Positions 1-29,854 of a stretch of 29,854 bases of DNA are shown piece by piece; the stretch's first letter is position 1; every line of letters starts with the position of its first letter. The notes under the pieces were generated by a model. That model was given only the letters and a program-made list of their open reading frames with translations. It made no database searches and was not told the origin of the DNA. Source of the stretch: a virus; the IMG/VR virus record IMGVR_UViG_3300035670_000973, positions 1-29,854 of that record. One strand, 5' to 3'. A program made the position numbers and the translations under genes.

Positions 1-145
1 GCCAATAGGTCCGTAGTGATTCTGGCGTATACGCATGGTTGAAATGATTACTCATATCCTCCGCCCACTTCGTCCATTGCTTTCGGCTGGAATTATTCGC
101 CAAGTCTGCCAGATACTGATGTTCCTGCTTTGTCCACTCTGCCAA
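1..145 (-). CDS. Myb/SANT-like DNA-binding protein, N-terminus only (possible small terminase subunit)
   Basis: The first 48 codons of a gene that runs off the left edge. It starts with TTG at 145-143, seven bases after a strong AGGAGG (158-153 on the minus strand); no ATG in the region has as good a site. The protein begins MAEWTKQEHQYLADLA and has tryptophans at about residues 4, 23, 26 and 48. The pattern W-T-x-x-E ... W ... A ... T-x-x-x-L-R-x-x-W resembles a Myb/SANT helix-turn-helix repeat. It is the first gene after the DUF1492 late activator, where A118- and TP901-1-like phages carry an HNH gene or the small terminase subunit. DNA binding is a reasonable inference from sequence, but the terminase role rests on position only. 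Confidence 0.6.
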   Translation of the reverse strand, partial: MAEWTKQEHQYLADLANNSSRKQWTKWAEDMSNHFNHAYTPESLRTYW

Positions 146-170
146 GCTGTCACCTCCTGAAATTATGTAC

Positions 171-197
171 AAAAAAAGCACCCACATGAGTGAGTGC
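171..197 (-). terminator. Intrinsic terminator at the early/late junction
   Basis: On the minus strand an 8-bp stem (GCACTCAC / GTGGGTGC, one T-G wobble) with a 4-base loop is followed by seven T. It lies between the late activator gene and the next gene, only 26 bp before that gene's start codon. There is barely room for a promoter downstream of it, so transcription of the late genes may have to pass through this site. Confidence 0.75.
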
Positions 198-205
198 CTT
201 TTAGC

Positions 206-263
206 AAATAGCCAGCGATATGAATAGGTTATCTATGAATGTGAGTTCTCTTCGCTGCTATTT
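206..263 (-). promoter_or_regulatory. Structured leader with possible antiterminator segment
   Basis: On the minus strand 252-263 (AAATAGCAGCGA) pairs with 206-218 over 12 bp with one bulged base, enclosing a loop of about 33 nt. Within the loop, ACTCACAT (246-239) can pair with ATGTGGGT (187-180), which is the loop and 3' arm of the terminator just downstream. The two pairings exclude each other, as in an attenuator. The structure is visible in the sequence; the switching role is inferred. Confidence 0.4.
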
Positions 264-283
264 CTATATTACTACAATAACAC

Positions 284-721
284 CTACTTTAGTTGTTTAA
301 CATGGCTTAAACTAGCTTGTTTGAACTCTTTCAGCGCCTTTCCATGCAATCGGTGTATCCAGCTTAATTCATATCCGAGTATTTCCGCTATTTCTTCGAA
401 CGTCTTAAGGTTTATGTACTTCTCCCTAAGAATGATTCGGCTCACGCGGTCGTCCATTAAGTCGATTTCATTAGACACCCTCACTTTCGTGTCCACGAGT
501 TTATCAATCTTCAAGTTGATTTCTTCCGCCTGCTCAATCATCTTCATGTACCGTTCATCGAATGCGCCTTGTCTCGTCTCCTGTATGACTTCCGATTTAA
601 TCGTTGACGTCTTGAGTGCTATCGTCTGCCTAAGTTGGTCGAGTTCGCTCTGTCGCGATCGGATATCACTGTCAATATGCCTAATTTTGCTTAGGTAGTC
701 TTTTGGGTTAAAATCTGCCAA
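284..721 (-). CDS. DUF1492 / ArpU-like late transcription activator
   Basis: A 145-residue protein of the DUF1492 sigma-70 region 4-like family. Residues 1-95 form a charged helical, coiled-coil-like region. The C-terminal part contains a helix-turn-helix around residues 105-135 (FEEIAEILGYELSWIHRLH). Proteins of this family (ArpU of enterococcal phages, LlgA of Listeria A118) sit at the end of the early operon and switch on the late genes. The position fits: it is the last early gene, and a terminator and the terminase-side gene follow. The start is TTG at 721-719, seven bases after GGAGG. Family assignment is firm; the exact DNA target is unknown. Confidence 0.85.
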   Translation of the reverse strand: MADFNPKDYLSKIRHIDSDIRSRQSELDQLRQTIALKTSTIKSEVIQETRQGAFDERYMKMIEQAEEINLKIDKLVDTKVRVSNEIDLMDDRVSRIILREKYINLKTFEEIAEILGYELSWIHRLHGKALKEFKQASLSHVKQLK

Positions 722-745
722 TGGTTAGCCTCCTTTAAAACAAGC

Positions 746-904
746 TCAGTTGTGCCTTGGGTTCTTTGAAGTAGACTTCTTTTGTCCGTCTATCCCTATC
801 CCATACGGCGGGTCCACAATCGCTAGATCAAAATACTTATCCGGTATTTCTTTCATGCCTTCCATACAGTCCATGTTGTAAAGTTTATTCAGTTCTATTG
901 TCAT
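746..904 (-). pseudogene. N-terminal remnant of a DNA N4/N6 methyltransferase
   Basis: Encodes 52 residues, starting MTIELNKLYNMDCMEGMKEI and containing the catalytic motif DPPYG at residues 31-35, then stopping at TGA right after KNPRHN. Complete members of this N6/N4-methylase family are well over 150 residues, so the target-recognition region and the rest of the catalytic domain are missing. The ribosome site (GAGGAGG) and start are intact, so the fragment may still be translated. The deletion ends just before the ribosome site of the DUF1492 gene. A bound-cofactor or regulatory role cannot be excluded but is not supported. Confidence 0.8.
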
Positions 905-1028
905 TGATTGCCTCCTCAATATCGTCCTTCAACTGCTTCAACTTCCTCACGGTTTCTTTATGCCCACGCTGCTCGTAGGTGCGAATGTAGTCTTTCACTA
1001 TTTTTATTGCGATGTCGTAATCGGTCAT
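885..1028 (-). CDS. Small charged protein, 47 aa
   Basis: An ORF of 47 residues (MTDYDIAIKIVKDYIRTYEQ...) rich in Lys, Arg and Glu and predicted helical. The ATG overlaps the stop of the upstream ORF as ATGA, a sign of translational coupling, and GGAGGG lies about eight bases before it. Its end overlaps the start of the methylase remnant by 20 bp. I do not recognise the protein. Its reality is supported by the coupling and ribosome site, not by homology. Confidence 0.6.
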   Translation of the reverse strand: MTDYDIAIKIVKDYIRTYEQRGHKETVRKLKQLKDDIEEAINDNRTE

Positions 1029-1186
1029 TCGTCTGGCCCTCCCCAATCATAATCATCCACATTCAGCACATACCAGAACTTAAACCGATACTTCCGTTTG
1101 AGTCGGTCAACTGGTCGCATGCTCTTACATAGATACCGCCGTTTTAATCTGCCTGTCCATCTGTTTTGTACGTCGACTGTAATCAT
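1025..1186 (-). CDS. Small basic protein, 53 aa
   Basis: A 53-residue ORF starting MITVDVQNRWTGRLKRRYLC. The middle is strongly basic (KRRYLCKSMRPVDRLKRKYRFK), the C-terminus acidic (DDYDWGGPDE). Coupled by ATGA on both sides: its start overlaps the stop of the 105-residue ORF upstream, and its stop overlaps the start of the 47-residue ORF downstream. GGAGGAG precedes the ATG by about nine bases. Family unknown; the basic stretch would suit nucleic acid binding, but this is a guess. Confidence 0.6.
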   Translation of the reverse strand: MITVDVQNRWTGRLKRRYLCKSMRPVDRLKRKYRFKFWYVLNVDDYDWGGPDE

Positions 1187-1500
1187 TCTTCCAGCTCCTC
1201 CGCTCTCTCAAGTAACGTCACACTGCCTATCATTTCCATATCGTCATATACTTCAAAAAACGCTGTCGGTTTATCAATCGCCTTTAGTATCGCTTTCTTC
1301 CTCCGATTTAACACACGCTCAATTTTGTCAAACGTTTTATCCGAATGGTTCAAGTCAAACGAATCGTCATACGGTTCAGTGGCAAACGTGACTGAATCAT
1401 CATCAACTCTGACCACTTGTGGTGATTTCAGTATATTATTCCTGCCATCCTTTAAATTTCCACCCAGCAATTCGTGCAAGGTCATGCCTAGCATATTCAT
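1183..1500 (-). CDS. Hypothetical protein, 105 aa
   Basis: 105 residues from ATG at 1500, with a second in-frame ATG two codons on that is equally usable. The ribosome site is weak (an AGG about 15 bases upstream), so translation probably depends on coupling to the gene before. The sequence is mixed and acidic at the C-terminus (LLERAEELEE), with a basic patch near residues 62-70 (RVLNRRKKAILK). No family recognised. It is part of the chain of small early genes between the NSG-repeat gene and the late activator. Confidence 0.6.
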   Translation of the reverse strand: MNMLGMTLHELLGGNLKDGRNNILKSPQVVRVDDDSVTFATEPYDDSFDLNHSDKTFDKIERVLNRRKKAILKAIDKPTAFFEVYDDMEMIGSVTLLERAEELEE

Positions 1501-1514
1501 TCCGCTTCACGTTC

Positions 1515-1724
1515 CTATTTTTTTATTTGGCTCTCAACCATACTTTTACAGTTGTAGCAGACAGAATTTGGTTGATGTACGTTATCGCTCTTCCAAATTT
1601 CCCATCCATTCTTTTTCATAAATAGTTCCATGTCCGTTTGACTATTTTTTTCAACGGTAAACAAGCATCCACAAATATTACATTCTGCTGTATAAATCCT
1701 ATTTTCTTCATACCGTATCGTCAT
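1515..1724 (-). CDS. Small zinc-ribbon-like protein, 69 aa
   Basis: 69 residues with two CxxC pairs, CNIC at residues 15-18 and CYNC near residues 56-59, spaced as in a zinc ribbon. The start ATG overlaps the stop of the upstream 29-residue ORF as ATGA. Zinc-ribbon proteins this small in phage early regions often bind nucleic acid or protein partners, but nothing here says which. Residues between the knuckles (ELFMKKNGWEIWKSDNVHQP) look like a compact folded domain. Confidence 0.65.
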   Translation of the reverse strand: MTIRYEENRIYTAECNICGCLFTVEKNSQTDMELFMKKNGWEIWKSDNVHQPNSVCYNCKSMVESQIKK

Positions 1725-1810
1725 TCCGCTTCACGCTCCAATCCCCACTCTGCAAATGCTTTTAAAATTTCAAGTTGCTCTACCTTACTTAAATTTTCAG
1801 CTTTAGTCAT
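1721..1810 (-). CDS. Possible 29-aa microprotein
   Basis: ORF encoding 29 residues: MTKAENLSKVEQLEILKAFA followed by EWGLEREAE. It starts with an ATG that overlaps the stop of the 63-residue ORF as ATGA, four bases after GGTGG, and its own stop overlaps the next start in the same way. The peptide would be one amphipathic helix. The double coupling argues it is translated, either as a product or simply to carry ribosomes to the zinc-ribbon gene. Too short for any family call. Confidence 0.45.
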   Translation of the reverse strand: MTKAENLSKVEQLEILKAFAEWGLEREAE

Positions 1811-1998
1811 TCTTCCACCACTTCTAAATCTTCCCAATTACACAAAATGGAGGTCGTCCACAAAGCGCCCATGCCCTCAACCTTCACATGTTCATCTAAG
1901 ATTTGAACCCTCAACGCTCCAAATTGTTCCCCCATCAATTTAACCTTTTTGCCCGTGTGAGAAGGGTGTTCAACACCGATGTATTTGTATGACTTCAT
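1807..1998 (-). CDS. Hypothetical protein, 63 aa
   Basis: A 63-residue protein (MKSYKYIGVEHPSHTGKKVK...) that looks like a small beta-rich domain, with an acidic C-terminus ending NWEDLEVVEE. Start ATG at 1998 follows GAGGTGG by four bases and overlaps the upstream stop (ATGA); the stop likewise overlaps the next start. Family unknown. It is one link in the tightly coupled chain of tiny early genes. Confidence 0.6.
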   Translation of the reverse strand: MKSYKYIGVEHPSHTGKKVKLMGEQFGALRVQILDEHVKVEGMGALWTTSILCNWEDLEVVEE

Positions 1999-2171
1999 TC
2001 TTCCACCTCTTTCAATGCCTCTAATTTTTTTAGTTTTTCACGAGTGCTATTTAACGCACTTTGCAAAGCCTTATTTTGATTTCTAAGCCTCTCGTTGTGG
2101 CGTTCAACCGTATCAATAGCAGCTTGTTGATTCAAAGCTCTGCGTTTCCAATACTTGACATCTTTACTCAT
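1995..2171 (-). CDS. Coiled-coil small protein, 58 aa
   Basis: 58 residues starting MSKDVKYWKRRALNQQAAID, almost entirely charged helix with heptad-like spacing of Leu and Ile from about residue 20 to the end, so a short coiled coil is likely. It starts after a purine-rich GAGGAAGA, about 15 bp after the previous stop, and ends with the shared ATGA. Function unknown. Short coiled-coil ORFs of this kind are common in phage early regions. Confidence 0.6.
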   Translation of the reverse strand: MSKDVKYWKRRALNQQAAIDTVERHNERLRNQNKALQSALNSTREKLKKLEALKEVEE

Positions 2172-2186
2172 TCTTCCTCGCCTTCC

Positions 2187-2411
2187 TTATCCCATCTTAT
2201 TTCCGTTATATCCTCTGCGATTATGTTTGAGTCCTTTTCTTGCTTTCTCAACTTTCATTCGTTCGGCCAATAACTCAATCGTTCCGACTCCAATGTATCT
2301 CGGTCTCTCTTGCAAACTGGTATATCCAGCAATGCCAAGCGAATAGTCGTAATAGTCATAGTTGCCTGCGAATCTTTCGTCGTTGCATTTGTAAAAATAG
2401 TAAACTTTCAT
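2187..2411 (-). CDS. Hypothetical protein, 74 aa
   Basis: 74 residues starting MKVYYFYKCNDERFAGNYDY; the first half is unusually rich in Tyr. The ATG at 2411 shares a base with the TGA stop of the upstream NSG-repeat gene (TGATG), so I chose it over the TTG one codon earlier. Residues 45-70 are basic (ERMKVEKARKGLKHNRRGYN). No family recognised. Coupling to the upstream gene suggests the two are made together. Confidence 0.6.
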   Translation of the reverse strand: MKVYYFYKCNDERFAGNYDYYDYSLGIAGYTSLQERPRYIGVGTIELLAERMKVEKARKGLKHNRRGYNGNKMG

Positions 2412-3298
2412 CAAATCAGCTCTTTCACATCGTCATCTGTAAGCACATCAATTCCAGTTATCTGCTTAAATTTTTGCGGGTCAAAATTTGGAATCGATAG
2501 TACACTCGCTTTATCCACCACGCTTAAATCTTGCCACTTTTCTTGTAAATGTTCTTCCAATGTTTGCGGATTCTGCTTTAAGTATCCTTCTAACGCTTTA
2601 TGCTCTGGGTGTGCTTCTTTTTCCTCATCAGTCATTTTGTGCTCGCTAATCCATTCTGTTGGATTATACGAATACGTTAGGTTGTTTAATACTTTCACTC
2701 CATCAAGTTGTCGAACTTCTAATTGTGTGAGTCCGGAATCTTTGTCGAAAATTTTAACTGCATGTTCTTCTGTGTTGAAAATTCCATTATTGCCATTGGA
2801 ACTGTTCCAGTCTCCGCTGTTCCAGTCTCCGCTGTTCCAGTCTCCGCTGTTGCTGTCTCCGCTGTTGCTGTGTCCGCTGTTGTGGTGTCCGCTGTTGCTG
2901 TCTCCGCTGTTGTAGTATCCGCTGTTTCTGTCTCCGCTGTTGCTGTTTCCGCTGTTCCAGTTTCCGCTGTTGCTGTGTCCAGTATTATGCGAACCGATAT
3001 TCGCTTCTTTGAGCACCTCTTCCCAAGTTAGCTCACGTAGGATTTTGATTTTATTCGTAGCTACCTTACTATCGTTTGTTTCTGTGTCAATGTCTCCGAG
3101 CGCTTCTACTTCCGCTACTTTGTTATCTGGATTAAAACTATAGTAGTTAAAGCAATCTACTAACTTTAAGCAAAAATGAAATCCGCTACGGCATACTTTT
3201 AACGGTTCGTCCATTTCGTATGTTTTGCCTACTTCATACTGAAATCCTCTGCAAACCCAGTCACTATTGAATACTTTGAACCCGATTAATTTTGTCAT
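2411..3298 (-). CDS. DUF7666-like protein with NSGxx pentapeptide repeats
   Basis: 295 residues in three parts. Residues 1-100 resemble the conserved N-terminal domain (DUF7666 type) found in many Firmicute phage proteins: FKVFNSDWVCRGFQYEVGKT, then CRSGFHFC and FNYYSF. Residues 105-174 are about fourteen five-residue units of the form N-S-G-x-x, the last two degenerate. Residues 175-295 are an ordinary acidic C-terminal domain. The N-S-G repeat differs from the classic pentapeptide A(D/N)Lxx but would suit a right-handed beta-helix. The function of these phage proteins is not known. The start ATG is eight bases after GAGGAG and begins a new block after a 115-bp gap. Confidence 0.8.
   Translation of the reverse strand: MTKLIGFKVFNSDWVCRGFQYEVGKTYEMDEPLKVCRSGFHFCLKLVDCFNYYSFNPDNKVAEVEALGDIDTETNDSKVATNKIKILRELTWEEVLKEANIGSHNTGHSNSGNWNSGNSNSGDRNSGYYNSGDSNSGHHNSGHSNSGDSNSGDWNSGDWNSGDWNSSNGNNGIFNTEEHAVKIFDKDSGLTQLEVRQLDGVKVLNNLTYSYNPTEWISEHKMTDEEKEAHPEHKALEGYLKQNPQTLEEHLQEKWQDLSVVDKASVLSIPNFDPQKFKQITGIDVLTDDDVKELI
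2777..2986 (-). repeat. Tandem 15-bp repeats inside the NSG-repeat gene
   Basis: About fourteen 15-bp units encoding N-S-G-x-x. The third to fifth units from the 3' end (all NSGDW) are nearly or fully identical, while others differ mainly in the last two codons. Because the unit is a multiple of three, copy number can change by slippage without breaking the reading frame. Confidence 0.9.
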
Positions 3299-3413
3299 GT
3301 TGTTTTCTCCTCTATTTTGACACTGTGAGCCTTTTTTTGTACGTTTGAATATAAATACTCATGAAACGATAAAAACGAGCTGTAAAGTGCCTTTATTTGC
3401 TTCTGGTGACGTT
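3299..3413. other. Gap between rusA and the NSG-repeat gene
   Basis: A 115-bp AT-rich gap with no ORF longer than 16 codons. On the minus strand it contains TATATT and an A-tract, so a promoter for the small-ORF operon is possible, but I find no good -35 at the right distance. Confidence 0.4.
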
Positions 3414-3785
3414 CTACATCAATTGTTTAATCTCTACTCGTTCAAACGACTTGTCAATTTCGAATTTGTCAATCCAATTTCCGATGTGTTGCCAATTATC
3501 ATTTGCAATCAATCCAGCGCTTTGCATACCATCAAATATAAACTTTCGTTGAAAACTGACGTTATCTTTGTCGGTTCGTTTGTCTTTGCAGTACCAGACA
3601 AACTCAAAGTTTGCTGGCAACTCTTTCAGCTGAAATCCCTCTCTCATCGCTTTGAGAACATACATCTTGCAAAAGTCTGTTGCTTTCTTCTTGCTCTTTG
3701 CTCCCGCATGATAGTGAGTACGATTAGCGTTTGTGTATTGGTTCAATGTCATGAGCGGCAACGGGATAATGATTTTATCGGTCAT
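3414..3785 (-). CDS. rusA: RusA-family Holliday junction resolvase
   Basis: 123 residues, the usual RusA size. The family signature is visible: IIIPLPLMTLNQYTNANR at the N-terminus, the acidic cluster in KDKRTDKDNV (about residues 67-76) and FDGMQSAGLIANDNW (about 83-97), which supply the Asp residues that bind Mg2+. RusA cuts four-way junctions symmetrically, resolving recombination intermediates before packaging. The start is ATG at 3785, five bases after GGGGGAG; the longer open frame upstream is a basic extension without family support. A truncated second copy of its 5' end lies at 4552-4665. Confidence 0.88.
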   Translation of the reverse strand: MTDKIIIPLPLMTLNQYTNANRTHYHAGAKSKKKATDFCKMYVLKAMREGFQLKELPANFEFVWYCKDKRTDKDNVSFQRKFIFDGMQSAGLIANDNWQHIGNWIDKFEIDKSFERVEIKQLM

Positions 3786-3787
3786 TT

Positions 3788-4063
3788 CTACTCCCCCAAA
3801 GCTTCTTTTACGATTTCTTTTGGAATTACGGTTGGTTTTTGTAAGTTTTCGTTTGTTTGGTACCATGCATCTTTTTCTATAGCTTTTAAATCAACATCTG
3901 AAGCCCATTCTTCAAAAGTTTCCGATTCTTCTGCAAAAGCTTTGTAGTCGACCAACAATTCTTCCATCAACTCGTCTCCAGTAAAAACCATTGGCATTTC
4001 GTGGTAATGACTAGCTTTATATAACAAATCAACTAATTTGATTCTAATAAAATCCTTTTCCAT
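3788..4063 (-). CDS. Hypothetical acidic protein, 91 aa
   Basis: 91 residues, starting MEKDFIRIKLVDLLYKASHY, acidic, with aromatic residues in the second half (FEEWASDVDLKAIEKDAWYQ). The ATG follows AAGGAG by eight bases and lies 30 bp inside the end of the Dam gene. It ends two bases before the rusA start. No family recognised. It travels with the Dam gene between the two rusA copies, so it may have arrived as one cassette with it. Confidence 0.65.
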   Translation of the reverse strand: MEKDFIRIKLVDLLYKASHYHEMPMVFTGDELMEELLVDYKAFAEESETFEEWASDVDLKAIEKDAWYQTNENLQKPTVIPKEIVKEALGE

Positions 4064-4548
4064 TCTGATTGCTCCTTAAATGTAATATCCTTTTTCTCGG
4101 TGCCATAAACTACTATTGCACTTGGGAAAGTTGCGGGATCGCCTGACACTCCTTGAATTTCAAATTTAAGTCTCCCTCTTAAAAAAGTGATTTCTGCTTT
4201 CCCAAAAATATATTCGTGCCAATACGATGTATCTACGCGAGCGGGTATAAGCAAACAAACGAGTTCGTTGTACGGCTGTTGACTTTCTTCGTACGCCTTT
4301 TTAGCCCATTTCCCTACGCTACGATTATAGGGTGGGTTACAGAACGTTCTGCCCCCCCATTTTTGTATTAAAGCATCTTCTTTTTTTGTATAATAGTTAG
4401 GCAGTTTTGCGTTTTCGTGACTCGCGCAAGCATCTAACGTAAAGTTATATTTGTTGTGCAATGCATCAAACAAAAATTGTGGCGTTTCCCAATCGTCTTT
4501 TTTGCTTGACGCTTGAATTTCTGTCCAAAATTTCTTATTTTCTGTCAT
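4033..4548 (-). CDS. dam: Phage DNA N-6-adenine methyltransferase (Dam family)
   Basis: 171 residues matching the phage Dam family: N-terminal DDWETPQFLFDALHNKYNFT, the substrate-side LDACA, and the catalytic TFCNPPYNRSVGKWAKKAYE with NPPY around residues 71-74, then LLIPARVDTSYWHEYIF and FLRGRLKF. Such enzymes methylate adenine in the phage DNA, typically to evade host restriction; the recognition site cannot be read from the sequence. Start ATG at 4548, with a weak site (GGAG about ten bases upstream). Length is normal for the family. Flanked by the rusA remnant upstream and intact rusA downstream. Confidence 0.88.
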   Translation of the reverse strand: MTENKKFWTEIQASSKKDDWETPQFLFDALHNKYNFTLDACASHENAKLPNYYTKKEDALIQKWGGRTFCNPPYNRSVGKWAKKAYEESQQPYNELVCLLIPARVDTSYWHEYIFGKAEITFLRGRLKFEIQGVSGDPATFPSAIVVYGTEKKDITFKEQSEWKRILLESN

Positions 4549-4551
4549 GTG

Positions 4552-4665
4552 TCAACCGCTCCATTCCTTCTCTGTCCACGACTTCGCTTGGTAATGCGTT
4601 CTGTTGGCGTTTGTGTATTGGTTTAATGTCATGAGTGGAAGCGGGATGATGATTTTATTTGACAT
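4552..4665 (-). pseudogene. Truncated second copy of rusA (5' end)
   Basis: Encodes 37 residues. The first 25 (MSNKIIIPLPLMTLNQYTNA then NRTHY) match the N-terminus of the intact RusA at 3414-3785 with only two differences, after which it diverges into QAKSWTEKEWSG and stops. All acidic active-site residues are missing, so it cannot be a resolvase. At DNA level 4607-4658 and 3727-3778 agree at 47 of 52 positions. It lies immediately upstream of the Dam gene, suggesting a duplication at the time the Dam cassette entered. Confidence 0.85.
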
Positions 4666-4837
4666 ACATCTTCCCTCGCTTCGCTGCTTCGTCTTTCAGC
4701 TTTTTCTGAAATCTTTCCGCCATACGATACGCTTTATTTAATTCCTCGCCACTCAACTGCGATACATCTATTTGTTCAAACAGTTTGAAAGGCGTTAGCG
4801 GATCTAGCACGACTCTTGCTTCGATTTGTTGGCTCAT
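4655..4837 (-). CDS. Hypothetical protein, 60 aa
   Basis: 60 residues, starting MSQQIEARVVLDPLTPFKLF; the second half is a charged helix (EELNKAYRMAERFQKKLKDE). The start overlaps the stop of the 111-residue gene as ATGA, and its 3' end overlaps the start of the rusA remnant by 11 bp. Family unknown. Coupled within the replication operon. Confidence 0.65.
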   Translation of the reverse strand: MSQQIEARVVLDPLTPFKLFEQIDVSQLSGEELNKAYRMAERFQKKLKDEAAKRGKMYVK

Positions 4838-5169
4838 ATCTTAGGCAACTCCAATCCATGTTTCGTGTATTCTCGTCTGAGATACTCTTCGAATTCTGGT
4901 TCAAATCCTGCTGCAATTTCTGCATAAGACAATGCATTTAACATGTGTTTGATACGTCTCTCGTGGTGCATTTTTACCCAGCTTGTCATTTTCTCGTCCC
5001 ACAAAATGCCAGGAAACAATTCAACCATCTTTGAACGCTTGCGATTCCACTTTGCTATCTCTTGCGCTTCCTTTTTGGCATCTTTCAACTCCAGCAACGA
5101 CAAAATGTTGTGCGGTGGCAACCCATCGCTTTTACATGTTTCAAGATATTCTTGATAACTTAGAATCAT
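4834..5169 (-). CDS. Hypothetical protein, 111 aa
   Basis: 111 residues, starting MILSYQEYLETCKSDGLPPH, helical and basic in the middle (AKWNRKRSKMVELF, HHERRIKHMLNALS) with an acidic stretch near the end (FEPEFEEYLRREYTK). It starts two bases after the DnaB stop, so the two are surely one transcript. No family recognised; position beside dnaB would suit an accessory replication role, but that is only context. Confidence 0.65.
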   Translation of the reverse strand: MILSYQEYLETCKSDGLPPHNILSLLELKDAKKEAQEIAKWNRKRSKMVELFPGILWDEKMTSWVKMHHERRIKHMLNALSYAEIAAGFEPEFEEYLRREYTKHGLELPKI

Positions 5170-5171
5170 TG

Positions 5172-6413
5172 TTATTCCACTTCCTCGAAATGCATGCTTG
5201 CACCGTGAAACTGATACATAAGCGTGCCTGTGCGTCCTTCACGGTTCTTGGCAATGTGTAAATACCGTTTACTTTCTTCTTCATCGTCCTTGTACAGGAA
5301 TCCGACTACGTTGCTATCTTGTTCAACTGATCCAGATTCTCGTAAATCAGAGAGTACAGGCTTGTTTCCGCCACGTGATTCCACTGCACGATTTAACTGA
5401 CTGAACAACACAATCGGAATATTTAGCTCGTTCGTCAGCAATTTCATTTCTCGTGTGATTTCAGAGACTTGCACATGCCTAGGGGCTTCTTTGTTTTCTG
5501 CATCAATCAAACCGAGATAGTCAATGACCGCTACATATCCGTTCTTTGCTTCGTGTTGATTTCGCCGAATCATGCGAGAAATACTGCTCAACGTAAATTG
5601 CTTATCGTGTATTCTTAAGCCAGTACGTCGAATATAATCAAGCTTCCTACGCACTCTGTTCTTTTCTTCGTCGCTCATCCGCAAGCTTGGATTTCGGAAT
5701 TTGTAAGTGTTGACGTCTGTCATTTCAGAAATGAATCGCTCTAGCATTTGGCGCTTCGTCATTTCCAACGTGAAGAAGTCAATATGCATGTCCTGATTGC
5801 GTTTCATTGCTTGAATGGCTAAGTTAACACCATACGCTGTTTTACCAACGGAAGGACGTGCCCCGATTGTCAGTAATACACCGCCATGAAGTCCGCCGCC
5901 CAGAATCTTGTCAAGCTTCGAGAAAGTCTTAATCCCTTGTTCTTCCTCGTTTTCTAATCGGTATTCAATTTCCTGTTTTGGTAACAATAAATTCCCGTCA
6001 TCATCAACCGTTCCTAGCTCTTCGACTTCTCTTAGTCGATCTTTTAAAGCTAACTGATTCTTGTTGGTCGGATTCTCTGCATAAGCTTTTGTAGCTTCTT
6101 GCAAACGGTGGTTCAAGTAGACGTTTCGTAGAACTTCAAGGGATTTATCAAAGTTCTGTACCTCAAATCCTGAGTAGCTTAACGATTTGATTTCTGATTC
6201 TGTCAAGTTGGTTTTGTGTGCCAATTCTGAAAAGTCTTCAAAGTTCCCTCGAATCTTAATCAGCGTAGTAGCAAGCACTACATAAATCGGGTTGAAGAAC
6301 CATGCTGAATTGATTTCGTGCAGATTGACAAGCGTAGGTTCTTGCAATAACTTCCCAATGATTTTTCTTTCAAGCTCTTCTTGCGTGTCTAAAACGTGTA
6401 GTTCTGGATTCAT
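5172..6413 (-). CDS. dnaB: Replicative DNA helicase, DnaB family
   Basis: 413 residues with the two DnaB domains: an N-terminal domain (about 1-150, starting MNPELHVLDTQEELERKIIG) and a RecA-like ATPase. Walker A is GARPSVGKTAYG (about residues 187-198), Walker B-type VIDYLGLI and the DnaB loop FSQLNRAVESRGGNKP follow, then SDLRESGSVEQDSNVV. It unwinds the phage fork ahead of host polymerase. The start is ATG at 6413 overlapping the initiator stop as ATGA, preferred over an upstream TTG that adds eight residues. A hexameric helicase acting with the DnaD-like protein encoded immediately before it. Confidence 0.95.
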   Translation of the reverse strand: MNPELHVLDTQEELERKIIGKLLQEPTLVNLHEINSAWFFNPIYVVLATTLIKIRGNFEDFSELAHKTNLTESEIKSLSYSGFEVQNFDKSLEVLRNVYLNHRLQEATKAYAENPTNKNQLALKDRLREVEELGTVDDDGNLLLPKQEIEYRLENEEEQGIKTFSKLDKILGGGLHGGVLLTIGARPSVGKTAYGVNLAIQAMKRNQDMHIDFFTLEMTKRQMLERFISEMTDVNTYKFRNPSLRMSDEEKNRVRRKLDYIRRTGLRIHDKQFTLSSISRMIRRNQHEAKNGYVAVIDYLGLIDAENKEAPRHVQVSEITREMKLLTNELNIPIVLFSQLNRAVESRGGNKPVLSDLRESGSVEQDSNVVGFLYKDDEEESKRYLHIAKNREGRTGTLMYQFHGASMHFEEVE

Positions 6414-7165
6414 AGATTGTCTAACTCCTCTTCCCAAGAAAGGTCAGGTTTACCCTCTTCCGTTTTCATTTCTTGAGATTGCTCTCGTTGTTTTTCGTGC
6501 GCTTCTACTTGGGACACCCTTGTAATCTTCTTACTGAGCCAATTCAACAAGATTTTGTGTGTATAAGCCCATTTCAAAACATTGTTTTCAGCGGATTTTT
6601 TCAAAGCTAAACAAATTAGCTGATCTGCCTCTTGCTCTGTGGCTCCTAACTGTATAAAATCTTCTAGCCAATTATTTATGTGTCCAATGATTGTTCCGTT
6701 AAGCAAGCCAAAACCATTTTGCTCGTAGACAGTAAATGCATTCGGTTTTTTAGTGGCAACCTCACGCGCGTTGTTGTTGTTATATTCAGTTCTAGTAATA
6801 TTCTCTTTGACAGTTTGATCAATAGGGGTATCTACAGTTCTGTCAATAGGGGTATTGATATTTGATTCAGCTTCTTTCACTTGCGCCAAATAAATTTCCC
6901 TTCTCTCAATCTGTTTTGTTCCCTTTTTGTAAATAAGTTTTGTATGGATGTACTTCTTTTTTTCTAGATTTGAAATGTACCTAGAGATCGTTTGAGGAGA
7001 AACTTCGTAAAGGTCTGCAAAGTATTTATTTCTAGCCCAACACATCCCGTATTGATTTGCTAAAGCTGAAATCTCTCCGTACAGCAGTCGTTCAATCGGC
7101 TTAAGCTCTTTGTCGTACCTCACGTTTGCTGGTATGACAGCATAATAGCTAGGTTGTGGCTTCAA
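6410..7165 (-). CDS. DnaD-like replication initiator with winged helix
   Basis: 251 residues. Residues 1-100 form a winged helix-turn-helix (ERLLYGEISALANQYGMCWA, then SPQTISRYISNLEKKKYIHT). Residues 145-220 resemble the DnaD domain (TVYEQNGFGLLNGTIIGHIN, then WAYTHKILLNWLSKKI). Such proteins bind the phage origin and load the helicase, encoded next. Between the domains is a polar linker with the repeat TPIDRTVD/TPIDQTVK and a run of Asn. Start is TTG at 7165, about seven bases after AGGGG and overlapping the upstream stop; there is no better ATG. In related phages the origin lies inside this gene. Confidence 0.85.
   Translation of the reverse strand: MKPQPSYYAVIPANVRYDKELKPIERLLYGEISALANQYGMCWARNKYFADLYEVSPQTISRYISNLEKKKYIHTKLIYKKGTKQIERREIYLAQVKEAESNINTPIDRTVDTPIDQTVKENITRTEYNNNNAREVATKKPNAFTVYEQNGFGLLNGTIIGHINNWLEDFIQLGATEQEADQLICLALKKSAENNVLKWAYTHKILLNWLSKKITRVSQVEAHEKQREQSQEMKTEEGKPDLSWEEELDNL
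6819..6855. repeat. Two direct repeats in the initiator gene, candidate origin repeats
   Basis: The 13-bp sequence TCAATAGGGGTAT occurs at 6819-6831 and 6843-6855, 24 bp apart, in the linker of the DnaD-like initiator gene, beside AT-rich DNA. They encode the TPID repeat of the protein. Initiator-binding repeats in this place are known from related phages, but two copies are few. Confidence 0.35.
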
Positions 7166-7449
7166 TTTTTTCCCCTCATTTCTCTTATCTTCTTCTCTTG
7201 CATTTCAATCGTCTGCATTAATACATTTTTAACTTTGTAATCTTTCTCAATCACTTGATTGCATTCTTCAATCTCGAAATTCTTCTGTTCGATTTCTGTT
7301 TCTTTTGCTGCTAACTGCATTTTTAAATAGCGTATTTCTTGTTCGTAAGAAGCGATTGGTCTAGTCATCTCCATGTCCTGATTGTGCATCACAGCGACTC
7401 GCCCTTTATCTTCCCGTATCACAATTTGTTCAGACTTAATCAAAGTCAT
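7162..7449 (-). CDS. Coiled-coil protein, 95 aa
   Basis: 95 residues. After a short N-terminal part (MTLIKSEQIVIREDKGRVAV) residues 30-92 form an unbroken charged helix with heptad spacing (YEQEIRYLKMQLAAKETEIE...), so a long coiled coil is expected. It starts seven bases after a GGAAG site and its stop overlaps the TTG start of the initiator. No family call; coupling to the initiator hints at an accessory role in replication, which is inference only. Confidence 0.65.
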   Translation of the reverse strand: MTLIKSEQIVIREDKGRVAVMHNQDMEMTRPIASYEQEIRYLKMQLAAKETEIEQKNFEIEECNQVIEKDYKVKNVLMQTIEMQEKKIREMRGKN

Positions 7450-7471
7450 ATGCTTTCTTCCTTTCTAAGAC

Positions 7472-7915
7472 TTAGAACGGCAGGTCATCATCTGAAATGT
7501 CAATGCTGTCATCGTTCTTTTCGAATGGATCATCATTGAAATTTGGATTGTTATATTTTTTCTGATTGCTTGATGTGTTCTCTTGCTTACTTTTATCCGT
7601 TTCGATCAATTGAACGTTCTCTGATACCACTTCTGTTACATAGACTGTGTTTCCTTCGTTGTTCTGATAGCTTCTTGTCTGGACTCTTCCTGTTATCCCG
7701 ACCATTGCACCTTTGTGAGCGTAATTCGCTAGTATTTCAGCGGTTTTTCTCCATGCAACACAGTTAATAAAATCGGTCTCTCTTTCCCCTTGTGCATTTT
7801 TGAAATTTCTATCTACCGCCATCGTGAAACTTGCTACCGCTAGACCACTTCCTGTATATCGTAGTTCTACATCTTTTGTTAAACGTCCAACTAAAGTTAC
7901 TGAATTAATAGCCAT
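7472..7915 (-). CDS. ssb: Single-stranded DNA-binding protein
   Basis: 147 residues. OB-fold at residues 1-105 ([20 protein letters not shown], then [20 protein letters not shown] and [12 protein letters not shown]), a polar linker rich in Asn, Ser and Lys, and the acidic tip ending DISDDDLPF that binds host replication and repair proteins. It coats single strands during phage replication and works with the ERF annealing protein and HNHc nuclease encoded just upstream. I start it at ATG 7915 because GAGAGG is about ten bases before this codon; the ATG three codons earlier is too close to the same site. Confidence 0.95.
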
Positions 7916-7931
7916 TTCTTTCATTCCTCTC

Positions 7932-8621
7932 TTATGTGATGTCTTCTCCTTTGAGCCCTATCTTTTTTAAGTCTTCTACTTTTAATTTGATTCCATAAAC
8001 ATGGAACGTCTCAAATACTTCTTTTTCTCCTTGTTCATGTACTCTGTTATGCCAGAATCTATTGAGTGGTATAAGTTCTAATTTTGCATGATTGACTGTG
8101 TTTCTGTCTCGACCCATACCGACTCTTGAACCAGTAACATGATGAATGTCTGCGTTTGGCTCTCCTGTAATGCAACATACTCGGTTAACTAAACAAGCGT
8201 AAATATACCGGTCTATGTCCTCTGTGAGCTTATGAGGATGTGCATGAAGGTGTATTCCGTTTTCTATACAAAACTCTATGAGAAACGATATAAAGTCCCT
8301 TGCAACGGACATGCTACAGTTTGATAAACTGAACCAATCACTAACAATTCCTTTTTTGAAAAACAGCAATTTCATTTCGTCTTTTATAAATTGGATATCG
8401 TAATACCCAAAATGGTTAGATATATCGTTTAAAATCGCATAAGCTTTCTTACGTTGATCCGCGGAGATAAATCGTTTATCATCAAATTGAATCCCTGCTG
8501 TTGGAACGCCACCGTCGGACAACTCACTTAATCGAGTAAAGTTAAATTCATCAATGTCTTTAATTTTGAAAGTTAACTCATCCCCATCTTTTTCTTTAAG
8601 TTGTCCGATCAGTGTTTCCAT
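7932..8621 (-). CDS. Putative HNHc nuclease (HNHc_6-like)
   Basis: 229 residues. The C-terminal part has an HNH-type centre: [20 protein letters not shown] with the His-His pair near residue 161, then [20 protein letters not shown]. The N-terminal 130 residues are a family-specific domain. This fits the phage HNHc_6 family, found beside ERF/RecT-type annealing proteins and SSB in Firmicute phages, where it is thought to act in recombination. Here it sits five bases after erf, with no clear ribosome site of its own, so it is probably coupled to it. Distinct from the intron HNH protein at 26268-26936. Confidence 0.82.
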
Positions 8622-8626
8622 CTAAA

Positions 8627-9280
8627 TCAACTCGCTTTCTTTTTCTTCGTTGTCTCAATCCATTTTTTCGTTTTGTTAATAGCTCCATCGATTGCGTTTC
8701 TAGTTGATTTCTCAAAAGCATCAACTTCCAATGTTCCCAACAGGCTTCTCATTGCTTTCTTACCAGCGTCTTCGCTATCCGAAATTGCATCTAGTTCTTT
8801 AAGCAAGTTCCCCAATTCTTCTAATTGTTCTTTTGTTGGCTTAGGTTCTGGTTTATTCGCATTAACTCTTTCTTGGAATGAATCAGGATCATCTTTATCC
8901 GTTGCGATATTAAAGAATTTAAGCAAGAAATACTTTTCGCCATACGTTAATGCTTTGCCGACTCCTTTTTCTCCTGCTAGATCCATTCCCTGTGCATACC
9001 AATCAATTTCTATTTTTTCTTCTGGTTTTTCGGTATTTAACCAAGTCATTTGCATGGTTAATTCTGTGAATATTTGCAATGTGCCTGTTTTCGTCTCATA
9101 TTCTTTCACTGAGGCATTTTTAATGCTTGGCAATAGGATTAGACCTTGTTCGTTCATATGTTGCCTAACGACTGCTAAAACGTCGCTTGAGCCAACGTAT
9201 TGATATTGTTTTCCTTGTTGCCCTTTTTGGATATAACCGACTTGCTTATGGATTTCATTAAGCTTTTGGTAGATATTCAT
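8627..9280 (-). CDS. erf: ERF-family single-strand annealing recombinase
   Basis: 217 residues. The ERF domain covers about residues 1-150: MNIYQKLNEIHKQVGYIQKG, YQYVGSSDVLAVVRQHMNEQ, then the typical WYAQGMDLAGEKGVGKALTY with the following YFLLKFFNIATDKDDPD. The C-terminal third is charged and linker-like. ERF proteins anneal complementary single strands and drive recombination and circularisation of phage DNA. The start overlaps the end of the Gp157 gene (ATGA). With SSB, HNHc and RusA it makes up a complete phage recombination set. Confidence 0.9.
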   Translation of the reverse strand: MNIYQKLNEIHKQVGYIQKGQQGKQYQYVGSSDVLAVVRQHMNEQGLILLPSIKNASVKEYETKTGTLQIFTELTMQMTWLNTEKPEEKIEIDWYAQGMDLAGEKGVGKALTYGEKYFLLKFFNIATDKDDPDSFQERVNANKPEPKPTKEQLEELGNLLKELDAISDSEDAGKKAMRSLLGTLEVDAFEKSTRNAIDGAINKTKKWIETTKKKKAS

Positions 9281-9780
9281 TTGATACTCAACCCCTTATT
9301 TTCAGTAAGTTCTGCCCATTCAACTTTTTCTCCTTCGTCCTCATAACGTTTCAAGATCTTGTATAATTTATTTTTATCTGGTTTCGCTTCAATGATTTTT
9401 GCTTCTGTCCAACAATCTTCTGGAATCTTAGACTCGTCTTTAATAACTACTGAGCCTTTATACTTACGAATAGAAAAGCTAAAGGCTTCCGTTTCAAATT
9501 TTGTTTTACCAATTCGCTCCATCTCTTCTTGAAGCGTTTGTTTCATGCGATCAATATTCTTTTTCGTTTTTTCTTTTTTCTCTTTAAACTCTTTTTCAAA
9601 TCTTTCGAATCCTTCTACTTTATTCTCAAGTTCTGCAATGATTCTTGCGTATCCATCGGCTTTGCTTTCTATTTCGTCATCTAGTTCTGCCAACGCTTCA
9701 TTTAGCTGTTCCTCATCTAACATTTCAGCAATCTCTAAAATGTTTTGGTAACGTTCAGATATTTCAAACAAAGTTGCCAT
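9277..9780 (-). CDS. Siphovirus Gp157-family protein
   Basis: 167 residues matching the Gp157 family: MATLFEISERYQNILEIAEM, a long charged coiled coil over residues 25-110, and the C-terminal FSIRKYKGSVVIKDESKIPE with DCWTEAKIIEAKPDKNKLYK. Gp157 of Streptococcus thermophilus phage Sfi has been linked to resistance of the carrier to phage, but its action is unresolved. In most genomes it lies right before the ERF/RecT gene, as here, pointing to a role in recombination or replication. Ribosome site AAGGAG lies about ten bases before ATG. Confidence 0.88.
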   Translation of the reverse strand: MATLFEISERYQNILEIAEMLDEEQLNEALAELDDEIESKADGYARIIAELENKVEGFERFEKEFKEKKEKTKKNIDRMKQTLQEEMERIGKTKFETEAFSFSIRKYKGSVVIKDESKIPEDCWTEAKIIEAKPDKNKLYKILKRYEDEGEKVEWAELTENKGLSIK

Positions 9781-9820
9781 ATTTGTGTTTCTCCTTTATA
9801 ATTCAAGTAGGTTATTTTTT

Positions 9821-9842
9821 AGTCGCTGTTCCCTCAGCGGCT
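9821..9842 (+). terminator. Hairpin with plus-strand T-run before gp157
   Basis: An 8-bp stem (AGTCGCTG / CAGCGGCT) with loop TTCCCT. Read on the plus strand it is followed by ATTTTTA, on the minus strand by A-rich sequence. It would therefore end transcription antisense to the early operon, or act as an RNA-processing or stability element in the operon message. Confidence 0.45.
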
Positions 9843-9846
9843 ATTT

Positions 9847-10086
9847 TTATGCCTCTTCAACAAACGTCACATCTAATTCATTAAAGTCTTTATCCACGAC
9901 TTTGTAAGGCGTCTGTCCATTTCTCATCTCATACCTTGCGTATTTGATAGCTTCTTGCTCGTCTGTCGCTGTGACGGTTGTTTGCACCATGACAGGAATC
10001 CATCCGCAAACGATATATTCTTTTTCAACTTCATCATCTTGGTCTGGGTGGGGCATTGCTGTATCAATGATTCGATTGTCTTCCAT
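9847..10086 (-). CDS. Hypothetical protein, 79 aa (DpnD/PcfM-like?)
   Basis: 79 residues, acidic N-terminus, then YIVCGWIPVMVQTTVTATDE followed by QEAIKYARYEMRNGQTPYKV, then VDKDFNELDVTFVEEA. The strand-helix-strand pattern with TATDEQEAI resembles small DpnD/PcfM-type phage and plasmid proteins, but the match is by eye and weak. Start ATG at 10086 overlaps the preceding gene by 23 bp. Function unknown. Confidence 0.6.
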   Translation of the reverse strand: MEDNRIIDTAMPHPDQDDEVEKEYIVCGWIPVMVQTTVTATDEQEAIKYARYEMRNGQTPYKVVDKDFNELDVTFVEEA

Positions 10087-10201
10087 CTTCTTTCAATCCT
10101 TTCTTGATAGCTTTCAAGTAAATTTCCTTTCTGTTCCAGTCGATTTGGATAACTTTGTCTAGTTGTTCAAGTATTCGTTCAGCTGTTTCATCAGTATTCA
10201 T
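10064..10201 (-). CDS. Small protein, 45 aa
   Basis: 45 residues from ATG at 10201 (MNTDETAERILEQLDKVIQI...), seven bases after AAGGAG. A longer open frame upstream has no ribosome site, so I use this start. The C-terminus is basic (RKEIYLKAIKKGLKEDGRQ). The gene overlaps both neighbours by a few bases. No family recognised. Confidence 0.55.
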   Translation of the reverse strand: MNTDETAERILEQLDKVIQIDWNRKEIYLKAIKKGLKEDGRQSNH

Positions 10202-10404
10202 TGTCTTTCTCCTTTCAAAACGCTGTATCCAATCAAGTATATTGGCAAGATGAATACTTCGCCGCCCCACGTTGCTTCATAACCCCTTAAAACTCTCTGT
10301 GCGACTGCGTACTCGTGTGCGTATATTGTTAGTACCAAACACAGCAAAGTCGCTGTAAGGTGCCATATATGCGTCTGTGCGTATCGTTCAATTCGTTTAA
10401 CCAT
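10198..10404 (-). CDS. Small membrane protein, two predicted TM helices
   Basis: 68 residues from ATG at 10404 (MVKRIERYAQTHIWHL...), six bases after GAGGTG. Two hydrophobic segments, about residues 16-36 (HLTATLLCLVLTIYAHEYAV) and 48-62 (EVFILPIYLIGYSVL), are separated by a basic loop, giving an integral membrane hairpin. Expressed with early genes near the immunity region. Small early membrane proteins of phages sometimes affect host entry, division or superinfection; nothing here decides between these. Confidence 0.6.
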   Translation of the reverse strand: MVKRIERYAQTHIWHLTATLLCLVLTIYAHEYAVAQRVLRGYEATWGGEVFILPIYLIGYSVLKGERQ

Positions 10405-10495
10405 TTGCATCACCTCGAATACCATTTTTTTCTACCACCGGATGCATGCGAACGATAAGTCCTTCCTTCTCACGTTCCAGCAGCTCGTATTTCAT
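10397..10495 (-). CDS. Small protein, 32 aa
   Basis: An ORF of 32 residues (MKYELLEREKEGLIVRMHPV then VEKNGIRGDANG) from ATG at 10495, seven bases after GAGGAG. It overlaps the membrane protein gene by 8 bp and the end of the 54-residue gene by 26 bp. Supported only by its ribosome site and packing. Function unknown. Confidence 0.5.
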   Translation of the reverse strand: MKYELLEREKEGLIVRMHPVVEKNGIRGDANG

Positions 10496-10634
10496 AGGCT
10501 AACTCCTCTCTCGTCTGATTGATTCGCCTTAGCACTCTTTCATGTATATGAGAAGGGCACCGAACCGGAGGGTTCAGTTTTCCGTCTTTCAACTTGTGAA
10601 CGGTGCCGTCTTGAGTGAAAATATTGACTTGCAT
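10470..10634 (-). CDS. Small protein, 54 aa
   Basis: 54 residues from ATG at 10634 (MQVNIFTQDGTVHKLKDGKL...), seven bases after AAGGAG; the longer frame upstream lacks a ribosome site. The N-terminal half looks like two beta strands, the C-terminal half a basic helix (HIHERVLRRINQTREELAYE). First gene after the antirepressor. No family recognised. Confidence 0.6.
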   Translation of the reverse strand: MQVNIFTQDGTVHKLKDGKLNPPVRCPSHIHERVLRRINQTREELAYEIRAAGT

Positions 10635-10657
10635 GGTACTTCTCCTTTCTGTTTGGT

Positions 10658-11293
10658 CTACTCCTCTGTGGTACATAGGGAGTGTTTACTAGGCGTACTG
10701 TTATAAATCGTTGTGCTGATTTTAATAGGTAAGTCATACTTATCTTGCACGCCCATAAGGTTCACAACTTCCTCTAACACTTTCTGTCTGTCCTGTAACA
10801 TTTGTGGTGTCATTTCCGCTTTCTTCAACATCTTGTCATAACCGTAAGCTAATGAGATTGCTTTGTTTGCTATCGTATTCGCTTTAATAAAGTTGACTCT
10901 TACAGGATTCTTTAAAGCGTGACTTAAATAGCTCATAGCTTCTTTTTGATGTTCTTTATCCAGCATTCGAAAGACTTGGAAACCTTCTAACCCTGTTTGT
11001 TCTCGTAAGGACTTGATGACTTTGAAGACCCATTCTCTAAAAGCAACTGCTTCCTGTTTATTACTTCTAAAAATCGCTTCATAAATCCCAAATTCATTCA
11101 CAATAGAAGTTTCTTGCTTTCTTCCTAGACTATCTTTGATGGGGTGCTTTTTAAGTACCTCATCTTTAAGACGCTGATTTAATTTCTTTGTTTGGAGATT
11201 TAGTGCCTTAGCAATATCAGACAATACTGCCCACCATTCTCCATCAATAGAAACAAATCGTATGTCGTGACCGTTCCAGTTTTCTGTTTTCAT
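10658..11293 (-). CDS. Bro-N family antirepressor
   Basis: 211 residues. Residues 1-95 are a Bro-N domain (GHDIRFVSIDGEWWAVLSDI, AKALNLQ, SIVNEFGIYEAIFRSNKQEA, FREWVFKVIKSLREQTG). The C-terminal 115 residues are a less conserved helical domain (EHQKEAMSYLSHALKNPVRV). Phage antirepressors of this kind bind DNA or the CI repressor and tip the switch to lysis. It has its own strong ribosome site (AGGAGG seven bases before ATG) and a candidate promoter overlapped by a copy of the CI/Cro operator. That wiring supports a switch role; the target of the protein is inferred. Confidence 0.85.
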   Translation of the reverse strand: MKTENWNGHDIRFVSIDGEWWAVLSDIAKALNLQTKKLNQRLKDEVLKKHPIKDSLGRKQETSIVNEFGIYEAIFRSNKQEAVAFREWVFKVIKSLREQTGLEGFQVFRMLDKEHQKEAMSYLSHALKNPVRVNFIKANTIANKAISLAYGYDKMLKKAEMTPQMLQDRQKVLEEVVNLMGVQDKYDLPIKISTTIYNSTPSKHSLCTTEE

Positions 11294-11318
11294 GGTGTGA
11301 CCTCCTTTTTTTTAGGTT

Positions 11319-11347
11319 AGTATGATTTAAAATCATATATAGTGCAA
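11319..11347 (-). promoter_or_regulatory. Antirepressor promoter with operator O1
   Basis: On the minus strand TTGCAC (11347-11342), 17 bp, CATACT (11324-11319). Between and over the -10 lies the palindrome ATGATTTAAAATCAT (11322-11336; 8-1-8 when extended by one base each side), the same operator as in the cI-cro region. A repressor bound here would block this promoter. Confidence 0.65.
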
Positions 11348-11352
11348 AAAAA

Positions 11353-11565
11353 TTATACTGTTTCTTTTTCTTCATGCTTAACACCCAACAAATCATCAAC
11401 TGATACATTAAAGTATTTTGCAACTTTAATTAAACTTGCAGATGACATACCAAGCTGATTTTTTTCCCATCTGCTCACAGTTGCTTGATCTGTTCCGAGT
11501 TCACGAGCTAGTTCTCCTTGTGACATGTCGCCGTGTCTGATACGCAATTCTTTGATTCTCAACAT
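11353..11565 (-). CDS. cro: Cro-like XRE-family repressor
   Basis: 70 residues that are a single XRE helix-turn-helix (MSQGELARELGTDQATVSRW around residues 14-33) with a short acidic tail. Divergent from cI, first gene of the early operon, led by a good promoter with an operator in its spacer. Cro-type proteins bind the same operators as CI and shut off lysogeny genes. Ribosome site GGGAGG is eight bases before ATG. Assignment as Cro rests on domain, size and location. Confidence 0.88.
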   Translation of the reverse strand: MLRIKELRIRHGDMSQGELARELGTDQATVSRWEKNQLGMSSASLIKVAKYFNVSVDDLLGVKHEEKETV

Positions 11566-11598
11566 GTATATCGCCTCCCTTTCTTTTAGCTTGATTAC

Positions 11599-11628
11599 AT
11601 CTTACCATATGATTTAAAATCATGTCAA
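11599..11628 (-). promoter_or_regulatory. Early (cro) promoter with operator O2
   Basis: On the minus strand TTGACA (11628-11623), 18 bp, TAAGAT (11604-11599). The perfect 7-1-7 palindrome ATGATTTAAAATCAT at 11609-11623 fills the spacer, so any protein bound there excludes RNA polymerase from the early promoter. Confidence 0.75.
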
Positions 11629-11635
11629 GGGAAAT

Positions 11636-11650
11636 ATGAAATAAAATCAT
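11636..11650. promoter_or_regulatory. Operator O3 (imperfect)
   Basis: ATGAAATAAAATCAT, a variant of the palindrome in which one half-site (ATGAAAT) deviates from ATGATTT. Its centre is 27 bp from that of O2. The weaker match suggests lower affinity. Confidence 0.6.
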
Positions 11651-11685
11651 ATAATTATTTTTTATGACTTTTACACAATATTTTA

Positions 11686-11714
11686 TTGATTTTAAATCAT
11701 ATATAATATATAAT
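11686..11714 (+). promoter_or_regulatory. cI promoter with operator O4
   Basis: Plus strand TTGATT (11686-11691), 17 bp, TATAAT (11709-11714). The operator TTGATTTTAAATCAT (11686-11700) covers the -35, so CI or Cro bound here would repress cI transcription. Its centre is 50 bp from O3. Confidence 0.75.
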
Positions 11715-11741
11715 GTAGTTAGTTGAGAAAGGAGTAATTAA

Positions 11742-12428
11742 ATGTGCGATATTGGACAGAGGATAAAACACTTGAGAAATTCACATGATTTGAGTCAAAC
11801 ACAATTGGCTGAATTGCTCGGTTACAAAAATTACACAACTGTCACTAAATGGGAAAAAGGCGAGAACTTACCTCGTGGGAAAGAATTGAAAATGATGGCG
11901 GAGTATTTTAAAGTTTCTACTGATTATATATTAGGTTTAACAAATGATATATTGCCTAATAAAGAAGAAAATGATTTACTCTCCATCTACACCCAACTAG
12001 AACCGCCTAGACAGAAGAAAGTCTACTCTTACGCTGAAAAAGAACTGGAAGATCAGAATAAAGTCGTTTCGTTCCCAGTTTATGGTAAAACAGCCGCTGG
12101 CACTGACCCTGTTACATATGGTGACCCTGATGTTGAACATCAAGACTTTTCAAATGTACCGGCAGGTGCAGACATTGCGCTGAATGTAACGGGAGATAGT
12201 ATGGAACCTCTTATATCTGATGGGTCGATTGTATTCTATAAGAGTCAGCCGACTGTTGAGAATGGCGAAATAGCTATCGTAGAGATCGAAGGAGATGGCG
12301 TCACATGTAAGAGAGTCAAGTTTGACTATGAGAATGAAAAAATCATCCTCCAGTCAGAGAATGATAAGTATGAAGATATGGTGTTTGATAATAATCAGAT
12401 ACGTATTCTAGGGAAAGTATTACTATAA
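11742..12428 (+). CDS. cI: CI-like repressor: XRE HTH plus S24 (LexA-type) peptidase
   Basis: 228 residues. The N-terminal XRE helix-turn-helix is at about 5-65 (LSQTQLAELLGYKNYTTVTK), then a linker, then an S24 peptidase domain from about residue 105. The likely self-cleavage site is Ala-Gly in GKTAAGTDP (about residues 114-122). The catalytic Ser is in GDSMEPLISDG and the Lys in VTCKRVKF. Such repressors hold lysogeny and are cleaved on RecA activation, so induction by DNA damage is expected. Ribosome site AAAGGAG is about nine bases before ATG. It is first in the plus-strand lysogeny operon, followed by a terminator hairpin. Confidence 0.95.
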   Translation: MCDIGQRIKHLRNSHDLSQTQLAELLGYKNYTTVTKWEKGENLPRGKELKMMAEYFKVSTDYILGLTNDILPNKEENDLLSIYTQLEPPRQKKVYSYAEKELEDQNKVVSFPVYGKTAAGTDPVTYGDPDVEHQDFSNVPAGADIALNVTGDSMEPLISDGSIVFYKSQPTVENGEIAIVEIEGDGVTCKRVKFDYENEKIILQSENDKYEDMVFDNNQIRILGKVLL

Positions 12429-12432
12429 AAAA

Positions 12433-12461
12433 GCCCACTCCTCAATAGCTGGGGAGTGAGC
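12433..12461. terminator. Terminator after cI, stronger on the minus strand
   Basis: An 11-bp stem with one mismatch and one wobble (GCCCACTCCTC / GGGGAGTGAGC), loop of seven bases. The plus strand tail is only CTTTA; the minus strand tail is six T. It can end cI transcription weakly and antisense transcription well. Confidence 0.7.
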
Positions 12462-12504
12462 CTTTATCGTTAAAAATAGTATATCACATAAGGAGGAAAA
12501 GAAC

Positions 12505-13122
12505 ATGAGTAAATATAGACTAATGACCGCATTGACAGTAAGCGCACTATTTTTAGGTGCTTGCGAGGAAACGGACACTGCTGAAGATGAAGTGACAGAA
12601 GCAGATATTGCAACTGAAGTTGAAGAAGTTGATGAAGATGTTGACGAAAGTGCTGATGATGAAGAAGAGACAGATGTTGAAGAAGTGGATACGACTGAAG
12701 AGAGCGGCATTTCTTTTGATGGCACTACTATTACGACAAACGATGTTACTATCGAAATCACTGATTATAAAGTGTTGGCTCCTGGAGAAGGGAACAACTA
12801 TACTGAGGAACACTTACTTGCATTCTGGTACGATACGACTGTACATGAAGACGTAACTGACAATGAATATGATCCTATGATTTGGATTATGATTATGAGT
12901 GCTGTACAAGATAATGACCCGAATGTAGTTAATGAACTGAATGTGGGCGTCTTACCTGACGAAGCGCACCTAGATACACAAATGCAAACGATTAAACCTG
13001 GCGGTACATTATCCAGTTCAGTTTCTTATGAGCTGACTGATTTAGAAACTCCAGTAGAATTAATCCTTGAAAATATAGCAACCGGTGAAGTTTACGGTTC
13101 TCACACATATGAAATAAATTAA
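12505..13122 (+). CDS. Surface lipoprotein, DUF5067-like; candidate superinfection-exclusion protein
   Basis: 205 residues. Lipoprotein signal peptide with lipobox LFLGAC, so the mature protein would start at Cys20 and be anchored outside the membrane. Residues 21-66 are a very acidic linker (Asp, Glu and Thr). Residues 75-205 resemble the DUF5067 domain (VTIEITDYKVLAPGEGNNYT, WYDTTVHE, IKPGGTLSSSVSYELTD). It lies between cI and the integrase and is expressed with lysogeny genes. In Streptococcus thermophilus phage TP-J34 the unrelated lipoprotein Ltp in this position blocks DNA entry of superinfecting phages; the same role is suggested here by position and localisation only. Ribosome site AAGGAGGAAAAG precedes ATG. 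Confidence 0.8.
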   Translation: MSKYRLMTALTVSALFLGACEETDTAEDEVTEADIATEVEEVDEDVDESADDEEETDVEEVDTTEESGISFDGTTITTNDVTIEITDYKVLAPGEGNNYTEEHLLAFWYDTTVHEDVTDNEYDPMIWIMIMSAVQDNDPNVVNELNVGVLPDEAHLDTQMQTIKPGGTLSSSVSYELTDLETPVELILENIATGEVYGSHTYEIN

Positions 13123-13134
13123 TCCAATAAAAAA

Positions 13135-13173
13135 AACACACCTTCCCCACTCGCCAAAGTAGAAAGGTGTGTT
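13135..13173. terminator. Terminator after the lipoprotein gene
   Basis: A perfect 10-bp stem (AACACACCTT / AAGGTGTGTT) with a 19-base loop. Read on the minus strand it is followed by eight T, on the plus strand by TTTGC only. It may serve both directions but is again stronger against antisense transcripts. Confidence 0.75.
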
Positions 13174-13189
13174 TGCTACAATAAACCAC

Positions 13190-13220
13190 AATAGGCATGG
13201 CTTATTTGTTATGCCTTATT
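13190..13220. repeat. Inverted repeat upstream of the integrase gene
   Basis: AATAGGCAT (13190-13198) and ATGCCTTATT (13211-13220) form a 9-bp inverted repeat with one extra base, 12 bp apart, 26 bp before the integrase start. It may be an operator or an RNA hairpin; I see no convincing promoter to anchor it. Confidence 0.45.
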
Positions 13221-13245
13221 ATATCACAGATAAGGAGTATTTCAC

Positions 13246-14619
13246 ATGAAAAAAGTAGCTTTATATTCAAGAGTTAGTACTTTAGAACAAAAGAATGAAG
13301 GACACTCACTAGAAGCACAAAAGAACGCTTTAGAAAATTACGCAACGGCGATGGGTTATACTGTCGTTGGACATTACAGTGACGGTGGTTTTTCTGGTAG
13401 CAATTTAAATCGACCATCTATGAATGAGTTGATGCTTGATATTGAGAATAACAAAATTGATATGGTTATAGTTTACAAACTGGATCGATTAAGCAGAAGT
13501 CAGAAAGATACGCTTTACTTGATTGAAGATGTATTTTTAGAAAACAATGTAGACTTTATGAGTTTACAAGAAAGTATTGATACTTCTACGCCATTCGGTA
13601 AAGCAATGATCGGAATCTTATCAGTGTTCGCACAACTTGAACTCGCAAATATCACAGAACGAATGAAAACAGGAAGGCATGAACGTGTTCGTAAAGGATT
13701 TTGGAATGCGCACGTCAACGTTCCACTTGGCTACGATTACAAAGATAACATGCTCATACAAAATGAATATGCTCCACTCATAAAAGAAATATTTGATCGA
13801 TTCATTAACGGAGAGAGCGCTTATGCAATATATAAAGACTGTTATTCTCGGTATCCTGATAAAATCTACGGGAATAATATGATTACTCGTATTATAGATA
13901 ATAAGATTTATACAGGAAAAGTAAATTATAATGAGCATTGGTATGAAGGTCTACATGAAGGTATTGTAGATGACGAAACATTTGAGACTGCTCAAACAAT
14001 TAGAAAATCATTGTCAGACAAATTTAAAGTAGATAGAACCAAAAGAAGCGCTTTGTTGGCGAGAAAGATTGCTTGCGGAAAATGTGGGGAATCTATGAGT
14101 ATGTTTAAGCATTGGTACTCACGAAAAGGAGTCAGCGCAGAATATGGATATTATCGGTGCAATTCTAAAATGAATCGAACGAAGAAACATAAACAAATCA
14201 ATTGCGACCAGAAAAACCATCGAACTGATAGCCTTCACGAAATAATTATTGATACAATTAATGGATTGGATTATGAAGAAGCAAAGAGAAATGTGATAAA
14301 AAAAAGCGAGGCTCCAGATACTACCGTAAGATTAGAACAGCTTCAAAAACAAGAAAAGAAATTAATTGATCTATATCAATTTGACAGTATTGACAAAGCA
14401 GAACTTGAAAAACGGTTAAAAGATATAAACCAAGAAAAGAAACAATTGAACGTTGTAAAGAATTCTAAAAATGAAACAAAAATTATTGAAATGCTAAATT
14501 CCGTAAAAGGTAAAAACATGTATGATATGACCTTTGAAGAACAATGTGCTTTAGTTGATACTTTAATAGATAGAATCATAGTTAAAGATGATAATGTAGA
14601 TATTCATTTTTCTTTTTAG
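13246..14619 (+). CDS. int: Large serine integrase
   Basis: 457 residues with the three parts of a large serine recombinase. The catalytic resolvase domain (1-150) has nucleophile Ser11 in YSRVSTLEQ, and VYKLDRLSRSQKDTLYLIED and GKAMIGILSVFAQLE. The recombinase domain covers about 160-265. A zinc ribbon with CGKCGESM and YRCNS follows, then a coiled-coil insertion at about 340-400. It joins attP to attB without need of host factors; excision needs a directionality factor, which I cannot identify here. Ribosome site AAGGAG is eight bases before ATG. It is the last gene of the lysogeny operon, with its 3' end towards the lysis genes, as in TP901-1. Confidence 0.96.
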   Translation: MKKVALYSRVSTLEQKNEGHSLEAQKNALENYATAMGYTVVGHYSDGGFSGSNLNRPSMNELMLDIENNKIDMVIVYKLDRLSRSQKDTLYLIEDVFLENNVDFMSLQESIDTSTPFGKAMIGILSVFAQLELANITERMKTGRHERVRKGFWNAHVNVPLGYDYKDNMLIQNEYAPLIKEIFDRFINGESAYAIYKDCYSRYPDKIYGNNMITRIIDNKIYTGKVNYNEHWYEGLHEGIVDDETFETAQTIRKSLSDKFKVDRTKRSALLARKIACGKCGESMSMFKHWYSRKGVSAEYGYYRCNSKMNRTKKHKQINCDQKNHRTDSLHEIIIDTINGLDYEEAKRNVIKKSEAPDTTVRLEQLQKQEKKLIDLYQFDSIDKAELEKRLKDINQEKKQLNVVKNSKNETKIIEMLNSVKGKNMYDMTFEEQCALVDTLIDRIIVKDDNVDIHFSF

Positions 14620-14622
14620 TAC

Positions 14623-14654
14623 ACTTAAACATCTATTAAAATAGTAGTTTAAGT
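14623..14654. other. Candidate attP core
   Basis: A 32-bp imperfect dyad that starts four bases after the integrase stop. The left half ACTTAAACATCTATTA and the right half read from the other strand, ACTTAAACTACTATTT, agree at 13 of 16 positions, the mismatches being a 2-bp inversion and the innermost base. The centre is non-palindromic (AA between 14638 and 14639), as required for directional serine-integrase crossover. The place, between the integrase 3' end and the lysis side, is where TP901-1-type phages carry attP. It has no T-run and so is not a terminator. Confidence 0.55.
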
Positions 14655-14669
14655 CATACAAAAAACAAA

Positions 14670-14692
14670 GACGCCCCTGTGAAAAGGGCGTC
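14670..14692. terminator. Bidirectional terminator between int and the accessory genes
   Basis: A 7-bp GC-rich stem (GACGCCC / GGGCGTC) with a 9-base loop. Minus strand tail TTTGTTTTTTG, plus strand tail CTCTTT. It separates the convergent integrase gene and the 14697-14960 gene, and is the last terminator of the late transcript. Confidence 0.85.
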
Positions 14693-14696
14693 CTCT

Positions 14697-14960
14697 TTAC
14701 AAAACACTATTCTGCTTTTTAAAATACTTCAACAAATACTTGGCGTCCACTACATCGTAATTATCATCTTTATGATCTGGTTCGCCTTCTACGCTATCTT
14801 CATGGAAATCATAGTCTGTATAGACTTTAACTCCTTCTTTTCTCTTATAGTAGGCATACGCCTTAAAGTTTCCAAATTCTTTTATATCAGCTTCAAGCTC
14901 GGAAATTAAATCCGAGCATTCATAGCTGACTAACAACCCATCTTCATTTGTTAGTGCCAT
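14697..14960 (-). CDS. Acidic hypothetical protein, 87 aa (accessory pair, second gene)
   Basis: 87 residues, starting MALTNEDGLLVSYECSDLIS, with an acidic stretch DYDFHEDSVEGEPDHKDDNY and a short basic end (YLLKYFKKQNSVL). The ATG at 14960 overlaps the stop of the upstream gene (TAATG) and AAAGGAG lies about eight bases before it, so I prefer it to an ATG seven codons earlier. The tight coupling to the 175-residue gene means the two products are probably made in fixed ratio, as for protein pairs that bind each other. No family recognised for either. Confidence 0.7.
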   Translation of the reverse strand: MALTNEDGLLVSYECSDLISELEADIKEFGNFKAYAYYKRKEGVKVYTDYDFHEDSVEGEPDHKDDNYDVVDAKYLLKYFKKQNSVL

Positions 14961-15487
14961 TATTGATTCTCCTTTGCCCATTGTTTGACGATTTCTTTTT
15001 TATCTCTTTGACCCTTATTATTGCACGATCTATATACTTCTTTATCCCAAATATGAAGCACCATTGTGGGCGATTCAAGCGCGTAGAAGCTTTTAGAGTT
15101 CTTTCTATAACGCCACTCTACTTTTGTATACGCAGGAAGGTAGGCGTCAAAGTGACCGTCTCCTTTTTCGTTCGGTTCAACGACTGGCGCACCACTTCGA
15201 TAAACTTTGCAATCGTCTGCTTCAAGCGCTTCTTCCAATAGATCGAACCACCATTCATCATATTCTTCCACATTCGCATAAAAGTCGCTTGCCTTCATTA
15301 GTTCTGTTTTAGAGAACAAGCTTTCAAATGCGCCGTAGAGCTTCAAGCTCATGTTCTTGTATTTATTCTTTCCGCTAAACTGCCCATGAACCGAATTATA
15401 GCTGATTTTTGCGTATGAAGCCATGTCCTTTTTATTGAACCCTACTTTTTCCATTTGGTGTTTTGCGATTTTTAAATTGATTGTCAT
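14960..15487 (-). CDS. Hypothetical protein, 175 aa, possible N-terminal HTH (accessory pair, first gene)
   Basis: 175 residues. Residues 10-60 (EKVGFNKKDMASYAKISYNS, then VHGQFSGKNKYKNMSLKLYG) look like a divergent helix-turn-helix. The rest is an aromatic-rich mixed domain (EEYDEWWFDLLEEALEADDC, YTKVEWRYRKNSKSFYALES). The start ATG at 15487 has GAGGAG eight bases before it. No family recognised. It is transcribed in the late direction but after its own intergenic region, between the lysis cassette and the candidate attP. Genes acquired after phage formation and expressed in the lysogen are often found in that place. Confidence 0.7.
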   Translation of the reverse strand: MTINLKIAKHQMEKVGFNKKDMASYAKISYNSVHGQFSGKNKYKNMSLKLYGAFESLFSKTELMKASDFYANVEEYDEWWFDLLEEALEADDCKVYRSGAPVVEPNEKGDGHFDAYLPAYTKVEWRYRKNSKSFYALESPTMVLHIWDKEVYRSCNNKGQRDKKEIVKQWAKENQ

Positions 15488-15488
15488 T

Positions 15489-15560
15489 TTGCATTCTCCT
15501 CATAATATAGTATAATTCTGGTAGTTGATTAAGGGGAGCCACCACTTTGGATGGCTCTCT
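15489..15560 (+). ncRNA. Possible short plus-strand RNA: promoter plus terminator
   Basis: Plus strand TTGCAT (15489-15494), 16 bp, TATAAT (15511-15516), and a terminator starting about 20 bp later: GAGCCACC and GGATGGCTC around loop ACTTT with one bulged A, followed by CTC and seven T. A transcript would be only about 40-45 nt. On the minus strand the hairpin has no T-run, so it does not terminate the late direction. The same interval must also hold the start region of the 175-residue gene, so the -10 could partly belong to a divergent promoter. Confidence 0.35.
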
Positions 15561-15564
15561 TTTT

Positions 15565-15948
15565 TTATGCGTTTTTCATTTCTAATAATTCAGAAATTGC
15601 TTCAGATGCTTCTTGTTTAGTTGTTCCGTAAGTTCCTTCTTCTAAAATATGTCCGTTTTGTCTTAATACAATAGAGAATTCTTTTTCGCTCAATTTAGCT
15701 TCAAGCTCCTTTAATAACTTTTCAATGAACCAGATTTGTTTGCTTGTAGCCATTCCTTTAAGGTTTTTGAATTCTTTCTTTTGTGCTGCTTTCTTTTCTT
15801 GAGTTCCTTCAAATTCTCTTTTGATTGCCCAAGCTTTTTTCATTGATTCTGCAATGTAGTCTTTTGGAGATCCACCAAATTTAGCGGCTCCCTCTTTAGC
15901 GATTTTCCAAGCGTTTGTCATTAGTACTGATTTAGTCATTTTTTTCAT
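15565..15948 (-). CDS. Basic hypothetical protein, 127 aa, under its own regulated promoter
   Basis: 127 residues. The N-terminal 50 (LMTNAWKIAKEGAAKFGGSP, then KDYIAESMKKAWAIKREF) resemble a short helical motif common in Firmicute phage and plasmid proteins. The middle is Lys-rich, and ATSKQIWFIEKLLKELEAKL recalls the small helical ATxKQ module found in many small bacterial proteins. No function is established. It is preceded by a near-consensus promoter with two palindromic operators and is separated from the amidase by a terminator. It is therefore expressed independently of the late operon. AGAGAGGA lies about nine bases before the ATG. Confidence 0.7.
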   Translation of the reverse strand: MKKMTKSVLMTNAWKIAKEGAAKFGGSPKDYIAESMKKAWAIKREFEGTQEKKAAQKKEFKNLKGMATSKQIWFIEKLLKELEAKLSEKEFSIVLRQNGHILEEGTYGTTKQEASEAISELLEMKNA

Positions 15949-15997
15949 TTTGAATTTTCCTCTCTGTTTTTGTGATTTGTTAACTTTCTATATTTAT

Positions 15998-16048
15998 ATT
16001 ATATCTAATATTAGATACATAATCAAGTGTTTTATCTAAAATTAGATA
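15998..16048 (-). promoter_or_regulatory. Promoter of the 127-aa gene with a second type of operator pair
   Basis: Minus strand TTGATT (16026-16021), 17 bp, TATAAT (16003-15998). The perfect 16-bp palindrome TATCTAATATTAGATA (16002-16017) lies in the spacer and touches the -10. A second copy with one change, TATCTAAAATTAGATA, is at 16033-16048 just upstream of the -35. Centres are 31 bp apart, about three turns of the helix. The half-site TATCTAAT differs from the CI/Cro half-site ATGATTT, so another regulator is expected, not identified here. Confidence 0.75.
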
Positions 16049-16101
16049 AAATAATTTAATGTGACACATTTCAGACACAATTATGTAGGCAAATAAAAAA
16101 A

Positions 16102-16127
16102 GACCCCTACCAATTAAGGTAGAGGTC
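16102..16127 (-). terminator. Terminator after the amidase gene
   Basis: A 10-bp stem (GACCTCTACC / GGTAGGGGTC on the minus strand, one wobble) with a 6-base loop followed by seven T. It ends the late operon before the accessory promoter. The rest of the 220-bp gap 15949-16168 holds only the promoter and operators above. Confidence 0.88.
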
Positions 16128-16168
16128 AACTTTATATCGTAGAATTTTAGAAAACAACTATATTTGGG

Positions 16169-17413
16169 TTAGATTAATTGATTGACTCGTCTTTGTACAG
16201 CTGCCGGATCATACCCTGCTGCTCTTAATCGTTCAGCACGTTGAGGATTGTTGCCCCAACCACCTTGACCGTTAATGATTTCTCTGGCTACTTCGTCGAC
16301 TGACTTTTTCGGCGTTGGTTGAGTAGCACCTACCAGTTCATTCACTCGAGCACGAACCTTCTCGTATTCCGATTGACTGATCCCTAGCGATTTACGTCTG
16401 GTTTCGTGACCATTCCCGTGCTTGCCGTCTATCACCTCTTTGGCCATTTGATCAATTGATTTAGACGGCGCAGCAGTAGAGCTTCCGCTTCCTGACAGAC
16501 GGTTTACTTCTGCTCTTACTTGTTCATACTCAGCCTGACTGATGCCGAGTGATTTTCTGCGGTTCTCATGCCCGTTTCCATGTTTTCCTGCTATGACTTC
16601 TTTTGCCATTTCATTGACTGATTTTTTGGCAGGTTTAGCAGGAGATGTTGCACTGGTAGCGTTCAGAATCTCATTCACTTTGGCTTGAACCTCGTTATAT
16701 CGGCTACCTAATGCCTGTTTCCGTGCTTCTCCATTCCCATGTTCACCTGCAATAACCTCGTGAGCCAACTGTTCGACAGATTTAGCCGCAATAGAATCTT
16801 GTTGATTCGTATTGGCAATGTCTGTTGGTTTTGTTGCAGGTTTTTCGTTGTTTGTCTCTCCGACGATGACCTCCACGATTTTCTTCGCATACTCCTCTAC
16901 TTGCCCAGTTAGTATTTTCGCTTCGCGTTCGTTGGTACAGAATCCAAGCTCCAGTAGCCGATAGGTAATTTTCGCATTGCGTGCACGGTTCGCATTTCCT
17001 AAATCGCTGCGTCCGCTAATTCCAGCATGTCCTCTGTGCGTGAATCGGGTAGAGCCGATCATCTCTTTGATGACATCTCTGTATTTTAAATCTAACGCAT
17101 CAGGAGAGTAATCAGCATGGATAATGACATGCCCGCCACTTGCTGTCGCATTAAAGGCGTCAAAGTGGAATTCCGTCACTTCATCTGCATTGTATTCTTG
17201 TACTATTTTGACCAAATCACCGTGACTTACCACAGAACGCTTATCATAAAAGACGACATTATGACCCTTTGGCAAAAATTTCTTCATCGCTGGAAAGAAG
17301 TCTTCCTTGAAATATTTGTGCTCGCCTTTCGTGATAAATCCTGTAGCACCTGGATCAAAGTTGCCATTTGCTAGTGTGCCATGTCCAGCTATACATAAAT
17401 GTGTTTTAGTCAT
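16169..17413 (-). CDS. Endolysin: N-acetylmuramoyl-L-alanine amidase with four CW_7 repeats
   Basis: 414 residues. Residues 1-185 are an Amidase_3 zinc domain: GHG at 10-12 supplies the first His, HF at 83 the second, and ELGFCTNERE at 155-164 contains the catalytic Glu. It cuts the bond between muramic acid and L-Ala of the cell wall. A linker rich in Thr, Asn and Ala leads to four CW_7-type repeats at about 212-250, 265-307, 319-361 and 371-414, each of the form S-V-x-x-(M/V)-A-x-E-V-I-x-G-x-x-G-N-G. CW_7 repeats, known from Cpl-7 lysozyme, bind the wall without choline. The repeats are joined by Ala/Thr/Ser/Pro linkers. Start ATG overlaps the holin gene by 8 bp; GGAGG lies upstream. Confidence 0.93.
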   Translation of the reverse strand: MTKTHLCIAGHGTLANGNFDPGATGFITKGEHKYFKEDFFPAMKKFLPKGHNVVFYDKRSVVSHGDLVKIVQEYNADEVTEFHFDAFNATASGGHVIIHADYSPDALDLKYRDVIKEMIGSTRFTHRGHAGISGRSDLGNANRARNAKITYRLLELGFCTNEREAKILTGQVEEYAKKIVEVIVGETNNEKPATKPTDIANTNQQDSIAAKSVEQLAHEVIAGEHGNGEARKQALGSRYNEVQAKVNEILNATSATSPAKPAKKSVNEMAKEVIAGKHGNGHENRRKSLGISQAEYEQVRAEVNRLSGSGSSTAAPSKSIDQMAKEVIDGKHGNGHETRRKSLGISQSEYEKVRARVNELVGATQPTPKKSVDEVAREIINGQGGWGNNPQRAERLRAAGYDPAAVQRRVNQLI

Positions 17414-17684
17414 TTAACTCTTCCTCCTCTGAATTGTCATGCGATAGTTGTTTGTACACCTGATTTCCATAAACCGCCGCTCCAGTTAAAAGCACAGCCT
17501 GGATAATATTCTGCACCGTAAATCCACCCAGCAGCCACGGTGTCATGATGATACTGACAAGCAACAGCAGCACGGGTATCCATTTGTTATCTAATACTTC
17601 CACGTCCTTGATAATCTGACCCAGCGCTAATAGGACGGGTATCATGATCAGTCCTTCGCCAACAATGTAGTCTAATAATTCCAT
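17406..17684 (-). CDS. Holin, Phage_holin_5_2-like
   Basis: 92 residues with an N-terminal hydrophobic helix (LLDYIVGEGLIMIPVLLALG), a second after a charged loop (KWIPVLLLLVSIIMTPWLLG) and a third (IIQAVLLTGAAVYGNQVYKQ), then an acidic tail (NSEEEELND). The motif DYIVGEGL and the ending TGAAVYGNQ are typical of the holins of Listeria A118/A500-like phages. It opens the membrane so that the amidase, encoded by the overlapping next gene, reaches the wall. Confidence 0.9.
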   Translation of the reverse strand: MELLDYIVGEGLIMIPVLLALGQIIKDVEVLDNKWIPVLLLLVSIIMTPWLLGGFTVQNIIQAVLLTGAAVYGNQVYKQLSHDNSEEEELND

Positions 17685-17686
17685 AT

Positions 17687-17950
17687 CTATCCCACTTTCT
17701 TATCGATTTTGTTATTAATCTTGTCTAAATCAGTGCGTATATATTTGTAATGTGTTTTGATCTCCTTCAACTCATAATCATGCCTATTAAGAATAACTCT
17801 TAAGTCCTTTCGGTCCTCTTTGGATTCCTTCATGGCTTCTTTTAAATCGTTGACTGAGTAACTAAACTGATTGATGCTGCTCGAAAATTTCCAGAGCACG
17901 CTGATAATGCCTATCGCCGTAGCGATCAACGGCAAATCTAGATTAATCAC
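17687..17950 (-). CDS. XhlA-like membrane protein
   Basis: 87 residues. One N-terminal hydrophobic segment (LPLIATAIGIISVLWKF) followed by a long charged coiled coil (residues 30-85). This inverted order (helix first) differs from classic XhlA, where the membrane segment is C-terminal, but position and size suit a lysis accessory protein next to the holin. Start is GTG at 17950, seven bases after AGGTGG. The exact family is uncertain. Confidence 0.65.
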   Translation of the reverse strand: MINLDLPLIATAIGIISVLWKFSSSINQFSYSVNDLKEAMKESKEDRKDLRVILNRHDYELKEIKTHYKYIRTDLDKINNKIDKKVG

Positions 17951-17979
17951 ACTTCTGCCACCTTTCTACTGCTTGAATG

Positions 17980-19611
17980 TTATACCATCTTAATCATCGT
18001 GTCATACTCCCTGTATCCTTCTTCGCCGTATAAACCGGCTACGTACATCATATTTGTATTGTTGTCTAAGCGGTCAATCGTATTCGGTCTAAATAACTTC
18101 AGCGAATCGCTTTTCTCGATTAGACTAACAGCTCCAGATGTTAAATTACGGCTTTCCATGACCCACGATTCACTATCAACATCATATCTTGATACGTACA
18201 CAAAGGAACTACCTGAACCTCCGCCAAAAGCAGCTCCTCCATAATAGTGACTTCCAGACGCTCCGATCACACGTCCAGCTTCAACAATAAACCTCTCTGT
18301 GTAAACTCCGCCCGAGAATGTTAAGCATTTGTATACTCCATCATCATTATCCGTGAATTCACAGATTAACAGCGACCCGTCTCTGGCTACATCCAGCAAA
18401 CGCACTTTTTTTCCGGAGTCTTGTGTATCATAAGCTTTGTTCAAGTTATTCACATTTATTCCGCTAAAGCCGCTATCAAACACGTTTCCAATAGAATTTC
18501 CATCTACATTTATGGTTCCTTCTTGGGCGGTTGGCGCTGATCCGTTTGATGGCATCATCCGAATATAAGCAGAATAGATTTCATTTTCTTCTCTGGCCGC
18601 GTGTTTCGTAATAGCAAATCGAAGCAGCCCTTCCTGATTTTTTATTTTCATGTAGGCTTGATTGCCTTCTCCCAAATCAACGAACTTTTTGTTCAATACC
18701 CAATCGTTTACATTCAAATCATAAACCAGCACGTTCCACGCGGTCAGCCCTACTCTGCAAACCAGCCAAATACGACGTGTGTCCGATTGCCAAGCGGCTT
18801 GTACATAATTAACACGATCGGGGAAGGTTACCGTCCGTGTGTCCTGGAAGTCGATCTTTGTTTCGTCTTCTCTGTTCGATCGTTGAAAACGGAATCTCAA
18901 GATATTGTTATTTCCGTGTTCTGTATAAAAAGCGCGAATTAAGCCATCGCAATTGATGATACAGGGCGCGTTATGATCATCAACGGCAGCATTCATAAGC
19001 CCCACTTTGTCTAGCACCTTTTTGCTGGGGGAATGATACAATTCAACATAAATTTGCCCTTGATTGTCTACTCCGCCAATATAAAACTGGTAGCGATTGG
19101 CATCATACGAAGCGAGTGGGTACGTCCACCACGAGTTAATCGCATTTGCAGAACCACGATTCCCGGACAAAATCAACCCCCTTTGCCGACTCAATTCTGC
19201 TGTTTCCTTTAGCTGTTTCAGTTCACCGGAAAACGTTTGTTGTAACGCTGATAGATCCTCCGTTAGATCATCAAGGTCATTCCCTAAAATGTCTCGTTCG
19301 TTTGTTAGTCTGGCATCTAAGCTATCGTATTCTCCACGAGCTGCGATGATTTCCGGATCCTTATTCGGGTCGCTGTCCCACTCCATATTGATTTGTTGCC
19401 AAGACTCCCATATATCCATCGCTGTTTCTGACGCTTCTTTCGAGTAAGCGCCCGCTAATTCTCCAGCCCGTGCAAGGGATTCTCTTACATCCCTGCCGTG
19501 CATCTTCTGCCTGACTTGATTGGAATAATTAAGAATTTCTTTAGGTACGTCCTTTTGGTTATATTCCGGTTCTGTTGGCGATATTGGATTCGGGTCTCTG
19601 TAGTCTGTCAT
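17980..19611 (-). CDS. Receptor-binding/tail fibre protein with BNR_4-like beta-propeller
   Basis: 543 residues. The N-terminal 150 are helical and coiled-coil-like, with a conserved-looking segment YSNQVRQKMHGRDVRESLAR near residue 30 that probably attaches to the baseplate or trimerises. From about residue 155 the protein resembles BNR_4 propeller repeats: INSWWTYPLASYDANRYQFY, then DDHNAPCIINCDGLIRAFYT with EHGNNNILRFRF, then SHYYGGAAFGG. Propellers of this family bind or act on sugars; I see no proof of an active enzyme here. Being the last tail gene before lysis, it is the best candidate for host recognition. Ribosome site AAGGAG is eight bases before ATG. Confidence 0.8.
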   Translation of the reverse strand: MTDYRDPNPISPTEPEYNQKDVPKEILNYSNQVRQKMHGRDVRESLARAGELAGAYSKEASETAMDIWESWQQINMEWDSDPNKDPEIIAARGEYDSLDARLTNERDILGNDLDDLTEDLSALQQTFSGELKQLKETAELSRQRGLILSGNRGSANAINSWWTYPLASYDANRYQFYIGGVDNQGQIYVELYHSPSKKVLDKVGLMNAAVDDHNAPCIINCDGLIRAFYTEHGNNNILRFRFQRSNREDETKIDFQDTRTVTFPDRVNYVQAAWQSDTRRIWLVCRVGLTAWNVLVYDLNVNDWVLNKKFVDLGEGNQAYMKIKNQEGLLRFAITKHAAREENEIYSAYIRMMPSNGSAPTAQEGTINVDGNSIGNVFDSGFSGINVNNLNKAYDTQDSGKKVRLLDVARDGSLLICEFTDNDDGVYKCLTFSGGVYTERFIVEAGRVIGASGSHYYGGAAFGGGSGSSFVYVSRYDVDSESWVMESRNLTSGAVSLIEKSDSLKLFRPNTIDRLDNNTNMMYVAGLYGEEGYREYDTMIKMV

Positions 19612-20087
19612 TGATTCATCTCCTTTAACTCATAAATGTCTTTGTCTTCTGGTGCGATTGACCAATCATAGGCAAACGGGGATTTTCTGAGTGAAATCAA
19701 GCGATTGTCGTTCATAGCTTCAATCCCGCTCACGTGATCCGGTCTAAAGGACACGGTTACGACTCCCGTTTCATCTGTTGTCATAGATCGGGGTTCATTG
19801 ACTCGTACACCATTCGTGTCAGAGCTCGGCCTAACAGACGGCACGTGAAAAAATAAGTCATACAGCCCATTTACTGGCCTTGCTGGAATCGTGGTGTATA
19901 TCGTATAGAGCTTATTTGGTTCTAGTTGGATGTCAACAGAACGGGTTGAGGAATCGAATTCATTCACCCGCATTCTTTCCGATAGATTTTTGACATAAAA
20001 TACATTCGGCCGGCCTAGATCCAAAATATGATTGAGCTTCCTAGCCTGTAAATTTACTCGTTCCTGTTGTTCTGGTGTTAGATACAT
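19608..20087 (-). CDS. Putative baseplate protein, 159 aa
   Basis: 159 residues starting MYLTPEQQERVNLQARKLNH, then a beta-rich region (YVKNLSERMRVNEFDSSTRS, VDIQLEPNKLYTIYTTIPAR) ending in a short helical tail. Its position between the Tal-like protein and the receptor-binding protein, with start and stop overlapping both neighbours (TGATG and ATGA), suggests a baseplate connector. No family recognised with confidence. Confidence 0.65.
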   Translation of the reverse strand: MYLTPEQQERVNLQARKLNHILDLGRPNVFYVKNLSERMRVNEFDSSTRSVDIQLEPNKLYTIYTTIPARPVNGLYDLFFHVPSVRPSSDTNGVRVNEPRSMTTDETGVVTVSFRPDHVSGIEAMNDNRLISLRKSPFAYDWSIAPEDKDIYELKEMNQ

Positions 20088-21511
20088 CAGTTTCCTCCTT
20101 CCCTCAAACTGTCCAAAAACGCCTTATCCTCCGCACTCATCAAGCCGTCTGTCAATGGCGTCGCTGGTCCATACGTCGGGATGTTACCGATGTCAATCAC
20201 GATTTGGTCGATGATGGTGTTCAGCAGTACCAGATTCTGGGCAATGCTTTCCATCTCTTCCGGCAAATTCTCAAAATCAACTTTTTCCAGCTCTTGTTGG
20301 ATTTCTCTGAGTTGGAGTTGCGCTTGGGCGTTTTGTCGGGATATCGCCACTGCGCGATTTTCTAGGTCAATAATTTTAGTATTGTTTTTATTTACTTGGA
20401 CTTGGTATTGCGATAGGGTCCGGTACTTCTCTCCAATCGTCAGACGGTGTTTTTGAGGGTTTTCTGAGTCAATCTGTACACCAATGACTTGTAAGGTCTC
20501 TTGAATGTCCAATGCTTCAAACGGGTAACGGTCGCCCACTTTGAAAGAGTCGAAACTCATGTCAATTAAATCTAAATTCAAAGCATTGACATCGTAGGAC
20601 ACTCTCGCTGCTCGTTGATTCTGCAAAAACTCACTTGCTCTTAACGGTAAGAAAGACGGTTCATTTATATCATCAAAAATGATTGTCCCTTCAATCAACC
20701 CGAATTCTTCAATCAATTCTGGATCATCGAAGTAGTCAATACCATTATTAACTGACTTGGCGTCTATTCGTGGCATGCTTGCATCGGCCGTCTCGCCCTC
20801 TTCTGCTTCGATACGTGCGCCTAAAGGAATGACACGGGTAATTAGTCCAGTCGGGTCAATATCCTGTCTAAAGTCCTGTAAATTGCTTCTAAGCTGTATC
20901 GGTGTCGTACGTTCTTCTCCGACTTCTGCCAGGTAGTCAATATACGTGCCATCAGATTCTTCACGCAAGACTAAATAGCCGCCTAATCGATCAATGAGAT
21001 TGTCTTTGATTTCAGCAAACGTATCTTCATACCCGACAAATCGGTACACATTATCTGTATTGTTCGTTACTGTCACGTTCCCCACTTTGAACCGCTTGTG
21101 TGGAGGCATTTGTGAATTGTGGAACTCGATCAAATAGGTGAAGAATTCTGCGATTGTCGTATCTTGAAACTTCGCATAACGCTGTCTTGAATCATGTAAG
21201 TAAGCCAGTTTATCTTCGCACTCATACCGTAACGTGAACAACCCGCCATCAGACATTTGTTGAGTGGGCTTTAAGACTCTACCGTCAAATAACACCTCTC
21301 CATTCCGTACATTCTCGACTTTTATGAGTGTATTATACGGCTTTAGCATCTGAAATGCTGGATTAGCCATATTCACATCTAAAGTCATGCTGTCGATGCC
21401 TTCTAGCACCTTGTCAATCGTAAATTTCACTTTTAAATCATTGACAAAAGGAGAGTGGATAACCACTCCCTCTGTGTCTCTGTAATCTTCATAAGCTGTA
21501 ACGAGGTACAT
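20087..21511 (-). CDS. tal: Tal: tail-tip hub / prophage endopeptidase tail protein
   Basis: 474 residues. Residues 1-370 are the gp27-like hub domain common to Gram-positive siphophages (FVNDLKVKFTIDKVLEGIDS, YNTLIKVENVRNGEVLFDGR, YECEDKLAYLHDSRQRYAKF, RVIPLGARIEAEEGE). Residues 380-440 are a charged coiled coil and the end reads PATPLTDGLMSAEDKAFLDS, a segment typical of tail-fibre junctions. The hub closes the tail tube until ejection. No peptidase or lysozyme domain follows, so this is a short Tal. Its ATG overlaps the stop of dit (TAATG). Confidence 0.88.
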   Translation of the reverse strand: MYLVTAYEDYRDTEGVVIHSPFVNDLKVKFTIDKVLEGIDSMTLDVNMANPAFQMLKPYNTLIKVENVRNGEVLFDGRVLKPTQQMSDGGLFTLRYECEDKLAYLHDSRQRYAKFQDTTIAEFFTYLIEFHNSQMPPHKRFKVGNVTVTNNTDNVYRFVGYEDTFAEIKDNLIDRLGGYLVLREESDGTYIDYLAEVGEERTTPIQLRSNLQDFRQDIDPTGLITRVIPLGARIEAEEGETADASMPRIDAKSVNNGIDYFDDPELIEEFGLIEGTIIFDDINEPSFLPLRASEFLQNQRAARVSYDVNALNLDLIDMSFDSFKVGDRYPFEALDIQETLQVIGVQIDSENPQKHRLTIGEKYRTLSQYQVQVNKNNTKIIDLENRAVAISRQNAQAQLQLREIQQELEKVDFENLPEEMESIAQNLVLLNTIIDQIVIDIGNIPTYGPATPLTDGLMSAEDKAFLDSLREGGN

Positions 21512-22248
21512 TAAATCAACTCCTTATAAAAGTGGAAAGACACAGTGCCTTGTCCATTTAATGTGAGTTGGTTTTCTCCCGGCATTAACCTGAATCCAAT
21601 GTTTTTAAACGTTGAATTATTAATCGCAACTTGTCGCTGTCCGTTAGATACAGTCACTTCTCCACTTACAGTGATTTCTGGAACAACTGACGGCACACCG
21701 ACATTATAGAGTGTGATTGTTCGACTGCCATTTACTTCATACTCAATGTCTTGTGCGATATCTAAGTCGAAATTAAATATGTCCCAGATGTCGTTACCTT
21801 CCGGCTCATTCGCTATCTTGAACGGGTAGCAGTCGAAGGTAATCGTCACAATCAATCGTCCGTAAACATGGTCATCATCCGTCGATACACCTACACATTT
21901 GCCTAAATAGTGATAATTAGCATCGTAAGTATCTTCCAGTTTAATGACACCATGCTTCATCAATCTGTTTTCAAGTACCGTCTGATTATGCTTTCGGTAA
22001 TCTCTATCCCGTTCGTAAATGTGAAAGGTGTAGGTGATGGGTCTGTTTTGATAACTATCCTCGCCTAATATTCGACTGAAGTCATACACGCCATTTTTGA
22101 AAGCAACTGATTCGACTATCTCATTTTTAGAGGGAGTAGGGGCAGAGCGACTAATCAGCCACATGTTTAATGCCTTGCTGTCAAAGTCGCCGAATGTGAT
22201 TCCTTCTGTTATTGTATTTATAACATCAACACCGTTTGTAATATCCAT
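21511..22248 (-). CDS. dit: Dit: distal tail protein
   Basis: 245 residues of the Sipho_tail family. The N-terminal ring domain includes ITFGDFDSKALNMWLISRSA and NRPITYTFHIYERDRDYRKH; the C-terminal half is galectin-like (VPEITVSGEVTVSNGQRQVA, LMPGENQLTLNGQGTVSFHF). Dit forms the hexameric hub between tail tube and Tal. I start it at ATG 22248, overlapping the tape measure stop (TAATG) eight bases after AGGTGG; a GTG four codons earlier has no site. Confidence 0.92.
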   Translation of the reverse strand: MDITNGVDVINTITEGITFGDFDSKALNMWLISRSAPTPSKNEIVESVAFKNGVYDFSRILGEDSYQNRPITYTFHIYERDRDYRKHNQTVLENRLMKHGVIKLEDTYDANYHYLGKCVGVSTDDDHVYGRLIVTITFDCYPFKIANEPEGNDIWDIFNFDLDIAQDIEYEVNGSRTITLYNVGVPSVVPEITVSGEVTVSNGQRQVAINNSTFKNIGFRLMPGENQLTLNGQGTVSFHFYKELI

Positions 22249-24329
22249 TATCTGCCCCACCTTTCGACTAGTTGTGTTTTATCTGCACCTGCTCGGTCAT
22301 ATTGTGGATACGTTGCACCGACTAACTCGCCGGAATCAAGCACAATCACGTTATTTTTGTTCAGTAACTGTTCCATCAAGGTTTCCATTCGGTTATTACC
22401 AGAAAGCGTCTTATTATTCATCGAGTGTGTCGCATGTGCGTTCACATCAAAGGCGCTTCCGCTTAACACGCTACTCATGGCTTTGTCTATCTCGTTTTCA
22501 CCGTTATAGATACCTTTAGCTATTTGCTCGGTAATACCGTTCTTGTGAATGTCAGCTAATGGTGATGATTTATCTTTTGGTGGAGAGAACGGCAGTAAGT
22601 CTCTTGCCTTCTGCATGACACCTTTAACCGCACCGGTGACTTTGCTGATTGCTCCGGTTATTCCTTCAGCAATATTGCTCATGATGTTCGCTCCAGCTTC
22701 TTTGAACTTACCAAAGAAGTTAACAACGGCATCATAAGCAGCTTGAATACCACTTGTGACGGCTTCAGCCACTCTGGATATGCTTTTCGTTACGGCTGTA
22801 ACAATCGCATCCCAAATACGCTGGAATGTATCCCGAATGCTTCCTAAGATGCTGCTGACCGTTTCTCTTATAGACGACAATGTGCTGGAAATAATGCTTT
22901 TTATCGTTTCAAGGACAATGCTGACATGGCGTTTAATGCCATCCCACAACGAAGTCCATATCTGTGTTAAGCCGGCTTTGATACCTTCAAAATCGCCATT
23001 TAACACACCAGCGAATACTTGAATGACACCCATAATTACACCGACCGTGGTTTCAATAACATTAGCAATGACTTTCCATGTGAGTTCAATTAAAGTTCGG
23101 ATATATGGCATAACAGTATCAATTATGTTTTGAATGATAGTAAATGCATTCTCAATAGCAGACATAATTGACTCGCCGTGTTCACTCCAGAACTCAGTCA
23201 AACTAGATAGCTGTTCTTTCATAAATGGCACAATATAACCAATAACTGTTTCGATAATCTCTTGCACATATCCCATTGCATGTCGAACGGTTTCCCAAAT
23301 GCCCATAAATACCGTAGTGGCATTCTCCAAAATAGCTGCGCCATGTTCATTCCAAAAATTAGTAATAGCTGTCCAGATGTCTTGAATCTTCGTCCAGACA
23401 AGCTCCATTTTCTCCTGAACAACACTTGCAATATTGGCGAAGTTCTCTTCGTTCGATGACCGGAAGTCATTAAACCAGCCGATCACGTCTTGTACTACAC
23501 CGATAACGGTTCTCAATACATCTTTAACTACGCCGAATATCGTCTGGAATGTTTCTCGAATAGCCGGCAGATTGTCTATAACCCACGCTAACATCTCGTT
23601 GAATATCGGTAGGACTTCCGCACCAATTTCTGCAACGATACCGCCTAATGCGCGTTTAGCTGTATCCATTGCATCGGTAAACTTAACACCAGCTTCAATC
23701 GCTGTTTCGTCCATGACCATGCCATATTCGTGCGCCATTTTAGCCGCTTCTTCAAGCGATAGTGACCCGTCTTGCAAAGCCGGCATCAAGTCTCGCGCTA
23801 ATTTTGTACCGAATAACTCACTTGCCATCGCCGATTTGGTCGCTTCGTCCTCAATTTCGGATAGCGATTGAATCGTTTCGGTAAGTACGTCTTCGGTACT
23901 GCGCATGTTGCCCTCGGTATCTTTGATTGATACACCTAGACTTTCAAAGCCTTTAGCATATTTTTCATTGCCTTGTCCAGCCAAACCGATACGTTGGTTC
24001 AATCGCCCGACTGCTCGTTCCATTGTGCCTTGTGATATACCGTTTTGCGAAGCCCAATAGTCCAACTCTTGATAAGCGTCTGTGGATACACCGATTCTCT
24101 TACTTGCTTTGTCTACGTTATCGGCTGCAGCGGCTGTCTTAACACCGGCTGTCACTAAAGCCGTACCCATTGCTACTGCACCAGCCGCTACGGCAGCACC
24201 TGCGGCTTTCATCGCCGTACCGACTTTTCCGCTGAACCCGCCAGCTTTTTTCTCAGCATCTCCAAACACTTTACTGAAGTTCTTATCTGTTGCTTTTAAT
24301 ATGGCTTCCACACTGAAGCTCTGAGCCAT
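22248..24329 (-). CDS. Tape measure protein
   Basis: 693 residues, mostly helical. An Ala/Gly-rich hydrophobic segment lies near residues 37-70 (AMKAAGAAVAAGAVAMGTAL). Many repeats with paired aromatic residues follow (IWTAITNFWNEHGAAILENA, LTEFWSEHGESIMSAIENAF), and a C-terminal part has LLPFSPPKDKSSPLADIHKN, the common end module. It sets tail length. At about 0.15 nm per residue, the known scale for these proteins, a tail of roughly 100 nm is expected. No peptidase or lysozyme domain. Ribosome site GGAGG is six bases before ATG. Confidence 0.95.
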   Translation of the reverse strand: MAQSFSVEAILKATDKNFSKVFGDAEKKAGGFSGKVGTAMKAAGAAVAAGAVAMGTALVTAGVKTAAAADNVDKASKRIGVSTDAYQELDYWASQNGISQGTMERAVGRLNQRIGLAGQGNEKYAKGFESLGVSIKDTEGNMRSTEDVLTETIQSLSEIEDEATKSAMASELFGTKLARDLMPALQDGSLSLEEAAKMAHEYGMVMDETAIEAGVKFTDAMDTAKRALGGIVAEIGAEVLPIFNEMLAWVIDNLPAIRETFQTIFGVVKDVLRTVIGVVQDVIGWFNDFRSSNEENFANIASVVQEKMELVWTKIQDIWTAITNFWNEHGAAILENATTVFMGIWETVRHAMGYVQEIIETVIGYIVPFMKEQLSSLTEFWSEHGESIMSAIENAFTIIQNIIDTVMPYIRTLIELTWKVIANVIETTVGVIMGVIQVFAGVLNGDFEGIKAGLTQIWTSLWDGIKRHVSIVLETIKSIISSTLSSIRETVSSILGSIRDTFQRIWDAIVTAVTKSISRVAEAVTSGIQAAYDAVVNFFGKFKEAGANIMSNIAEGITGAISKVTGAVKGVMQKARDLLPFSPPKDKSSPLADIHKNGITEQIAKGIYNGENEIDKAMSSVLSGSAFDVNAHATHSMNNKTLSGNNRMETLMEQLLNKNNVIVLDSGELVGATYPQYDRAGADKTQLVERWGR

Positions 24330-24343
24330 ATAGTACCTCCTTT

Positions 24344-24715
24344 CTAAAGGCTGTACGTCCGAGTCATCATATCAATCACCTTTTTATTCATTTTAGGCGG
24401 TGACGGCTCGGTAATACGCTTAATTTCTTTCTCGTAATCATAAAAGTCCTGAAACGTCTTATAAATGGGAACGGTTTTCTTACCCCGTTGTTTCGTACCG
24501 GTCACCACGTGATTTAAGAATGCTTGCATGTGCATGTCCCGTTCTTTGTCTATGCGTCTAAGACTATAAGCATACATCTCATACGAATATTCTCTTAATG
24601 TCATACATTCGGCTTCATGCAACGAATACCCAAAGTAGCGCATCGCATTCAGCTGCAATTCTTCTAAATCTATTCGCTCTCGTTTGGTAGGTTGTTCTCC
24701 AGAGCGTTCCAGTCC
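24344..24715 (-). CDS. Tail assembly chaperone, frameshift extension (T part)
   Basis: The open frame in -1 relative to the shorter chaperone, read as a fusion after slippage at 24721-24715: it continues GLERSGEQPTKRERIDLEEL and then LQLNAMRYFGYSLHEAECMT to the stop. Fused to the first 104 residues of the upstream chaperone it gives a protein of about 227 residues. As in lambda G/GT, the T extension binds the tape measure protein, which follows. A separate start (TTG at 24658) is possible but has no good ribosome site. Confidence 0.85.
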   Translation of the reverse strand, partial: GLERSGEQPTKRERIDLEELQLNAMRYFGYSLHEAECMTLREYSYEMYAYSLRRIDKERDMHMQAFLNHVVTGTKQRGKKTVPIYKTFQDFYDYEKEIKRITEPSPPKMNKKVIDMMTRTYSL

Positions 24716-25026
24716 TTTTTTGTTCGGTTGCTCTCTCTCAATTGTTCCTCAAAGGCTTCAAACAACCATTCGATGTCCTCTTCTTGGTCGAGGAAGTCAT
24801 CAATCTGATCATATGTCGGTTTAAAGTTCTTATTCGTGCGACTGGCTGCGTAAATTGCCAGGCTCAATGCCGACACACTCCGCATCGCAAAGTTGACGAA
24901 CAATTGATTTAAACCAAAATCAACATACCCACCTTCGACTTCTAGTTGATAGACTTTATCTAACTCTTTCAGAAAACGCGTGCCTGTGGTTAAAACAACT
25001 GTTTTCCCGCTTATCGTCAGTTCCAT
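24670..25026 (-). CDS. Tail assembly chaperone (G part)
   Basis: 118 residues from ATG at 25026, eight bases after AAGGAG (a GTG three codons earlier is too close to that site). The sequence MELTISGKTVVLTTGTRFLK, GYVDFGLNQLFVNFAMRSVS, ASRTNKNFKPTYDQIDDFLD fits the TAC_12-type chaperones of Gram-positive siphophages. It sits between the major tail protein and the tape measure gene, as expected. The slippery site lies 15 codons before its stop. Confidence 0.88.
   Translation of the reverse strand: MELTISGKTVVLTTGTRFLKELDKVYQLEVEGGYVDFGLNQLFVNFAMRSVSALSLAIYAASRTNKNFKPTYDQIDDFLDQEEDIEWLFEAFEEQLRESNRTKKDWNALENNLPNESE
24715..24721 (-). promoter_or_regulatory. -1 frameshift slippery site
   Basis: Minus strand A AAA AAG in the correct phase (codons ACA AAA AAG of the 0 frame). 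After slipping back one base the ribosome reads GGA CTG GAA and continues into the 24344 stop. This heptamer is one of the most efficient in bacteria. Confidence 0.88.
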
Positions 25027-25050
25027 TCTGTTCACTCCTTAAATTTGTAT

Positions 25051-25077
25051 AAAAAAAGAGGGAGAAATTATTCTCCC
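25051..25077 (-). terminator. Terminator directly after the major tail protein gene
   Basis: Perfect 7-bp stem GGGAGAA / TTCTCCC with a 4-base loop followed by TC and seven T. The stop codon of the major tail protein lies within the stem. The same operon continues immediately, so it must be leaky and would lower the amount of downstream message. Confidence 0.85.
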
Positions 25078-25574
25078 GCTGTTGGTTGTTCCTCTGCTAT
25101 CTCTTGTTCAGTTAGCTCAACAATCTCTAAGAGCGCTGGTGATACGTCAACGTCCATCTCAATCGGTTTCCCGTCAATTTGCAGTTCGATAGAGTATTCA
25201 ACATTACCGTCAGATGGATTGCCGCCTTCGATACTGTTGATGTACGTTTTTGCGCGTGTGGACGGAACAGTTTCTCCATCCAAGTCCGTCACGTCAATCT
25301 CCCACAACTCGATACGGTCTGGATTGTCGCTTCTCACTTGTGAGCGCAAGCCCTTCAAATGGTCGTCTCCAACTTTCTGTAATGCTGTAATAGAGAACGT
25401 ACCTTCATACTCGCCCGGCGACAATACTGTTCCGTCTTTGGTTGGTGTGGATTCAAAGTCGCGCGACTCACTAAAGCTATGCTCTGTCTGATACGGTAAG
25501 CGCCAAGCGTCACTTGCTTCACCTTCGATTCTGAATAACAGAATCTTGTGCTTGCCATGTACTGGTTTGTCCAT
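25068..25574 (-). CDS. Major tail protein (TP901-1 family)
   Basis: 168 residues, starting MDKPVHGKHKILLFRIEGEA and showing YQTEHSFSESRDFESTPTKD, EGTFSITALQKVGDDHLKGL and RIELWEIDVTDLDGETVPST, the pattern of TP901-1-type tail tube proteins. It polymerises around the tape measure to form the tube. The ribosome site AGGAGG six bases before the ATG is strong, and a terminator follows at once, both fitting a highly expressed gene. Confidence 0.92.
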   Translation of the reverse strand: MDKPVHGKHKILLFRIEGEASDAWRLPYQTEHSFSESRDFESTPTKDGTVLSPGEYEGTFSITALQKVGDDHLKGLRSQVRSDNPDRIELWEIDVTDLDGETVPSTRAKTYINSIEGGNPSDGNVEYSIELQIDGKPIEMDVDVSPALLEIVELTEQEIAEEQPTAGE

Positions 25575-25584
25575 TATTAACCTC

Positions 25585-25950
25585 CTAATAGTCTATATTT
25601 AAATCAATAATTCCATGCATGAGCGGCGTGTTCGTTGTGTTATCAGTCAACATCTGAGTGCTGATAACTTCACCACGCACACCAAATTCACGAATGACCG
25701 CTTGTTCGATGGCATACATCATGCTTGTAATATCGCCACGTCTGCGCCAATCGTTGCCCCACACATGCACGGTTATCTGCGTTTGTTTGTCTAATGTGTC
25801 TTTATTCGTTTGCTCTTGCTGTTTAAATTGCTCGCCGATATGCACGAACGGGTAGGTTGTGCCGTCTGGTGGAATGTAGCTGTAAACGTCATATCCTAAT
25901 CCTATAATCAATGCATACACGCGATTAAATACCTGTTGGTCTGGTGACAT
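25585..25950 (-). CDS. Tail terminator / DUF3168-like protein
   Basis: 121 residues: VFNRVYALIIGLGYDVYSYI, PFVHIGEQFKQQEQTNKDTL and ITVHVWGNDWRRRGDITSMM agree with the DUF3168 tail completion family, which caps the tail tube at the head end. Position after the gp10 gene and before the major tail protein is standard. ATG at 25950 follows GAGGTG by five bases and lies five bases after the gp10 stop (exon 2). Confidence 0.87.
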   Translation of the reverse strand: MSPDQQVFNRVYALIIGLGYDVYSYIPPDGTTYPFVHIGEQFKQQEQTNKDTLDKQTQITVHVWGNDWRRRGDITSMMYAIEQAVIREFGVRGEVISTQMLTDNTTNTPLMHGIIDLNIDY

Positions 25951-25954
25951 ATAT

Positions 25955-26062
25955 TCACCTCATTAATTTCTGTAAGTCACTACGGAATCGGTTGACTTGG
26001 TCGTTGAAACTTGGCCTCATGAAAGGTTGACTTGGAGAAAATCTGGTTCCATATTCTACGTA
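25955..26062 (-). CDS. HK97-gp10 family tail/connector protein, exon 2
   Basis: 35 residues that begin YVEYGTRFSPSQPFMRPSFN and end in LQKLMR before TGA. This is the conserved C-terminal end of HK97 gp10-type proteins. It has no start codon or ribosome site of its own and continues exon 1 (27068-27295) exactly in frame when 26063-27067 is removed. The joined product is 111 residues, a normal family length. Confidence 0.88.
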   Translation of the reverse strand, partial: YVEYGTRFSPSQPFMRPSFNDQVNRFRSDLQKLMR

Positions 26063-27067
26063 CAATATTGTTATCGCAAAGGCTTTTTATCCTCTGCTTC
26101 TTACAGTCACCTGTAAGTTCGGCATACATTTTCATCGTTAAACGATGTCGGTCACTCGTGGGGATAGTATATTCTACACTTTTTGCGCAAACAAAAAGCA
26201 TAGGTTCAATCCCTATGCTCTACGGTGTCAGGAGTGTTTTAATACCCCCGATTACCTCGGTATTTTCTTATTGTTCAAGTTCTCGGAATAAATAAGGCGG
26301 TCGTTGACCTTTGTTGTACCTTTCCATAATTGTTTTTGGTTTAAAACCTAACTCTTTCGCCCATTGAGTGGCGTTTTGTCTTTTACCTTCCCACTCAATC
26401 CATATAGTGCTTCTGCGGTTGTTAGCTTGTTCAGACCAAGGAATCCATGTGCAGTTATCAGGTTCGTAATTACCGTTTACGTCAATTCTTTCTATTGTCA
26501 AACTTTCGTCATAACCATTCGACTTAGCCCAATCTCTGAAAGATTCATAACTGTTGAACCAATCGTCGCACATCTTTATTCCTCTTCCGCCGTATCGCCC
26601 ATAAGATTTGTTGTTAGGGTTGGAAACTCTGGCTTTTATACCTAACCAAGTGTCGTGTAAATGTGTATGGCTTTCTTTGTGCCTGTGGTACTTTGTTAGG
26701 TTTTCTCGGTCTTGTTCTTTCTTCAGGCAACCGCAAGACTGGACGTTGCCACTCTTCAAAGAATCCGATCTAACTAAATGCTCATTCCCACAAATACACT
26801 TGCAAACCCAGAAAGATTTTCTCCCACTTTTCTTAGGAGACAAACCAACAACCGTCAACCTTCCGTATTTATTCCCTGTTAAATCATTGAACCCATTACC
26901 TTTTCTTTCGCTAGTGTTTATTACATCGTAATCCATTGACATAACCACCTTTCGTTACGTCAATTATACCACGTTCCAAACTCGAAAGAAAGGCTTAACA
27001 ATAAGATTTCCACCGATTTTGACCGATTCTCAAACGCTATTATTAGCGCTTCGGGCTACGTGTAGCA
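26063..27067 (-). other. Group I intron in the HK97-gp10 gene
   Basis: A 1005-nt insertion that splits one conserved codon run (EYAG / YVEYGTRF). The exon ends in U and the intron ends in G, as group I splicing requires. P1 can form: exon GGGU plus intron UG (27071-27066) pair with UAGCCC (27058-27053), putting a U-G wobble at the splice site. Further hairpins: 27032-27039/27044-27051 and 26199-26205/26212-26218; 26100-26106/26111-26117 with a GUGA tetraloop; 26133-26137/26143-26147; 26076-26082/26091-26097. A 10-bp stem (26997-27006 with 26266-26275) closes the loop that holds the HNH gene. I have not assigned P3, P4, P6 and P7. Confidence 0.85.
26268..26936 (-). CDS. Intron-encoded HNH homing endonuclease
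   Basis: 222 residues from ATG at 26936, eight bases after AGGTGG; upstream in-frame GTG and ATG codons are less well placed. An N-terminal zinc-binding part carries FWVCKCICGNEHLV and SGNVQSCGCLKKE. The middle HNH-like part has TWLGIKARVSNPNNKSYGRY, then GGRGIKMCDDWFNSYESFRD and TIERIDVNGNYEPDNCTWIP; the C-terminus has a helix-turn-helix-like segment (ATQWAKELGFKPKTIMERY). This is the usual make-up of phage HNH homing enzymes, which cut intronless alleles so that the intron is copied in. A TATAAT lies 30 bp upstream, inside the intron, so it may have its own promoter. Confidence 0.88.
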   Translation of the reverse strand: MDYDVINTSERKGNGFNDLTGNKYGRLTVVGLSPKKSGRKSFWVCKCICGNEHLVRSDSLKSGNVQSCGCLKKEQDRENLTKYHRHKESHTHLHDTWLGIKARVSNPNNKSYGRYGGRGIKMCDDWFNSYESFRDWAKSNGYDESLTIERIDVNGNYEPDNCTWIPWSEQANNRRSTIWIEWEGKRQNATQWAKELGFKPKTIMERYNKGQRPPYLFRELEQ

Positions 27068-27295
27068 ACCCGCATACTCGGCTGTCGGATAAACATGTGC
27101 TTCCATGCCGTCATTTTGAATATCGATCGTGATTGACCGCTTCATAAATCCTGTATCAACTGGTGCATTCCTCATGGCTTTCTGGTGCATCTCTGCGCCA
27201 TTCGCTTTGACGGCTTGTTTGATGGCTGTCATGTCCATATTCTTGCGCAAGCCCTTCTGTAGAGCTTCTAGCCCATCAATCTTTACTTTAGCCAC
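27068..27295 (-). CDS. HK97-gp10 family tail/connector protein, exon 1
   Basis: 76 residues from GTG at 27295, which overlaps the stop of the preceding gene (TAGTG). The sequence KVKIDGLEALQKGLRKNMDM, QKAMRNAPVDTGFMKRSITI, AHVYPTAEYAG matches HK97 gp10-type proteins, which join the head-tail connector to the tail. Without splicing, translation would add only CYT and stop inside the intron, giving a 79-residue protein lacking the conserved end. Function of the gene therefore depends on splicing. Confidence 0.88.
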
Positions 27296-27594
27296 TACAC
27301 ACCACTCACTTCAAAGGTCATTTTGTGCCTGTACGCTCGTTTTCGGTCTATCTGGTATGATTCACCGTCAATAATTAAATAGTCGACAGGCTCGTTATAT
27401 TGAGCGTTTAAACGCACTGTTTTCGCTCGTTGTTTAATGCCGCCATAGAGTAAGTTCATGCGTTCGTCGCCTGTGTCAGTCACTAGACACCAGATAGGCG
27501 TTTCCTTCGGCTTCTCTGGGATATAATTGCCTGTCGTCGGGTCGAATTCGTCTTTGCCTTCTTTAACAAAGGTCACGAGTGTGTCTGCTCTCAT
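27295..27594 (-). CDS. Head closure protein
   Basis: 99 residues, small and beta-rich: MRADTLVTFVKEGKDEFDPT, TPIWCLVTDTGDERMNLLYG, PVDYLIIDGESYQIDRKRAY. Size, the D/N-x-x-x-G-x-Y start and the C-terminal YQIDRKRAYRHKMTFEV fit the head closure or minor capsid family placed after the connector in these phages. It closes the portal channel after packaging. Its start overlaps the preceding gene as ATGA. Confidence 0.8.
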   Translation of the reverse strand: MRADTLVTFVKEGKDEFDPTTGNYIPEKPKETPIWCLVTDTGDERMNLLYGGIKQRAKTVRLNAQYNEPVDYLIIDGESYQIDRKRAYRHKMTFEVSGV

Positions 27595-27917
27595 AGAAAA
27601 CGCACCACCCCTCGTTTAGCATCCGTAACACCATGTATATACTCACTGATTTCACGTTCGAATAACCGTAAGTCTGTATCGCCGTAGGTCGCAGAATGCC
27701 CGTCCATGCTCTCAGACTGCATGCCTTCACTGCCTAGACGGTTGAATCGCATGATTGTCAGTTCTTCGATGATGTATTCCAGTTCTTCCGGAACAACTAA
27801 TACCGATGGAAGCGAACGTTTAAGTCTGTTCAGTAGTTTTTGTTCGGTTTTACTGTATAAAATGTCCACTCGCTCATCATCTGCACCGAGTAGAATTTTC
27901 ACTTCTTGCAGTGACAT
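27591..27917 (-). CDS. Head-tail connector (adaptor) protein, gp6/gp15-like
   Basis: 108 residues, helical: LQEVKILLGADDERVDILYS then KTEQKLLNRLKRSLP, VPEELEYIIEELTIMRFNRL, GSEGMQSESMDGHSATYGDT. The run PEELEYII..L...RFNR.GSEGM.SES.DGHS is typical of Firmicute phage connectors of the gp6-like group. It forms the ring below the portal. The ATG follows directly on the TAG stop of the small ORF upstream. Confidence 0.9.
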   Translation of the reverse strand: MSLQEVKILLGADDERVDILYSKTEQKLLNRLKRSLPSVLVVPEELEYIIEELTIMRFNRLGSEGMQSESMDGHSATYGDTDLRLFEREISEYIHGVTDAKRGVVRFL

Positions 27918-28094
27918 CTAATCACCCGCTTCTTTTTCTGCCTTTTCTGCTTCGGCTTTCCCCTGTACTTTTTCGCCATTGGATAATTCGTACCATCCAC
28001 CGCCAGTGTGTTTCGGGAAGTCAGAAAAAGCCGGCTCGTTATGAACCGGCTTCTCTACGTTCTTCTGTTTGTGTCGCCTTAGTAGTAAACTCAT
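27918..28094 (-). CDS. Small connector-region protein, 58 aa
   Basis: 58 residues beginning MSLLLRRHKQKNVEKPVHNE; the middle FPKHTGGGWYELSNGEKVQG is a motif seen between capsid and connector genes in many Gram-positive phages, and the C-terminus is an Ala/Lys/Glu helix. Function unknown. It lies 12 bp after the capsid gene. An intrinsic terminator is embedded in codons 15-23, so most transcription may stop inside it. Confidence 0.75.
   Translation of the reverse strand: MSLLLRRHKQKNVEKPVHNEPAFSDFPKHTGGGWYELSNGEKVQGKAEAEKAEKEAGD
28025..28051 (-). terminator. Terminator inside the small ORF after the capsid gene
   Basis: A 9-bp stem AGCCGGTTC / GAGCCGGCT (one T-G wobble), loop ATAAC, followed by five T on the minus strand. 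It begins about 55 bp after the capsid stop and is wholly inside the coding region of the next gene. Confidence 0.85.
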
Positions 28095-28106
28095 TTAGTT
28101 CACTCC

Positions 28107-28904
28107 TTATCCTGCTGCGGCTGCTTTAACCACTTTAGATGCGTCGTATAGATAAGCTGCATAGTGTTCATCCGCAGTAATGATAGTTGTCTTAGTCACA
28201 ATGTCACGGTCTGCTTCAACTTCAACTGCACGTTTGCGGACAAGGGACAGTGCGCCTTGTTTGATCAGATAGAATTTGCCTGCGTCTACTTTGTTAGATC
28301 GTACAATCTGAACACCTAATACTTCGCCATATGTGCCGTTGACAATACGGTTAGCGCCAAGTTCAGAGCCTTGTAGGAAGTTCTGCCCAGCGTCCAAACG
28401 TAGTTTAGCTGCGTCAGCTGGGTTAAGGACGATTACTTTAGGCTCATCGTCTTCATCAGCAAATACATCGAGTGCTGCTTGTAGGGATTCAACAGAATCA
28501 ACAGACGGTGCTGTTTGAGTCGCTTCATCAGCCGCAGCCAAGAAGTCGTTGTCAATCTTGTTCGCAATCGCCATTAACAGTTGACGGTTCGCTTCTCCAA
28601 TTGGATCGCCTAGACCAGACAGGACAGCTTCATCAGTGATTTCCACACCTTTAGCAGCCTTTTTGATTTCGACTTCTTTTTCAGATGTCGCCATTTGGTC
28701 TAGTGGGATTGGTGCACCTTCAGCGACTTCTGTTGCGTCTCCGATGTAAGACCACGCCGGGAAAGTCAGTTTGCTTCCTGGTCGCCCTTGTAAGTCAGTG
28801 TTTACATTCGCCAGTGGAGTGAAACGCAGTGCGTTCTCCAGTTCAGCAGATAGCATATCCGCCATTACCTGTGGGTCGATCATGTTTTGAAGTTTCGTTT
28901 GCAT
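28107..28904 (-). CDS. Major capsid protein (N4-gp56 family)
   Basis: 265 residues, starting MQTKLQNMIDPQVMADMLSA. Recognisable are GSKLTFPAWSYIGDATEVAE, VEIKKAAKGVEITDEAVLSG, KVIVLNPADAAKLRLDAGQN and GEVLGVQIVRSNKVDAGKFY, as in N4-gp56-type HK97-fold capsid proteins of siphophages. No N-terminal delta domain is seen; a separate scaffold gene lies upstream, interrupted in spacing by the GIY-YIG gene. AAGGAG lies nine bases before ATG. Confidence 0.93.
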   Translation of the reverse strand: MQTKLQNMIDPQVMADMLSAELENALRFTPLANVNTDLQGRPGSKLTFPAWSYIGDATEVAEGAPIPLDQMATSEKEVEIKKAAKGVEITDEAVLSGLGDPIGEANRQLLMAIANKIDNDFLAAADEATQTAPSVDSVESLQAALDVFADEDDEPKVIVLNPADAAKLRLDAGQNFLQGSELGANRIVNGTYGEVLGVQIVRSNKVDAGKFYLIKQGALSLVRKRAVEVEADRDIVTKTTIITADEHYAAYLYDASKVVKAAAAG

Positions 28905-28919
28905 ATTTTTTTGCTCCTT

Positions 28920-29672
28920 TTAATTTATGTTTTTTTTAAATCGTCTTACTAGTGTCATATAACTACAATCAAAATCTTTAGCTACGCTTCTATAAGATTC
29001 CCCACTGTCAAGACGTCTTTTTATGTCTTGAGCATCTTTTTCGGAGAACTCTTTCCTTTTTGCTTTAGATATTTTTTCTTTAGTTATATCGTTCATTTTT
29101 TTGCCTTTTTTAGCATCAGACATCTTACGCTTGGCTTCCTCAGTGTGGACACGCCCAATACTTTTAGCTCTTATTTTTTCAACGGTTTCTTCAGAAGGTT
29201 TCTTGCCTTTTCTTGCTAAAGACATCTTACGTTTAGATTCTTCGGTGTGTTTACCTCTGAACCCTTTAGCGCTCATTTTCATATTCGCTACAGTTTCCAT
29301 AGGGAGTTTCTTGCCTTTTTTGATTAAAGACATTTTCAACCTTGATTCTTCGGTGTGTTTTCTACCTAAAAAACTAGTGAAACCACTCTCTCCACCGACG
29401 GTTAGGTTATAGCCTTCTGTATAAGTTTTGTGTTGATTGATAAGATTCATTTCTTTGTCCATCAAGTCAGAAACATTATCACACCGTTCTAGAATGCTGA
29501 AAACAAAACATCCTTCCCCGTATTTGTTCCAAGCGTTCTGCAACTTAGGGTTAATATGCTTGTTGTGTCTTAAGTCAAACTTGTGCCTTCTAATTCTTCT
29601 TTTGATGTCAATCGACTGCCCTATATACTTTTTACCGTTAGTTGTATTCTCTATACAATAGATGCCTAACAT
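28920..29672 (-). CDS. Free-standing GIY-YIG homing endonuclease with NUMOD3 repeats
   Basis: 250 residues from ATG at 29672, six bases after GAGGTG. N-terminal GIY-YIG nuclease domain: GIYCIENTTNGKKYIGQSID, with the Arg of RRIRRHKFDL and Glu in KEMNLINQHKTYTEGYNLT. Then three to four NUMOD3-type DNA-binding repeats (GRKHTEESRLKMS and near copies) spaced about 24-34 residues apart, and a C-terminal helix-turn-helix (SGESYRSVAKDFDCSYMTLV). It cuts DNA at specific sites. It lies between scaffold and capsid genes, both of which keep intact ends here, so it is free-standing rather than inside a split gene. Confidence 0.9.
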   Translation of the reverse strand: MLGIYCIENTTNGKKYIGQSIDIKRRIRRHKFDLRHNKHINPKLQNAWNKYGEGCFVFSILERCDNVSDLMDKEMNLINQHKTYTEGYNLTVGGESGFTSFLGRKHTEESRLKMSLIKKGKKLPMETVANMKMSAKGFRGKHTEESKRKMSLARKGKKPSEETVEKIRAKSIGRVHTEEAKRKMSDAKKGKKMNDITKEKISKAKRKEFSEKDAQDIKRRLDSGESYRSVAKDFDCSYMTLVRRFKKNIN

Positions 29673-29723
29673 AATTATCACCTCATGTATATTGTAACAC
29701 ACCTAACCAGTTAAGTATATGTT

Positions 29724-29854
29724 TTATGTTGTGTATTGTGTATATAGATCAGGATAGTTTGCTTTAAATTGCAAACGTTCCATGTAAGTCATGCTGTTAA
29801 AATCTTCTTTCGTTGTGCCTTTGTCTTTTTGCGTGTTCACTTTAGGTGACGAAC
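29724..29854 (-). CDS. Scaffold protein (DUF4355-like), C-terminus only
   Basis: The last 42 codons of a gene that runs off the right edge, ending DFNSMTYMERLQFKANYPDL then YTQYTT and TAA. The pattern F-x-x-M-(T/S)-Y-x-E-R-L-x-x-K-x-x-x-P-x-L-Y is the usual end of capsid scaffold proteins in Gram-positive siphophages, and the place before the capsid gene fits. Scaffold guides capsid assembly and is then released. Family call rests on this short tail. Confidence 0.7.
   Translation of the reverse strand, partial: SSPKVNTQKDKGTTKEDFNSMTYMERLQFKANYPDLYTQYTT

Follow-up and report, generated by a model that had tools for sequence, protein, structure and literature searches.

Group I introns have been described in several kinds of phage gene, among them the capsid and tail genes of Cluster J mycobacteriophages, where RT-PCR gave proof (PMC3706429), and the tape-measure and terminase genes of ICP1 (PMC10448857). 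A passage of PMC3706429 also cites the major capsid gene of phage Tuc2009 as carrying an annotated group I intron with an HNH gene; this case resembles ours in that a structural gene is interrupted and an HNH gene lies inside, but it gives no match to the family covariance model described below. The lysin introns of Streptococcus thermophilus phages, described as group IA in the summary given by PMC5601072 (citing Foley et al. 2000), share with our locus, by description, a Bacillota phage background and the group IA type, although their host gene is the lysin gene instead. The ribozyme clade of our intron also includes, as found with the same model or by blastn, the introns in the terminase large subunit (TerL) genes of Brussowvirus CHPC1042 and of the Bacillus subtilis plasmid pLS32, along with tape-measure introns of streptococcal phages. 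Unlike ours, all of these lie in host genes other than gp10; those of CHPC1042 and JH1301-1 have no ORF, and that of pLS32 carries an ORF of another kind (a NUMOD3 protein).

Our study concerns an interrupted gp10 gene in a stretch of 29,854 nt from a virus (IMG/VR record IMGVR_UViG_3300035670_000973), the whole of which is called the window here. We are highly confident that this gene is interrupted by a mobile group I intron of the IA type with P7.1/P7.2, which carries an HNH-family ORF. A first-pass annotation, made from the letters alone, had proposed a group I intron with an HNH gene in an HK97-gp10 type gene, and this is supported by a covariance match, by covariation and by PHROG and Pfam matches. 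The core structure, the splice sites, P10, the purifying selection on the ORF and the recurrence at the same and a neighbouring site were computed here; from these sequence data we infer RNA splicing and cutting of the empty site by the enzyme. The element is of a known kind, and gp10 is a recurrent host gene that has apparently gone undescribed. Our literature search found no paper on introns in gp10 or neck genes, with most subscription journals lying outside its coverage.

The interrupted gp10 gene

The genes of the region lie on the minus strand, as does every feature of the locus given below, and are arranged as is usual for head and tail genes, with the capsid gene followed by adaptor-type genes, head closure, gp10 and tail terminator. 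The gp10/neck1 gene, which encodes a small head-tail joining protein, extends as a whole over 27295..25955; its neighbours match phrog_348 (minor head) and phrog_176 (tail terminator), and by family match and gene order it fits Neck1. Exon 1 (27295..27068; 76 codons, ending ...EYAG, GCGGGU) matches Pfam HK97-gp10_like (E 1.3e-10) and the PHROG neck1 family (tail completion; E 7e-14). Exon 2 (26062..25955; YVEYGTRF...LMR, stop) was identified by ungapped alignment to intronless relatives.

The 1005 nt between them (27067..26063) break the gene between EYAG and YVEYGTRF exactly as had been noted, and their excision restores a reading frame of 111 residues. The joined product reads ...TAEYAG-YVEYGTRFSPSQPFMRPSFN... 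and shows no gap at the junction, by alignment and tblastn, against the intronless EH-TP1, CHPC926 and Tuc2009; an intronless example reads TDYAGYVEYGTRFQAAQPFVKPAFN at this place. Comparison with intronless relatives had been suggested earlier as a check. A cut shifted by +1 nt gives the same join and was rejected, as the intron would then lack its final G. Only the cut 27067..26063 gives an exon 1 ending in U (27068) and an intron ending in G (26063), the exon and intron ends seen at the first reading.

The group I core

The core was assessed by covariation among related introns. Seventeen relatives were trimmed to their non-ORF parts, and 12 introns were aligned for the count; the structure counted (P1, P3–P9 and P9.1) was read from the window sequence, which is itself among those aligned. 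In the proposed structure 97.3% of cells pair, and double changes occur at 42 of the 73 pairs. Sliding the partners by 1–3 columns lowers pairing to 35–43%, a control that somewhat favours the structure because it was read from one of the aligned sequences, and none of 500 shuffles reached any covariation measure. The strongest helices are P3 (6/7 pairs double-changed), P6 (8/8), P7 with its bulge and P7.1 (5/5). Pairing is 100% in P3, P4 and P7, 93.7% in P6 and 97.9% in P8, with double changes in each.

On the 5' side of the ORF lie P2 (27033..27050; AGCGCUA/UAGCGUU), which was read by eye, stands outside the pair count and reads AACGUAA/UUACGUU in the nearest relative, L041; the 5' strand of P3 (UCGGUCA, 27020..27026, with 26154..26148; helix 2); and that of P4 (UCGGUG, 27011..27016, with 26262..26257; helix 3). 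The 10-bp stem that had been seen to close the HNH gene (TCTTATTGTT/AACAATAAGA, 27006..26997 with 26275..26266) is P5, whose 5' strand is UCUUAUUGUU (26997..27006) and whose partner is AACAAUAAGA (26275..26266; helix 4). Beyond the ORF follow the P6 hairpin (26228..26251; UCGGGGGU/ACUCCUGA; helix 5) and the guanosine-binding helix P7, in which GAGCAUA with a bulged A (26214..26220) pairs with UAUGCC (26126..26121; helix 6). The bulge sits between alignment pairs 139-259 and 141-258, and the P3/P7 pseudoknot is present. P7.1 (26213..26209 with 26165..26161) encloses P7.2 (26203..26192 with 26185..26174), the two together spanning 26161..26213 (helices 7 and 8). The P3 3' strand (26154..26148) is followed directly by P8 (26147..26133), so that both occupy 26133..26154 (helices 2 and 9). 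The last stems, at 26076..26117, are P9 (CUUACAG-GUGA-CUGUAAG, 26117..26100) and P9.1 (26097..26076; helices 10 and 11). The several stems of the first-pass annotation were thus recovered, its GUGA-loop stem being P9; stem names beyond P8 were assigned by analogy. With P7.1 and P7.2 inserted as additional stems between the 5' strand of P7 and the 3' strand of P3, the intron falls into subgroup IA (IA1, IA2 or IA3).

Since the structure had been read from an aligned sequence, it was tested independently with a covariance model built from eight introns of other phages, with the window and its sibling L041 left out. Run against all 29.9 kb of the window, this family model matched at one place only, 26271..26063 (222 bits, E 9.5e-55), far better than chance would allow, and the match ends exactly at the predicted 3' splice site, the terminal G at 26063. 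The model also matches an intron that the Rfam group I model calls too, in an overlapping place on the same strand (51 bits, cut-off 50), namely that in TerL of the S. thermophilus phage CHPC1042.

In the window itself, the Rfam group I model (RF00028) gave no match at the gathering score or up to E 10. The check proposed with the first-pass annotation, a search with this model, was negative, whereas the family-specific model found the core that it was meant to reveal. No Rfam group I match was obtained for 11 loci sharing the 3' core by blastn; ROSA, JH1301-1 and L041 were missed at relaxed thresholds, and the annotated Tuc2009 capsid intron gave sub-threshold matches of 43 and 27 bits. The Rfam negative says little about the window, because 13 of the 14 related intron loci tested were missed as well and only one was caught. 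The Rfam group I model has also been called incomplete elsewhere (PMC11878797), and annotation pipelines based on Rfam miss this intron clade. DNA like the 3' core occurs in about 111 phage records, mostly of Streptococcus (terminase, tape measure) and Staphylococcus phages.

Pairings at the splice sites

P1 (27052..27072) pairs the exon 1 end CGGGU (27072..27068) with GCCCG (27056..27052) and places a U-G pair at the 5' splice site. This pair, already pointed out from the sequence, is invariant in all 12 introns. Adjoining the P1 guide strand is the P10 guide ACGUA (27057..27061), whose partner is the exon 2 start UACGU (26062..26058). A P10 pairing of 5–7 bp was present in each of the nine gp10 introns tested; the guide is AAAUA with UAUUU in L041/L035, and AUACGU with ACGUAU in Staphylococcus phages. 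In the cross control the window guide did not pair with the Staphylococcus exons, nor did the Staphylococcus guides with the window exon. The P10 guide and exon 2 have changed together in the nearest relative, L041/L035.

These pairings bear on whether there is an intron at all. Free-standing phage homing genes exist, such as the GIY-YIG gene at 29702..28920 beside the capsid gene of the window, and an HNH gene might likewise have been inserted as plain DNA, leaving gp10 as two separate protein pieces. We give this explanation almost no credence, however, as about 330 nt of the insert outside the ORF form a covarying group I core, the ends of the insert coincide exactly with group I splice sites that have both P1 and P10, and the head of exon 2 has no start codon.

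As an intron, the gp10 insert is very probably self-splicing, to judge by its sequence. The gp10 pre-mRNA would fold into the ribozyme, and P1 would keep the CGGGU that ends exon 1 paired to the internal guide. A guanosine in its binding site in P7 would attack after the final U of exon 1, and the freed exon 1 would in turn attack after the terminal G (26063), while P10 holds exon 2 (UACGU). The joined message would then be translated into the neck protein of 111 aa.

The HNH-family ORF

The loop of P5 contains an ORF of 222 aa (26936..26268). Its start is probably the ATG at 26936, by ribosome-site spacing, rather than an alternative GTG at 26948 that would give 226 aa. The protein matches the PHROG HNH endonuclease family PHROG_374 (E 2.5e-74); Pfam gave no HNH match for it and only a weak CapR-like zinc-ribbon match. 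Twelve positions are invariant in 46 relatives (C47, C49, C68, C70, R150, G155, Y157, P159, N161, C162, W164 and N173). An AlphaFold model from eight sequences was poor (pLDDT 61), whereas that from 46 sequences reached pLDDT 91 and predicts, at the motif ERIDVNGNYEPDNCTW, a strand (146-150), a second strand (162-166) and a helix (167-172), as in beta-beta-alpha metal nucleases.

The protein could alternatively be a bound maturase or DNA-binding protein rather than a homing nuclease, with the intron carried vertically or by another phage's enzyme. This would agree with a motif that lacks the usual DH of HNH, with the absent Pfam HNH match, with the GIY-YIG gene nearby and with fold comparisons in which no solved nuclease matched clearly (Foldseek had no match at E<0.001; a second comparison gave a single HNH nickase, with Z 3.3). 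We nevertheless consider it unlikely, given the strong match to PHROG HNH endonuclease families and a predicted strand-strand-helix that covers the motif, with R150, N161 and N173 invariant. Acting as a homing endonuclease, the HNH-family enzyme would very probably cut intronless gp10 at the conserved Y-V-E-Y-G-T codons, upon which the intron would be copied in.

Comparison of the ORF with that of L041 gave a pS of 0.78 (saturated) and a pN of 0.10, and the ORF is therefore under purifying selection. This argues against a degenerate remnant that no longer splices, which would leave a truncated gp10 of 79 residues (EYAGCYT, stop) or a defective phage. Such a remnant would fit the unspliced frame of exon 1, which meets a stop three codons into the insert, but all core helices are intact in the window, and the core is among the best-conserved parts of the element. 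In addition, P1 and P10 fit the local exons, and exon 2 is still open and conserved, which would be unexpected for a lost gene end. We judge a remnant to be very improbable.

Upstream of the ORF lies an extended -10 promoter-like box, TGGTATAAT (approximately 26958..26966), recognized by consensus match. Most related introns with an ORF have a TATAAT-like box at the same place, and several have a TG before it. A promoter of its own for the HNH ORF is only a suggestion, because the box in the window was not above chance in a promoter scan.

The HNH stop codon within P5

The stop codon of the HNH ORF (26270..26268) lies, together with the last ORF codons, inside the P5 3' strand (26275..26266). 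This overlap with the closing stem had been reported from the sequence, and it is kept in the nearest relative, L041. Ribosomes ending at this stop would open P5, and probably P4 too. That the overlap couples translation to folding and regulates splicing is only inferred. A broader proposal, which we put forward tentatively and hold to be possible rather than probable, is that an IA lineage with one HNH family has made gp10 a recurring target in several genera of Bacillota phages, where its most conserved codon run is hit at two sites separated by about 24 nt, and that the stop in P5 may let translation block ribozyme folding, so that the enzyme and the spliced neck protein would be made at different times.

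gp10 as a recurrent host gene

The opinion that a head-tail joining gene is a less usual home for such introns was not borne out: two collections together yielded at least 16 more records with such introns in gp10, at two sites. These were found by searching IMG/VR for 27 nt of the 3' core and by blastn; the independent insertions are fewer than the records because some records are near-identical. Site A, which is at most 1 nt away from the insertion point in the window, is occupied in contigs L030, L031, L032, L036, L037 and L041 and in the Staphylococcus phages ROSA, Rosita, IME1365_01, BE28 and PG-2021_93, of which Rosita and IME1365_01 were placed by match to ROSA. Leaving aside L041, these introns resemble the window's in gene, in site (EYA|YVEYGT), in core, in an HNH protein of the same family (40–43% identity) and in P1 and P10 of the same design. 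They differ in having no P7.2, a longer P8, a split one base earlier in the codon and in belonging to other phage genera. Site B follows YGTG-V and lies about 24 nt downstream of site A; it is occupied in L005 (BE20), L019 (PG-2021_90), L033, L034, L038 and L039, which share the gene and the core with the window and have a related HNH protein. Where the site A records come with gene tables, these leave exon 2 without annotation or call it 'hypothetical', and none mentions an intron. Listing gp10 pieces as separate or hypothetical genes makes essential genes look broken.

With the 970-nt intron of ROSA removed, a gap-free alignment of 400 nt at 95% is obtained with phage Mh1, which is uninterrupted, whereas unspliced ROSA aligns in two pieces that break at the intron. 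The empty site is demonstrated at the DNA level with the homologous intron of ROSA, because, when contigs were scanned for an allele close to the window gp10 but lacking the intron, only a 32% relative came up; a search for a near phage match to the window phage found none. Such intron-plus and intron-minus pairs (ROSA and Mh1) make gp10 a natural system in which homing and splicing could be tested directly with laboratory phages.

Identity between the window and L041 rises from 61% in exon 1 to 77% in the ORF, 87% in the 5' intron part and 94% in the 3' core. The intron is thus better kept than its gene, as would be predicted if the ribozyme is under selection, if the intron passes from phage to phage, or if both hold. 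L041 and L035 are contigs of one sample and were joined on an identical overlap of 77 nt; that the joined allele represents one phage is likely but not certain. Both contigs break off at their 3' ends within the intron core, in a stretch where they are identical to each other and almost identical to the window; shared introns here act as assembly break points.

Other features of the window and of related introns

Two copies of the intron core were seen in the terminase large subunit region of Arcanobacterium phage TPWB06 (L022; 1405-1512 and 2501-2700) and of Staphylococcus phage SpP (L021; 1037-1232 and 2504-2716), and these terminase genes appear to be split twice. Members of the clade with no ORF include Clostridioides phage LIBA6276 (L024; 2501-2712) and L001 (2502-2719), neither of which is annotated as an intron; the core of L001 lies between two pieces of a tape-measure gene.

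The free-standing GIY-YIG/NUMOD3 endonuclease gene of the window (28920-29702, minus strand) matches TIGR01453, 'group I intron endonuclease' (E 1.2e-28), and has a probable scaffold gene on one side and, on the other, the intact capsid gene, whose start codon lies 15 nt further on. It was considered as a mark of a second intron in the capsid gene, which was rejected, as the capsid gene is whole and the GIY-YIG gene stands alone. That the phage is temperate is suggested by a large serine recombinase-like ORF of 457 aa (13246-14619, plus strand), the neighbours of which are repressor-like. The window further encodes a protein of 295 aa (2411-3298, minus strand) in which NSG(N/D/H)-type repeats form a long run, with a unique part at each of the N- and C-terminal ends.
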